A stretch of 64,000 bases of DNA, from NCBI RefSeq assembly GCF_026262505.1, contig NC_067208.1, positions 18,795,962-18,859,961 on the forward strand, written 5' to 3'. Both the position numbers and the translations under genes were made by a program. Positions 1 to 64,000 of this stretch are shown piece after piece. The DNA is from Trichomonas vaginalis G3 (taxonomy: Eukaryota; Parabasalia; Trichomonadida; Trichomonadidae). Each line of letters starts with the position of its first letter. Position 1 is the stretch's first letter. The notes beneath the pieces are model-generated. The model saw nothing but the letters and a program-made list of their open reading frames with translations, made no database searches and was not told where the DNA came from.

Positions 1-1925
1 ATTGTGGAAGCGGCAATTAAATCATCTATGTGTTGGTTGTAAATTTCTTCGGAAGAAAGTAAAGCATGCGAAAGTATATTCAATATAAATGCATGCTTTT
101 GGTATTTTGTCTTGAAAATTTCATCATCTGAATTTTCATTAATTGGTTTCTCGAGATTTTCCTTGAATTGTGCATCCAGATCAATATTTACTATGGATAT
201 GAGGTAATTCAAGGCTTCTTCTGACCATTGAGGAAGAATTTGTGGTGCATTTTCAGATGCAACTGAAAGAGCGGACATACAAGCAAGTTCAAACGATGAA
301 GATAAAGGAGATGCGATACTAGATACCAGATATTCTATCAAATGTCCGCATTGGCTGATAACAACGTTATTAAATGTTAATATTAGTTGTTCAATGCATC
401 TGATGGCTTCAATCTTGAATAAAAGTGTATCATCTGATTCTTCTGTGGAGTTTAAGTAAGTAGAAATGAATTCTTCGATGTTTGGGAAGAATTCTTCAAC
501 TTTATCAAATCCACGAGCAATTGCAGAAGCCAGGAGAGGTATAGCATTAAGTGCTAAGGTTGGGTTATTGGTAAGAAGTAAATTATGAGCAATTGAGAAG
601 ACATCTGAAAAAATTAAAGATGTATCTTGAAGAGCGCTGACAAGAGCTGTCAATGCTGATATGTATATTTCAGTTGGATTATTTTGGACAACAGGCATGA
701 GTTTTATAGCAAGTTGTTGAGTATCTAAATCAGCATTTTGTTTCAGAGTTGGTTTGAACTCTGTTATTGTCATTGCGCACTTTTCTAATATTGTTGGTAT
801 CTCTGTGTCAATGCAGGATGCAAAAAATTCCGTAATGTCATGAGTTTTATCTTCATAAAATTCAGGAGAACGTTCGTGAGTGGCATAAAGAGCAGTTAAG
901 AAGCAAAATTTACCCTTATCGGTTCCTACGATATCCAAACTCATCTGCCAAAGGTATTTAAGGAAATCAACTGTAGATATGACTTCTGACATCCCAATTT
1001 CATATTTTTGCACGAGGCTTACTGATAACTCATCTGATGGTTCGTAAAAATACATCATTAAGTCATAAGTAATTTGAATAAATTGAATATAAAATTCTTC
1101 ACCTTCAAAAGAGTTTAAAAAGTTGGCTCCGAGTGCATTGATAATCACATATAAATGTTGTAATATTGTTGGGTCTTTGTCTTGTGAATCAAAGTGAATA
1201 ATACATCTCTCGTACAAAGAAATGGGATCGCACAGTCCAGGGAGGTCATCCATTATCTCATCCATAATATTTATGAATTGGCTAAGCTTTTGCTCATCTT
1301 GGATACAGATATCAAGTAATTCTAGTATGTTATCCCAAAGATCAGCAATTTGAGAAATCAAACCGCTTCGTGCGCATCTGTACATACAGTAAAATGTTTC
1401 TAAACGAGTATTTGTACTTTTATCTGAAAAACCTCTCTGAAATAGGTTTTGTAAAACGTTTTCGACCTCTGGTATGGTTTGAAAATTCTTTTCTGTAGCT
1501 ATGAGTTGTGTTAAACATAATGCAATGTTAAGATCTTCAGAGTTTGTCTGCTCAAATATTATTGGTAAAATATTCATTATATGATTGGGATTGATATATC
1601 TTTGAAACACATCTACAAGGTTAACTTTAACGTACATTGACTGTTGACTTAGTATAAGTTGAATGATTAACTGAAATATTTGGTCTTGTTCTGATTCGCT
1701 GATATTGAACCAATTTGTGTGTAGTGCTGTCTTCAGAGTGATCACAGCATACTGTCTCATCACTTCTTCTGTGTTGTTCTGGATAATTGAAACAAGGGTA
1801 TTTATTGAATTTGGATTTGAACAAAATTCGCTCAGCCATAAGCTGGATGACTCGATTTCATTTCCATTATTACCTCTCATTCTTCTAAAACAATCTAACA
1901 CTTGGTTATAAATTGAATCATCCAT
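1..1925 (-). CDS. Importin-beta family nuclear transport receptor (partial, C-terminus outside window)
   Basis: The minus-strand frame is open from an ATG at 1925 to the window edge, giving about 641 codons of an incomplete gene. Residues ~25-75 fit an importin-beta N-terminal domain (WLSEFCSNPNS, then RQYAVITLKTALHTNW). The rest is helical HEAT-like sequence (ALTALVSALQDTSLI, LACMSALSVASENAPQ). Such karyopherins bind RanGTP and carry cargo through nuclear pores. Which importin or exportin this is cannot be told without the C-terminus. The ATG at 1925 is the first in frame; an upstream out-of-frame ATG at about 1929 soon meets a stop. No clear Initiator was seen, the upstream being A/T runs. 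The family call is firm and the subfamily is open. Confidence 0.85.
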   Translation of the reverse strand, partial: MDDSIYNQVLDCFRRMRGNNGNEIESSSLWLSEFCSNPNSINTLVSIIQNNTEEVMRQYAVITLKTALHTNWFNISESEQDQIFQLIIQLILSQQSMYVKVNLVDVFQRYINPNHIMNILPIIFEQTNSEDLNIALCLTQLIATEKNFQTIPEVENVLQNLFQRGFSDKSTNTRLETFYCMYRCARSGLISQIADLWDNILELLDICIQDEQKLSQFINIMDEIMDDLPGLCDPISLYERCIIHFDSQDKDPTILQHLYVIINALGANFLNSFEGEEFYIQFIQITYDLMMYFYEPSDELSVSLVQKYEIGMSEVISTVDFLKYLWQMSLDIVGTDKGKFCFLTALYATHERSPEFYEDKTHDITEFFASCIDTEIPTILEKCAMTITEFKPTLKQNADLDTQQLAIKLMPVVQNNPTEIYISALTALVSALQDTSLIFSDVFSIAHNLLLTNNPTLALNAIPLLASAIARGFDKVEEFFPNIEEFISTYLNSTEESDDTLLFKIEAIRCIEQLILTFNNVVISQCGHLIEYLVSSIASPLSSSFELACMSALSVASENAPQILPQWSEEALNYLISIVNIDLDAQFKENLEKPINENSDDEIFKTKYQKHAFILNILSHALLSSEEIYNQHIDDLIAAST

Positions 1926-2342
1926 TCATAAAAATATAAAAGTTTTTTTTTTATTTTTATTACCCAACCATGAAATTTCGAAGTTTTTTTAATGGATTTT
2001 ATCGTGTTGAGAAACAGTCTTTTTAAATGAACTATTAAAACTTATTTTCCTAAATCAGTGGATTTGGTCTTTGACTGACAATGGATATTGAAATTCATTC
2101 TTCTTATGGCAAGTAGGCAAAGAAGTTTTTTGGGATGATCAGTAGTTTGATTCACTGTCTAAAAAATTTACGCAAAATATTCTCTTGATAAACAAGAAGC
2201 GAAAGCAGAAAGCGAAGTATTTTATTGTCTTATGAGTTATGGGAATGAAGTTTTTCAATTTTGCAAAAAAATATTATTTAATGATAAAAAATTGGTGAAC
2301 AAAGACAATAAAAAATAAATATACATGTATAATACAAAGGAG
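1926..2342. other. Intergenic spacer
   Basis: This AT-rich spacer lies between the 5' end of the importin gene and the 3' end of the ArfGAP gene. It contains long A/T runs and no ORF or strong repeat that I can support. Confidence 0.5.
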
Positions 2343-4312
2343 TTAAGACATTATATCGACCGGTGCCTCTATTTCTGGTGGAGTTGGGTCTCCTTGCCAA
2401 TATGGCAAGAAAAGTGCTCCAAGTTCTTTATCCTGGTTGACGACAGCAATATGGTAAGGATTTCCTCTTGGATCGCACTTGCCCGGATTGACTCCGAGCT
2501 TCATAAGTGCGTGGACAACTTCAGATTTTTTGTAAAACACGGCGTAAGACAAAGGCGACCATCCAGCGAAATCCGATATATCGATATTAGTAGTATTAAG
2601 ACCAACAAGAAGTAAAATTGGGATATTTCCGACTGCAGCTGCTACATGGAGCGGAGAAATTGAATTATACTCCGTTTGTGACTTCGTTGGAGTGAAGTTC
2701 CTTCTCGATATAATCAGATGGCTGTAATATTCAATTCTATTGGCAGGATCTCTTAATTGTCCGCTCATTACGCACTTAAGAACAGCGTAAAAGTCCATTC
2801 TCTCAATAGCATCGTATATATTGAGGAATGACTTTTCAATAAACTCCAATTCGATGTATTTCTGGCGAATTAAATCTTCTCTTGGCATATCATCGGGAGG
2901 ACAATGGGCAGAAAGCAAAATCTCGTTGGCTCTCTCATTTCCAATCATATTTAAAAGCTTCTTGAAGTCGGAATCGAGCTTATCGAGCGTAAGAGATCGG
3001 ACTTTTGAAATATTTACGCCCATTCCTCTGTGAACGCCTGAACAATGGATGCAGATGGATGTTCCCCAGTTCAAGCAACACCATGTTGGGCATGGTGCAC
3101 CGCAATCTGCACATTTTTCTTCGGTTTTGAGATCTTCTGCCATAAACTTCATCTGATCTCTATGATCGAGTGAGTAACTGACGTTTTCTTTGATTGTATC
3201 TATCCAGAGATCGGCTTCGGCTTGATCTGGGCATTGGAAAATCCAGGAATGAGATGGATCAGTAATTCTTAAGCAGTTTGGACGACCAGAATCGCTTTCT
3301 TTCCTAACACTAGCTGTAACTAAGTCGATTGTTCCACGGTCTTCGATAACATCGCCATGGATTTTGAAAAACTTGAATTGTTGGTTATTAACAGTGACAA
3401 AACGAGAATGCCAGACTTTTCCGAATCCATTTCCGCGTTTCCATAAGTATCCCGAGCGATTTAATGATCCAGATTGATTCAAGTCGATAAGATTTTCAAT
3501 AATTTTCTTGGTCGTTTCCGTTTGTCTGTCAAAGTTCTCCATTCCGCTTATATATCCTGGAAGGGCCAATTGAAGTGCTGAAAATTCTTCTTTGGAAGAA
3601 TCAAATTGGAATAACGAATCACGGAAAAAGACTCCTAACGAATTCAAAAAGATTAAAAGCTATGTGTTAGTATTTTCTTAAAATAAAGTCTCATTAACTC
3701 AAAAATAAATCATCTTATCTTTTTGACTGAAAGAAAGAGATTTATTTAAAGCTATGAGATCGTAAAGATACATACTGTAGCGGTGAGCTCGTAAGAGTTT
3801 TTCTTTTCGACAATTTCTAAGGCGCGTTGAAATTCATAATTTGATATTGCCGCTTCTTGTTTATGTGACTTTAGTTGATTTAAAATCTTTTGATCGACGT
3901 TTTTAGAAGTCATTATTCTATCGAGAGCTGCAAAATAAGCGCTTTTCTTTGAAGAAAATTCTTTATAATGTTTTTCACAATTAGTAATATCGTTTTCTAT
4001 GAATCGTTGAAGTGGATCGATGACATTCTGTTCAACTGAGGAAAAATGAGAATCAAATGCCGATTTAAAATATGAAATACAGTTAGAAATGTTAGAAATG
4101 GTTGGATCCTTTGAGAATGAACCGCATTCTAAGAATTTCGTCGCAATGTTTGACATCGAGTTTGCTAGAGTTACGCCTGCATTAATATAAGTTCTGAATG
4201 CCGAAATTGTATAATTAATATTACTTTTGAGCTTCAATATAGCATCTAGACGTTGCGTTTGTTCGTTTAGATGGAATGGGCTCAAAATAACATAATCATA
4301 TTCGCCTATCAT
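2343..4312 (-). CDS. ACAP-like ArfGAP: BAR, PH, ArfGAP zinc finger, ankyrin repeats (two exons)
   Basis: Two reading frames join across an intron: exon 1 is 4312-3776 (179 codons) and exon 2 is 3659-2343 (438 codons plus stop), giving about 617 aa. Exon 1 is helical and BAR-like. Exon 2 has a PH domain (SGYLWKRGNGFGKVWHSRFV ... SWIFQCPDQAEADLWI), then an ArfGAP zinc finger with CADC and CIHC pairs and the Arg of HRGMGVNISKVRSL, then C-terminal ankyrin repeats (ISPLHVAAAVGNIPILLLVG, GWSPLSYAVFYKKSEVVHAL). The order matches animal ACAP proteins, which sense curved membrane and stimulate GTP hydrolysis by Arf GTPases in vesicle traffic. The exon 2 frame lacks an ATG near its beginning, and splicing keeps phase 0, so the two-exon model explains both ORFs. 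Confidence 0.9.
3660..3775 (-). other. Spliceosomal intron, 116 nt
   Basis: On the minus strand the intron begins GTATGT (complement of 3775-3770) and ends ACTAACACATAG (complement of 3671-3660). The known T. vaginalis consensus is GTAYGT at the 5' end and ACTAACACACAG at the 3' end, with branch point and acceptor fused in one 12-nt motif. Only one base of the 3' motif differs here. Removal joins ...GCT ACA to CTT TTA ATC in phase 0 and links the BAR exon to the PH-ArfGAP exon. Read without splicing, exon 1 stops seven codons after the donor. The length lies within the range reported for trichomonad introns. Confidence 0.92.
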
Positions 4313-6377
4313 ATAAAAACTAGATCTGATCGCCGATAAATGTAAACATCATAAATTGAATTTTCATGCAAGTTGAAAGTTCTGCCTCATATTAAATCGA
4401 AACTTTAAGATTTGAAATAAAACTGAAATAAAATTGATCTTCTTTGTCAAAATTTTTGTGAAAAATTTCAATAGTTTTTTGATTAAATATAACGTGCCAG
4501 AAGTCATAATATTTATAATAAATGTTATGATATTGATTTGGGGAAAGTTGCAATAATGTTTTTTGAAAGTGTCCTCGCATATTTTTTAATGATTATTTGG
4601 GCATCCTATCTGTAATTCTGAATAGTTATATTAAAATATTATGAAAATATTCACCTCACATTTAATTTGAGCACCAATGAAACAGTTAAATATGCTCGCA
4701 TTCTCCCACTTGAATCATATTGTATAGCAGATAGCAAATTTGATGTTATGAAATCGACATGGATGGTGGATATCGAAACCTCTGAAAAATCAAACCCTAA
4801 ATTATTCAATTGGCAATTTATATCTATCTCAAAAATATTAAATTTCAATGAAGAATATGAAATATGATAGTTTCACATAAAATTCATAAACAGTTGAGGC
4901 AATGAACAAACATAAAATTGAATTACTGAATAATACGCGTAATTATCAAAATTGTCAGGTAAGAATAGCCTTTATAGGACTGAAACTATCTTATGGTAAT
5001 GAGATGTGGTTGTTAAAATTTAAAATTCTTGATATTTTACTCAGTTGAGAGAATAAAGCATGGATTTATTGTTTCGTACTGTTATATTCTATTAAAATAA
5101 TCAAGTTATACTCATTGATCTCATCTGAGGAATCATTTGTTACCTAAAAAACAAAATATGATTTGCTTAACATTTATTTGACAAATTTTTAATGTTGATG
5201 CTAAAAAACAGTTTTCTCAAAAGTTTCTCTCTCCGTTCATGTAATATTAAGTTAACAATGGCTAATTTATATTTCACTTTTTCTCAAGTTTTCAGTTTGG
5301 ATTTTTATTGGTAGCAATCCTTTAACCATGTTGTGTACATAGAATATATTCCATATTTTATAAAAATTCTCATATGTTCAAAATGAACTTTATATTGATC
5401 CCTAATAGAAACTTTTTTTAATATCTATAACATGTAAAGTTTATAAATCAAAAGTGATAGAATGAAGATAAAAGGCAGAAAAATGAGAAGGACATATATT
5501 TAGATTAAAAATTTGAAAATGAATTCTTAAATGAGAAGAAAATATTTTTAACTTGTATGGTGTGATTAGAAGTAGGCAAATTTTGTTAAAAAAACGTTTT
5601 TGGTTCGGAAATGAAATTAAAAAGTAAAATTAGCTTCGATTTAAATTCGAATTAACATTCTATAAGACATTTTAAATGGGATTTTGAAACTGATTTAAAC
5701 GCCAAGCATAAATGCGTGTCATTCTTGAAACATTGTATAAATTGACAGTAAAAGTGACATTTGTTGATTCCCGAACGAATGATTATACGTATTATGTATG
5801 GAATATTTTGAAATTTGTCTATTCGACCAAACCGAAAAAGTTCCTATCAAAAATTAATTATAACAAAAAAATTTTCTGATAAATTTAAAATATGAAAAAT
5901 TGTTAATTCTAATGATATTAGAATACATACGAAAGTAGATCATGTCTGCCGTTAAAAATTGAATTAATTGAAAAAGTTATTTTCAATTCGATTACATGAC
6001 CTTTTCTTATTTTTCTACCATGTTATATATATTTTATCATTTTTGATCTAACTTTACAATTTTTGATTTTTATTGCCATTTTATAATATTAGGCTCAGCA
6101 TCCAATGTTATAACTAGATAGCCCAAATTTAATTGAAAATATCAAGAAACTAACTGATTGACAAATCTAATTCTGGATTTGAGACATTTAATTCGGTGTA
6201 TGTACGTATTCGTTTATAACTAGTTGAATAATACTCTTTCATACGTGATGGCCCGAATTCTGAGCAAAGTAAAGTGATCGGAGCCAGAAATCATCTAATC
6301 GGAGCTCTCAATTTTTTCTGTACCAGTTTGGTTCTAAATTGAATGGTTATCAGAAATCTGATCATTATTTCTAATAA
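4313..6377. other. 2.1-kb intergenic region without a convincing gene
   Basis: This is very AT-rich sequence between the divergent ArfGAP and aminotransferase genes. The longest ORFs (62-66 codons at 4392-4580 minus, 4651-4848 minus, 4667-4867 plus) overlap each other or lack recognisable features, so they are not called. I saw no tRNA, hairpin array or tandem repeat. Confidence 0.5.
6362..6369 (+). promoter_or_regulatory. Initiator (Inr) of the aminotransferase gene
   Basis: TCATTATT lies 8 nt before the ATG at 6378. It matches the trichomonad Inr core TCA-Y-T-W, in which transcription starts at the A, leaving a 5' UTR of only about 14 nt as is usual for this lineage. Confidence 0.75.
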
Positions 6378-7484
6378 ATGCTGAACGACCCGATTGTCGC
6401 TAAGTATCAGAAGCCAGCTGTTCAGTGCTTCCATGGTGGCCAGTCCTACATGGCTTGCAAGAATTTCAAGTGCGATTTCTCAGTCACAACAAACCTTTCT
6501 GGCCCGCCAAAAACAGCTGTCGCTGCTGCTCTTGATGCATTCAATGAAATCGAGCACTATCCAGATCAGGACTCCTGGGAATGCAGATGCCACCTCGCTG
6601 ATGCCATGAAGATGCCACCAGAACAAATCCTTCTTGGCAATGGTGCATCAGAATTCATCGATATGGTTCCAAGACTCTTCAAGGCAGGTCAGAAGTGGAG
6701 ACCAGGACCATGGCCAGCTCAATTCATGGAATACGAGCGTGCTGCAACAAATGCAGGACTTGTTAAGGTTCCACATGCCCAGAATGATGCTGAATTGACA
6801 ATTATGATCAATCCAAACAGCCCAACAGGTGATTACATCCCATTCGAGGATCTTCGTGCAATGATTGCAAAGGATTCAAAAACAACATTCCTTATCGATG
6901 AATCATTCATGCCATGCTTCGGCCCAGACTGGATGAACCATTCCGCAATCCGTCTCATCGAAGAATTCGGTGACAGAGTCATTGTTTGCATGTCATGGAC
7001 AAAAGTTCTTGCCTGCCCACTTATCAGACTCGGAACACTCTGTTCAACAAAGAACATCATCGATAAGATCAACAAGCACCAAATCCCATGGTCAGTCAAT
7101 GGTTTCGCTCAGAAATTCATGATCGCAGCTCTTCATCAAGAAACATACTTCGAAGAAATGTGGAGAATCACACCATACTGGAAGCGTATTATGTTCGACT
7201 TACTCTCCGAGCTTGGTGCAAGACCAAACTTGAACTCTCCATTGTGGGTTCCATACGTATTCGTTGATTTCTACACAGAAGAACTTGCCGGCCTTGCTGA
7301 TAGGGTTGCCTTCGAAGCTGGCTACCCATTGAGATGGTGCAAGTCATTCGGAACTCCAACTTGCTGCAGACTTGGCGTAAGAACACCACAACACGCTCTT
7401 GGCCTTGTCACAGCATTCAAGAACTGCAAGGAGCTCCATGAAGGACTTAAAGAGCAGAAGAAGCTCCATTCTAAGAAATTATAA
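6378..7484 (+). CDS. PLP-dependent aminotransferase, class I/II (histidinol-phosphate aminotransferase / CobD-like)
   Basis: The 368-aa protein has the fold type I aminotransferase signature set: NPNSPTG at residues 145-151, LIDESF with the cofactor-pairing Asp at 174, and SWTK with the predicted Schiff-base Lys at 209 followed by CPLIRLG. An N-terminal NLSGPP and LLGNGASEFID also fit HisC/CobD-type enzymes. It should transfer an amino group, or decarboxylate a phospho-amino acid, using pyridoxal phosphate in the cytosol. The true substrate is unclear, because trichomonads are not known to make histidine or cobalamin. Codon use is C-ending and GC-richer than the flanks, suggesting high expression. 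The start is fixed by the Inr at 6362-6369, and the stop overlaps UAAA. Confidence 0.85.
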   Translation: MLNDPIVAKYQKPAVQCFHGGQSYMACKNFKCDFSVTTNLSGPPKTAVAAALDAFNEIEHYPDQDSWECRCHLADAMKMPPEQILLGNGASEFIDMVPRLFKAGQKWRPGPWPAQFMEYERAATNAGLVKVPHAQNDAELTIMINPNSPTGDYIPFEDLRAMIAKDSKTTFLIDESFMPCFGPDWMNHSAIRLIEEFGDRVIVCMSWTKVLACPLIRLGTLCSTKNIIDKINKHQIPWSVNGFAQKFMIAALHQETYFEEMWRITPYWKRIMFDLLSELGARPNLNSPLWVPYVFVDFYTEELAGLADRVAFEAGYPLRWCKSFGTPTCCRLGVRTPQHALGLVTAFKNCKELHEGLKEQKKLHSKKL

Positions 7485-7799
7485 AGTTATTTGTAGAGTT
7501 TGTATATAAAAGTCGTTGTATAGATTAATTAAATCCTTTTTTAACCCAAAACAATTCATATAAGATCTTTAAAAAATATGACTAAATTATCTCTGGTGAC
7601 AACATCTTCCATTACTAAACAATTTTATTAGGTCTCTTCAAAGATGGCAGCCACCGAAATCTGCACTTAGTGTAGTGGAAATTTGAAAACTTAAAATTGA
7701 TTTTCTTGATAACTTTAATTTTCGATGCCTAAACATTGTTTTTTGTTTGCAAATATAGTTCAAAGCAAGAAAAAGAATATTTACAATACAAAAATTAAA
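7485..7799. other. Convergent 3' spacer
   Basis: This spacer lies between the 3' ends of the aminotransferase and kinase genes. It is AT-rich and no gene was seen. Confidence 0.5.
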
Positions 7800-9008
7800 T
7801 TAATGACGCATGAAACGTGGATTTGGTCTAGGAGCGCGGACACCAATTGGCGGTGGTGGAATTGGCTTTAATGCTGGCCTTTGTGACATTGGCCTTTGCA
7901 TCTCATAAGCGTTAGGATTCTGGTTTTCGTCTCTTCCTGTGAGTGGTTCTTGGCCTACCTTGTTTGGAGACCACCAATCAAGATCTGCTACGAGCTGTAA
8001 CTCTGGAGAAGAGATGACAGATACGTCCTTGCTGAGTTTGACTCCTTTCTTCATATGAAGACGCTGCTCCAATGGCTTGACTATACTAACTTTCTTGCCA
8101 TAAGCAGCTGAAGGAAGATGTAAGTTACGTACATTCATAGGAACTTTAATTGTAGACAATAATTTATCATCTGTTTCAAGGTCTTCGCTGTGCTCAACGA
8201 ACGCAGCTAACATTCCAATTCTGTTTTTGATGCATTGTGTGTTCAAAAGATCGTCTACTGATGGGCGCATCAATGGATTAACCTGCAATAAACGACGGAC
8301 AATTGAAACAAGTTCTGCTGAATATCCGTGTGGGATTGTGAACTTTCCAAGGCAGCATCTCTGCGCCAATTCTTGTGTTGTGCGTGCTGTGAAAGGATAA
8401 GTAAATGTCATCATTTCATAGAGCAAAACGCCAAGAGACCACATATCGCATTTGGAGTCATATGGTCTACGCTTCCAAACTTCTGGTGCAAGATACAAAG
8501 GAGTACCGATTTGAGTTCTTGCAAGTTGTGTTGTGTGAAGAACTGTAGAAACGCCAAGATCAGCAATCTTGATTAAATCAGGAGCTGATAGAAGGATATT
8601 GGCACTCTTGATATCACGGTGAACAACGCCGCAATTGTGAAGAACTTTTAATCCTTCAAGCATCTGAAGTAAATAACGCCAAATATCATCTTCATGGAAT
8701 GGACGACGCTTCTTCTTTCTCCTTTCAATGAGATGAGCAAGATCTCCAAGTCTGGAATATTCAGTAACAATGCAAAGACGTCTGTTGTCGCAAAATGCCT
8801 CATAAAATCGTATAATAAATGGTGAAGAAAATGATGCCATAAGTCTTATCTCATTTACTGAGTCTTCTATTTCGCGATGGTTAAGATTTCCAAGATTGAT
8901 GACTTTAACTGCATAAGATTGACCGTCACTTAATCTCTTAGCTTTGTAGACGCATCCGTAGGTTCCTTTGCCTAAGACTTTCTGCTCGACGAAGCCGGGC
9001 AAATTCAT
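7800..9008 (-). CDS. NEK-family serine/threonine protein kinase
   Basis: The 402-aa protein begins with a full kinase domain (about residues 6-265): glycine loop GKGTYGCVYKA at 13-23, ATP-binding Lys in AVKVI at ~35, helix C Glu in NEIRLM at ~53, catalytic HRDIKSANI at 130-138, metal-binding DLG at 150-152 (DLG rather than DFG, as in many NEKs) and GTPLYLAPE at 168-176. The C-terminal ~130 residues are low-complexity and Pro-rich (ALKPIPPPPIGVRAPRPNP), without coiled coil. NEK kinases commonly act on centrosomes, flagella and mitosis; trichomonads have many. All catalytic residues are present, so an active kinase is expected. The ATG at 9008 is just five residues before the conserved region. 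Confidence 0.9.
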   Translation of the reverse strand: MNLPGFVEQKVLGKGTYGCVYKAKRLSDGQSYAVKVINLGNLNHREIEDSVNEIRLMASFSSPFIIRFYEAFCDNRRLCIVTEYSRLGDLAHLIERRKKKRRPFHEDDIWRYLLQMLEGLKVLHNCGVVHRDIKSANILLSAPDLIKIADLGVSTVLHTTQLARTQIGTPLYLAPEVWKRRPYDSKCDMWSLGVLLYEMMTFTYPFTARTTQELAQRCCLGKFTIPHGYSAELVSIVRRLLQVNPLMRPSVDDLLNTQCIKNRIGMLAAFVEHSEDLETDDKLLSTIKVPMNVRNLHLPSAAYGKKVSIVKPLEQRLHMKKGVKLSKDVSVISSPELQLVADLDWWSPNKVGQEPLTGRDENQNPNAYEMQRPMSQRPALKPIPPPPIGVRAPRPNPRFMRH

Positions 9009-9440
9009 TCTCCGAATTGTTAAACGTACATCATTTTGAATAAGAAAATTTTCTATTGTTTAGGAAAGTGTGTAATGACATACAGCTGTCATAATATGCA
9101 TACATAGATCGCTTGCAATGCTGTTATTATATCCGAAATGTGAAACTATGGTATCATGATAATGTTTATTAATTGATTGACTTTTTACCAAAATTTGATA
9201 TGAAGACCATTAAAATCAGATATCTATCATTATGAAAATAGAAAGATGAAACATAATACAAAGATGAAATTTGCCTTTTTATATATTGCATAATGAAGTG
9301 GAGTTTTGCTATGATTGACTTTTTTCCTATGTAAAATAACGAATTCACATTTTTCTACTTCGCTATTTTACATAACAAAAAGAATAGTCATTCCAAATAT
9401 ATCCTTTTCAATTTTAAATTGGCTTGAAATCAGATTTTTA
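9009..9440. other. Spacer with a 16-bp hairpin
   Basis: No gene is visible. An inverted repeat pairs TATGTAAAATAACGAA (9328-9343) with TTCGCTATTTTACATA (9359-9374), with one mismatch and a 15-nt loop. It lies about 70 nt beyond the 3' end of the glycine-rich gene and could mark its mRNA 3' region. Confidence 0.55.
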
Positions 9441-10583
9441 TTATGCTTGTGAAATCAGTTGAATAAATAATATTTCGTAGCCAAACTTCCAGTAGCAATT
9501 AGATCTCAATGATGGTTTCTCTACAAATTGGAGAACTGTAATGACAAGTCTCCCATTTCCTTCTCGGATTCCAGGAAATGATTTAACATCGGTAAAAATA
9601 AAGCCATCATTCAAAGAGAAGAAATATTTTTTGCTGTCTGGTTGGTCAAAAAATGGTCCTTTGGCTGGAATAAAGTCCGTTGGAATTTCCGCATCCATAG
9701 ATAAAGCCCAAGAACTCCCACCGCCTGAGCCACCATTTCCATGATGACTTGCAAAACCTCCAAACCAGCCACTACCAGCACCAGATTTATCATATCCTCC
9801 AAGGGCTGTTTGAACACCATTTTCGTTTTTCGATTTAGTCGCCTGGGCAGATTCGCCAGATCCAAAAGTGAAACCAAAAGTGGAATTAGCAGGTTTGGTG
9901 GTAATATACTGACCATCAACCCAATATATCTGGGCAACAAGGCCTCCTCCTGCCCCACCAGATCCGTCATCTCCCGACATAAATGCTCCAACATCAACAT
10001 TATCAGACCCACCTCCACCGCCGCTCACAATCACGCGGTGCCATAAATCGTTTTGAAGAAACTTGACAGCGGTTTGGCCACCTCCGCTCCCTGCTCCAAA
10101 TTGAGTGCTAGACGCATAGTAATTAACCGAATAGCCTCCACCACCGTAGCCTCCTTTAACCATCTTATCAACATCATATGTTTGAGCCATCACATTATAT
10201 GAATAATTTCCTTGGCCACCTATTGTTGCATAAGCGGTTATTGGGTGTGTGATCCTGATCACACCGGAAATGTAGCCCCCAGCACCTCCACTGTTTCCAA
10301 CCTTTCGGCACTGGGCGTTCCCATTAAGTGACTGAACAAATTCATCAGGAACACAATTTCCGTTTATATCGATAAAAGATGATACGTGGTCTTTGGCTGC
10401 ACCTCCTGATGCACCATATAGCTCGAACTTATAAATCGCTGGGCGCAATTCAATGACATAGTCAGTGCAATCAGAATATGATTCACAAGGATAATCGAAG
10501 ATATGTGTCTTTGTGGAGCTATTTACAGTATATTTCGAACTACCTTTTGTTGGATCTAGTAATCTATTGGGTAATATAAGTTT
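9441..10583 (-). CDS. Glycine-rich surface-type protein; 5' end unresolved (no in-frame ATG at the start)
   Basis: The frame is open from 10583 to a TAA at 9441. It carries the glycine-rich domain seen in trichomonad glycine-rich and ALK-like proteins: FELYGASGGAAKDH, VGNSGGAGGYISGVI, GGYGGGGYSVNYYA, VIVSGGGGGSDNVDV, GNGGSGGGSSWALS. Upstream of FELYGASGG, the stretch HIFDYPCESYSDCTDYVIEL also looks like genuine N-terminal sequence of such proteins, so coding probably extends to about 10583. No ATG lies in frame there. An ATG at 10587 is one base out of frame, separated by an AAAA run. The gene may be 5' truncated, frameshifted or misread in sequencing. The family's role is unknown; extracellular exposure is an inference. 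Confidence 0.65.
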   Translation of the reverse strand, partial: KLILPNRLLDPTKGSSKYTVNSSTKTHIFDYPCESYSDCTDYVIELRPAIYKFELYGASGGAAKDHVSSFIDINGNCVPDEFVQSLNGNAQCRKVGNSGGAGGYISGVIRITHPITAYATIGGQGNYSYNVMAQTYDVDKMVKGGYGGGGYSVNYYASSTQFGAGSGGGQTAVKFLQNDLWHRVIVSGGGGGSDNVDVGAFMSGDDGSGGAGGGLVAQIYWVDGQYITTKPANSTFGFTFGSGESAQATKSKNENGVQTALGGYDKSGAGSGWFGGFASHHGNGGSGGGSSWALSMDAEIPTDFIPAKGPFFDQPDSKKYFFSLNDGFIFTDVKSFPGIREGNGRLVITVLQFVEKPSLRSNCYWKFGYEILFIQLISQA

Positions 10584-10768
10584 TCATCTAAAAGGGTCAA
10601 TCATTTAAAAAAAAGGCAGTTTTGACTCAATATTATATGAGGATAAATGCTGATTACAAGATATATTCCCTATATTTTATCCTATTTTTATCAATAGCAT
10701 AAAATGTAAAGAATCAAGATCGAAAAAAACGGAGATTTTTGATTTTCAAATAAAAAAAAGTTATTTTC

Positions 10769-13700
10769 ATGAAAAATTCTCGATTAGATCCTTTAGCAAG
10801 TACCCAACCTATAGTTGCGAGTCCCCAAGATCCATACTTTCGGGTTGATTCTTATTATGGAATGTCTTCTGCGCGTACACACGGAATTCGAATTGAATCT
10901 CCATCAAAAAACATGGAAACTCGTAGTGTTAGCAGTAAAAAAGCTTTCTCTCAAACCCAAACATTCGGTCGTACAGTAAAAACAGCAATTCCCGTAATAA
11001 GACAAAGATTAATTCAAGAAGAAAAGCCAGAAATCACTCTAATGCCTACACGTGTTACAAAAGAACAAACTATTCAAGAAGTCACAACGTTAATTGATAA
11101 TTTCTTTTCAAAATTACATATTAAAACATTTAGAAACGAAATAGAAGATTTTATTCAAGAAAACATCACATCAAACAATGTAGTATACTGGGAGGAAATC
11201 ACTTCCCTTGCAAGATTATACTCTTATAAATACAAAGTTTCAGTAAATCACGAAGATACATTAATCGGTCAATCTTTTTTCAATACAACTGTTCAAACTA
11301 TACCAGTAGCTGGAGAACATCAGCATTGGAGACCAGAACTTGATGGAAAGATAGTAAATGAAAAAGGACCTTTAATTATCTTCCAATTACGTGATTTCGA
11401 TGGATCTATTACAGGTCTTATAGAAATACAAAAGAAATTTGCAGATCCCGAACCTAATTTCCGTGATCTAACTTTTATTAACATTTTACAACAGAAATTT
11501 GAACTTTTTTCAAGGTTTTTAAAGCAGCCATCACTTCAAGGACACATTTTTGAGATGAGTTCTGTCATGGCGGTTGAGCAATTCCTTGCAATTTTCTCTA
11601 CAAAAATGAAAGACATTTTTAAATGCGCTGATAGTGAAATTTGGGACTTTACAAACAAACTCAAACCAATACAATACAAGAATGGATCGATTAAAGAGAT
11701 AAATAACAATGAACTCGGAATAACCGGATTTGTTCTATCAAAAGGTCAGCTTTACAACTCTTTTTCCATCAAAAGAGAGTCTTGTTATAATGTTGTAATT
11801 GATGGCCAACAAGATTTGCCGTTTATGGGTAATGTTTGTAATAATTTGGTGATTATTATCCGTGGCTGCACAATTAAGCCTATTTTTACTTCGGAAGATG
11901 AATATATGCTTGATTATATCACTCCTTTTGTATGTACTTACTTCAGAAATGCTCTGAAGTACTCAGAAAATCCGAATTCGGAACCAGGATTAGATCTTCT
12001 CAAAGGAATTCAAAAGTTTTTGCCAGTTTACAATGTAAAAAGGTCTTTAGTCGGAATGCTTGAAGACACAATGGTCGAAATCCAGAAAATTTCGCAATCA
12101 GACAGAGTTGTTTTTCTAAAAGTCAATGAAGACAAACTAGAGAGCGCTTATTTCTCGGGATCAAGGAAACCAATCAAAATGAAGATTGGCGAAGGCATAG
12201 CTGGCTACGTAGCTCAAACAGGTCAAGAATTAAATTTATCTAATGCAGCCGACTCGTCCCATTTCAATCCTTCTATCGATGAAATGACTGGATATACAAC
12301 AAGAACGTTAATGTCCACGCCGATCATTAATACTTTCGGTGAAGTTCATGGAGTTATTCAATTAATTAACAAAATGGACAATATGCCGTTCTCAAAACGC
12401 GACTCCTTGATCGCTACAGTATATGGAACACTTTGTACATATATGATTCACAATCAGAACCTTCAAGACCAAACAAATGATTTACAAAAGAGAATAGACA
12501 TGGTTTCAAAGGCCGTTCCTAAGCTGGAAGATGTTGATGGATCAATTAGAGAATTATGCCATGTAGCAAGGATCTGTACTGATTGTATGGGAGTCACTGT
12601 TTATTTATTCAACAATACAAAAGGTATTGTCGAGCTTGCAGGCCAAGATGGTCACTTCAAACCGGCATTTAGTGGAAAAGGAGCTGTAGATTATTGTTTG
12701 AAGAACAATAAATCGTTAATAATCAATGATACTTTCCACGAAGCTATTGTTCATGATTCTTCCGATAGGGGAAAGCGTAACATCCTCTTAGTACCTATTA
12801 TTGCTGATGGATCTCAAATCGGATGCGTTGAAGCATGTAATAAACATGGAAACTTCACACAAATCGATTTGAACACTTTGACGTGCATTTCTAACATTGT
12901 TTCAACAAGTGTAACAATGAGAAGTATGATGAATGTCATAGAACACGGCAGATCCCAACTTATAATTTCTCATTTCATAAATCGTGACGAAATCGGTAAA
13001 AGTATCGTTCCAGCATCATTCTCTAATAAGACTGATATCAATGTGAATGAATACAAGGCGTACGAGAGAACTCCTGAAGAGTTAGTTTCAACAGTTTTCG
13101 AAATTTACCATCAGCTTAACTTGTTAGGAAACATCAAGTGCGACGATTTCTTCACATTCATATGTAGTGTAAGATCATCGTATAACCAGCTCGGTTATCA
13201 TAGTTGGGTAAAAGTTGTCTCAATTGCACAATTCGTTTACAGAATTCTGTCATCATCGCATGACGTTTTCAGTAAAGTTGAGATTATTTCTTTGATCATT
13301 GCTTCCCTTCTCGTTTATTCTGGTCACGATGGAACGGATGATTCGTATCACAAGAGACTTATGACGACAGAAGCCATCATTGCTGGATCTAGATCAGTCC
13401 ATGTTCATCTTGCTGTTACGAAATCAATGCATATCCTTTCAAAATTCAAAAATAAATTATTTTTCGAAGATGTTGATTCGATCATGAAATCGATCATTTC
13501 GTTCATCATGTCCCAAGAGACAATTGCTACTGCTACAGAAGAGCTTTCAAAAGTAATTGATTCTCATCAATTTGATATTACTTGCGAAACTCATCGCCAA
13601 CTCTTCTTGCAATGCATGTTCAATATGTGCTTGTATGATGAATTCGCTAGATCCAACGAAATCTCTGATAAATGGGAATATTTGTATTCTCTTGAAAGAT

Positions 13701-13921
13701 TTTCACTTGGAACAAGAGAAGTCGAAGCAAAGCTCACATATTCATCTAAGCATAACTGCCAGGAGCTTTATAATAAGAAACAATGCGTTCTTAAGAGAAT
13801 GGCCGGACTTGAAAAGCTCGTTAAGGTGGTATCCGCAGCTCCTGTAAAAGATGTACAGCATATTGGTATTGTTGGACCATCGTTCAACCGAAACAAACAA
13901 TTCTTCCAGTTGAGTGGATAA
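10769..13921 (+). CDS. Tandem-GAF protein with a degenerate class I cyclic-nucleotide phosphodiesterase domain
   Basis: The 1050-aa protein has an unstructured N-terminus (~1-95) and about four GAF-like domains (roughly 110-270, 275-415, 420-580, 590-740). The third is clearest (IKMKIGEGIAGYVAQTGQEL ... GEVHGVIQLINKMD). Residues ~770-1010 align in outline with class I PDE catalytic domains (FFTFICSVRSSYNQLGYHSW). The metal-binding motifs are altered: the usual YHNWxH reads YHSWVK (810-815), and HDxDHxG reads GHDGTDD (852-858). In animals, GAF-PDE proteins bind cGMP or cAMP and hydrolyse them. Here loss of several metal ligands points to a catalytically dead sensor or scaffold. The first ATG after in-frame stops is used. 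Confidence 0.75.
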   Translation: MKNSRLDPLASTQPIVASPQDPYFRVDSYYGMSSARTHGIRIESPSKNMETRSVSSKKAFSQTQTFGRTVKTAIPVIRQRLIQEEKPEITLMPTRVTKEQTIQEVTTLIDNFFSKLHIKTFRNEIEDFIQENITSNNVVYWEEITSLARLYSYKYKVSVNHEDTLIGQSFFNTTVQTIPVAGEHQHWRPELDGKIVNEKGPLIIFQLRDFDGSITGLIEIQKKFADPEPNFRDLTFINILQQKFELFSRFLKQPSLQGHIFEMSSVMAVEQFLAIFSTKMKDIFKCADSEIWDFTNKLKPIQYKNGSIKEINNNELGITGFVLSKGQLYNSFSIKRESCYNVVIDGQQDLPFMGNVCNNLVIIIRGCTIKPIFTSEDEYMLDYITPFVCTYFRNALKYSENPNSEPGLDLLKGIQKFLPVYNVKRSLVGMLEDTMVEIQKISQSDRVVFLKVNEDKLESAYFSGSRKPIKMKIGEGIAGYVAQTGQELNLSNAADSSHFNPSIDEMTGYTTRTLMSTPIINTFGEVHGVIQLINKMDNMPFSKRDSLIATVYGTLCTYMIHNQNLQDQTNDLQKRIDMVSKAVPKLEDVDGSIRELCHVARICTDCMGVTVYLFNNTKGIVELAGQDGHFKPAFSGKGAVDYCLKNNKSLIINDTFHEAIVHDSSDRGKRNILLVPIIADGSQIGCVEACNKHGNFTQIDLNTLTCISNIVSTSVTMRSMMNVIEHGRSQLIISHFINRDEIGKSIVPASFSNKTDINVNEYKAYERTPEELVSTVFEIYHQLNLLGNIKCDDFFTFICSVRSSYNQLGYHSWVKVVSIAQFVYRILSSSHDVFSKVEIISLIIASLLVYSGHDGTDDSYHKRLMTTEAIIAGSRSVHVHLAVTKSMHILSKFKNKLFFEDVDSIMKSIISFIMSQETIATATEELSKVIDSHQFDITCETHRQLFLQCMFNMCLYDEFARSNEISDKWEYLYSLERFSLGTREVEAKLTYSSKHNCQELYNKKQCVLKRMAGLEKLVKVVSAAPVKDVQHIGIVGPSFNRNKQFFQLSG

Positions 13922-14265
13922 TTTTTTTTTTTTCTATATATGTTTTTGTTATGTATGATATTATATAAATTATCTGTTTTTAGATCTAAATCTTTTCTAT
14001 ACAGTCAGCGAAGTCATATCTCACGCAATAAAAAAATATGAAAAAATATTCAAACTGAAAAACAAAAGCGAACTTTGAAATTCTTTTGTAAATGGATTCA
14101 ATTTCGCTAGTTAATCGGAGTTTGTATGGTATTTTTTCTGTATTGCCGAAGTAATTTTGAAAATGAATTCAATTTAATAACGAACATATTTTATTTCTAT
14201 TCGCTTAGGTTATTTTCCAGCTAATTTATTTGTAGGGAAAGCTTTACGTAATGTATTGCTTGTGC
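13922..14265. other. Intergenic spacer
   Basis: This AT-rich sequence lies after the GAF gene. No gene, RNA or repeat was recognised. Confidence 0.45.
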
Positions 14266-14541
14266 TTAGCTGTAGTTCGGGCAGTATTGCGGGAACTGAT
14301 CGTTTTCCATAACGAGTCTTGGAAAATTCATGTTGGAAATTGTCCAGTCAAAGACTCGAGGATTGAATGGGGCCTTGGGACGTTGTACTTCAGAGTGGAA
14401 ATGCATTGGATGAAATCGGAGACAGCCGTAGTGAGTCTCTCCTGCGGTAATTAAACCAGTCTTCTCTATTATCGATTTATTGGCAGTGGTAGAGCCACTA
14501 CAAGGCGGCTCTGCATCGGCTGAAGAGTCTGCATCGGACAT
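14266..14541 (-). CDS. Small hypothetical protein (91 aa)
   Basis: This is an ATG-initiated ORF with a Ser/Asp/Ala-rich N-terminus (MSDADSSADAEPPCSGS), then a more ordered segment rich in aromatic residues, His and Pro (HYGCLRFHPMHFHSEVQRP ... RVFDWTISNMNFPRLVM). I do not recognise the family. Coding is suggested by GC content above the flanks and by the ordered composition of the second half. An overlapping 67-codon plus-strand ORF is judged to be its shadow. GGCACTTT motifs precede the ATG twice on the minus strand but lack the TCA core of an Initiator. Confidence 0.5.
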   Translation of the reverse strand: MSDADSSADAEPPCSGSTTANKSIIEKTGLITAGETHYGCLRFHPMHFHSEVQRPKAPFNPRVFDWTISNMNFPRLVMENDQFPQYCPNYS

Positions 14542-14770
14542 CTAAAGTGCCGTAAACCTCTGAAAAAAAGTGCCATTCACAAATTTATAAAAGTGCCGAA
14601 TATTTCCCTCAAATTTGTAGTTGGCATTTATTTCATATATTTAAAAACCTGCAATTGTATGTAACATCATGTAATAGTCTCTTGATGATTTTTTTTAGGA
14701 TTTTCATCCCGATTTGTCTTCGAAAAAAATATCTTTTGTAATTTAATTTCTCAAAAATATAAAAAAAGAT

Positions 14771-17074
14771 TTAGCCGAAGATTGCTTGGTTGATTGTTCC
14801 ATTCTCCTTCAAAGGCTGTGATCTGTACAAGTAAGTGATCTGAGTTCTCATCTGAAGCTTGTTTACTCCCTTGTTCTGGAGCATCAAGACCTGCATGATT
14901 GGTCTTCCTCCGATTGGCTCAAGGACATTTCCACTTGGCTGCTGAGGGGATATCATCCATCCCTGTGGCAATCCGTACTGAATCTGGAACTGAGTGAGGG
15001 GAACTTCTCCAAGGTTGAAGCATGAAGCGCGGATGGCGAGCTGGTTAGGATTGTTCTGGTTCCTCTGGAACTCGAAGTAGATGACGTAATCCTGTGTGCG
15101 GAGGGCTTCAACGGCTCCTTTCGGTGGTGTAATCTCTTTCTTTGGTGTCACTTTTTGTGGGGAAGTTCCCTTTGACGCGTCAGCCAACAACTGCTGAACA
15201 GCAGGCTGTTGTTGCTGTGGCTGAGCGACTGGAGCACCAAGTAAAGCTGCGACAGCGTCCACTGGCTGTTGCTGCTTCTGCTGAGGTGCTTCCATCTCGA
15301 GATCGAGGAGATTCTCGTTGTGTTGGCTCTTTATTTCGCCAACAGGAGCTTCCTCGAATTCTAATGGAACAAGGAGATCGTCGTAGAGCTCCTTCTTTGA
15401 GAGAATGTGAAGGATCTCGCCGGCGCGCTGCTGGATTTCGAGGTTGTTGGACTTGGCAAGGTCCTCGAAAACAGGTGTCATCTCTGGAATACGGTTGAAT
15501 CTGACGGCGACTTTGGCAAGTGCGATAATGATGTAGCACTTGGTCTCGATGGTGGTCTGTGGCATAAGAAGGATGCGTTTAAGGATCTCTGGTGCATCAG
15601 ATTCCTCTTCAAGAAATTCTCCGATTGTCCATGCGGCAACTTGAACAAGACTCTGGTTGGAAGAGTTGTCTGGGAGTTTCTCTGTAAGTAATTTGACGGC
15701 TTTGTAGCGTAAATCTTGATGCTGACCTATTAATTTGCAAATTGAAGAGATAACATCGTTTCCGACGTAGTTTCCACTATCGATGAGGATATTAAGAACT
15801 GTTGTGAAGTTCCACTCCGGTGAAGGAGCGAATCTCTGAACAGATGCGAAGACTTTTGCGACAAGTTCGATTCTGAAGTCTCCATCGGCCATGCGGAGGT
15901 ACTGGTTGACATCTGGGATGAGGACTTCAACATTCGACTCGTCAACAAGTGCTGTAATAACATCTAACGCGCGACGTCTGATTGAAGCATCTTTGTGGTC
16001 GAGACAGGACACGACCTGCGACTTGTATCTCTGTAAAACGACGGAATCTGCGGAGCTTCTGTCGATGATTTGGTTCTCGTTGTAAAGAATTTGGCTGAAA
16101 GCAGATAAAGCAGAGTAAAGAACGTTTGGTTCTGGGAAAGTAAAGAGACGGCCGATCTGGTTGTATGCAAGAGATCTGAGAGATGCCTTCTTAGCGCATG
16201 TATTGATTGTTTGGATTGCTTGGAAAAGAATTGAACGACCAGTGTTACGGCGGACATCTACTGATGTAATAATTGAAGCTAGGAGTTCATCGAGTTCCTC
16301 GGATGGGCGCTTGAGATGTGCTAAAATCTTCATAATCTTGATTTGAAGGAATGGGTCGTTGAAAATCGAGAAAGAGAACTCGCTTGAAGGACGAGCTTCG
16401 TATAAGTTCTTGAGAATCTTTGTAAATGGTGTGCAGAACTGTCCCCATTGGTTTGCTAAATCTGGATCAACTTTGAGCATTTCAAGAGCGAGCATGATGC
16501 CTGCCATAACGCAGCAATGTGCGGAATGGTTGAGGAGCTTCTGTACATATGGGCGGAATGAGTCAGATAATTCGGGAACTTTGCGAATGATATGAACAGA
16601 TGCCATAGCAGCGCGCTTTTGCATTGCTGATAAAGGAGAATCGAGAAGCTTTTGAACATCAGTAACAAGGGTTCTGCACATTTCTACAGCACCGATATTA
16701 GCCAATAAAGTAAGAGGTAACATTTGAACTAAAGGATTTGGAGATGTGAGATCTTTTTGCATTGTATGTGTAATAAGAACAATTCTTTCGTTGTCTTCGT
16801 CGAGAATGTTTGCTGCAGCGAGATATCCGATTCTCTTATAGCTCGGGCGATCGTGTGCCATGAGGCTAACAATTTCCATTTGTCCCCAAGCTGTGTTTTC
16901 GCCTATCATATCTAAGTACATAAGCTTTAATACTAGACGAGGCTTATAATGTTCGCTGCAATCACGAATAAATGTACGCATGTTTGCAAGCTCATTCGAA
17001 ATAACAACTCTCTCATCTTCAATTGTGTCTGTTTCCAGAATTGAGACGATAAAGTCTTCAAAATTCGTCGCCAT
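14771..17074 (-). CDS. AP1G: AP-1 complex gamma-adaptin
   Basis: The 767-aa protein follows the large-adaptin plan. An alpha-solenoid trunk (about 1-560) holds typical gamma-adaptin stretches (ILDEDNERIVLITHTMQKDL, SSEFSFSIFNDPFLQIKIMK, SLRSLAYNQIGRLF). A Gln/Pro-rich hinge carries a clathrin box LLDLE at about 589-593. A C-terminal ear follows (~650-767; VIYFEFQRNQNNPNQLAIRA ... QYGLPQGWMISPQQPSGNVL). The trunk joins the other AP-1 subunits and Arf1 on the Golgi or endosome, the hinge recruits clathrin and the ear binds accessory factors. Length is near the usual ~800 aa. The start agrees with an Initiator just upstream, and GC-rich codon use suggests good expression. Confidence 0.92.
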   Translation of the reverse strand: MATNFEDFIVSILETDTIEDERVVISNELANMRTFIRDCSEHYKPRLVLKLMYLDMIGENTAWGQMEIVSLMAHDRPSYKRIGYLAAANILDEDNERIVLITHTMQKDLTSPNPLVQMLPLTLLANIGAVEMCRTLVTDVQKLLDSPLSAMQKRAAMASVHIIRKVPELSDSFRPYVQKLLNHSAHCCVMAGIMLALEMLKVDPDLANQWGQFCTPFTKILKNLYEARPSSEFSFSIFNDPFLQIKIMKILAHLKRPSEELDELLASIITSVDVRRNTGRSILFQAIQTINTCAKKASLRSLAYNQIGRLFTFPEPNVLYSALSAFSQILYNENQIIDRSSADSVVLQRYKSQVVSCLDHKDASIRRRALDVITALVDESNVEVLIPDVNQYLRMADGDFRIELVAKVFASVQRFAPSPEWNFTTVLNILIDSGNYVGNDVISSICKLIGQHQDLRYKAVKLLTEKLPDNSSNQSLVQVAAWTIGEFLEEESDAPEILKRILLMPQTTIETKCYIIIALAKVAVRFNRIPEMTPVFEDLAKSNNLEIQQRAGEILHILSKKELYDDLLVPLEFEEAPVGEIKSQHNENLLDLEMEAPQQKQQQPVDAVAALLGAPVAQPQQQQPAVQQLLADASKGTSPQKVTPKKEITPPKGAVEALRTQDYVIYFEFQRNQNNPNQLAIRASCFNLGEVPLTQFQIQYGLPQGWMISPQQPSGNVLEPIGGRPIMQVLMLQNKGVNKLQMRTQITYLYRSQPLKENGTINQAIFG

Positions 17075-17075
17075 T

Positions 17076-17088
17076 TGAATAAAAGTGA
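17076..17088 (-). promoter_or_regulatory. Initiator of the gamma-adaptin gene
   Basis: On the minus strand TCACTTTTATTCA ends one base before the ATG at 17074 and matches the trichomonad Inr core TCA-Y-T-W. Confidence 0.7.
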
Positions 17089-18109
17089 CGTAAACGATAA
17101 ATTCTAATCTTGGCGGTTGCGTTTATTTCACGATGGGAATAAACTTGTAAATTGATATTAGTGAATAAGTTCATGGCGAAAAACGACATGAAAGGAAATT
17201 GTAATTAGATGTGATATGTGATATGAAAATAATTACCAGTTTCTCTCAACTTTGAATGATGGAACCTTTTCTTGCAATTGGGGTTTAAAACATATGTGTC
17301 TTAGGCCATTTTTCCGGTCACGATTGGATCTGAAATGAATTGAAGATTGTTGATAAAATTCATTAAAATATCAAACAAAAATAATCAAAAATTCAGTGAT
17401 CTAAGTGATGCGTTGGATAATGTAGAGTATATTAATGCTGAAATTATCATCAATCGGTATATTGAACTTCAAATTCTTATGAAAAGCCATTAGAATGATT
17501 TTATTAAGAATACCGTTCAAAAGCTCAGATCTATATCATCTCATAAATACAATGAATGTATGCAGAATGAATAAGTATAAAGGAAAGTAAAAATTCTTCA
17601 ACATTTACATAAAGTAAAACAGAATGGTATATGCACATTGAATGTTAAATAAAAAGTGAATATAACCATTCTATATTTTCTTATATTTTCAGCTATATCC
17701 TAAACTAAAAAAAAAAATTATATTCAGGCAAAATTTCAGCTTATAGATATATGCCATACTCCATGCCATTAAACTTATAGACATTATTTGTATTCATCGA
17801 AGTACTTTGATGATAATATTAATTTGTATGAAATCAATGTCGTTTTTCTTAATTTTAAAGTTTCATATGGGGTTGTATGCCTGTATTAAAGCAATCGCCT
17901 TGATCATCCCTCTTTGGAGATGGAATAATGTTTTATCGTTATTGAATAACGTACTTTTGTAAATTTACTTTCAGTATGAAAATAATAACATAATTCATGT
18001 AATACACTATTTTTTGTTAAATCTTCTCTTCTCAAATAGTTTACACTTTTATTCAATTTTGAGGGGTTTTTGAAAACAATTTATCGTTAAATATGCGACT
18101 CATTTTTGA
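17089..18109. other. 1-kb intergenic region
   Basis: This AT-rich sequence lies between divergent genes. No gene or repeat was recognised. Confidence 0.45.
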
Positions 18110-20083
18110 ATGTTAAATTTTTTAATAAGCACTGCTAATTCCTATACAGTAAGTTCCACGGGCTACTACAGATTCAAGATTTAACTAATATTCGATCTTG
18201 AATCTGTTTCAAATTACGATTATTATCTCGTATGGATCAATAATCCATCAAATATACAGATAGATGGGGAAAGTTTAAATACTAGAGTTTACAAGCTTAA
18301 ATCCACATATGGAACGTATAAAGTTACAAGTTCTTCTTCTTCCATATATGCCGATTTTGGCGTTTTTCTTATACCACAAACATACGATATTCTTGAATTC
18401 TGGATTAAGCCAGCTTCGGAATTATACAGTATGACGCAAACTACATATTCTAACACTAAAAATTGTTATTTAATTATTCTCGATACTGAGTCGTTTACGG
18501 TCTATCTAGAAAACAGTGGAGATAGTAATGACGTTTATTATTCTACTGATGGTGGTAAACCCACTAGTCTTTTCACATCATACGCACTTTATAGCAATAA
18601 GGCTGTTACTTTAAATTATAAACAACTTGCTTCGACAACAGCTTCCACAACCTATTCAATATCAGCAGATGATGATAACGTTCACTATAACTATCAATAT
18701 TTCGACTTTAGTCATTCGAGTCTTGTATTTTCAACAGGAGTCACTATTTTGGAATTTCCATCCCCTAATAGTGGAGGATCCTCGTCTGGTTCATTTATTT
18801 CAATGGGATTAAATTCATATTCCATTTCGTCGTCCACCACATGCTCAATTCCAATAAAAACATTAATTGTTTTCACACAATCCGATTCAATAATAGGAGA
18901 TGCAATTGTTGGTTCCAAATCTCTTAGTATTCTTGGTTCATCAGGTATCAAAGCTATTGCATTTTTAGAAAATGGTAAACTTAAGTTATCATCAACAAGT
19001 GGTACACAAACTTGTAAATTTATCGCTTACGACTATTCGAAAGCAGAAGATTATTGTACTTATGTAACAATCCTTTCTGGTAAAGTTAAATACACATTGA
19101 GTCCGGCAGGCAGCTATACATACTGCATTGTATCTGCTTTCTCAGAAGTACAACTTAAAATTGAGACTGATGAGCAAAATCATTATTCATATAATGTGAA
19201 TAATTTAATGGAATACGGTCAAACATCTTCTGATGAAACTGTAACCAGTCCTGTTATAACATATGCAGGTCAATATTATACATATTCTAGCACAATTAAG
19301 TTTAATTTAAGTGGATCATCAAGTGACGAAAGTTTTATTATTGATGGATCTGAGTCTAAATACGATTTTTACACTATTTCTTCTACATCATCTTCACAAA
19401 TGAATACAGGTGATGCAGTTGGAAAAGCAAGTATTGGCGGTCTTAAACCATGGGCAATTGCTCTGATTGTTATCTTTGTTATAATTGCTTTTATTGTAAT
19501 TATAGTCTTAATTTGCGTCTGCTGTTGTGACAAAAGATGTTGCTGCTGCTCATCATCAAAAGTATCAGCATCAAAAGAAGAGAATAATGCACGTCCTGCA
19601 CAAAGAGAATCAACATCAAATAACAATAACACAGCATATCCTGCTCAAAGAATATCACAATCAAATAACAATAACTCGGCATATCCTGCACAAATGGCTT
19701 CATCTTCAAATAACAATAGTAAAGCGCGTCCTGTCCAAAGAGTTGAAGAAACCAACTCAACTACAATTAAAGTTAATGTTGTTAATACAACATATATTGC
19801 ACCGCCACCATCACAGCCGCCGCAACCTCAGCAAACTCAGCCCAATTATATTCCACCACCTCCACAAACACCTGTTTACGTCGCGCCACCACATCAATCA
19901 GTTTATGGAGTACCTCCGCAGCAACCGGTTTATGGAGTACCTCCACAGCAACCGGTTTATGGAGCACCTCCACCTGTTTATGGAGCTCCTCCGCAACAGC
20001 CGGCAGCTTATATAGCACCAGCACCAGCTCCATCATATAGCGCCCCAGAAACCAAAGATAACTATTACAACCCATACAACTAA
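18110..20083 (+). pseudogene. Single-pass membrane protein with Cys-rich juxtamembrane stretch and Pro/Gln-rich tail; in-frame stop near the 5' end
   Basis: From the first in-frame ATG after 18431 the ORF encodes 550 aa, but protein-like sequence in the same frame extends upstream to an ATG at 18110, interrupted by one TAA at 18182-18184. The ectodomain is Ser/Thr/Tyr-rich. A membrane segment (WAIALIVIFVIIAFIVIIVL) is followed by CVCCCDKRCCCCSSSK, a likely palmitoylation site. The cytosolic tail has about four Asn-rich repeats with YPAQR/RPAQR cores, then VYGVPPQQP-type repeats. Pro-rich tails of this kind often bind SH3 or WW domains. No known adhesin or enzyme domain is recognised. The stop may have inactivated the gene, or a shorter protein may start at 18431. 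The stop codon is followed by UAAA. Confidence 0.65.
18168..18207. repeat. Perfect 13-bp inverted repeat around the in-frame stop
   Basis: ACAGATTCAAGAT (18168-18180) and ATCTTGAATCTGT (18195-18207) flank a 14-nt loop that contains the TAA interrupting the membrane-protein gene. The arms are exact reverse complements. Confidence 0.9.
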
Positions 20084-20180
20084 ATAAAATATATTATTAA
20101 AAAAGTTCTAAAAGCACATCTTTCTTTTTATTATTACCTAATAGATGGATATATTATAATTTATTTGAACCTGTTAATTC

Positions 20181-20681
20181 GATAACTAAAATTCCGACAA
20201 GTTGTTATTAAACCAATCGGCCAAATGCCACAAGGTTCCAGCATTTTCCACCACATAGTGTTGGAAATAGCCATTATTAATAACTCTCAATCGATCAGAA
20301 TCATGTTAGCTTCATCAAATGGAGGCGTAACATTGGAAGGACACATCAGATTGGTCCCTTTTAACTACTTATTACCAGGAGATTCAGCGCTTTTATCGAT
20401 TGTCAAAAAAGAATCTGTTTTCATCTCAAATGTCGCAATTTCCTCAAATTCAAAGCCGAAAACAGTTCTTAACGCATTATTTACAATCCTAAGAGGGAAT
20501 ATAATCAGCGGAAATGATCTAACATCACGTATTCTCTAGAACGAGCACAGGTTTAAATGTTATTTCTATCCTGAAAATCAATCAAGGAATTGTAGAAGTC
20601 ACCGTAAAATCAAGCGACAATAGACTGACAAACTCAAAAAGTAGAGAAATCGAGATGAAAATCAGTTCTCTCATGACCTAA
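20181..20681 (+). pseudogene. Frameshifted gene fragment, possibly an adaptin/coatomer appendage region
   Basis: One frame reads FRQVVIKPIGQMPQGSSIFH and onward to a stop near 20539. The sense then continues in another frame from about 20530 (SRTSTGLNVISILKINQGIV, then VEVTVKSSDNRLTNS) to a TAA at 20679-20681. The two halves look like one ~165-aa beta-rich segment broken by a frameshift. The layout, with PGDSALL and a C-terminal VTVKSSD...REIEMK helix, loosely resembles appendages of vesicle-coat adaptors, but the match is weak and from memory of the fold only. There is no obvious beginning of a gene upstream, because a stop sits just before 20181. Confidence 0.4.
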
Positions 20682-20818
20682 TCATATTATTTATAATTTT
20701 TTTATTTGTTATCCAGTTTAATGGAACTATTATTTGTAGTTTATAAATTATATATATATTCATAATCATAAAGATTATTACTTCATCTTAAATCATATCA
20801 TTTTAAACATTTTTATTC

Positions 20819-22941
20819 TTATATAAGAATATTATATTTTGCACCATGTAAAATAAGAATTTCGGCTGTGTCTTTATTATTATTTAGTGTTGCAATATGA
20901 AGAGCGGTTTCTCCTCTATTATTTTTTTCATTGATATTTATACCATGTGAAATAAGAAGTTCTGCTGTTTCTTTACTATTATTTTCTGCTGCATAATGAA
21001 GAGCGGTTTTTCCAGATATATTTTTTTCATTGATATTTAAACATTGTGAAACAAGAAGTTTTGCTGTTTCTTTACTATTATTTAGTGCTGAAATATGAAG
21101 AGCGGTTTTTCCATATATGTCTTTTTCATTTAGATTTACACCATGTGAAATAAGAACTTCGGCTGTTTCTTTACTGTTATTAAATGCTGCATAATGAAGA
21201 GTGTTTTGTCCATCATTATTTTTTTCATTGATATTTGCACCATGTGAAATAAGAACCTCAGCTGTTTCTTTACTATTATTTAGTACTGCAATATAAAGAG
21301 CGGTTTGTCCATTATTATCTTTTTCATTGATATTTGCACCATGTGAAATAAGAAGTTCGGCTATTTTTTTGCTATCATATTTTGCTGCATAATGAAGAGC
21401 GGTTTTTCCGTTTAAATATTTTACATTGATATTTGCACCATGTGAAATAAGAACTTCAGCTGTTTCTTTACTGTTATTAAATGCTGCAATATGAAGAGGG
21501 GTTTCTCCATCATTATCTTTTTCATTGATATTTGCACCATGTGAAATAAGAACTTCGGCAGTTTCTTTACTATTATTAAATGCCGCATTATGGAGAGCGG
21601 TTTTCCCATATATATCTTTTACATTGATATCTGCACCGTGTGAAATAAGAACTTCAGCTGTTCTATTATGAAATGCTGCAATATGGAGAGCGGTTTGTCT
21701 ATCATAATCTTTTACGTTGATATTTGCACCATGTGAAATAAGAACTTCAGCTGTTTCTTTACTGCTATTAAATGCTGCAATATGGAGAGCGGTTTGTCTA
21801 TCATAATCTTTTACGTTGATATTTGCACCATGTGAAATAAGAACTTCAGCTGTTTCTTTACTGCTATTAAATGCTGCAATATGAAGAGTGTTTTGTCCAT
21901 CATTACCTTTTTCATTGATATTTGCACCATGTGAAATAAGAACTTCAGCTGTTTCTTTACTATTATTTAGTGCTGAAATATGAAGAGCGGTTAGTCCATT
22001 ATTATCTTTTTCCTTGATATTTGCACCATTTGATAGGAAATATTCGTAAAGGGATGCAATATTGAACTTCGTCGATTTAATAAAGCATTCATTAATATCA
22101 TTAGTTTGATCGAAATAAACTAAAAATGATTCAAGGTTATTATATTTTACGCATAATTCTAAATTGATCTCTATATTGTATTCATTCATCAGGAATGTAA
22201 CAAAATCAATATTGTGAGAGATAATTGCATATTCCATGCATTTTTCATTTGGTTTTTGATATTTCAAACATTCACTCATGATCTCTGGATTTCTTCCTAA
22301 AAATGAAAATTCTAGACATGTTCGAGTTATTATTGTGTCAAATTTTGTCCTTAAAAACTTGAAACAATCAACAGCTCCATGATAACAGCATAATTCAATT
22401 AATGAATATTCGGGGTAAGAATATTCATTATCATATGGATATAATTTGCTTTGAAGTGTTTGATCTTCATAAAATCCTTCTCCTTCTGTGAGTGCAATGA
22501 ATCTTTCTAAGTCATTATACATAATTGCTCTGTAAATTGTATCTGCTTTAAGAATTTCCAGATTTTCGGATTGAAATTCTCCGAAATCACAGAATTCGTC
22601 TAAATTAATTCCATATTCTTTGTAAAACAGGAAGTTTGAAATAGATTTAACATTTTTGACCTCTGTGATATGATAATCATCAAATATGAGTTTGGCAAGA
22701 GATAAATATGACTTCGTATAGCAATTATTATACGGAATGATACACAAAATATCGTTAATAATATTTTTGGCGTGCCTTTATTTGAATCAATCAATTCTGT
22801 TTTGATCAGATTGTAAATTGAGTTTAAATCTTCTTCCTTTTCCGTTTTCAGCTGGTACAATGCAATATACGAATCAATGTAGTATTGACAGAGACTTCGC
22901 AGTTCGCTGAATTTATTTGGATGAATGTCTTTGTCGGACAT
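20819..22941 (-). pseudogene. DUF3447-type ankyrin-repeat protein, interrupted by a -1 frameshift
   Basis: The ATG at 22941 opens a frame (MSDKDIHPNKFSELRSLCQY) that resembles the N-terminus of the T. vaginalis DUF3447/ankyrin family. It is lost at a T5 run (A5 on the coding strand) at 22764-22768. The family sequence resumes in the next frame (CIIPYNNCYTKSYLSLAKLI) and runs to 20819. A helical N-terminal region of ~260 aa is followed by 12 near-identical 33-aa ankyrin repeats (consensus LHIAAFNNSKETAEVLISHG). Adding one base to the A run would restore a ~705-aa protein, so this is either a recent mutation or a homopolymer sequencing error. The family is very large in trichomonads, and its function is unknown beyond presumed protein binding. 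Confidence 0.85.
20822..22030 (-). repeat. Array of ~12 tandem 99-bp ankyrin-coding repeats
   Basis: Units of 99 bp each encode a 33-aa ankyrin repeat. Neighbouring units at about 21690-21888 are nearly identical over their length, showing recent unit duplication or gene conversion. One unit near 21660 carries an in-frame 6-nt deletion. Confidence 0.85.
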
Positions 22942-22952
22942 TATTAATTTTT

Positions 22953-22960
22953 TAAAATGA
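22953..22960 (-). promoter_or_regulatory. Initiator of the ankyrin gene
   Basis: TCATTTTA on the minus strand lies 11 nt before the ATG at 22941, which supports that ATG as the original start despite the downstream frameshift. Confidence 0.65.
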
Positions 22961-23934
22961 CACATTTGCATTTTAACATATAAACATCGTTTAAACTCAT
23001 TAGAAGAAATAGATATTGTTTATACATGGGGAAATCAATGACCACATATATTTCGGAAATAGTTTATGAATTTTAATTAAGATCACAGGTATTAAATGAC
23101 AATATAACAATAGGAAAGTTGAAATCAATAAGATTTACATCAAGATGATTGTATTCATACAAGTCAAATATGATGAATTTGCTCAAAATAACTTGTGCAA
23201 GATTGAATATCTGCTAAATCTATTTTTCATGTTGGAACATGAAGATAAATACACTTTTTGCCTATTGAAAAGAAGAATTTTTCTTGAAATTTACAATCTA
23301 ACTAAGTTGGCACATGAAAATGAATCATATAAGTGTAGGCGGATAACAAATGAATTTTTTCGATACCCAAAAAATGATTGAGTCTATACTTTTTTAACTC
23401 AGAATTTGTTAAATAATAATCGATTTTTTTATAATGAAATTTGTTTTTGGAATCAAAAATTTAGAATGATTAATAATCAAATCAATAGATCGATTTTATA
23501 ATATAAATACAACCTATTACATTTAATGAATTGTGAAAATTCTCTGTATTGACGAAAATCCAATTGATATTTTAGGTATATTCTATATTTTTTCAAGTAT
23601 CTGATAATTAAAAAATAAATAAAGTACTATTTATACATTGTTTTCAGTCCAAATTCAATAAATGCTATAGAAATATTGAACAACAACATTTTATCAATCA
23701 TTCATAAAAGAATGGAAATATTTATTACCAAATGGCAGTAAAAACAGCATTTCATCAGATTGCAAGGCTGTTACCTGAAGTTTTTCTTTTGCGCTAATTC
23801 ATTTTAAGTTTATTTCGCTTTGTTCTACAGGAAATTTTTATGCCGTACCAATGCAAATATGAAATCATAAAAAAGAAATATTTCAGTTTTCCCGCGAAAT
23901 TTACTAACGTACAAAACGTAGTTTCAAGAAAGAA
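22961..23934. other. 1-kb intergenic region
   Basis: This AT-rich sequence lies between divergent genes. A 78-codon ORF at 23145-23381 (plus) has no recognisable feature or Initiator and is not called. Confidence 0.45.
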
Positions 23935-25218
23935 ATGAGGGCAACAAAACAGTTTAATCCATATTCATCAGGATTCACAAACGTCGACATCATAGGAAAT
24001 GAAGATCTTTTCCCAGAAGAAGGTTATGAATTTATACCACATCCTCCAACTCAATCGACAAAAGATAGATACGTTTCTGTTGACTTCCCATTGAATTCTA
24101 CAATCAATACAACAAAATTACCAACAAATAATATGCCACAACCACCGGAACCTGTCATTGATGTACCAATGCCAAAAATGAAATCTCATCGCAGGAAGTA
24201 CATTTATGATACGACAATCGCTGTTCGTAAGAAACAAATGGACTACAAAACTCAATTAGCCGAATATAATCGCGAAATGCGTGAATACGAAAAGGCTGAC
24301 GAAGCTAATATCATTAAAATAGCTAAGGAAGCCGTTCAAAAAGAGGAAGAAAAGCATAAGAACGATAAGGCCAACTTGAGAGCTAACTACGAAGAGCAAA
24401 TCAAGGATCATAAACGCCAGATAAAGAGAGCTCAACAGGAAGAACAAATGGAAGTCGAGAAAATGCGTGAAGCCGAAGCTGCCCAACGTGAACTCGACCG
24501 CCAGAAAGAGGAGAAAGAGGCTATGGTCAAACAAACGTATCGCGATGAATTCTTAAAGCGCAATGCTATGCTCCAAAAGATGAAAGCTACACGCCATGAA
24601 CGCGAGAAAGAGGAAGAACGTGAAATTGCTCGCCAAGCAGAGTCTCTTTCCGCCACTCGTGAAGCAAGAGCTAAACGCGAAGAAGAAATCAGACTTGAGA
24701 AGACAAAACGTCGTGAAATTGTCGTCGAATTACAAGCTAAGGCACTTGCCCAGCAAAAGAAGAAGATTGACGATTTCCAAGAAAAGGCGATTTCTCAAGC
24801 AACTCTCAACGAAGAACGCGAACGTCAAGCTCGTGAGGATAAGAAGAAGAACGATGCTCTTCAGCGCGAAAGAGAATGGAAGATGCTTGACAAAGAACGC
24901 CAAGCTAAAACAGCAATTAAAACAAAACGTCCATTCCCAACAAGAATTCCAGACTTCGATGAAGAGGCATTCGCTAGGGAACAAGCTCACAACGAAAAGG
25001 TCTACTACCGCACAATGCAGATGAAGCAGGCCCGCGACAGAAAGAGACGCGAGAAACAAGAAATGGAGAACGACATCATCGAAGAAAATCAAAACCTCGA
25101 GATGACAACACAACAATTCAACCAGTCTCTCAAGAAACTTCAGGATTCTGTTCCAGCAGAACTCGGAATTAAAGTTCCACAATACAAACCATCAATGAAG
25201 GTCACTGGAATGGTTTAA
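23935..25218 (+). CDS. Coiled-coil protein rich in Lys/Glu/Arg, probably cytoskeletal
   Basis: The 427-aa protein has a Pro-rich N-terminus (~1-90; PHPPTQSTKDRY, NNMPQPPEPVIDVPMPK), then a nearly continuous highly charged helix (~95-330; EKMREAEAAQRELDRQKEEK, REARAKREEEIRLEKTKRRE). The composition and the ~40-residue charged blocks resemble trichohyalin/plectin-homology and flagella-associated proteins. A shorter coil follows (~345-400), with a globular tail. A role on microtubules of the flagellar or axostyle apparatus is plausible but inferred only from composition. Codons are GC-biased compared with neighbours, suggesting strong expression. The stop overlaps UAAA. No family name is certain. 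Confidence 0.75.
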   Translation: MRATKQFNPYSSGFTNVDIIGNEDLFPEEGYEFIPHPPTQSTKDRYVSVDFPLNSTINTTKLPTNNMPQPPEPVIDVPMPKMKSHRRKYIYDTTIAVRKKQMDYKTQLAEYNREMREYEKADEANIIKIAKEAVQKEEEKHKNDKANLRANYEEQIKDHKRQIKRAQQEEQMEVEKMREAEAAQRELDRQKEEKEAMVKQTYRDEFLKRNAMLQKMKATRHEREKEEEREIARQAESLSATREARAKREEEIRLEKTKRREIVVELQAKALAQQKKKIDDFQEKAISQATLNEERERQAREDKKKNDALQREREWKMLDKERQAKTAIKTKRPFPTRIPDFDEEAFAREQAHNEKVYYRTMQMKQARDRKRREKQEMENDIIEENQNLEMTTQQFNQSLKKLQDSVPAELGIKVPQYKPSMKVTGMV

Positions 25219-25623
25219 ATAACCTTGTTCTAAATATCAATATTCTAAATCTATGTCATTCTTTGATTTGTTACAATATTAATTACTTTTTTTTTTCGAT
25301 ATAACTAACAATCACATAAAAGAAAAAACTTATAATGAACTAAATTTGGTGAGATTTCATAAGTTTCAACACAAATAAACAACTTTTATTCATTTTCTTG
25401 GCCAAACAATAATATTACAATGTATATGGTTATTCAGGAAATAGTAACGTTCTTCAAAAATGAATATTTAAAACAAAAGTTTGCCAAAATCTCATTTTGA
25501 TAGTTAGATATTATTATATAGAATGTGGATGGCTAGTTTTAGAGTCAATTGGACGTAGATATCCTATTTTTAGGAAAGTTTGATAAAATTGAATTAGATA
25601 CAGACCCCTAATTAATATAATAA
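25219..25623. other. Intergenic spacer
   Basis: This AT-rich stretch contains a T10 run near 25290. No gene was seen. Confidence 0.45.
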
Positions 25624-25977
25624 ATGGAAAAGGTCAGTGAACCAGAGCGCCAGGCATTTGTTAAATTTGCACGCCACACAGCAGTTGCCACCGATCGTCT
25701 TTGCGGTGCTTTAATAAAACTTACACAAAGCCTTGAAGAAGCTAAAATCATAGATCCAGAAAGACCATCAAAGTTAGAACGCGATAAGAAGTTAACTAAA
25801 ACTTATAAAGATTTTGATATTCCAGCCGAGGAAGTTGCCTCCTTAATGGAGAAATTAGTTAACAATCCAGACGCAGAGAAAATCATTTCATCCCTTTATA
25901 GAGATTACAAGCCAAAGCGCCAAACAAGATCTGCCCAAAAGGCCGATGGCGCTAAAGATAAAGCTGAACAAGAATAA
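25624..25977 (+). CDS. Small helical hypothetical protein (117 aa)
   Basis: This is an ATG-initiated ORF preceded by an A/T-rich leader. The protein is predicted to be helical (FARHTAVATDRLCGALIKLT, EVASLMEKLVNNPDAEKII) with a basic then acidic tail (DYKPKRQTRSAQKADGAK). The family was not recognised. Coding is supported by codon use resembling the neighbouring coiled-coil gene and by a stop overlapping UAAA. The tail could bind nucleic acid or simply be disordered. Confidence 0.6.
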   Translation: MEKVSEPERQAFVKFARHTAVATDRLCGALIKLTQSLEEAKIIDPERPSKLERDKKLTKTYKDFDIPAEEVASLMEKLVNNPDAEKIISSLYRDYKPKRQTRSAQKADGAKDKAEQE

Positions 25978-26260
25978 AACGTGATTGATATACAGTCAAA
26001 ATCCTTTACTGGAATGCATTGAATCCTTGTTCAATAAGCACCAAATCGGATTTAAATATTATTTTATATTAAGATAACAACTTACTTATTATTTTAAAAC
26101 GTTATTACGCAAATTTCAAATTTCAAACAGAAAAAGATAAAAATATCTGTTTGAAAGTTGAAAAACATTATGCTTGTTGACCCATATGTTTCCAAATCCA
26201 TAACATATATGCCTTTTTTTAAAAATTTATCAAATATAAATAAATAATAGTATAATTTTA

Positions 26261-26938
26261 TTAAACAGAATCATTGGCACTAATTTTCCAGACTGTCTCC
26301 ATATAGAGATGAAGGGCACAAAGTGTATGCTCGTTCAAATTTTCAATAACTAATTTATCTGTAATTTCCATTGTAGGATTAATAGTTTTAATGATATAGT
26401 GTACGTTTCTATGAATATCTGGATCGTCTAAAACTTTATTGAAATGATCAGCCATATAAGCCTTTTCATTGGCATTTGGTTCTGGTTTGTTTTCAGTAGT
26501 CTTTATAATTTGAGGTATCATAGGATCAATTCCTTGTGGTACTGGACTCTTTGCTAAAAGTTCTGAAATTTCATTCATTTGCTTTGAAATGGCCGTGAGC
26601 CATTCATTGATACTTGAATATGTACTTTGACCAAATTTTTCTTGTAATCTGCTTAGTAAATATGTTGCCATTGGTGGATATGGCGAAAATTGTTCATTCT
26701 TGTAAAATTCGATAGTATTTTTGAAGACTAATTCCATGTCATGATACCAGTCGATATAACGATGATATTGACGATTTTCAAGATTTGCTTTGACAGTATT
26801 TAAATCAATGGGTCTTGCAATTTTTTGATGGTATTCTTCTGAGACATAACCAAGAAAGTCATTGAAAGGAACGTACATCTCATCCTTCATCATAGTATCC
26901 ATTTCTTGAAGAAGCTCTTTCTGCTGCTCTTCTTGCAT
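26261..26938 (-). CDS. Bromodomain protein (small)
   Basis: The 225-aa protein has a bromodomain-like N-terminal half (~25-110): FNDFLGYVSEEYHQKIARPI, DLNTVKANLENRQYH, WYHDMELVFKNTIEFY. Bromodomains bind acetyl-lysine through a conserved Asn in the NAxxYN region; here that part reads FKNTIEFYKN, so the Asn is shifted or replaced and binding may be weakened. A C-terminal helical segment (MEITDKLVIENLNEHTLCAL) may be a small NET-like or dimerisation domain. The true ATG is at 26938. The gene is divergent from the Sus1/ENY2 homologue 132 bp away. It may belong to a chromatin complex, but that is inference. Confidence 0.75.
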   Translation of the reverse strand: MQEEQQKELLQEMDTMMKDEMYVPFNDFLGYVSEEYHQKIARPIDLNTVKANLENRQYHRYIDWYHDMELVFKNTIEFYKNEQFSPYPPMATYLLSRLQEKFGQSTYSSINEWLTAISKQMNEISELLAKSPVPQGIDPMIPQIIKTTENKPEPNANEKAYMADHFNKVLDDPDIHRNVHYIIKTINPTMEITDKLVIENLNEHTLCALHLYMETVWKISANDSV

Positions 26939-27070
26939 CAATTTTTTGAAAACTTATTTTCAATTTGACATGCAAAATAAACTCTCCATTAACATACAAT
27001 TTATAACACAAATGAGTTTTGCAAAAATTCTCTTTTGAAGCTCAATTGAGAACAAAATAATCTTTGAACA

Positions 27071-27412
27071 ATGTCTGCATCATCTCAGTCTAAGCCAGAT
27101 CCTATTAGATGGGAGAATGTACCAGAAACAGAGATTAGAGCTGATGCTGAAGCAGCATTAGAGATGTCTGGGAAAACAAAAGAAATTCGTCAATTTTTAA
27201 GTCAGAACAGAGCAATAGAAGACTGGAGAAAAGAAATACGCGAATTATGTAGGAATATGATAAACGAAATTGGAATAGATAATGTAAATCCAGATATGTT
27301 ATATGACTTACTTGCAGCTCAAGGTCATGACCAACTCCCGGCTGAAGTAGTCACAGAAGTTACAACTAGAATTAAGACATTTTTGAATACTCAATTCGAA
27401 GAACATCCTTAA
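27071..27412 (+). CDS. SUS1: Sus1/ENY2 homologue (SAGA DUB module / TREX-2 subunit)
   Basis: The 113-aa protein matches the small helical Sus1/ENY2 family. It has a Gly/Lys-containing first helix (GKTKEIRQFLSQNRAIEDWR), the middle REIRELCRNMINEIGIDNVN (family pattern: C-K-x-x-I/M-x-E-x-G-x-x-x-V), DMLYDLLAAQGHDQLPAEV and the closing VTTRIKTFLNTQF. ENY2 is usually ~95-100 aa, so only a ~15-residue N-terminal extension is added. In other eukaryotes it joins the SAGA deubiquitinase module and TREX-2 at nuclear pores, linking transcription to mRNA export. The first ATG is used. Confidence 0.85.
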   Translation: MSASSQSKPDPIRWENVPETEIRADAEAALEMSGKTKEIRQFLSQNRAIEDWRKEIRELCRNMINEIGIDNVNPDMLYDLLAAQGHDQLPAEVVTEVTTRIKTFLNTQFEEHP

Positions 27413-27761
27413 ATTACAAAAAATTGAATTTCATATCTTGTTTGAAATTCAATATTATCATAATACGACCAATAGAGTATCAAATATATCTTGTTAATTC
27501 TAAATACATGTATGTATTCTGTTATATTCAAAAAAATATCTAATCTTTTTTGAATTTTTAACGCTTTTCTTTAATTCATTTGATTGGCTTGTTTTACTTT
27601 GGACTAACCTCTACGATATTTATCTTCAAATAGAAAAACATAAAAAATTTTGAATAAATCTCAAAAAAATGAAAAAGAAATAGGGATAGTTTGAAATAAT
27701 TCTATAATAATTGTCTATTTACAAAGTATTATCCATTGTGAAAGTAAATAATTTTATATCT
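27413..27761. other. Convergent 3' spacer
   Basis: This is AT-rich. GAAATTCAATATT and related A/T-rich direct and inverted copies occur, but nothing is gene-like. Confidence 0.4.
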
Positions 27762-29108
27762 CTATTGCTCTTTTTCTTCTTCCTTCTTCAAAGAAGAATA
27801 ATGGCCAAGTTCCCACATGGTTACCTTACCTCCGTTAGCGAGAGCGAGATATTCGCTATCCGCAGAAAATGAGGTCGATGCGACGTGTTTCAAAGGAGTT
27901 TTCTGGGTTGGCCAGTTTCCAAACACTGTCTTTGATGAAATGTGAAGCAATCTAAGGGCTCCTTCCTTGGAAGAAGAAGCAAATAATAATATTTCAGCAG
28001 TTGGATTAAATCTAACTTCATTGATAGCAGTAACAATGTTTGCTTTCTGTATAATTTCCTTTGGACGAATCAGTTTTCCAGGAATTGGTGAAATTCTGAG
28101 ACTATCAAATTCAAATACGTAAAGGAAGCCTTTATCATTACCCATAGCAACGTAATCGCCACGTACATCAAGAGCTGTGATAGTTTGCATATCTTCTACT
28201 TGGAAAACAGCAACACTCTTAATATTTGATTTTTCACAGTCAATTACGTGTCCACGACCTTCAGAACCAGCAACAACAAAGAATTTTCCATCATCTGTAA
28301 ATGATCCGCATATTAAATTCTTTTCTGAAGTTTCAATTGCTTTGAGAGGTGATAAATTACTTTCGTTGTAGAAATAAACAGAATCACGAGTAATAAAAGC
28401 GACCATTGTTTCGGAGGCTGATACAGCGACGATGTCATTTCTTGATCCTGTCTGATAAACATTGATAGAATGTTTTCCTTTGATAGGAACAGCGTCAAGG
28501 ACTTGGAATCTGCCTTGTGTACAGCCAACGAACAACTTAGAGCCGTCTTTTGAGTATGTAATGCATGTTCTGTAGATGTTATCCGCTACTGGAATTCTGA
28601 ATAAAGCTGAACTTGATTCGTTTGTATATGTAACACGAGAAATTGTTCCCCACTTGCCGAGAAGTGCAACATCGTGGTCGAATGGATGAGGAGCAATTTG
28701 TTTTATGTGTTCAAGTCCGCGATTTGAATTTTTCTTGTCTGTTGGATCTTGTAATGGAACTAAATCTGCTCTGCGAGTGATAACAATTCTTTCGGATGGT
28801 AAATATTTTGTGCTCGATGAATAAATTGAATCTGCATCAATAACTCGACCTGTAGCTTTTGAAATATCAGCCCATGATGTGTCGATGTGTTCTGTTGTTC
28901 TGTGGTATCTTTCTGCAAGTTCGTTAGCAAATTTTTCACCTGAAACTGGGTCTAATTGATCCAACATTCTTGCTTTTTCTGGGGCAATCATTAACTGAGC
29001 ATCATCAGGATCGATCCAAGCTGGTTTTGGTTTGGAAACGGGTGTCTCTTCGTCAGAGGAAACGTCGAGAGTCGACTTTCCGAAAACCAACTCTTCAGGA
29101 GAAATCAT
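27762..29108 (-). CDS. UTP18: UTP18-like WD40 protein (small-subunit processome)
   Basis: Starting at the ATG at 29108 (the longer frame to 29186 has no ATG) the protein is ~448 aa. The N-terminal part shows acidic SSDEETP, then KPAWIDPDDAQL and YHRTTEHIDTSWADI, which resemble the conserved pre-propeller region of Utp18. WD40-like blades follow (YSKDGSKLFVGCTQGRFQVL, FTDDGKFFVVAGSEGRGHVI, FNPTAEILLFASSSKEGALR, FSADSEYLALANGGKVTMWE). UTP18 is a U3 snoRNP-associated nucleolar factor for 18S rRNA maturation. Length is shorter than the ~550-600 aa of yeast and human forms, the difference being mostly N-terminal. Confidence 0.85.
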   Translation of the reverse strand: MISPEELVFGKSTLDVSSDEETPVSKPKPAWIDPDDAQLMIAPEKARMLDQLDPVSGEKFANELAERYHRTTEHIDTSWADISKATGRVIDADSIYSSSTKYLPSERIVITRRADLVPLQDPTDKKNSNRGLEHIKQIAPHPFDHDVALLGKWGTISRVTYTNESSSALFRIPVADNIYRTCITYSKDGSKLFVGCTQGRFQVLDAVPIKGKHSINVYQTGSRNDIVAVSASETMVAFITRDSVYFYNESNLSPLKAIETSEKNLICGSFTDDGKFFVVAGSEGRGHVIDCEKSNIKSVAVFQVEDMQTITALDVRGDYVAMGNDKGFLYVFEFDSLRISPIPGKLIRPKEIIQKANIVTAINEVRFNPTAEILLFASSSKEGALRLLHISSKTVFGNWPTQKTPLKHVASTSFSADSEYLALANGGKVTMWELGHYSSLKKEEEKEQ

Positions 29109-29601
29109 TACTAAAATCGACCAGACTTGTTCAATTTCAAGATTTTGTCCTTGATATTTTTGAATTTTAACATGCCATTCTAACACTGAAAATCTAAAAC
29201 ACTAGGAAAGGAATATCTAATGAAATGCTTAATTTTATTATTCATTGATATTTAGAAAATAAAAATTTCAAATCATCAAATCTACTATGAAATATTCATA
29301 TATCACGCAAACACACTGACAATATGTAGGAATGTTCTAGCAAATATGTAGAAAAACATAATTATGAAGAATAATTTACTAGTAAAGTTTAATAACTTGA
29401 TGAACATTTACTACTAACATATTAAAGCTTACATACAAACTTATTAAATAAGATGCAAGATAATTGCTTGAAATATTTAGAGCAATTGGATAGATCACGA
29501 TTAAATACGAATAATTAGCTTATTAGAATTCTATTTGCATCATAAAAATAAATGTTATATCTCACTGTACGTTTTGAAATTTCTAATTTTTGATAAAAAT
29601 C
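29109..29601. other. Divergent spacer
   Basis: This AT-rich sequence lies between the UTP18 and coiled-coil genes. It contains TCACTGTACG at ~29561, a weak Initiator-like match. No gene was seen. Confidence 0.4.
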
Positions 29602-31902
29602 ATGGCAAATATATGCCCTATCTGCGGGCTTAAAACTCTTCACTCAGTCATAGATAGAGCAACTGTAGACACATCTAATATTGTTGATTATGTTGCAAGT
29701 TCATCTCAATTAAACACAAATATACAAAATTCTCTTCAAAATATGATAAATAACGTGAAAGACGCTCCAATTAAAGCAGAATTAGTCAAAATAAGTTCTG
29801 ATGTCATACATTTATCCTCTAAATTAACAAAAGTTGAAGTATCTTTATCACAAATCATTAATTCATATGAACAAAAGACTACAAAGAACTCAGAACTCAT
29901 CAAATCACTACAATCAAAGATCTCCAAATATAAATCTCTCGCCTTGCACAAAGAAAACGACCAATATGAAATTAACGATCAGAACAGACAGCTTATTAGC
30001 ACAATCGAGAAGTTAAAAGCAGAACAGCAGTCTAAGGATCAAAAATACAACTTAATGAAAGAAAAACTCAAAAAATATAAAAACTTAGTAGAAGAATCTA
30101 AGACTGAAATAAGTCAAGATCTCATGCAACCAATCGATGATCTAAATCATCAGATTTCTAAACTCAAGATCAAGATTGCAAACATTACATCCGAAAATGA
30201 TCGAATTATGCTTGAAAATCAGCAATTATCTCGTCAACTAGCAGCTAAATCTAACGAAATACAATCACAAAACGAAGAAATAGAGAATTTAAAGAACAAT
30301 GCAAAGAAATCCAATAAAGTTCTATTTTCTGAAGTTTCTTTTGAATTAAAGAATCCATTTACAGGTGATGTTGATGAGAAATTCCAGAGAATCATTGCAA
30401 TGGAGCACTTTGAATTCCCACAACGCGTTCAAATGATCATAAATGAATCTGCTCGTAAAATTAAATCACTTGAAGATACAATAATTGAGCTCAAAACACA
30501 AATATGCGACCAAAACAATAAGATCAAGGGTTATGACAAAGCTTTATCCGATACAAAGAATGTTCTGAATGTACATTTGACACAATTACGCAAACTCGAA
30601 GACAATGAGAAGATTTTCGATATGAAGAAACTTGATGTCGATAAGAACTTACTAGCTTTTATCGCAAAGAATATCTCTGACGATAATTCAATGGGAGATG
30701 TTAGCAAATTAGTTGCAAATTTGACAAATAAAGATGACGTTGCATGTTCATTAGTATCATCATTACTACTTGCTAACATGAAGCAGCAAGAACAACTCCA
30801 AAGAATGGTTGACCAAGTAGAGCAAAGAGAAGAAATTTTACAATCAATTCGCGAAATTGGAGTTCCACCAGAAAAAGCAGCCAAAATTGTTCTCAAGATG
30901 CAAGAAGAAATCGATAATCTCAAAAAGACAGTCAAAGAGAATGAGCAGATAATACAAACAAATAAAGTAGAATTCGAGAACTTAGAGGAGCAACTCGAAA
31001 AACTTGGTGAAGAAAAGACGAAATTAACAGAAAATTTGTTCAACACAGAAAATGTTTTATCAGACTTTAGAACCAAGAACAATGAACTTCAGAAGGAATT
31101 AGAGAACAGAATAACAGAATCTGATAATATGAAGAAAGAATACACGGTAGTCAAAGATCAAAACAAAGATCTTCAAACAGAAATAGCCAGTCAAAAGAAA
31201 TTATACGAAGTCCTATCAAATGAATCAGAAGAATTGAAGTCAGCTTTAGCTCTCAAAAAGAAAGAGTTTGCAGACTTAGATGTCAGAATGAGAACAGCCA
31301 GAGAAGCTGTTAAAGCCAAGGTTGAAGATCATCAACAGAGATTGAAAGATCTTGAAGAAGAGCATTGCATAAAGATGTGCCAAATGAAGAAGAATTATCA
31401 GAACGAATTAGATGCAGCTGTTGCTGAAGCGGCAACTATTAAAGAGTGTTCTTACAAAGCATTGGATGCTTCTTATAATCAAACAAGTTCATTAAAAGGT
31501 GCTCTTAATGATGCAGTAATGAAATATGAGAAAGCAAAGATCCAAAACGAAGATTTAGAACGAGAAAATGAAGTCCTCAAAATCCAAAATAACAAATTGC
31601 AACAAAAAGTTTCAGATCTAAGAGCAAGAGTTGCAGTCCTTAATGATACAGCAAAATGTGATTGCTTCAAAGGAAATCTTAATGAACAGACAGCTAAACA
31701 CTTTGCAGACTGTGCTTGCAGAGCGTCAGCATTAAAGGAAAGACAGAGAGTTATGAATTATGTTGCAAGAGAAATTGGACAACCTTACAAAGTCGACTAC
31801 TTTGAGCCCGACGAAGAAAATGACTTCCATTCATTCATTAGGAATGTAAAGGAAGATTTAAGAAAACTTAGAGTCTTTCAATCAGCAAAACCATCAAATT
31901 GA
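29602..31902 (+). CDS. Long coiled-coil protein with N-terminal CPICG motif
   Basis: This is ~766 aa from the ATG at 29602; a longer frame begins at a TTG. A short N-terminal Cys motif (ANICPICGLKTLHSVI) is followed by coiled coil across ~50-680, with two breaks: ~245-275 (LFSEVSFELKNPFTGDVDEK) and ~350-440. The C-terminal segment has several cysteines (DTAKCDCFKGNLNEQTAKHF, FADCACRASALKERQ) and a conserved-looking end (MNYVAREIGQPYKVDYF). This resembles centrosomal or basal-body scaffold proteins in general plan, but I recognise no family. The Cys clusters could bind zinc. Confidence 0.75.
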   Translation: MANICPICGLKTLHSVIDRATVDTSNIVDYVASSSQLNTNIQNSLQNMINNVKDAPIKAELVKISSDVIHLSSKLTKVEVSLSQIINSYEQKTTKNSELIKSLQSKISKYKSLALHKENDQYEINDQNRQLISTIEKLKAEQQSKDQKYNLMKEKLKKYKNLVEESKTEISQDLMQPIDDLNHQISKLKIKIANITSENDRIMLENQQLSRQLAAKSNEIQSQNEEIENLKNNAKKSNKVLFSEVSFELKNPFTGDVDEKFQRIIAMEHFEFPQRVQMIINESARKIKSLEDTIIELKTQICDQNNKIKGYDKALSDTKNVLNVHLTQLRKLEDNEKIFDMKKLDVDKNLLAFIAKNISDDNSMGDVSKLVANLTNKDDVACSLVSSLLLANMKQQEQLQRMVDQVEQREEILQSIREIGVPPEKAAKIVLKMQEEIDNLKKTVKENEQIIQTNKVEFENLEEQLEKLGEEKTKLTENLFNTENVLSDFRTKNNELQKELENRITESDNMKKEYTVVKDQNKDLQTEIASQKKLYEVLSNESEELKSALALKKKEFADLDVRMRTAREAVKAKVEDHQQRLKDLEEEHCIKMCQMKKNYQNELDAAVAEAATIKECSYKALDASYNQTSSLKGALNDAVMKYEKAKIQNEDLERENEVLKIQNNKLQQKVSDLRARVAVLNDTAKCDCFKGNLNEQTAKHFADCACRASALKERQRVMNYVAREIGQPYKVDYFEPDEENDFHSFIRNVKEDLRKLRVFQSAKPSN

Positions 31903-32288
31903 ATTCATTATTTAATGTTTAGTTTATTGTAAAGTTATTATTTTATTATTAACAATATGTTAAGCCATTTATTTACTTATATTACATTGAAAATTGTTTT
32001 ATTACCCATTTAATTTTTGATCGAAAAAAATTAAGAACATATATCCGAAATATCTCTATTAATTGAAATGATTTCGTACAAAAGATCTAAATTTAATAGA
32101 ATATATCATTACAAAGTTAATTTTATTTTCAATAAAAATATAGAAAAGTTTTCTCCAAATAATATGTTGAAATATAGATTCTCTGTCATATGGGAATTAT
32201 CACGCATATAGCTGTTTCCAAAAGTTTGATGTGAAATTTTGGCACTTTTCCAACATCAAACTCTTGAATGAAGTTCACCTAAAAGAAA
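31903..32288. other. Intergenic spacer
   Basis: This is AT-rich. The last ~60 nt before the HORMA gene contain TTCACCTAAAAG, a partial match to the Initiator. No gene was seen. Confidence 0.4.
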
Positions 32289-33272
32289 ATGAGGACAGCC
32301 CAGAAGGTCCGCCAGCAGACAGATACCGTTACAGAGGTACAGTCGATTACTCTCGTAAGGAACATCTTAAGGAGCGGTATCTCCTCGATTGCCTACTTAA
32401 GATACCTGTTTCCAGAAGAAAATTTTCAGGACACAAGTTTGGCTGGCCTGAAAATCAAATCTCTTGTACCAGCAAACAACAAAGAGATCGAAGCATTAAA
32501 TAGATGGATCGAAGAAGGAGTATTCGATGCTTTACAAAAACATTATCTTCGCGCACTTGTATTTTCAGTCTTCAAAGAGTACAATAACCCAAGTTCTCTA
32601 TTGGAGAGTTATACCTTTAAGTTCACTTACCCATCCGATGGAAACGTTTCGCTCGATTTTACCGCTCAAACAGGAAATGAAGAGAAGAAGCTTTCATTCA
32701 TGTCCAAAGAGCAGATCCAACAAGCATGGTGCACCATGATTAGGACATTGATCACATTAAGCCACGCATTACCGCCTCTTCCCCACAAACGCCATATCGC
32801 GATGCGCTTGTACTACTATGATGACATTACGCCAGCAGACTACAATCCACCTGGATTTGCCCAAGCAGATGACGCTCCAGATTTCGAGTTTATCGAAGAG
32901 AGTGAAAGGATTGACGTCGGAGGAAGCGTCAAAACCAAATTCCACTCTGTCCAGATGCGTCTTGATACAGCTATGCCTGCATACAAGGAGAAACATCCAG
33001 AGGAAGTCACGATCTCCGAAATGTCAGAAGATTTGATCAAATCTTTGGTTTTTTGCTTCGAGAAAGGAAGTATCAACTCGAAAGACATTTCAAACAAACT
33101 CGGTTTGAGTCCATCCGATCAACGCGTTGAAGAAATCATCCAAGATCTTTTATCACGCGAAATCATCATCGTTGAAGATGGTATTTATAAGGTCAATCAA
33201 ACCGAGGAGAACCAATCTTTGTTCAAAGCTGCTCAAGACTATTTGAACAAAGAATCTACCAAACCAATTTAA
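32289..33272 (+). CDS. HOP1: HORMA-domain meiotic chromosome axis protein (Hop1/HORMAD-like) with C-terminal winged helix
   Basis: The 327-aa protein starts with a HORMA domain (~10-230): QSITLVRNILRSGISSIAYL, RYLFPEENFQDTSLAGLKIK, and further on SSLLESYTFKFTY and HIAMRLYYYDDITPADYNPP. Residues ~245-310 (EMSEDLIKSLVFCFEKGSIN, SKDISNKLGLSPSDQRVEEI, GIYKVNQTEENQ) form a winged-helix-like domain. Hop1/HORMAD proteins coat meiotic axes and promote inter-homologue recombination by a safety-belt clasp; a C-terminal winged helix is known in yeast-type Hop1 proteins. Meiosis genes, including a Hop1, have been reported in T. vaginalis although sex has not been seen. A decayed copy of the C-terminus lies 2.5 kb downstream. 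Confidence 0.88.
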   Translation: MRTAQKVRQQTDTVTEVQSITLVRNILRSGISSIAYLRYLFPEENFQDTSLAGLKIKSLVPANNKEIEALNRWIEEGVFDALQKHYLRALVFSVFKEYNNPSSLLESYTFKFTYPSDGNVSLDFTAQTGNEEKKLSFMSKEQIQQAWCTMIRTLITLSHALPPLPHKRHIAMRLYYYDDITPADYNPPGFAQADDAPDFEFIEESERIDVGGSVKTKFHSVQMRLDTAMPAYKEKHPEEVTISEMSEDLIKSLVFCFEKGSINSKDISNKLGLSPSDQRVEEIIQDLLSREIIIVEDGIYKVNQTEENQSLFKAAQDYLNKESTKPI

Positions 33273-34386
33273 TTTACATTCTTTTTTTTCCCCTTCAATG
33301 GAATAAATAATTATTTTTCTTAAACATTTATTATCTATGTCCCCAACGATAGACCTGGAATGATTAACTCGAAAATATCGTTGAAATGAATTGTTTTTCT
33401 TGACATTTTATCTTTCTTATTAATATTAAATCACTGTAATGGTATTATCAGGTTAAAAACTCTAGAATTTAGAATTGTTTATACAATTGTAGCAATTTGC
33501 ATAGTTAAGCTATCAAATAGCTGCACATCATATAGCTATCATTGCTTATGTGAGCTATTAAGTGCACAATTGCTTTAAGCACGAGAAATCTAAGGAAATT
33601 TCACTTTGTATAGCCTGATTTGATTAAATAAAATATTACACGCACAGACATTGTCAACTAACAATACTCGATATAGACGGAAACATTTGGCTTAATTTTT
33701 TTTAATGTACAAGATTTTTTTGCCAATCACTCCAAATCACTTGATTTTATGAATATATGTCGAAGAACACACATAATTAATAAAAATATTTTTATTTTCA
33801 AAAAGGTACTTTTAATGGGCCAAAAATTGAAAAATTTTAATTTCTCTAGTTTCTAGCCAGAATCAATATAGAGTTCATATGCAAAAAGTGAAACTACTAT
33901 GGTGTGGAAAAAAATATCAAAGTTCCCCACTTAAACACTATATTGATAGCCAAAAAAAATCAGGGAAATGCAACAACCAGATTGTGGTCTGTCAATTGTT
34001 CAATAAAAAGCTATCTACCCTTACAACGCCAATTTTTATTATTATTATTTAAATTTTTTGAAAAAATGAGAATGAACAGCAACTTAACGAATCATATATA
34101 GCATTCAGAGGCTCTTTGTGAAAATATCTACGTTAATTTAATAACTCACTTTTTAAAAACTATGGAAAATTTTTAAAACTGTGGTACTGTAAAAATTGAA
34201 TGAGTGAAACGGTTTTCGATTTTACCACAATTTTTTATTCTTGATATAGTTTCATAGCTCTACAAAATATGTAGGACATATTTTGTATAGCTATTATCTT
34301 TTCCAAGAATTAAAATTGAATTGGAAAAAAAATCCACTTTCAATTTTCACTATAAAAAATCCATTTTTTATTTTCATTATTCTTGC
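33273..34386. other. 1.1-kb intergenic region with a hairpin
   Basis: No gene is supported. AATAGCTGCACAT (33516-33528) pairs with ATGTGAGCTATT (33548-33559), apart from one bulged base. A 65-codon ORF at 33904-34101 is not convincing. Confidence 0.5.
34374..34382 (+). promoter_or_regulatory. Initiator of the second ankyrin gene
   Basis: TCATTATTC lies 4 nt before the ATG at 34387, matching the trichomonad Inr and excluding the in-frame upstream starts. Confidence 0.75.
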
Positions 34387-35556
34387 ATGAGTGAAGAATA
34401 TAATGAACTTATGAATAAATACAAGGATTATATTGATCTTACAGATGCAATATATAAGCTGAAAACATTAGACGAAGATAAAATCAACGAAATCTATAAT
34501 GAAATCAAGAGTAAATTGATCGAAACAGGAATCATTTCAGCATCTCAGAATTTTAAAATGATCGAAACTGCAATGAAATATAATATTTGTTACTTTAAAT
34601 CGTACTTTTTATTACTCCAAATGTTATCAAAAGAGTATAAACTTAACAAAGACAAATTACTAAACTTGTATCAAAAACAATACAAAATTTTAAATATTGA
34701 ATCAAAATATTCAATACTCAGAGCAATTATGAATGATGATATTATAGAATTTATTAAACTTGTAGAAATAGGAGAATTTGATCCATGTCAAAGTGTTATG
34801 TGTCCTTTATATCCGTTATGTAGAATTTCAATACTTGAATTATGTTGTTACTACGGTTCTGTTGCTTGTTTTAAATTTTTAATAACAAAATTCAAATTAG
34901 AAATCACTGAAGAATGTATTCAATGTGCATTTTTGGGTGGAAATCCAGATGTAATGAGTGAATGTTTTAAAGAGCTAAAAAACACATTTTTCTTGATGGA
35001 TTTTGCAATTGCTTCACACAACATCGATCTTGTTTCTTTCATGATGAATGAATATAATAAAGAAGTCAAATTAATAAAATCTGGAAAATTCAATAATCTT
35101 CATGCATTTTTAGTTTATTATGATCAAACAAAAGATGTCAATGGTTGTATGGCTGCATCGTCTCTTTTTAACATTCCATCTCTTTGTGAATATTTCATTT
35201 CGAAAGGTGCTGACATCAATGCAAGATATCTTGGTCGTACAGCTCTTCATATGGCAGCAGAAGAAGATTGTAGCAAAGCAGCAGAATTTCTTATTTCAAA
35301 AGGCGCCAATATGGAGTTAAAATATTATGATAGATACACAGCTCTTGATTTAGCAGCGCAAAATAATAGTGTTGAAACATTACGAATCCTACTATTACAT
35401 GGTGCAAATATAAATACAAGAGCTGAGTTTGGTAGGACTGCACTACATCATGCTGCAGGGTTTAATAAAAAAGAAGCATTCGACATTCTAGTTTCATTTG
35501 GTGCAGATATCAATGCCAAAGATAACTTTGGTGTAATTCCACATATATATTGTTGA
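34387..35556 (+). CDS. DUF3447-type ankyrin-repeat protein
   Basis: The ATG at 34387 sits just behind an Initiator and begins MSEEYNELMNKYKDYIDLTD, the usual family N-terminus, giving 389 aa. A helical ~250-aa domain (YSILRAIMNDDIIEFIKLVE, ILELCCYYGSVACFKFLITK, MSECFKELKNTFFLMDFAIA) leads into about four ankyrin repeats (GRTALHMAAEEDCSKAAEFL, YTALDLAAQNNSVETLRILL, GRTALHHAAGFNKKEAFDIL). The last repeat is cut short (NFGVIPHIYC), so the gene may have lost its 3' repeats. Compared with the gene at 20.8-22.9 kb the repeats are diverged and few. Presumed to be a cytosolic protein-binding scaffold. Confidence 0.85.
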   Translation: MSEEYNELMNKYKDYIDLTDAIYKLKTLDEDKINEIYNEIKSKLIETGIISASQNFKMIETAMKYNICYFKSYFLLLQMLSKEYKLNKDKLLNLYQKQYKILNIESKYSILRAIMNDDIIEFIKLVEIGEFDPCQSVMCPLYPLCRISILELCCYYGSVACFKFLITKFKLEITEECIQCAFLGGNPDVMSECFKELKNTFFLMDFAIASHNIDLVSFMMNEYNKEVKLIKSGKFNNLHAFLVYYDQTKDVNGCMAASSLFNIPSLCEYFISKGADINARYLGRTALHMAAEEDCSKAAEFLISKGANMELKYYDRYTALDLAAQNNSVETLRILLLHGANINTRAEFGRTALHHAAGFNKKEAFDILVSFGADINAKDNFGVIPHIYC

Positions 35557-35805
35557 TCAAAATTTTAAGTTATATTTAAAATTTTTCTTTTGCTCATTGA
35601 ACTTTATAATCAATAAATAAATGGTGTATATTATCCTTACTGGCAGCTAATTTTTAGTATTAATGAAAAATCTCATTAAACATCATATGATTAAATATTA
35701 ATTATATTCATTTTTACATTTGGAGATTGTAAATTAGTGTTCTTCTTTTGATTAAATGAACATATGATATAAAATAATATTATATATGTCAAAATAGTAT
35801 TTAAA

Positions 35806-36124
35806 ATGCGCCTCGATTTAGCAATGCCTACACAAAAGGAGAAACATTCATTTGAAGTCACGAACTCCAAAATGCCAGAAGACTTTATCAAGTCGATGAT
35901 TCTTTGCTTCGAGAAAGGAAGTAGTATCAACTCGAAAGACATTTCATGCATGATTCGCTTGAGTCCATCTGATCAATGAGTCGAAGAGATTATCCAGGGT
36001 CTTTTTATCATTCGAAATCATCATTGCCGAAGCTAGCATTTATAAAGTTAATCAAACCGAGGAGAACCAATCTTTGATCAATGCTGCTCAAAACTATTTG
36101 AGCACAGTGTCTTCTGCGAATTAA
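35806..36124 (+). pseudogene. Decayed duplicate of the HORMA gene C-terminus
   Basis: The sequence matches 32950-33272 of the HORMA gene closely in order and content (for example CTTTGCTTCGAGAAAGGAAG and AATCAAACCGAGGAGAACCA are shared with at most small changes). It has a 3-base insertion, an in-frame TGA where the gene has CAA-CGC (near 35976), a frameshift after 36000 and many substitutions. It covers only the winged-helix region and ends at an equivalent stop, so it is a non-functional segmental copy. Both copies are in the same orientation about 2.9 kb apart, with an ankyrin gene between them. Confidence 0.88.
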
Positions 36125-36599
36125 TATTATTATCAACAAAATTATCTCAAAATTCAGAAAATTAAATGAAGCAATTCAATTCCTAAACTGATTAAATCCT
36201 CTTGAAAACATTTAATATTTTTATCCACAAATCGATTGTGCAAATTATTCGGTGTCATAATTATTTTATATCAAAAAAAAATTTACATATATTGTAATGG
36301 TGATCTTCTCAGGATATAAAATTGTCGATTTCATCAAATATTTGAATAAGTCTCAATACTCTAAAATCCAATTCAATTCATTTCAATGAAACTTTTAAAA
36401 TTTCAATTGAAATAATTTAATTGTAATTATACAAAGAAAGGTCTATACAATAATTTACAATTTATTAATTTGAATTAAATGTGTAATCTACTGAAAAGTG
36501 TAGAATGAAATAAAATATTATCATTTATTATTGATTGCATATAAAATATTTAAATTTAATTCAAAACTGGTGATTTGCCAATATTGAAAATTGCTGCAA
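36125..36599. other. Intergenic spacer
   Basis: This is AT-rich with short ATTTAAATT-type repeats. No gene was seen. Confidence 0.4.
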
Positions 36600-39500
36600 A
36601 TGCTTTTACTGCTTTGTATTTTATCAAAACAATCGGAGAGAGGCTCATTAGAAAAGAAAATGCCAATTAATACACTAGAAATAGAGTCAAATGGGGATGG
36701 AAATTACGTTTTAAAGAATCCTCTCGATTCCAGTGAGAATTTCATTGATAATAAAAATATAATTAATGTAAGAACAGAAGGAATATCTTCAACACCTAGC
36801 AAATACTTCATGTCAAGCTCTATTCGATATTTTCATTCTGACGCAACACTAGTAACGATAGAAGAAAGAGCTTTTGAAAATTGCATTGAGTTATGTGAAG
36901 TAACAATTGGATCAGTGACATCAATAGGTGGAAGCGCATTTTTAAACTGCCAAAGTTTACAACATATAACACTCGATTACGACTGCACCATTGGACTTTC
37001 ATCATTCACGAATTGCATAAATTTGATTAGCTTTTCTTGTCAAAATATTAATATACAAGCATTATCATTTTTTAATTGTTATTCACTTCAAACTTTCGAT
37101 TTTACAAAAATTAATGGGAATATTTATGAATCATCTTTTGCAAATTGTACAAGCATAACAGAAGTCGAGACAAAAGCTACTACAATTCGCACAAAAGCAT
37201 TTCAAAATTGCATCTCTTTAACAAAGTTTTCCGCAACTTCTGATCAAATAACTATTAATAATGAAGCATTTTCCAATTGTTCATTAGTATCTTTCAATGC
37301 AAAATCAGCAACTTTGGGACAGAACTGCTTTTCTTATAACAATTTCATAACAATCAATACAACAAATTGGACTTTTAATTTATATACAAGTGGCGTATTT
37401 TCATATTGTGAAAACCTTGAAACGGCTTATATTAATCACAACACCATTCCATATAACTTCTTTTCTGGATGTATTACGCTTAGACAAGTGACTCTTGCAA
37501 AACCAAATACTTATATTTATAATGATGCTTTCAATAGCTGTATTAAACTTAATGAAATTATCAATATCAATTATATTGCATATTTATATGCCAAAGCATT
37601 TTACAACTGCACTTCATTAACTGAATTTTCTTTTAATGAAGCTATTACGAGAATTCCATCACATGCTTTTACCAACCGTGAAAACCTTCAAACAGTTAAT
37701 ATGGTGAATACGATTACGACAATAGAAGAATTTGCTTTTGCAAATTGTTTTTCAATTCAAACTTTTTCATTTGCAAATTCTGTGGAAGCAATTGAACAGA
37801 ATGCTTTCGAAAATTGCACAAATCTTCAATCTATTACTTTATCAAACGCACTCACTTCAATTGGCAAATCTGTATTCGCAAATTGTAAAATTTTGAGTTC
37901 AATAAATCTACCATCATCTATAACTAAAATTTCATCCAAACAATTTTTAAATTGTTCTGCCTTGATAAATATTCCTTTTATTCAAAACATACAAATTTTG
38001 GAAGAAGAAGCATTTGCAAATTGCATTTCATTAACTTCAATTATATTTCCTGCCCAAATTAATTCCATTCCAAATAAATGTTTTTCAGGCTGTTCTTTAT
38101 TAGAAAAAATCATTTTTGAAGCAAACAATGTCACGATTAATTCCGAAGCATTTTATCAATGCACTTCTTTGAAGATATTACAATTCCCAAGTGAAGAAGT
38201 AACAATTTATAATGATGCTTTTTATGGAATTGCTATCACTTCGTTTAATTATAATGGAAATCTAATATCGAAGGGAAGACTTTTTGCGGGATGTAATCTT
38301 TTGACAGAAATTAACTTGAGAAAATGCACAATGACATCTACGCCATTCTCAGATAATGCAGAACTACAGAAAATTTCATTTGACATTGTTGAAGAAATAC
38401 CGATGCATGCTTTTATTAGATGCCCAAAGCTAGCAGAATTAGTCATTCTCAATGAAAATGAACAAGTCAAAATATATGAAATGTCATTTTCTGGCTCACA
38501 ACTAAGAAATATTACAATATGTAGCAAAATAATTCCAGATAATAATTATGCAGAAAAAGATTCATTTTCCTTATTTAATGGTTGCAATGATCTATCCATA
38601 TTAAATATTAATGAATTCGTTTCAGATAGTAAAGTGACAATCCAAGCAGAAAATTTAGAATATCTCACAATTAGAAAATTTGTTTCAGTGGAAAGTGATT
38701 CATTTTACGCCGAATCAACGCTCAAATAAATAAAATTAGACAATGTTGCAAGTTTGAAATCATATGCTTTTTATAATTTCATTAATCTTGAAAGGATTGA
38801 ATTACCTGATACATTATCAGATATTCAAGAAGGCGCATTCTTAAATTGTAGAAAACTCACCAATATAATATTACCTACAATAAATTCAATTCCACAATTC
38901 TTATTTCAAGACTGTGTATCTTTAGAAAGTTTCGAAATTAACATAAATATCCAAAGTATTGGCGAAGGAGCATTCAAAGGGTGTATATCACTTAAATCAA
39001 TCACATTACCATCTCATTTTACAACAATTCCAAAGAATCTTTTCTTTAATTGTTCATCGTTGCATACATTCAATAAAATAGGTATTATTTCTGTAATCGA
39101 AGATCATGCATTTTCTTATTGCTCATCATTAAATAGTATTGCATTTACCAGCGATACAATAAATGTTGGAAGCAATGCATTTAGTAATTGTGTATTATTA
39201 AATAGTATTTCATTTGAATCACAGACAATTTCATTCCAAGAATATGCCTTTTCTAATTGTTCAAGCCTCGAATCAATAAATGGATTAAACTCAATAACAC
39301 ACATTGGGAATTTTGCCTTTTCATTCTGTAATTTCTTATCATTTGAAATGCAAACCGATATAGCAGAACTTGGTTACTATATATTTAATGGAACAGAAAG
39401 ATTAGAAAGAATTTCAATTTCTAGTGCATCTCTTTCCATTTCTTATTCTACTTTTAAAAATATTCCTAATCTTAAAGAAATAAATATGAATTTCATATTT

Positions 39501-40790
39501 GGTGCGATCTATTCAGAAATGTTTATGGATTATGAAAAAATTACAACTGTTAATATTAAATCTGTTGAAACCTTAAAAGGATATTGTTTTTGTAATTGTA
39601 AATCACTAGAATCAATTAACATCCAAGAAGGCCTGAAAATAATTGGGGAATTCGCATTTGCTAATTGCACAAAATTAACAGCTATTAATTTTCCTTCAGA
39701 GATTAATTTAATTTCAAGTTTCGCATTTTATCATTGCGAATCATTAACAAGTTTCTCGTTTACCAATCAATTAGAATTAATAGGATACCATTCATTTGCA
39801 GGAACAAAATTAACATCAATTACATTTCCAGAATCTTTACAACGATTAGATAGAGGTGCATTCAAGGATTGTTTAAGTTTGGTTGAAGTTACGTTCCAAA
39901 GTTCAATCCAAACTTTTTCTAATGAAATATTCCAAAACTGTGCTTCTTTGAGAACAATTCAATTATCTGATCCAGATAGTTTGACATCAATTGAATCATA
40001 TGCATTCTATGGTTGTTCTGTTCTTCCATTTGAGTTTGATTCCTTAGTTGGATTAGATTCAATCGGTGATTATGCATTTTATAACTGTGTTGCTTTGGAG
40101 AATCTTATATTTACACCAACAGTTCAAACAATTGGAAACTTTGCATTTTATGGATGTACTTCAATAGTTGATGCAACACTCCCTCAGAGACCAACAAGAA
40201 TTGGAAACAATGCATTTCAAGGCTGCACTAAAATAGAAACTATCTCATTATCAATGTTCCAACCTACTATTGAATCATTTTGCTTTGCAAACAGAGGTAT
40301 CAAATCATTATCAATTTATCCAGCAATTACAATTAAATCGAATGCATTTAATGGCTGTGACAAATTAATATCTGTTGAAGTTGGTGAACTTTGTATCATA
40401 TGTAGATCTGCATTCAATAACTGCGAGAATATAAAAGTGTTATATTTAGGCGATAGATCAGAGTTATTCAACAATTGCTTTTATGGAAATAAAGCTATTT
40501 CTATATATTTCACAGGATCACATGATGCTAAAACAGAAAAAACAATTTTGGAGATCCAAAGAATTGTAAAAGAAGACTATATTTATGTTCAGGAAGAATA
40601 TAACTTTTCAACATTTGCACGAGTACCTATAAAGAAACTTCACTATCGTATTTCTAATGGAATAAATGCTCCTGATAATGGCTTCAGTGGTTTCAGGTGC
40701 AGAGGTGATATCACTGTTGGAGTTGAATGTAAGGCAAAATTCAGCAATATTGGTTTAATTCCATTCTTATTGAAGGCTAATTTTGTTTAA
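36600..40790 (+). pseudogene. BspA-like leucine-rich-repeat surface protein, split by one in-frame TAA
   Basis: Two long ORFs (to 38729 and from 38730 to 40790) lie in the same frame, separated only by TAA at 38727-38729. The second half has no ATG near its beginning and continues the repeat register directly (IKLDNVASLKSYAFYNFINL). Together they would make ~1396 aa of ~23-aa TpLRR/BspA repeats (AFANCISLTSIIFPAQINSI, AFYGCTSIVDATLPQRPTRI). BspA-like proteins are the largest surface family of T. vaginalis and are linked to host and microbe adhesion. No signal peptide is convincing and no C-terminal membrane helix is present. The start is uncertain between ATGs at 36600 and 36660. A nonsense mutation or readthrough explains the structure better than two genes. 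Confidence 0.85.
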
Positions 40791-42003
40791 ATGAAATCAT
40801 ATTTTAAATATTTCTATCTTATTAAATGCTAAAATTCGGATTGTATTGATATTATTTTAGATTTTTTATATATTGGCTTCTATACCATATGAAGGGAACG
40901 TGTGTAGTTAGCTCTAAGAAGTGCATGTTAAATTTTTTGTTGGACTATCTAATTTTTCAAATTGCATTTTGCATTTCAAAATCAATTTTTGCATAACAGC
41001 AAGACATAATTACAAAAATCACTATAAGATGCAGACTTGTTAAGTTTATTTAGTAAATATTTAAGTAACTATTTCTATTAAGGCTCCACGTTCATGCATT
41101 CAATTTTGAGAGGGCATTCAATTTAGATTGTGCCTAAAAGCACACTTGTAGCCTCATAGGTTTGCTTTTGGAATGAACAGACACCTGATCCATCATCTAC
41201 ATGATGAGAGGGATCTATTGGTAGCACTCAAATTGAATAAATACCTAATTTGAAAAAACTTGGTTTTTTTCATCCAAAATCAATTTTGGAAAAAATTGAG
41301 ATATTTACAACACGAATAAACATATTGTCGATCTGATGAGAGATTTGGTAATAGCAATATTAGGAGAATGCATTTATCAAATTATTTTTTACTGAAAACG
41401 AGTTTTTGTTAATCCCAAATCCGTCCACGCGCATATAAAATTAAAATATCCTTATTGTGATAGTGATGTCGGGGAAACAGCGCTTTCCGAAATCTACGCA
41501 GTAGATTTGCAATTTCCGAAAAAAACTGGTGTTTGGCGTTTAAAACAAGTAAAATATAAACTATATTATGCCAAATAATAATTAGAAGATTTAATTTAGT
41601 TTTTGTTTCTTTAGCGAATAAAATTTCTTCGAGTTTCTTTTTTGAATAAGAAATATTGGGTGAGAAAGTTTTTGCTTCCAAAATTGATTATGTTTTACAG
41701 AGTAGTTTGTGACCGCATGTGTAATATCTCATGATATTTGGCAAATCAAAAAATAAGAAATTTTGTTGACAATGTATGCATATTAACATAGAGGTATTGC
41801 TATATTTGAATTTAGAAATCATTTAAAGTTTATTGAGCTTGACAATAAAATATGCAAAATATATTATTAAAGTTCTTGTGAAAAATTGATAAGTTGCAAC
41901 ATAAGAAATTTGATTTTTAATTTATAATATCTATAATATGAAGATAATGAACATTCTATGTGTGTTGGTCGCGATTAAATACTGTCAAATCGATTTTTCC
42001 ACC

Positions 42004-42073
42004 GCATCTGCTGTAGTGTAATGGCAAGAGCATACCATAACAAAACATGTTTTGGGGTTCATTTGTGGAAAGC
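42004..42073 (+). ncRNA. tRNA-like module 1 (probably degenerate)
   Basis: TAGTGTAATGG (42014-42024) fits a pol III A box, and GGTTCATTTG (42056-42065) resembles a B box, starting 42 nt apart as in tRNA genes. Between them ATAACAA sits where an anticodon loop would be. The acceptor and anticodon stems do not pair well, so this is likely a tRNA-derived relic or SINE-like head, not an active tRNA gene. Confidence 0.35.
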
Positions 42074-43025
42074 GAAATTATTTTTTTCCGAATTGAAAAT
42101 ATCGAGAAGAGTTATAATACATTTTGACATATTTAAAACAAATGATGCATGTAAAATATTTGTTGCTTATCTTTTTTTGATATTGTGAATTTTTTGATTT
42201 TTTATTCTCTGAATTCAAAGTTCAGACAATATATTCTCAAATTATTATAGTTAACTTTCATATATAATATACTTGGTATAGGAAAGTACTCAAACAATTT
42301 TTATAATTTGCTCATATTTGAGTTGATCGACAGCATACTCAAATGACATTGAAACATAAATTTACAGATGATAAAGATATGAGATATGAGTTTTTTTTTC
42401 CCCTATATAAAACAATTTTTATTTAGATAAGGAACAATATAAATATGTATTGGAAATTGGTAAACAAATAGATGTGTGCACAGACAAAAAACAATTGCTT
42501 GCTCTAAGTGCACAAATAGATTATTTGGATTTACCAACATACATGGGATTTAGGCCTCACACTTATATTTTTTGTAACAAAAATGTTCTAAATGCCGAAT
42601 ACACTTCATATCGAAATATCCCTTATAAGATAAGGATTCCAAAGAACAAAAGTTTTCCAAATCTGAAGAGTAGATTGCCAGTTTCCTACAAAAACTGGAA
42701 TTTGGCATTTATAAATGTTAACATGTAATGATGAGATCGGTTTTTGATTTGAAAATTTCTTAATTTCAATTATCTTCAATCAAAAGTTGATATGAAATAG
42801 ATAATATTTTAAAATATATGAAGCATGTATTTGACTGATTTTTTATTAGTATAAGCAATATATTCTCATATTACTAATATATTCAAAAATCAAGAACTTT
42901 AGTATATAAATCATGTGAGTCACCGGATAGAAAATATGAGTGGTTCACACTGTTTCTTCATATTTACAAAAAACAGCCCTTGGGGGTGGGGCGCGATCAA
43001 ATACTTGAAAATTAATTTTGGAGTC

Positions 43026-43095
43026 CATAAGTGCATAGTATAATGGTTAGAATTCCCTATAACAAATCCTGTTTTGAAGTTCATTTGCCGAACAC
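43026..43095 (+). ncRNA. tRNA-like module 2 (probably degenerate)
   Basis: TAGTATAATGG (43036-43046) and AGTTCATTTGC (43078-43088) start 42 nt apart, the same spacing as module 1, again with ATAACAA between them. The flanks are homologous to module 1. Stems are poor, so this too is probably a relic. Confidence 0.35.
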
Positions 43096-43819
43096 AAAAC
43101 TTTTTTTCGAAATCGAAATTATTTCAAAAAAATATATCTTATTTTTTGCTTTTTAAGATAGTCATTATACACAAAATATTAGTAAACTATTTTTATTTGA
43201 ATTACTAAAACTTTCAATGCTATCAAAAGCTGATGGGAAAATTTATCCAAGGTACTCTTTCGGCTTGTAAGACAATGAAATAGCTTTGTATGGATTCAGA
43301 GCAAAATATGGCGTCGAAAATATTTAAAAATTATGATGGATATCATTTATTGAATCAAAAATTTACTGTAAGTGAAGAATTTTCATGCACAATTATAAGA
43401 TAGTGTCCATATTTATTTGATCCAATACAAATATATGGCATGAATGTCTTCTGAATCCTTAATATTCGGTCTCTTTAACTTACCAAAGTATTACACGTTT
43501 TAGCCCTTAGTATATTTGCTTTATTTACCAAATATTGAAATGGACGTGAAAGTGCATTTCTTTTCTGCAAAATATCATTTAAAATTTTTGTGTTTGTGAA
43601 GGAACCACGAGTCTTAATAATGTATTTATAGTACCTTAATATGTTAATCAATTTGTTAAAGATTTCGTGCTAAATTTAGGAATTAATTGACAAGCATGTC
43701 ATGAAGCTTTTTGTCAGAATGAATTAAATAAAGTGTAATAATCTGTAGGGTGAATGTATAAACATGCAACAATTCTTTAGGTAAGAAATCAAATATGATA
43801 TAATATAATTTCGGGACTC

Positions 43820-43858
43820 AGTTGGCTAGGCTTGCCCGAAGGGCAAGCCTAGCCAACT
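43820..43858. repeat. Perfect 18-bp hairpin, GAA loop
   Basis: AGTTGGCTAGGCTTGCCC and its exact reverse complement are separated by GAA. It is strikingly GC-rich compared with its surroundings. Confidence 0.95.
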
Positions 43859-44556
43859 TCGGCAAAATAAACATATTATGATTATAGGAAATGAGTTTAT
43901 ACAAATAAATTTAATTGTGAGTGATTAATATTATATTTTAAAGATTATTATGTAAAATATAAGATAGACTTTTAGCTAAATCGAAGTAATTTAGAGAACA
44001 ATTTGTGATTTTAGAGATTTTTCAAATGTAATATTGAAAGCAAAGAATTTATTAAGAATTTGTTGTGAAATGAATACACTTCGGTAAGGCATTAGATTGA
44101 CGTGATAATTGACAAAATTGGAGCTGAAGTTTGGTTCACAAATGAAGAATAGATCTAAGCTATATCAAAAAATTGTAATATATATGAAAATCTAATAGTT
44201 TTATTTAGTAATTTGATATCGATGCGATCATAGATATTGATTTGAGTATTAAATTCGAAATTTTGTAATTTAAAATGATATTTAGGAGCTGTAAAGCTAA
44301 AGACTAATTAAGTATATGATGACAAAGAACTTGCTAGAGATTAAAATCTAAAATTTTAGAATTTTTAAAATTAAATTGAAACTACATGAACATATTAAGA
44401 ATCTTTTAAAGTATACTGGCACTCCAATAAGTCATTAGTCCAATGTGATGCATTAGAAGTTTGATTGAAAAGTCTGGTTAAGAAATGATGAAAATGTGAA
44501 ATGAAAATAAAGCATTTCTCTCAATTTTTCAGACACTTTTTGCCTATCGTTTTCGA

Positions 44557-44575
44557 AGTGGCGCTTCGCGCCGCT
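44557..44575. repeat. Short GC-rich hairpin, TTC loop
   Basis: AGTGGCGC-TTC-GCGCCGCT forms an 8-bp stem with one G-T pair. Confidence 0.85.
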
Positions 44576-44728
44576 AATAAAATTTTGAGAACAATTTTAG
44601 TTGTTTGTTCGGCAAAATTATTTTAACGAATTACGATTCATAATTTGTTGTAATATAATAATCTCTAATTGATTTTTGACTTTTGATAATAAATTATTAA
44701 TAAATATTTTGAAAAGTCATTTTCTTCG

Positions 44729-44761
44729 CTATTTGATTGGCGCAAAGCACCAATCAAATAG
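44729..44761. repeat. Hairpin with 12-bp outer stem
   Basis: CTATTTGATTGG (44729-44740) pairs with CCAATCAAATAG (44750-44761). The inner part GC-AAA-GC pairs two more bases beyond one mismatch. Confidence 0.9.
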
Positions 44762-44911
44762 TTCAGATTAAGAATATGATATTATTTCAAATATGATGAA
44801 AATTTTTGAGTGAAAACTATCAAAAATAAGTCTTAAAAAATACATTTTTAGAAATGGTTTTTGATTCTTAATCATTTTATGTTTCAGCAACAGACAATCA
44901 CTATATATATA

Positions 44912-44942
44912 TCATCTAGCGGCGCTACGCGCCGATAGATGA
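44912..44942. repeat. Hairpin with TAC loop, next to the 3' end of the protease gene
   Basis: TCATCTAGCGGCGC-TAC-GCGCCGATAGATGA forms 13 pairs with one G-A mismatch. It lies about 120 nt downstream of the stop of the minus-strand subtilisin gene. Confidence 0.9.
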
Positions 44943-45062
44943 AGGAAAAAAAATCTTTTGGTAACTGATTCCTAAAGAAATTGAACTAATATGTAGTGCT
45001 GAGATATAAAAATAGTAAGTGTACTTAATTAAATTTTACAAAACAAATAAAAACATATAAAA

Positions 45063-48026
45063 TTATTTGAATATCGAATCCAACTTTGCCTGGATATCAT
45101 TGTTATTGTTGAAATCATCGTCAATTGAAGCTTCAACCTTTTTATCAGACATTTTCTTCTTCCACAAGTAAATAACAAGTCCAACGATGATTCCAATCAG
45201 AACAACAACAGCAGCGATGATTCCGATGATTGATCCAGTTGGCAAATTGCCATTGATGACTTTATCGGTAGAATTCGTGTCATCTGGATCATCTTTGTCT
45301 GCAAGCGTAATATCTCCATTAAAGAACTTGATTGTCTCATTGTTTTCAGAGAATGTCTGAACAGCAATGAAAACTTCAGTCAATTGCTTGTTTTCGTACA
45401 ATTCAATGTCAGATTTCGTATTAAACCTGTTGCAGAAGCAGTATTTGGTAATAGAGCGCCCGCAAATGCATAATCTCGCATTTATCGTGTTGCTGCATGT
45501 AACTTTGGCCGTCCAATTGCTGTTTTCAGGAATACTCGCTCTGAAAAACTTGAAAACTCTTGGATACGAAGTTGTTAAGAAGGATTTGTTGACTTTGGCA
45601 AAAGGAGCTTCCGTTTGGCAGAAATAACCGAGATGGGAACTATCACAAATGCATTTCGTTCCTTGACACGTTCCTTGGCAGTTTTTAGGACATTCCGATT
45701 GAGTTAACTTTGTTACTTCACTGAAACATCCTGATATTGCCAAGGAATAGCTAATTTGGAATGTTGATCCGTCGAGATTAAATTCGTTGGAGAAAACATG
45801 GAGTTTGTATTGTCCAACGGCTGGATTTTGGACAATAATTCTTTCTGTTGTAGAAGCTCTTTCTTCTGAGAAGTTTGCGAGGTCATTTCCGACATATTTC
45901 AAAGAATCCTTTTCTAAATAAATAGAAATGTCCGCGTAAAGTGGATAATTTGCATCTACTGGTGCATCAGTGTATGACATAGTGATACTTAGGTTCTGGG
46001 AAGAATTTGTTATCATTATCGAGTAAACATGCGAAGAATCGCTGGCAATATTAACATTATCAACGAAATAAACTGATGGAGTATCAGATTCTAATGGTTT
46101 CCTTTGATATCTCATAATATTTTCTTCATCTTCAGAAATTTCTCCATTTTCTGAGAGTAACCGTTTTGAGTTTGATGTAGATGAATGGATTCCGAACGAT
46201 TTCGAAAGGTTTGGAATTCCATATCCTGAAATCGTCGAAGAAACGCTTGAAATCGATGGAATCTGGACAGCTCCATTAGCAAGTACCGCTTTTATCAACG
46301 CTGACGAAGGAGTTATGGCTTTTGAGTCATATTTGGACTCCATAAAGTATTGTCTTATCAAAGAAGCAGCTCCGCTTATCAATGCCACTGACATTGATGT
46401 TCCTGACCTCGCTGTCAGTGCAGAAAAGCTATTTCCTGTTGCTCCGGGCAATCCAGAAATTATATTTTCTCCTGGAGCTACAATTTCAGGTTTTGCAATG
46501 CCATTCTTTGTTGGTCCTCTACAAGAGTTCTGGTACATGCTAATTGTTGTCAAATTAGATGTTTTTATGGTTAATGTAACTGATGAAAAAGTTTTCAACG
46601 TAGAAACATCATTAGAATTAATTTCAACAGCGGCAATTGCATTGTTCTGTGCCGTTTGACAGAAAGAACCTGAATAAACAAATAATCTCGAGTTTGCTGT
46701 AATTGCAGCTTCTAAATCTGAACAAACATCAGTATTTTCAGAGATACAAACACCATCTGCAGCAGTAGTTGATATTTGAAGGTCTTTATAGCTGACTAAA
46801 GGAGAATCTCTCGTTAAAAGTGGAATTGAATGTGATGGAACCGATTGAACAGGAATTGAATGGGTTCCATCGGTCAAAAAGTAACTTATTTGGCCGTTCT
46901 CTATGTTTGCGATGCTTGGAGCGGAAGAAGCTCCTACCGTTAAAACATTTTTGGAATCTCCTGGAGAATTGATTGAAACAGAGCCTCCATTGTTACCTGC
47001 AGAGAAAGTAAACAAAATATTTTGGTTCTGATAAGCTATATTATCGTAATATTGCGTTAGTTCTGGAAAATATTCCGAATATCCCCAACTGTTTGAAGAA
47101 ATGCCAGAACCGAGCTCCTTCATTGTTTGTAAATAGAACGGGAGGTTTTCTGTGGATTTTGTATCAAGAAGATTGATATCAACAAAATAAATTTTTGATT
47201 TCGGAGCAATTCCGTTGTATAAGCTCGTAACTGATGTAGTAGTTTGTGATTCGCCAGAAGATATCGTAGACGTGTGGGTTCCGTGTCCTGTTGTTGTATC
47301 AATTGTAGATGTTGGTAATTTATCAATTCTAACAATTTTTCTGTGGTTTAAATTAGTTTGGTTGATCGATCCATCAATAGGATTTGCAGAATCTGTTAAT
47401 AAATCATGGTTATAATCTAATAATTTATCAACAAATGTAATTATTTGATCTTTGCCATTGATATTGTCTTGGTTGAGAGTTTTAGGTACAACGTAGCTGG
47501 TAGCATCAATGTAACTGAGTTCATTCTTTCCACTTTGAATATATCCCGTAGAATAGCGATTATGGAATTCTCTGTAAGGCACATAGCGGCAGGATAGTAC
47601 GCATTCATCATCTTTAAGTGTTTCAACGTTTTCGATTGAATTTATAAGAAAAATATTTTTTGCCAATTTTGAAAAAGAATTTTTTGGATTCCAACTATCG
47701 CATGCTTTGACAACTGCTGGGTAATTTGAATAATTGCAGCTTATATCTTTCTCGGCATGAATAATTTCGAGATTTTTGTGTTTTTTAAGATGATTATATA
47801 CTTTTTCTGACAAATAAGCGAGGTAAAGATCTGGTGCTTGTTGATTCTCATATGAAAATATATCCGAAATGTTTGGAATTGAAAGTTTTTTCTTTGAATT
47901 TAAATTTATTTCGTCTAATATATGGATATAATGCCAACCGCTACTAGAAGAGGATGAAAGGAGCTTCCTTGCACCTTTTTCAATGTTAGGAAACACCCTA
48001 CGTAAAAATACAAAATAAAAAAACAT
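45063..48026 (-). CDS. Subtilisin-like serine protease (S8), type I membrane protein
   Basis: From the ATG at 48026 the protein is 987 aa. The catalytic residues are Asp200 (FVDKLL), His248 (TGHGTHTS), oxyanion Asn345 (SAGNNGG) and Ser544 (SGTSMSV). The ~200-residue span between Asn and Ser contains an inserted domain, a known feature of large subtilases. An EGF-like Cys-rich region (CQGTCQGTKCICDSSHLGYF) precedes a membrane helix (SIIGIIAAVVVLIGIIVGLV) and a short acidic cytosolic tail. Trichomonads have a family of such surface or secreted subtilases (TvSUB). All four catalytic residues are intact. The N-terminus (MFFYFVFLRRVFPNIEKG) is a short and unusual signal sequence, so the start is less certain. 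Confidence 0.9.
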   Translation of the reverse strand: MFFYFVFLRRVFPNIEKGARKLLSSSSSSGWHYIHILDEINLNSKKKLSIPNISDIFSYENQQAPDLYLAYLSEKVYNHLKKHKNLEIIHAEKDISCNYSNYPAVVKACDSWNPKNSFSKLAKNIFLINSIENVETLKDDECVLSCRYVPYREFHNRYSTGYIQSGKNELSYIDATSYVVPKTLNQDNINGKDQIITFVDKLLDYNHDLLTDSANPIDGSINQTNLNHRKIVRIDKLPTSTIDTTTGHGTHTSTISSGESQTTTSVTSLYNGIAPKSKIYFVDINLLDTKSTENLPFYLQTMKELGSGISSNSWGYSEYFPELTQYYDNIAYQNQNILFTFSAGNNGGSVSINSPGDSKNVLTVGASSAPSIANIENGQISYFLTDGTHSIPVQSVPSHSIPLLTRDSPLVSYKDLQISTTAADGVCISENTDVCSDLEAAITANSRLFVYSGSFCQTAQNNAIAAVEINSNDVSTLKTFSSVTLTIKTSNLTTISMYQNSCRGPTKNGIAKPEIVAPGENIISGLPGATGNSFSALTARSGTSMSVALISGAASLIRQYFMESKYDSKAITPSSALIKAVLANGAVQIPSISSVSSTISGYGIPNLSKSFGIHSSTSNSKRLLSENGEISEDEENIMRYQRKPLESDTPSVYFVDNVNIASDSSHVYSIMITNSSQNLSITMSYTDAPVDANYPLYADISIYLEKDSLKYVGNDLANFSEERASTTERIIVQNPAVGQYKLHVFSNEFNLDGSTFQISYSLAISGCFSEVTKLTQSECPKNCQGTCQGTKCICDSSHLGYFCQTEAPFAKVNKSFLTTSYPRVFKFFRASIPENSNWTAKVTCSNTINARLCICGRSITKYCFCNRFNTKSDIELYENKQLTEVFIAVQTFSENNETIKFFNGDITLADKDDPDDTNSTDKVINGNLPTGSIIGIIAAVVVLIGIIVGLVIYLWKKKMSDKKVEASIDDDFNNNNDIQAKLDSIFK

Positions 48027-49117
48027 CAAAATTTTGAAATTGTCACTTTTTCAAGGATGATTTCTTCGTTATTTCAATTTACCTTACATCATTTTTACAA
48101 TTTCAGTTGCTTACCATATTTACAAATATTTTATGAACAAATATCATCCGATCAATAATCTGCCATGAAATCTCGTTGTTGAGAAGATCGTAATTCTAGG
48201 AATTATTCAAGATTAGAATTCGCTTGGTATAACACATAAAAATTCATGTCAATTGAATCGTGATTTTCAACTATTAATCTTCCCAAATTAAAAATTTCAT
48301 CTCACAGAAGGAGTATTAACGTATAGACTAGTTTATACAAATAAGTTTATGTGTTTATGTTCAATTCGACAATTATCCTTCTTAATTCGCATCTTCGTTT
48401 AGTCGAAAACTCAAGATAGTGAAAGTTTTTTTCATGATAATTTTTCAGCAACCATACTATGTGATATAGTAAAGTTAGGAGGATAGATCTCCGTTACTAT
48501 ATAGCTCATCTATACGTGTCAAAAAAGCACTGTCATAATTAAAAAATATATGATCTGGATGGAAAATAAAAAGACTTTTTTTTATTCAATATTGTAAGCT
48601 TCTTGATTACTGTCTTATTGATGTAAATTTTAAATAACCATCACAATGATTCTGCTTTAATGTAATTTACTACTACATTTGATTTCTAAATCCCGAATTT
48701 GATAAAACAGGATGACTTCCGGTTTTTTGATAGGTTTACTCACTTCACAATCTCATATCAGGGCATAGTCACATAACCTATACCACAAGCTACACAAGCA
48801 AAGTGAAAACAGTAACTCTAATGGAAGAAGGCAAATGTGAGAAAGCAAATTCAAATTCCAAAATTAATGATTGTTAATTCATGTACTATTGAGATAAAAA
48901 ACTCGCTAAAAAGTCAATAAATTATCTTTCTTGCATGCATAATAACAATTCTACGAGATAAATAACTGATCAAATTTTAAAAATATATATTTTCCAGGAT
49001 TTATTTAAAAATTGTTTTTGACAATAGTTGTACTAATATAGTCGATCATTAAATAGCCATCATCATAAGACGGAGTCCCATAAAGTTTTTGAGTGGTTTA
49101 CATTTTGATTCAATTTG
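48027..49117. other. 1.1-kb intergenic region
   Basis: This AT-rich sequence lies between divergent genes. No gene or notable repeat was seen before the GC-richer island that starts near 49.1 kb. Confidence 0.45.
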
Positions 49118-49720
49118 ATGATGTATTCCAACAAAAGGCACCAAGGGATCTCAGGCAAGGAGAACCACTCACGTCTACAACAAGGTGTGAGATCCCTGGA
49201 TAAGCAACGCATTCCCTCTGATCTTGAAAATTCAACAGCTTATAATGAACTTGTTAACCACAGGAAGTTCACGCATGCAGTCATGAAGGTTATTGCTGTC
49301 AAAGGCGGCAACTACTTAGCAATGCGTTTTGACACGGAAGCTGAAAGAAAAATGATCAGAGCTCCTCCAGAGGTTGCTCGGAGGAAGGGCAGCGCAGTTT
49401 GTTATTTTCAACAAGAGACACAGGATGAAGACTCCATGTTTTCATTCTTCTTGTTTGAATAACTGATGGGCTGACTGACGCTATTTGTCCTGGAATGGAA
49501 GGCTATTGGAGGGTGAGTTTCAATGTTTCGAATTGGAGACCATTATTCCGGATAAGAAAGTCCTAGCGCTCCCACCACTGAGCGGAATTGGCCACCCGTT
49601 CAGTGCGGGGAGGCTGTACTTTCTTGCCTGGAATAATCCCGAAGAGGGCCGGTCACCTCGGAGGGGCATTGAAGCCACTCTCACTAGTCGTCTTTCCTGA
49701 GGGGAAGTAGCGTTCTTATC
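49118..49720 (+). pseudogene. GC-rich coding-like relic, probably of a repeated or mobile family
   Basis: A 114-aa ORF (to 49462) contains ordered sequence (YNELVNHRKFTHAVMKVIAV, FDTEAERKMIRAPPEVARRK, VCYFQQETQDEDSMFSFFLF). Protein-like stretches continue in other frames beyond its stop (for example CPGMEGYWRVSFNVSNWRPL in one frame, and LALPPLSGIGHPFSAGRLYF from 49561 in another). GC content is far above the window average. The frames do not connect, so this looks like a frameshifted relic. I do not recognise the protein. It borders the hairpin element at 49903-50660, and the two may be parts of one insertion. Confidence 0.45.
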
Positions 49721-49966
49721 TTCAAATTTCAAGGAATTTGAATAAAAACCGTCAAAGTTTTAAATTTTTATCTTTTTTTTATACTGATTTTTCTATTCTT
49801 ATGAAATAGCTCAATATCCTCTTTGATAAGACTATAGGTAAAATAAGATATAAGAAGATTTTACTTTTAATCTTTAAAGGTTCTTCTTTGAAATTGGGAA
49901 CAGGACAAATTTGCCACACGGCACTTTTTTTAAAAAAAATTAATGGAGCGGAGCGATACTCTGCTG

Positions 49967-50263
49967 CAGGAGCCCCAAGGCTCCCAATCATTACGAAAGG
50001 GAGCCTCAGGGCTCCTGAGAATCCATCAGCAGAGGCCTTTTCATTTGGCCTCTGCTGATCAAAGATTCGGCGAAGCCATTCTTCGTCTCAGGAGCCCCAA
50101 GGCTCCCAATCATTACGAAAGGGAGCCTCAGGGCTCCTGAGAATCCATCAGCAGAGGCCTTTTCATTTGGCCTCTGCTGATCAAAGATTCGGCGAAGCCA
50201 TTCTTCGTCTCAGGAGCCCCAAGGCTCCCAATCATTACGAAAGGGAGCCTCAGGGCTCCTGAG
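49967..50263. repeat. 122-bp tandem repeat (2.4 copies), each with two hairpins
   Basis: Units start at 49967, 50089 and 50211. The first two are identical over 122 bp by eye, and the third breaks off after ~53 bp. Each unit has CAGGAGCCCCAAGGCTCCC pairing with GGGAGCCTCAGGGCTCCTG (two G-T pairs), and ATCAGCAGAGGCC pairing exactly with GGCCTCTGCTGAT. The unit is GC-rich within an AT-rich genome. Confidence 0.92.
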
Positions 50264-50268
50264 AAACC

Positions 50269-50307
50269 TCTTTGAGAAGGTTTTCTTTAAGAAAACCTTC
50301 TCAAAGA
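50269..50307. repeat. Near-perfect 39-nt palindrome
   Basis: TCTTTGAGAAGGTTTTC and GAAAACCTTCTCAAAGA are exact reverse complements around TTTAA, so almost the whole 39 nt can pair. Confidence 0.93.
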
Positions 50308-50394
50308 TGATTGTCAGCATTCACTCAAAATCTACCAAGAGTTTCAAAGTTTCAAATCTATCTGAAATGAAGCTTTGAATCTCTTGTATATCTA

Positions 50395-50480
50395 ATTGTA
50401 GAGGTACCTTTTCAAAATGTCTTCTATTGATTAAATTTAATCAGTAAAAGTCATTTTGAAAAGGTACATCTCTATAATTG
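50395..50480. repeat. Long hairpin with an inner palindrome
   Basis: The left arm ending GTACCTTTTCAAAATG pairs with CATTTTGAAAAGGTAC, and the outer bases also match apart from a 2-nt bulge. In the loop TGATTAAATTTAATCA (50428-50443) is a perfect 16-bp palindrome, giving a cruciform-like nested structure. Confidence 0.9.
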
Positions 50481-50887
50481 CTATTGAGCATTCACTCTTG
50501 GAACCTTGGAGCTCTTGTGTAGTGCATGAAAACTCCAAGATTCTAGCATAAAACATATATCATAGACATAATTTCTTCAAATATAATTTAAGGTTATTTT
50601 TTAAAAAATAGAAAAGCGTAATTTAAGGTTATTGAAAAGTGACATTTGGCAAATTTGTCCCGCACTCCTTTGAAATTCGATTTTCATGCATCAAACAAGG
50701 TCTAAAATAAGAAAGTTTTGTTTGATTGAAGCATACAAGTGTAAATAAATGAAGTTTTGATGATTATCTTCTGATTACGGATTTTGTTTATGGCATCAAT
50801 ATAGAAAATCATATGACGCATATGATGTTCAAAAAGTTTTTAAAAATCTTATTAAAATTAATAAAAATATACAAACAAATTTAGAAA

Positions 50888-51472
50888 TTAAACAGCAATA
50901 AACAAAATGAAACCTAAAATAACAAAACTAGCCATCATGAACTTTAAGATTCGCCTGGCAAAGCATGGCCTCTTCTTATGGTTGCAAAAATAAATTGGTA
51001 ATCCTGAAATAGGGCAAATTGAAACACCAATGTAAGAAAGTATATCCTTAAGAAGATTCTTGTTATATCTGAAACCATGTCTATGTCTTCTGTGATGAGA
51101 ATGCTCACCTCCATCGAAAATGAATTCGATGGAAAATCCATCGGGTAATGGGTGATTCAAGACTAAAACCTTTCCATCTTTTGTTTGATATACATATGAT
51201 GTATTGACAGCAATTTCTGGAGCTGGAACATCAAATTGTTTCAATGAATGGTTTTCAAATGGAGATGGAACAATATAATCACATTCAATAGATGATTCAC
51301 ATGAAAAGTCATCATATGGATTAATTGATTTCATCTTCAATTCTTTTTTGGAATCTTTTTTCTTTCGATAACCATCATTGATTCTGAAGGATTCACAATT
51401 GAGGCTTGATGAATAAGGTTCGACTATATTTTCAGAGTTCAAATAATATTCCTGCATTGAGAAATTTTGCAT
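50888..51472 (-). CDS. Hypothetical protein with C-terminal membrane anchor (194 aa)
   Basis: The ATG at 51472 opens a 194-aa ORF. The N-terminal ~120 residues are polar, with a Lys-rich stretch (YRKKKDSKKELKMKS). A His/Arg cluster (GGEHSHHRRHRHGF) follows, then a Cys-containing segment (YIGVSICPISGLPIYFCNHK), and the protein ends in a hydrophobic helix (FMMASFVILGFILFIAV). It looks like a tail-anchored membrane protein facing the cytosol. The family was not recognised. Confidence 0.65.
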   Translation of the reverse strand: MQNFSMQEYYLNSENIVEPYSSSLNCESFRINDGYRKKKDSKKELKMKSINPYDDFSCESSIECDYIVPSPFENHSLKQFDVPAPEIAVNTSYVYQTKDGKVLVLNHPLPDGFSIEFIFDGGEHSHHRRHRHGFRYNKNLLKDILSYIGVSICPISGLPIYFCNHKKRPCFARRILKFMMASFVILGFILFIAV

Positions 51473-52232
51473 AAAATCAATTTATAATTGTGAGGAAGTT
51501 TATGAAAAATATTTGTGGATAAAATAGATTATAATATTATATAGATTATTTTTAATTTGAAAGCTATGATAATTTATTTGAAATTTGAAACAATAGATTT
51601 GTCAGATTGGTCAAAACGCGCTCTCAAATATTTTGAATGCTTATGGCTTTTTTACGACTTGATTATCGTTATGTGTTAATCAATATTTATAATAATTGCA
51701 TTTTGTGTTTTGATAGAACTCATAGAATATTTTTCATAAACAAAATTTGAGATGGAAAAACTTTAACTGAGTTTCCTCAATTTAATTCCCATTTGTAGAT
51801 TTGTGTACTATTGATTATATGCATATTCTATTAACTTTAATTTTCAATATTTTACACGACGATTGTCGTTCAAATGGAAAAACGAAATGTGCAAATTATT
51901 GCTATCTAATCCATTAGTTCATGTGTGCAAATATACGCATGGGTTTAAATAAACAGAATGTAAAACACTCTTGATTTTGGCATTTACAATGAGATTAGGC
52001 GAACCTAAATGTGCTCTAGATCATAATATTGATTTTATAGCTTATTAATGTCAAAAGAATGCAATCTGGAACAAAAAACAAATATTTTTATTTAAATCTA
52101 TCAAAACATCATAAATTGGAATCGATTTCCTATAATATTCCTCTTTGTTTAGAGAGTTAAACACAAGATAATATCAAAAATGCAATACATATGATTTATT
52201 GGGGTCCTTTATTTTAAAACAGGGGGTAACTA
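51473..52232. other. Intergenic region
   Basis: This is AT-rich. No gene, RNA or notable repeat was recognised. Confidence 0.45.
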
Positions 52233-53306
52233 ATGCCTCCTTCATCCAAACTCCGCTCAGGCATTCTTATATGGATGACTATACCAGTTCTAGTTATTTT
52301 TATATTTTTGGCATCTACAAAACCAAAAAGTCCAACAAAAGTTAAAGAAAATCGCAAAATTTACATTCCGAAGAAGCCAATCTGGAAATTAGGCGAAAAT
52401 CCTCCTCCTCAGAAACTATCAAATAGTAGTGCAAACGAAAAGCTTTATGTTATGATCATAGATAGCGAATATGAATCAAATCCTTACCATTGTATAATGA
52501 AAAATCAATGGGTGGATAAATTCATCAAGAATCCGAAAGTTGATGGTGTAGAAATGTATTCAGTAAATGCATGGACTAACCAAGAATGTAATCTTTCGTC
52601 AATTACAATTCCCGAAATCCCCAAACAAAAAATAAATCCAAGCGCTTACTTGCTATATAATGCTCTTAGCATGACATTAAATAGAACAGATGCAGGATGG
52701 ATCTTTATCATAGGAGATGCTGCATATATCCATGTTGATCGATTCTTTGAATGGGTTTCTAGGATTATGAATTCGCACAACCCTGAGTATGAAATATTTA
52801 TGACTGGAAGTTGCGTTGAAGAACGATATTTCTTCCAAATGCTTTTAACTAGTTCTGGAATTTTAATCTCAAGGAAATTTGCAGAGAATTTAGTTAAATC
52901 AGGTAGTGATAGTCTATGGTATGTTTCCTATTCAGTTGGAATCACTTCTGATGAAATATTAGCCAAGATATCTGACAAATTAGGTCAATATATACCAGGA
53001 ACGCAAACATCTGTTCTTGTTGGACGTGGATTTACAGATAAACTTCATTATGAATTACTCACTGAAAAGCAATTTGATTCTCTTCCAAAATGCAAGATTC
53101 CTGAAGAATATCTCAACTCAGTTCCAGGAGAATTGAGTTTATGTATTTCTCAAATACTTAAATTCAATCAAATTATTAGTTGGTCAGGTACTTACCAGAT
53201 AGGAAAGCTTGAGTTCCTTAAAAACGCAGAGAAAATGATGAACAATAACCCTGATGACCTTGGTTACTATTGGGATCGTCTATATTTAGCTCTTTGTAAG
53301 CTTTAA
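52233..53306 (+). CDS. Type II membrane protein, possible GT31 (fringe/galactosyltransferase-like) glycosyltransferase
   Basis: The 357-aa protein has a single N-terminal membrane anchor (ILIWMTIPVLVIFIFLAST), a stem rich in Lys/Pro (KSPTKVKENRKIYIPKKPIW) and a lumenal domain. The order of motifs suggests a fringe-like fold: AGWIFIIGDAAYIHVDRFFE where active enzymes usually have a DDDTY-type DxD motif, then TSSGILISRKFAENLV and GITSDEILAKISDKLGQ (like the GGAG-L and late acidic motifs). The DxD acid cluster is degenerate (GDAAY), so activity is doubtful. The placement in GT31 is from motif memory only. A Golgi protein is likely from the topology. Confidence 0.5.
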   Translation: MPPSSKLRSGILIWMTIPVLVIFIFLASTKPKSPTKVKENRKIYIPKKPIWKLGENPPPQKLSNSSANEKLYVMIIDSEYESNPYHCIMKNQWVDKFIKNPKVDGVEMYSVNAWTNQECNLSSITIPEIPKQKINPSAYLLYNALSMTLNRTDAGWIFIIGDAAYIHVDRFFEWVSRIMNSHNPEYEIFMTGSCVEERYFFQMLLTSSGILISRKFAENLVKSGSDSLWYVSYSVGITSDEILAKISDKLGQYIPGTQTSVLVGRGFTDKLHYELLTEKQFDSLPKCKIPEEYLNSVPGELSLCISQILKFNQIISWSGTYQIGKLEFLKNAEKMMNNNPDDLGYYWDRLYLALCKL

Positions 53307-53695
53307 TTCAATTTTTTTGAAAATAGAAAACAGATACAAAATGTTCTTTTAATATCCGTATCTTGAACATTTTACGACCCGCCGAGCTTGATATTTTATC
53401 ATTTGTATATTTTTGTTTGGAAAAACTGATGATAGTTTTTTTGTATCTTGATATTAGTTCGATTTCTTAAAAAAAAATGAATTGGACATCTGACGAAAAA
53501 TGCTATCACAAGCTTGACAGCATTACACTACTATTGTCACTTTGTTTTGTATGATATTTAATATCCTATGACTAAATGTTTGTTTTAGATAAGTTCATTT
53601 TTGAAAAATAAAATGACAAAGATATACAGAGGAGAACACACCCTCTATTGATTTTACAAGAAAGGCATTGTAATATCGGTGTTGGATTTTTTTTT
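53307..53695. other. Intergenic spacer
   Basis: This is AT-rich. A 16-codon upstream extension of the next gene is possible only from a TTG and was rejected. Confidence 0.4.
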
Positions 53696-54991
53696 ATGGT
53701 TCAAATAACGAAATCATGCAGAGAATTAAAGCGTGTTGGCATTCTTACAGAATATGGACGATTGAACATCAATATCAATGGACGAATAATCAAAACAAAG
53801 AAATCTTCCGCAGTTTGTTTTTCAGATTTAATACAAGAAAAGTGCATTATTAATAAATCGATATCATCGTTTGAGGCAAATCTAGATCTCAAATGTAAAG
53901 ATTCAATTGACATACTTTCAGAGTTTCTTGAAACAGGAAAACTTGAATTTGAAGAAGATGAACCACATTATCATGATTTGTTTGAAATTGGAAAACATTT
54001 TGGAAATCAAATATTCATACAAATATATTCAGAACATGTTAAATTAGACAAAACTATTACAAAAGAAAACGTTTTTCAAAAATATGAAATTTCAGTTTTA
54101 GAAAATGATATTATAACAGAAAACGAATGCATTAGATTCATTTCATCACATTTATATTGTTTAGATGACAATGAAATCATTGAACATTTCGCAAAAAATG
54201 GCTATGAATTTTGTGAAAAAATCATTACCTCTGATGAATTAAAGATCGACAACGAAGATCATCTATCTTTGTTACTTTTATCAATCTGCAATATAAATGA
54301 TACATTCTTTGATTTATTTAGATACATCAAATTGGCATTTTGTACAAGAGAAATTTATGACACAATTTATAACTTTTGTATTGAACATTCATTCGAAAGA
54401 GTTCTTCTCCCTATATATAACGAAACATTAAAGAATTATCATTCAATTCTCAGAGAAAATGTTGAAATCTCAAATGGGCCTATTTCATTATTCGAAAAAC
54501 CTTTAATTAAAAATCAATTTACAATATCAATTAACTCTTTTGATGTTGATGGGGCTAAGTTAGTAGATTATAAAGAAATTAAAATGGAATTTACAGCTTC
54601 ATCTGTTGCAGATGGAAGTTTATCAGATATAAATTCTTATAGAAATGATGTTGATTTCTATACTAATGATTTGCCTAATTCTTGGATAAAAGCTGATCTA
54701 AAAGGATATAAATTAAAACCAACAAATTATATGTTACAATCTAGAGTAACTGATAATAAGTATTTATTGAGAAGATGGAAGTTAGAAGGAATCAAAGAAG
54801 ATGGAACAACTGTTGTATTAGATAATGATAAATATTATGAATTTAAGAGGTCTGAAATCAAAGAATTTCCACTTCAAACAAACGAATATTTTGTATCATT
54901 CAAATTAACACAAACAGGAAAGACTTCAAGTGGTCATGATTATTTGCAAATTCTTATTTTTGATTTCAAAGGTCAATTAATAAAAATTTAA
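53696..54991 (+). CDS. BTB-like / F5/8-type-C (discoidin-like) domain protein
   Basis: This is ~431 aa from the ATG at 53696. The N-terminal ~100 residues resemble a BTB fold (SSFEANLDLKCKDSIDILSE, FLETGKLEFEEDEPHYHDLF). A helical BACK-like middle follows, and then a C-terminal galactose-binding-like F5/8C domain (~265-430; YRNDVDFYTNDLPNSWIKAD, LKPTNYMLQSRVTDNKYLLR, FKLTQTGKTSSGHDYLQILI). This combination is a multi-copy family in trichomonads. BTB-BACK proteins often serve as cullin-3 adaptors, with the discoidin part binding substrate or ligand. Function here is unknown. Confidence 0.75.
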   Translation: MVQITKSCRELKRVGILTEYGRLNININGRIIKTKKSSAVCFSDLIQEKCIINKSISSFEANLDLKCKDSIDILSEFLETGKLEFEEDEPHYHDLFEIGKHFGNQIFIQIYSEHVKLDKTITKENVFQKYEISVLENDIITENECIRFISSHLYCLDDNEIIEHFAKNGYEFCEKIITSDELKIDNEDHLSLLLLSICNINDTFFDLFRYIKLAFCTREIYDTIYNFCIEHSFERVLLPIYNETLKNYHSILRENVEISNGPISLFEKPLIKNQFTISINSFDVDGAKLVDYKEIKMEFTASSVADGSLSDINSYRNDVDFYTNDLPNSWIKADLKGYKLKPTNYMLQSRVTDNKYLLRRWKLEGIKEDGTTVVLDNDKYYEFKRSEIKEFPLQTNEYFVSFKLTQTGKTSSGHDYLQILIFDFKGQLIKI

Positions 54992-55371
54992 TTATCTTTG
55001 AATATTTATATCTCATCCAAACTGTCATTAAAATAAAAAAAAATTATTTTTCTTCATTGAGATTCAATCTGCTGCAGCTTCGATGAAATTTCTTGCTGTA
55101 TCTTCTCTTTCTTCTGGGAAAATTAATTTGCCATCGATTTCCTTTGGTATTTAGCATCTCTATATCTAGATGTAACATATGCGTAGTTAGCGCATAATAA
55201 TTGTATAGATGATATACTGATTTAATGGAATTTATTAAAAGCATTTTCTAAATTTTCATTTTTGCCGAACAATATTTTGAAGATTTAAGTGAGAAACAAA
55301 ATTTATGAATATATCAACAGTTAGTATTTTAGAATTTTTAATTTCGAAAGTGAGAAAAAAAATTCAAAAAA
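54992..55371. other. Intergenic spacer
   Basis: This is AT-rich. A 66-codon minus-strand ORF (55044-55244) has no support and is not called. Confidence 0.4.
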
Positions 55372-57414
55372 ATGGGAATCAGCTCGACTAGGAAAACTAT
55401 TCAGCTTTTGATTGTCATTTTATCATGCATTCTTTCAGTTTTGATTAGGCTTTTCTCAAATGTCATCAATGAGCCAATCATTCACGAATTTGATCCTCAT
55501 TTCAACTGGAGATGCTCACAATACATCGACCAGCATGGTTTTTATGAATTTTTAGGTTGGTACGATAATATTTCATGGTATCCACAAGGCCGTCCTGTTG
55601 GTGAAACATCATATCCTGGCCTTATGTACACATCAGTACTTTTCAAGCGTGTTCTTGATTACTTCCACATCAAGATCCCATTACTTTATATCTGTGTTCA
55701 CATGGGTCCAATTTTTGCTACATTAACATGTTTACTTTCATTTTTATTCGGACAATTGATCTATGACTCATCACTTGGCTGTGTTTTCTCATTCTTAGCT
55801 TCATTCATTACAGGCTTTATTTCACGTTCCGTTGCCGGATCCTACGATTATGAGTGCATTGCTCTTTTCATTATGTTACTTGCCCTGTTCTCCTTTGTTT
55901 ATGCACTTAAGAACGCCTCCATCTTATTGTCCATCTTCTCCGCCTTCTCATTTGCTTACATGGCCCTCACATGGGGTGGATATGTTTTTGTTGCTAACGC
56001 CATTCCACTTTTCACCGTTGGACTTATTGCCATTGGCCGTTATTCATGGCGCTTACACGTTACCTACAGCATTTGGTCGATCGTCAGCTTAATTTTGATT
56101 GTCCAGATTCCATTCATTCACGAGAAGATTCTTTCCAAGCCAGAGCACTTTGCTATGATTGCTACTCTTTTCGGCATCCAAGTTTGGGGCTTCTTTACCT
56201 TTATCCATGACAAATTTACCTCAAAAACATTCACAACCATCACTGTCCTTTTACTTTGCATGCTTCCATTGAGTTTCTTCGTGATCACCATCCTCCTTTC
56301 TACTGGTCTTGTTGGCGACTTTTCCGGCCGTCTTCTTCTTATGTTTGATCCAAGTTATGCCACTAAAAACATTCCAATCATTGCATCAGTTGCCGAACAC
56401 CAGCCATCCTCGTGGTCCTCGTACTTCATGGAATGCGCCTTCTTCATGTCATTGTTCCCTGCTGGCTGTTATTTCGTAATTAAAGATCAAATTACGATCA
56501 AAAACTTCCAAAAGACTGAAGCCTCGATGCTTCTTCTTATCTACGGTCTTTCCACACTCTACTTCGGTTCCATCATGGTCCGTCTTGTCCTTGTTTTCTC
56601 TCCTGCATGTGTCTACATCGGCGGCATTGCCATGCACTCGATTATCAAGATTGCAATGAGAAAGAGACAGATGATTGGCTACTTGGCTGTCACATCACTT
56701 GGCATGATTTCATTGTTCTCTTTGTATCACTCTGTATGGTTAGCCTGCTTCAGTTATTCATCAGACCACATCCACTTCTGGGTGACTACTCCTCGCGGAC
56801 AGGAATCATCAGATGATTACAGAGAAGGATACAGATGGTTGTGGGAGAATACACACAGAGATGACAAAGTAATGAGTTGGTGGGACTATGGCTATCAGAT
56901 CACTTCAATGGGTGGTCGCGGCTGTATGGCTGATGGTAACACGAACAACTTCACTCACATCGGTATCATTGGCATGACAATGGGATCTCCTGAACCTGTA
57001 TCATGGAGATTGGCGAGAATGATGAACATGAAGTACTTGTTGGTCATTTTCGGAGGTGCTTCTGGATACGATGGTGATGATATCAACAAGTTCATGTGGA
57101 TGCCAAAGATCGCTAACCAGACATTCCACAACATCTCTGGTTCAATGTTCCAGAAGAAGGAAGGATATCCAATTGTTGGCCAGATACAGACAGATAATAT
57201 GACTCACTCAATGATGTTTAAGATGTGCTACTACAACTTCAAGGATTATCAGATTCAACCTGGATTACGTAACTACGATATTGCAAGAAAAACTGCTATT
57301 GTTGAAGGTTTGGACTTCAAGTTTAAGTTGTTTGAAGAAGCTTTCTCTTCTAAGAACTGGATTGTTAGAATCTACAAGGTTTTGCCTGATCCTCAATGGA
57401 ACAGGGTTTACTAA
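55372..57414 (+). CDS. STT3: Oligosaccharyltransferase catalytic subunit STT3
   Basis: The 680-aa multi-pass ER protein has the STT3 hallmarks. The first lumenal loop carries the metal-binding FDPHFNWR (Asp41) after the first membrane helix. About a dozen hydrophobic segments follow, with the loop motifs GSYDYECIALF and EHQPSSWSSYF. The C-terminal lumenal domain has WWDYG at 503-507 (DDKVMSWWDYGYQITSMGGR). STT3 transfers the preassembled glycan from dolichol to Asn-X-Ser/Thr of nascent proteins. In trichomonads it is thought to act with few or no other OST subunits. Length is typical (~700 aa). GC-rich codon use suggests good expression, and the stop overlaps UAAA. Confidence 0.95.
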   Translation: MGISSTRKTIQLLIVILSCILSVLIRLFSNVINEPIIHEFDPHFNWRCSQYIDQHGFYEFLGWYDNISWYPQGRPVGETSYPGLMYTSVLFKRVLDYFHIKIPLLYICVHMGPIFATLTCLLSFLFGQLIYDSSLGCVFSFLASFITGFISRSVAGSYDYECIALFIMLLALFSFVYALKNASILLSIFSAFSFAYMALTWGGYVFVANAIPLFTVGLIAIGRYSWRLHVTYSIWSIVSLILIVQIPFIHEKILSKPEHFAMIATLFGIQVWGFFTFIHDKFTSKTFTTITVLLLCMLPLSFFVITILLSTGLVGDFSGRLLLMFDPSYATKNIPIIASVAEHQPSSWSSYFMECAFFMSLFPAGCYFVIKDQITIKNFQKTEASMLLLIYGLSTLYFGSIMVRLVLVFSPACVYIGGIAMHSIIKIAMRKRQMIGYLAVTSLGMISLFSLYHSVWLACFSYSSDHIHFWVTTPRGQESSDDYREGYRWLWENTHRDDKVMSWWDYGYQITSMGGRGCMADGNTNNFTHIGIIGMTMGSPEPVSWRLARMMNMKYLLVIFGGASGYDGDDINKFMWMPKIANQTFHNISGSMFQKKEGYPIVGQIQTDNMTHSMMFKMCYYNFKDYQIQPGLRNYDIARKTAIVEGLDFKFKLFEEAFSSKNWIVRIYKVLPDPQWNRVY

Positions 57415-57999
57415 ACATACACAACATAATTTTTATAATTACTTTTTATTTTCTATAATTATTGAGATTGAGCAAATATAGTGAATGATTCCTTTGCAAA
57501 CACACATTTCTCATTCCCTTTCTTTTTCCGTCTTTTTCCTTCTTTCTCTTTCTTTTTACTTCTTTTTCCCTCTTTCTTTTTCTTTCTTTTTCCTTCTTTC
57601 CCTTTCTTTCGATATCTTTCTTTCTTGTTTTCATTTCCTTTCTTTATCATTTTCTCATATGTAATTTTGGCTGTATGAAACCGATTTCATTTTCATTGTT
57701 TGGTCAAGAAAGATTTTCTAGTTTTTGATTTAGAGCAGAAAAGTAATGAATAGAATCCATAAAATTTTTAAAAATATTCATTGAATATAAACAATTACAT
57801 TTTACAATATTTTTGGGATAATTATTGTACTAAGAAGTACTTTTCTGTCAAAGATATACCAAAACATAATATAACAGTATTAATAACCTATGGTATTTCG
57901 TTGATTTATGGTCAACGAAAGTCAAATAAAAATTATATAAAAATTATATAACAAAATTCTAAATAAAATCAATATAAATAACAAACATATGCATTATAA
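57415..57999. other. Convergent spacer with polypyrimidine tract and hairpin
   Basis: The spacer lies between the 3' ends of STT3 and the multi-pass protein gene. It holds the polypyrimidine tract listed separately and a 9-bp hairpin, TTTCGTTGA (57896-57904) with TCAACGAAA (57912-57920). Confidence 0.6.
57514..57610. repeat. 97-nt polypyrimidine tract
   Basis: The plus strand is C/T only except for a G at 57530 and an A at 57558, with repeated TTTCTTTTTCC-like units. More interrupted pyrimidine runs continue to ~57655. Such tracts can form triplex (H-DNA). Confidence 0.93.
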
Positions 58000-59325
58000 T
58001 CAATTCTCGGTCTGAATTTGGACGATATCTTCAGATGTTTCAAGAGATGGAAAAGCATCGATTTTTGGAGCGGAACCATCTGATTCTGATGAGATCATTG
58101 AGTATCCTGTGTGTGAGTTTGTCTGGAAAAAGATGAGAATATAGCAAACAATGAAGATATTCGCTGCTCCATAAGATAATGTTCTGGAAATAGGGAATCT
58201 GATAGCACGAGAAACACCTCTGTAGTCCTGATCGCTGAATGAAAGGAAATTCGCAAGAAACTCGAAGATTAAACTGTAAATTAGCCGTTTTGGATAAGGT
58301 CTCTTGACTCTGCTGAATGCGAGTAAAGAAATAGCAATAGAAATTGCTGCATAAGCGTAACTGACAGCAACTAATATAGTATTGCATAAAAATTCATTAT
58401 CAAAATTATTAAAACCGAAAATGATTTCAATTATAGAATAAATGGCGAATAACACTATTAACAGTACATTTTGGACTGTGTTATTTGAATCTGGCTTTTG
58501 ATCTTCGAGTTGAATTTCGGATGCAATGAAATAGCGTAATAAAGAGACCATTATTGATGTAGCAATAAATGGTATGTATGTGCTATACTTTTCGTTCAAG
58601 AATAATGAATAAGGAATGAAAGCCAGCGTAGATATGAAGCCAAGAATTGGAAGAGTAATTTTTGTGAATAAATCTGTTGATGGGATGGATCTAATTATGA
58701 AATTAAGTGTAAGTGCAGCTGTTAAAATCGAAATTGAAACTTGTAAAAATGTTGTTACGCGAGGTGATGGATCTGTATCAAATGCATAGAAGAGATGGAC
58801 ACCATTGAAGCTTCTGAAATTAAATTTGAGTATTAAATGGAGATTTATTGCTGTAAATGAAGAATTCAGAATTATATCAGACAAATACAGATTTTTCGAT
58901 AATATATTGGAGCTAAAGTTGAAGTAATCTTGCTTCATAGGTGCATTATATGAGCTGATAGATGTTTTATTGTTGAAAAATGTAGTTGAGTAAGAATAAC
59001 GAATTGGAACTTTTTCTACTAAAGCATACTTTGCAGAAAGCTCACCTGCTATCCATACAATAAGTTTGCGATGTAGTTTAGTGAACTTGTCAATTTGGAT
59101 GTCGAGATGAAGAAATGAATAATTTAAATCAGGTGAGCAACGATGGAATTTTCGATATTCAACTGTATTTGCAGAACGAAAGATTATGAAATATAATAAG
59201 CATGAGAAAAGAATTACTAATTGAGGAAAATTAATTTGCTCTAAAAGGAATTGAGTAGTTGGGATGTGCGGTAACTTAGATGGGGCCTCTTCTAGAGTGG
59301 TTTCGTTCTCTGTATTCATAATCAT
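58000..59325 (-). CDS. Multi-pass membrane protein, possibly Wntless/TMEM181/GOST-like
   Basis: The 441-aa protein has an early membrane helix (~30-48; FPQLVILFSCLLYFIIF), a ~130-aa probably lumenal domain with several N-glycosylation sequons, then about seven hydrophobic segments (ITLPILGFISTLAFIPYSLF, NVLLIVLFAIYSIIEIIFGF, ANIFIVCYILIFF) and an acidic C-terminal tail. One helix plus lumenal domain plus seven helices is the plan of Wntless/TMEM181 and GOST-type trafficking proteins. No diagnostic motif was recognised, so the class is tentative. The ATG at 59325 is the first in frame. Confidence 0.55.
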   Translation of the reverse strand: MIMNTENETTLEEAPSKLPHIPTTQFLLEQINFPQLVILFSCLLYFIIFRSANTVEYRKFHRCSPDLNYSFLHLDIQIDKFTKLHRKLIVWIAGELSAKYALVEKVPIRYSYSTTFFNNKTSISSYNAPMKQDYFNFSSNILSKNLYLSDIILNSSFTAINLHLILKFNFRSFNGVHLFYAFDTDPSPRVTTFLQVSISILTAALTLNFIIRSIPSTDLFTKITLPILGFISTLAFIPYSLFLNEKYSTYIPFIATSIMVSLLRYFIASEIQLEDQKPDSNNTVQNVLLIVLFAIYSIIEIIFGFNNFDNEFLCNTILVAVSYAYAAISIAISLLAFSRVKRPYPKRLIYSLIFEFLANFLSFSDQDYRGVSRAIRFPISRTLSYGAANIFIVCYILIFFQTNSHTGYSMISSESDGSAPKIDAFPSLETSEDIVQIQTEN

Positions 59326-59659
59326 TCCTAATAAAATAAGTCCAAAAAAAATTAACTTTTGAAAATTATCAAAAAACGGTTATACGCGCTCCCTACGTAA
59401 TGTTATTGGACTATTTGAATAGAAATTTTGTTATATACTCTTTCTATGAGAGATCTATCCGGAATATCATTAAAAAAAAGAAGTTGTAAAATTTGATATC
59501 AACATTATATACAGTTGAAGGCATTATATAAACTAAAACATGTTTCAATGTTTTTGTCGGTATAATGAATGAATATATGCAAGAAAAACTAAGATTATCA
59601 CAGAAATTTCTATTCATTGTCTGATACAAGCATAAAAAGGGATATTTTAAGGCAATAAC
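59326..59659. other. Intergenic spacer
   Basis: AT-rich; nothing was recognised. Confidence 0.4.
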
Positions 59660-59797
59660 TTTTTTATTTGCACCATGAGAAATGAGAACTTCAGCAGTTT
59701 CGTTGTTGTTATTTTCTTGTGCATATTGAATAGCAGTCTTTAGGGTTGTTAGATTCCCGACGATAGGTGTCTTGGAAGATTTGCCTGGTGTCATCAT
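59660..59797 (-). pseudogene. Ankyrin-gene relic (one repeat)
   Basis: The minus strand encodes MMTPGKSSKTPIVGNL and then a single ankyrin-like unit (LKTAIQYAQENNNNETAEVL, ISHGANKKVIALKYP), very like the repeats of the family genes in this window. The ORF continues to 59444 but without family similarity. It is likely a truncated remnant of a repeat gene and not an intact gene. Confidence 0.6.
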
Positions 59798-60230
59798 AGT
59801 GTCTTTAAATCAAAAATTTTATTTTGGAGTTAGTTTTATTGATTTTTCAATAAAAAACATTTCTAAAACAAGAAAATAAAACGATAAAATATTTATATTT
59901 TATATAAGGATCTTATATATTTAAAATAAATATCATTTTATTTTTTTCATTGGTGTCTGTCAAACCATAATACACTATTCAAAAATTCAATGTGTCTTGC
60001 GGTTTCAAAAGACACCTTCAAATTGAACGATAGCACAGACACTATTGAATTTTACCCATTGTATTTAGTTTTTACCCTTTTTATTTTTAAGAATTAATGA
60101 CTGAAACAGCCGTTTTGCTTAAAGTTCATTAAGAGAAAAACAATTCTTCTTCTTCAATCTATTGGCGCATTTATTTCTACACGCCAATAAGGAAGGGAAA
60201 ATTATAAGACACCATGGTGTCTTCAAAACG
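59798..60230. other. Spacer with scattered GTGTCT/AGACAC motifs
   Basis: GTGTCT or its complement occurs about seven times between 59766 and 60223, including a perfect palindrome AAGACACCATGGTGTCTT (60206-60223) immediately downstream of the next gene's stop. A nested inverted repeat (AAAAATTCAATGTGTC near 59983-59998 and GACACTATTGAATTTT near 60039-60054) also occurs. No gene was seen. Confidence 0.55.
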
Positions 60231-61643
60231 CTAATTTTTGATATTTTTAACAACCCTAGCAGTCTTGTTTTCATTATCCAAAATATTGATGTCTGCACCA
60301 TGTGTGATGAGGTATTCTGCAACTTTTGAATTGTTTTTAATGGCTGCTACGTGAAGAGCAGTTCTTCCTTCGTTATCTTTAGCATTTATATCAGCTCCAT
60401 GAGCAAGAAGTAAATCCAATATTTCCATTCGACTCCAATATGATTCATAATGGACAGGAGTTTTTCCTTCATTATTTTTCGCATTGACATCAATCTCATG
60501 TGAAAGAATAATTTTCATTACGTTAACACAGCTATTTAAAACAGCATAATGAAGTGGAGTGTTTCCATGATCATCTTTTTCAGTGAGATCTGCTCCCTTA
60601 GAAATGAGAATTTCTGCAACATTCGGACTATCAAAATAAGCAGCATAATGAATAAGTGATTTTTTGGCATAATCTTTATGAGTAAGATCAGCGCCCTTAG
60701 AAAAAAGATATTCTAGAATTATAGTTGAATCGATTTGAGTTGCTCTATTAAGAGCTGTTGCTTCAAATTCTACTTGAGCATTTATATCTGCACCATGATT
60801 TAGTAAATATTCGCATAATGAAGGATTATGAAAACCAGGAGAATAGAAAAGACATTTATTGATTTCTTTTGTCTGATCCAAATAAACGAAGAAAGCTTCG
60901 TAATTTATTGTTGCTGTGCAGGTATCCAAATCAATTTCTAAATTGAAATTATTCATCAAATAAATCACGAAATCGAGGTTATGTGAAAGAATTGCATATT
61001 TCATTGTATCTTCATCTGGTTTAATATACTTAAAGCATTCATTCAAGATTTCTGGATTATCACTAAAGAATGCAAGTTCAACGCATTCTTTGGTAATTTC
61101 TACATCAAATTTCGATCTGAAACATCTGAAACAATCTAAAGCGCCATGATGACAGCATAATTCAAGTATTGTGTATCCTGTGTCTGCATATGGATATAAA
61201 TCATGGATAAGCTTTTTGTCTTTATCAAATCCGTCTTCTTCTATGAATCTTGCAAATGATTTCACGTTATTATCCATAATTGCCTTGTAAATTGTGTTTT
61301 CTTCATGAAAATCTAACTCATCTATAGTACTATCATTGTAAAGAAATAGTTTAATAGGCTCTGTAGTATTTTTTCCTGTATTTATCAAATATTCTAAGTC
61401 AAGTTTTTGAAAAATGTACCAGTATGATTTGATATAGCGGTTTCTGAATTTTGCTACTCTTCCTATCATTTCGAGTACAGTATCTGGTGGAAGCTGTTTT
61501 GTTTCAATTACTTTGAATTTTAAATCTTGGTATATCTTTTCGAGAACCTCTTCATCAGCTGTATTGAGCTTATATAAAGCATTGATTGAAGAAATTATAT
61601 CGCTAAATGCATTCATTAGCTCATTAAAATCGGGGATATTCAT
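60231..61643 (-). CDS. DUF3447-type ankyrin-repeat protein
   Basis: The ATG at 61643 opens a 470-aa ORF (MNIPDFNELMNAFSDIISSI) with the same plan as the family: a ~270-aa helical region (NTIYKAIMDNNVKSFARFIE, ILELCCHHGALDCFRCFRSK, YAILSHNLDFVIYLMNNFNL), then about six diverged ankyrin repeats (NPSLCEYLLNHGADINA, GNTPLHYAVLNSCVNVMKII, GRTALHVAAIKNNSKVAEYL). The frame is intact, unlike the 20.8-22.9 kb copy. The repeats are diverged from each other, so this is an older, more stable member. It is presumed to be a cytosolic scaffold. Confidence 0.88.
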   Translation of the reverse strand: MNIPDFNELMNAFSDIISSINALYKLNTADEEVLEKIYQDLKFKVIETKQLPPDTVLEMIGRVAKFRNRYIKSYWYIFQKLDLEYLINTGKNTTEPIKLFLYNDSTIDELDFHEENTIYKAIMDNNVKSFARFIEEDGFDKDKKLIHDLYPYADTGYTILELCCHHGALDCFRCFRSKFDVEITKECVELAFFSDNPEILNECFKYIKPDEDTMKYAILSHNLDFVIYLMNNFNLEIDLDTCTATINYEAFFVYLDQTKEINKCLFYSPGFHNPSLCEYLLNHGADINAQVEFEATALNRATQIDSTIILEYLFSKGADLTHKDYAKKSLIHYAAYFDSPNVAEILISKGADLTEKDDHGNTPLHYAVLNSCVNVMKIILSHEIDVNAKNNEGKTPVHYESYWSRMEILDLLLAHGADINAKDNEGRTALHVAAIKNNSKVAEYLITHGADINILDNENKTARVVKNIKN

Positions 61644-61741
61644 ATTACTTTGTGGAATTTTTATTTATAGGTTAATCAAATACATATATTGATTATGTTT
61701 ATTCAAGAAATTACAAACAAATTAAAAAAAAAGTTAAAAAA

Positions 61742-63487
61742 TTATCCGAAATCAGTAGTAAGTGTTCTGTCAAGATCCAGTCTCTCAAGAAACACTTTTG
61801 TACGTTTTCTCCAGTAAAGTGCATAAACAACAGCCGGAGTTAACACTAAAATGCCGGCACAAATACTTATTACAAGAATATGACGTCTTCCGAAGTGTAT
61901 TCCTTTCTTAACTTCACAAGCATTAAATAACTTGAAGGATAATACACTTCCTTTGATTTCTTGGATTGTATCAGTTATTTTAAGAATTGATTCGTTGTAG
62001 TTTGAAATATTTATTTTTGGTTGGTAGAAATAACACTGTGAAACATAGAGAGGAGCACTTTCCATTGATAAACTAAATAATTGTGGAGAGTTGTGAGGAA
62101 TATCTTTAAAAATTGTTTTAGATACCAATAAATCACTTCCACTGTTTGTTTCATAGATAAATACTGAGCTTAGACAGTTGATATTTTCGAAATTACAATT
62201 CAAAATATGACTTATTAACGTTTTCGTCCTGACAGAGTTAAATAATATGAGATGAGTGGTTGCCCTGTTATTTGAAGCATTGACTTCTTTCAAAGTCGTA
62301 TCTTGACAGTCAAATTCGAAAAATCTTTGGCCAAATGAGTCAAAAACCGAAGTTTGATTAAAAACGGAGACAACGCCATACCTCAGATATCCTATTTTAA
62401 CTCCTTGGCAATTTGAAATACAACATTTTGACATAATTGTATTTCTTGCGTGATCTGTGAGAAAAGCAGCTTCACCGTAGTAGTCAGACCTTACAGATGA
62501 TGTTAGATATTGAAAAGAGCAGCTTTCTATTGTTACATTGTCACATCTGTAAGTAACTATTGCAGGAGCCGTGGAATTTTCGTATAAATATAAGAAATTG
62601 CATTCAATGATGTCCACAGTAGGATACATCATTAATGTTTTTATTGGAGCGTTGATTTCTTGCTTAATTACGGAAAAATTTTCTAATTTTGGCGGATCAC
62701 ATTTATCCAATTTGAATTTGTAATTGTTTAGATGTGCATTGAGCTTAATTGGATTGGGTGCTGATGTATCAGAAAATGAGTTTTCGGTGAATAACAAAAA
62801 ATCTGGTTCAAATGTACTGTTTGAATACATATTTTCAGTTAATAACGGTAGTTTGCCACGTAGTCCTATCATATAGTTGATTGATGCACCAAAGAATAGC
62901 GAATTATTCAAAGATAACAAATAAAAATCATCAAGTATTCCATTTGAGAAGGAAATGTATGAACCATAGGCGATCTTTGCATCATATATATCAAACTTTA
63001 TAATTTTGGCGTATTTAAAGACTTCTTCTTCATTTGAATAATCACTAAACGCAATACTATTCACGAACATCTTGGATTCATTAATAGTGTAAATTTGTGA
63101 TCTCAATATGCTACAGACAGTATCAGATTCAATATTTGAAAAGATAGTGGTATTTATCGCTACATCTGCGTTTTGTGCGGATAGAACAGCGAACGAGCTT
63201 GAGGAAATTTCATTGAAACATGTTTTGGTTATTTCTACGTGAGAAGCTTCTGTATAAATGCAGCTTGTTTTTATTTGTTTTGCAGGTCTATTCGAATAGC
63301 TGCAGATTCTGCGAAATATTGTAGATTGTATTTTAATGAAGCTATCTTTTTTAACATCATTAAACCACTGCGAAATTGCAATTCCGTCTGTATCTCTCAC
63401 TGTAATTCCTATAAAAACACAATTTCGGATCCAAATACTTTCAGGTATGATTTGTGGTGTTCGAAAATCAGTGTCTGATATTATCAT
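61742..63487 (-). CDS. Putative beta-helix surface protein, single C-terminal membrane segment
   Basis: The ATG at 63487 follows an Initiator directly. The 581-aa protein is rich in Ser/Asn/Ile and has short repeats with the spacing of parallel beta-helix (Pmp/PbH1-like) proteins (HVEITKTCFNEISSSSFAVL, DNVTIESCSFQYLTSSVRSD). A membrane helix near 536-559 (HILVISICAGILVLTPAVVY) is followed by a 22-aa basic cytosolic tail (RKRTKVFLERLDLDRTL). Similar surface proteins form a family in T. vaginalis. The N-terminus lacks an obvious signal peptide, which is odd for an extracellular protein, so the 5' part may be missing. Confidence 0.65.
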   Translation of the reverse strand: MIISDTDFRTPQIIPESIWIRNCVFIGITVRDTDGIAISQWFNDVKKDSFIKIQSTIFRRICSYSNRPAKQIKTSCIYTEASHVEITKTCFNEISSSSFAVLSAQNADVAINTTIFSNIESDTVCSILRSQIYTINESKMFVNSIAFSDYSNEEEVFKYAKIIKFDIYDAKIAYGSYISFSNGILDDFYLLSLNNSLFFGASINYMIGLRGKLPLLTENMYSNSTFEPDFLLFTENSFSDTSAPNPIKLNAHLNNYKFKLDKCDPPKLENFSVIKQEINAPIKTLMMYPTVDIIECNFLYLYENSTAPAIVTYRCDNVTIESCSFQYLTSSVRSDYYGEAAFLTDHARNTIMSKCCISNCQGVKIGYLRYGVVSVFNQTSVFDSFGQRFFEFDCQDTTLKEVNASNNRATTHLILFNSVRTKTLISHILNCNFENINCLSSVFIYETNSGSDLLVSKTIFKDIPHNSPQLFSLSMESAPLYVSQCYFYQPKINISNYNESILKITDTIQEIKGSVLSFKLFNACEVKKGIHFGRRHILVISICAGILVLTPAVVYALYWRKRTKVFLERLDLDRTLTTDFG

Positions 63488-63493
63488 TTCCTC

Positions 63494-63502
63494 TAAAAGT
63501 GA
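63494..63502 (-). promoter_or_regulatory. Initiator of the beta-helix protein gene
   Basis: On the minus strand TCACTTTTA lies 6 nt before the ATG at 63487 and matches the trichomonad Inr. Confidence 0.7.
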
Positions 63503-64000
63503 TTTTCAATCAAATTTTTTTATCTGATTACACTTTTTCAGAAAATTGACATTTTAAATATTTATTATAATGTAAGGATATATATAATTGCAAACATTAT
63601 TTTTTGAATTAAAAACGATTAAAATGGTTAAAATCGTTAATAAAAATTACGGTTTTATCGATCTGTTTTTATTTCAAATATGGTGTGCTGTTATAGTGTG
63701 GCAGAAGATTACAGCTTTTATTTTAGAATTTAGAATTTATCAGCTTTTTGTAAAGTTAAGAAAATATATTATTTCGGAATGATGTGTCAAATTCAATGAA
63801 ACGATCTTTTTATTCATACGCAGTATTATTGAAGCCTATTCAACGAAATAAAGAAAACTCCAATATAAATCAGATATCAAAGAAATGAATTTTTTTCTAA
63901 ATCAAAATACATTATAGTACATTTTGATTTAGTAAATAGTTTGTGTAACTGCTAAAATATGATTTAACAATTGGGTTCTTCTAATATACTTAATTTTGGA
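63503..64000. other. Intergenic end of window
   Basis: This is AT-rich. A 64-codon plus-strand ORF (63588-63782) is not convincing. Confidence 0.4.

Follow-up and report, generated by a model that had tools for sequence, protein, structure and literature searches.

The window analysed here, a stretch of 64,000 nucleotides, corresponds to C6:18795962-18859961 of the 180.9-Mb genome of Trichomonas vaginalis. At positions 49896-50667 of the window (plus strand, left end first) lies a 772-bp element of the non-autonomous Mutator-like (MULE-type) MITE kind, whose ends were set by comparing copies and flanks. It is bordered by the 10-bp target-site duplication CTTTGAAATT, found on the left at 49886-49895 and on the right at 50668-50677 (plus strand for both). 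A 987-aa protein of the subtilase family (PF00082, 7e-29) is encoded to the left of the element at 45063-48026 on the minus strand, and the flanking ORFs at 49118-49462 (plus strand, 114 aa) and 50888-51472 (minus strand, 194 aa) have no Pfam match. The window also contains a 99-bp tandem repeat of 12.1 copies at 20838-22033.

A preliminary description of this DNA had placed the termini at exact 14-bp terminal inverted repeats (TIRs). These repeats are indeed present and exact (49903-49916 and 50647-50660), but the element extends 7 bp further on each side. The left end (49896-49915, plus strand) consists of the 7-bp tip GGGAACA and the right end (50648-50667, minus strand) of the 7-bp tip GAGTGCG, both read inward and both followed by the common core GGACAAATTTGCC. 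The tips are thus asymmetric, and the similarity of the TIRs extends imperfectly to 26 nt at 88% identity.

Most of the interior is made of hairpins (all coordinates on the plus strand). A 122-bp VNTR covers 49967-50265, where Tandem Repeats Finder reports 2.5 copies at 100% matches, slightly more than the 2.4 noted before. Each complete unit holds two hairpins, U and V. Hairpin U1 (49967-50017) has 19-bp arms with two mismatched pairs and a 13-nt loop, and V1 (50025-50059) has perfect 13-bp arms and a 9-nt loop; they are followed by U2 (50086-50142), V2 (50147-50181) and U3 (50208-50264). Across units the U arms measure 19-22 bp, with two mismatched pairs, and the V arms 13 bp without mismatch. 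Beyond the array come hairpin H3 (50259-50317), a weaker hairpin (50336-50386) and the long hairpin H4 (50400-50471), which carries the 16-bp palindrome TGATTAAATTTAATCA at its tip. The earlier description is confirmed both for this long hairpin with its inner palindrome and for the palindrome near 50267-50307. The repeat unit has a [G + C] content of 53% versus 33% for the window. A prokaryotic origin of this G+C-rich unit was considered and dropped, as a 28-base V stretch gave no exact match in the genome contig collection and 371 bases had no match among phages.

The density of foldback structure is exceptional, as had been proposed: by one fixed criterion applied to the element and to the rest of the window, seven non-overlapping hairpins occur in the 772 bp versus six in the other 63.2 kb, and 100 order-1 randomised versions of the element contain 0.01 hairpins on average and one at most. 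Folded as RNA, the element has a z-score of -19.0, and folded as DNA one of -21.9 (20 shuffles each); for the adjoining 772 bp, folded as RNA only, the value is -2.7 (20 shuffles). A search against Rfam returned 54 matches at E-values up to 1, none of them above the gathering score; these sub-threshold matches, mostly to microRNA families, were treated as hairpin noise.

The family to which the element belongs has up to about two hundred members in the T. vaginalis genome, all of them short and devoid of genes. A search with the 758-bp sequence between the outer limits of the 14-bp repeats yielded 506 candidates; among the 40 that were scored, 31 align along the full 758 bp at 97-100% identity. 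The exact 14-bp TIR core occurs 384 times genome-wide (180 + 204) and its reversed control not once, so that the number of copies exact at both ends cannot exceed about 190; further copies exist with one mutated end. Within the genome searched, the sequence is therefore neither single-copy nor devoid of TIR-bounded relatives. From the fetched loci (L numbers) we assembled 55 paired copies, window copy included, whose two ends both lie within three mismatches; L030/L075, L057, L060, L061, L062 and L069 were left out for one unrecognisable end. Exact target duplications flank 53 of the 55 copies, with a length of 9 bp in 41, 10 bp in 11 and 8 bp in one, and are absent from L002 and L045. Two of the copies, L039 and L041, share the same target duplication and are identical at 94/94 bases of the left flank, so they may represent a single insertion copied by duplication. 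The mean pairwise difference is 1.5% over 50 copies. Across these aligned copies, outside the VNTR, divergence amounts to 2.0% in the left part, 0.6% in the centre and 4.7% in the right part, this last value including poorly aligned A/T runs.

When the joined flanks of the 55 copies were compared with the fetched loci, seven spanning matches were obtained, four of which were counted as empty sites. These paralogous empty sites are 88-100% identical to the joined flanks: 120/120 in L004 and 119/120 in L060 for the insertion in L073, 97/102 in L067 for L006, 83/94 in a paralogue located in the window itself (33700-33793) for L051, and 120/120 in L079 and 118/120 in L080 for L056. The matches for L016 and L022, which are partial, and for L048, which is weak, were not counted. 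No empty site was found for the window copy: apart from themselves, its joined flanks match just one further record of the filled locus. This second record (L086, C6:4106700-4107800) contains single-base indels throughout; the assembly may hold an unpolished duplicate here, or a duplication may have been read at low quality. Its existence is what could make one think of an assembly artefact or a collapsed repeat. However, it carries the same insertion with the same three-U array, and copies elsewhere differ in unit number and flanks, so that an artefact, one of the objections anticipated in the preliminary description, is hardly credible.

Many similar short copies with TIRs, the lack of a transposase gene, target duplications and empty sites together identify the element as a MITE, in agreement with the first of the earlier proposals. 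MULE target duplications measure about 8-11 bp, mostly 9, and those of the present family have that length. Foldback (FB) elements are characterised by long TIRs made of tandem repeats. A true FB-type element with hairpin arms as its ends, which the high foldback content and the internal tandem repeats might call to mind, is very improbable, because the inverted homology of the termini is imperfect and covers only about 26 bp (88% identity), bounded by two dissimilar 7-bp tips, and because the hairpins and the VNTR are internal, with the array near one end only. The alternative label of a foldback family is accordingly abandoned, the terminal repeats being short and the hairpins internal rather than situated in long TIRs.

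Several known systems share part of this organisation. The TvMULEs of the same host (Lopes 2009, PMC2725143; survey PMC6446971) are described as having a MULE transposase and likewise short imperfect TIRs (20-38 bp), and their ends are more variable than their middle, as in the MITE copies. The survey treating TvMULE and Phantom groups gives TvMULE target duplications of 9-11 bp (PMC6446971). TvMULEs differ in bearing the transposase, in their size of 2.1-3.0 kb and in the duplications of 10-14 bp given in Table 2 of Lopes 2009 (PMC2725143); the terms "non-autonomous" and "MITE" are absent from the available text of that article, which does not mention a VNTR or hairpins in TvMULEs. Tm1 of root-knot nematodes, a Mutator/Foldback element, resembles the T. 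vaginalis MITE in its asymmetric 7-bp tips inside 9-bp duplications, and according to the same account also has MITE-like members, a variable number of tandem repeats and a Phantom-type transposase; its repeats are of 13-15 bp and lie within the TIRs, whereas here the unit is an internal 122-bp pair of hairpins next to the left end (PMC3169594). The Xenopus families miDNA4 and Xstir are MITEs whose internal arrays vary in copy number, as here, but miDNA4 is of the Tc1/mariner type, and neither a hairpin unit nor an array-matched helper figures in the available description of these families (PMC12628747). A literature search by title and abstract found no paper describing the present element; it may have an entry in Repbase. 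A small-RNA survey of T. vaginalis counts, in the text available, 43,572 unclassified repeats in the genome (PMC7845603), and the MITE may therefore already belong to an unnamed class. In kind the element is ordinary, a MULE-type MITE; in anatomy it is unusual.

The most variable feature of the family is the VNTR. Copies are about 529 to 1383 bp long, in steps of about 122 bp, with L031 (169 bp, internal deletion) and L048 (1496 bp, holding another element) as outliers, and contain one to eight U hairpins. With a strict pattern, which undercounts arrays with mutated units, the 45 copies that remain after excluding 10 retrieved because they resemble the window copy have one U in 4 cases, two in 28, three in 5, four in 2, five in 5 and seven in one. 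In L028, units 2-5 carry a common substitution that unit 1 does not have, which indicates that units multiply inside an element. L016 and L055 have a single U and no V, and L031 has almost no hairpin DNA, yet exact target duplications flank all three. The deletion in L031 and the shrinkage of L016 and L055 may have occurred after insertion.

A subset of copies links the MITE to a transposase-bearing element. Twelve of the 55 copies, which do not form a random sample, are extended by 60 bp beyond the GGGAACA tip. This extension starts with GAGAAAGGGACAAACTATCC and corresponds to the first 60 bp, that is the left end, of a MULE with a PF10551 transposase. In all twelve composites a 9-10-bp duplication lies outside the MULE tip on one side and outside the normal right end of the MITE on the other; the mean pairwise difference in this composite subfamily is 0.6%. 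Exact junctions between MITE and MULE number 29 genome-wide, with none for the control. The MULE present in L080 is 2344 bp long, has the target duplication TTTTAAAGCA and contains a 560-aa ORF matching PF10551 at 3.9e-11; the ORF of a MULE from this genome is 99% identical to TVAG_177130 of T. vaginalis G3 over 67% of its length. The left end of the MULE occurs 216 + 229 times with up to two mismatches. Among 687 candidate PF10551 hits, 150 were scored and listed, and a 594-aa group was compared with 118 others. Of the listed hits of this group in the covered span, 18 of 26 sit at most 2.6 kb inside a MULE left end and eight have no such listed end within that distance, against 4 of 92 other hits inside an end, three of these four being weaker and possibly diverged members and one standing beside a member. 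The 18 distances from end to transposase range from 1039 to 1651 in steps of about 121 bp, and the MULE has its own 121-bp VNTR, with 2.1 units in L080 and 4.1 in the internally deleted L079. This array adjoins the left end of the MULE, the same place as in the MITE and with a nearly equal period, but its sequence is different.

Since the DNA that moved in all twelve composites was bounded by a MITE end on one side and a GAGAAAG-MULE end on the other, one transposase can pair both, and the MULE with left end GAGAAAGGGACAAACTATCC is probably the helper of the MITE. An autonomous element with exactly the ends of the MITE was not found: of the 55 TIR places listed on C1-C3, a single one has any of the 150 listed PF10551 hits within 4 kb, and there a short, complete MITE stands next to a MULE. 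Comparison of the one-ended places left out of the paired set, and of a further end present in L051, with just the MITE and the L080 MULE yielded copies or pieces of the MITE, but no MULE body. Another MULE, L081 of the 766-aa-frame group, was dismissed as a partner because no such ends are visible by eye. The composite donor predicted by this scenario, a MITE inserted in the MULE at bp 60, was not found. The usual helper of the same kind of MITE might instead be another MULE lineage, for example that of the transposase relatives P0002 and P0003, which might suit the ends better, with composites arising only from similar ends that were accepted. In favour of this possibility, two MULE paralogues exist at 49-55% identity, the last 45 bp of the MITE agree at 36/45 positions with the right terminus of the L080 MULE, and the left ends are less alike; the consistent pairing of one MITE end with one GAGAAAG-MULE end in 12/12 composites argues against it, and we regard it as rather unlikely.

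The origin of the hairpins was approached through changes in their arms. Among 159 U hairpins, seven with several changes or indels being set aside, 35 single-site changes were scored, of which 29 break a pair, five repair a mismatch and one falls in the loop. Pairing selection leaves no sign within this MITE family. The five repairs, out of 34 arm changes, are all transitions, and no excess of mismatch repair is therefore claimed. More informative are two of the seven set aside, the last U hairpins of L018 and L037. Both have an inverted 13-nt loop and a left arm rewritten to fit the right one, the CA/CA mismatch having been turned into pairs. Such an inverted form occurs twice genome-wide, among 779 hits of the ordinary pattern, two of which are these same inverted hairpins read from the opposite strand; loop inversion is thus a rare process. 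The two nearest copies of L037 (0.2%) do not have the inversion and L018 ranks only 41st of 49 in closeness to it, which indicates that the event is recent in L037 and possibly independent of that in L018; conversion between copies is a possible source of the common form. At the centre of H3, 33 of the 55 copies have A and 20 have T (two not read), and in a four-gamete test this site conflicts with all 16 other common sites. As four other sites conflict likewise, recurrent flipping of H3 is not proven, and flipping of its centre is suggestive.

Template switching between the arms of inverted repeats is described as producing arm homogenisation and spacer inversion (PMC8604942; PMC8794818), the very combination seen in L018 and L037; the cases reported there come from RNA genes and yeast coding genes, and the T. 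vaginalis case from MITE arrays. We infer that template switching made the hairpins, which probably have no function. Alternatively, they could be RNA or DNA structures under selection because they serve the element; examples would be precursors of small RNAs, transcription stops or protein-bound cruciforms. The very strong folding of the element fits this idea, and the T. vaginalis small-RNA survey includes piRNA-like RNAs of about 34 nt that cover TE families (PMC7845603). However, the majority of scored changes in U hairpins break a pair, no Rfam match exceeds its gathering score, and L016, L055 and L031, with a single U and no V or almost no internal DNA, have exact duplications, unless they shrank after insertion. 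Selection for structure is hence quite unlikely, and the idea of a structured replication or RNA element put forward in the preliminary description has found no positive evidence, given the absence of an Rfam family, the pair-breaking changes and the intact duplication of L031.

The observed copies, ends, target duplications, empty sites, VNTR, MULE-end composites and two arm-corrected loop inversions are best explained, and in our judgement with good probability, by a young non-autonomous Mutator-like element that is mobilised by a MULE, whose VNTR changes by slippage or unequal exchange and whose hairpins are by-products of template switching. A MULE transposase acting in trans would recognise the short ends, composed of an asymmetric 7-bp tip and the GGACAAA...CACTTTT core, and would insert the MITE with target duplications of 9-10 bp, its likeliest source being the T. 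vaginalis MULE family to which the composites point. Between moves, individual elements would gain or lose copies of the 122-bp two-hairpin unit through slippage or unequal exchange. Replicative template switching would most likely keep the hairpins tidy, one arm serving as template for the other and the loop being inverted on occasion, and no product of theirs would be needed. The main value of the element lies in providing a clear case of how DNA hairpins arise and copy themselves: its copies are young (about 1.5% apart), numerous and placed at defined sites with near-identical hairpin arrays, and thus constitute a natural experiment on the origin, expansion and upkeep of perfectly paired hairpins. 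The composite subfamily in addition shows how a MITE can take over an end of a helper transposon and then amplify anew. For the host, these are length-variable insertions that could serve as markers of isolates.

Other hairpin-rich elements are present in the genome. At about 1778-2620 of L048 lies a nested element of 843 bp, in which nine different hairpins cover 61% of the length. It represents a second MITE family, with ends TGTTGTAAACG.../...CGTTTACGAGA and an apparent 4-bp duplication, AAAT, seen by eye at one site. A first look genome-wide gave 607 candidates for this family, of which 40 were scored, and four relatives (L082-L085) have 10, 9, 6 and 10 hairpins. A hairpin module is common to this family and to an array beside the MULE in L079. 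Over six distinct sequences of the module, 90.3% of the cells are paired, 12 of the 24 pairs never vary and seven have changed on both sides; sliding the partner by 1-3 columns lowers the pairing to 34-51%. None of 500 shuffles attained the observed paired cells, two-sided cells or covariation score. Six related sequences are a small sample, and the shuffle counts do not amount to a probability. This module adds to the case for selected structures, but the count of two-sided pairs is matched by 155/500 shuffles and their pair types by 443/500, and template switching likewise yields two-sided changes. The module data thus fit selection on structure or copying of arms alike. If the sharing of modules between families is general, template switching and structure selection could be tested against each other in one genome.

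A broader reading, which we find unlikely as it stands, is that T. vaginalis harbours a class of hairpin-string MITEs whose modules are common to several families and evolve in concert, each arm together with its partner, by loop-flipping template switches. The arrays with periods of about 121-126 bp, or the double, in the MITE, in its putative helper MULE and in a third hairpin array would then be no coincidence, but would reflect a spacing or a structure that transposition or silencing requires in all of them. The array beside the MULE in L079 (2183-3001) is full of hairpins and has a tandem period of 250 bp, about 2 x 125, and one of its three units carries an inverted hairpin loop (gtgaaca/tgttcac).
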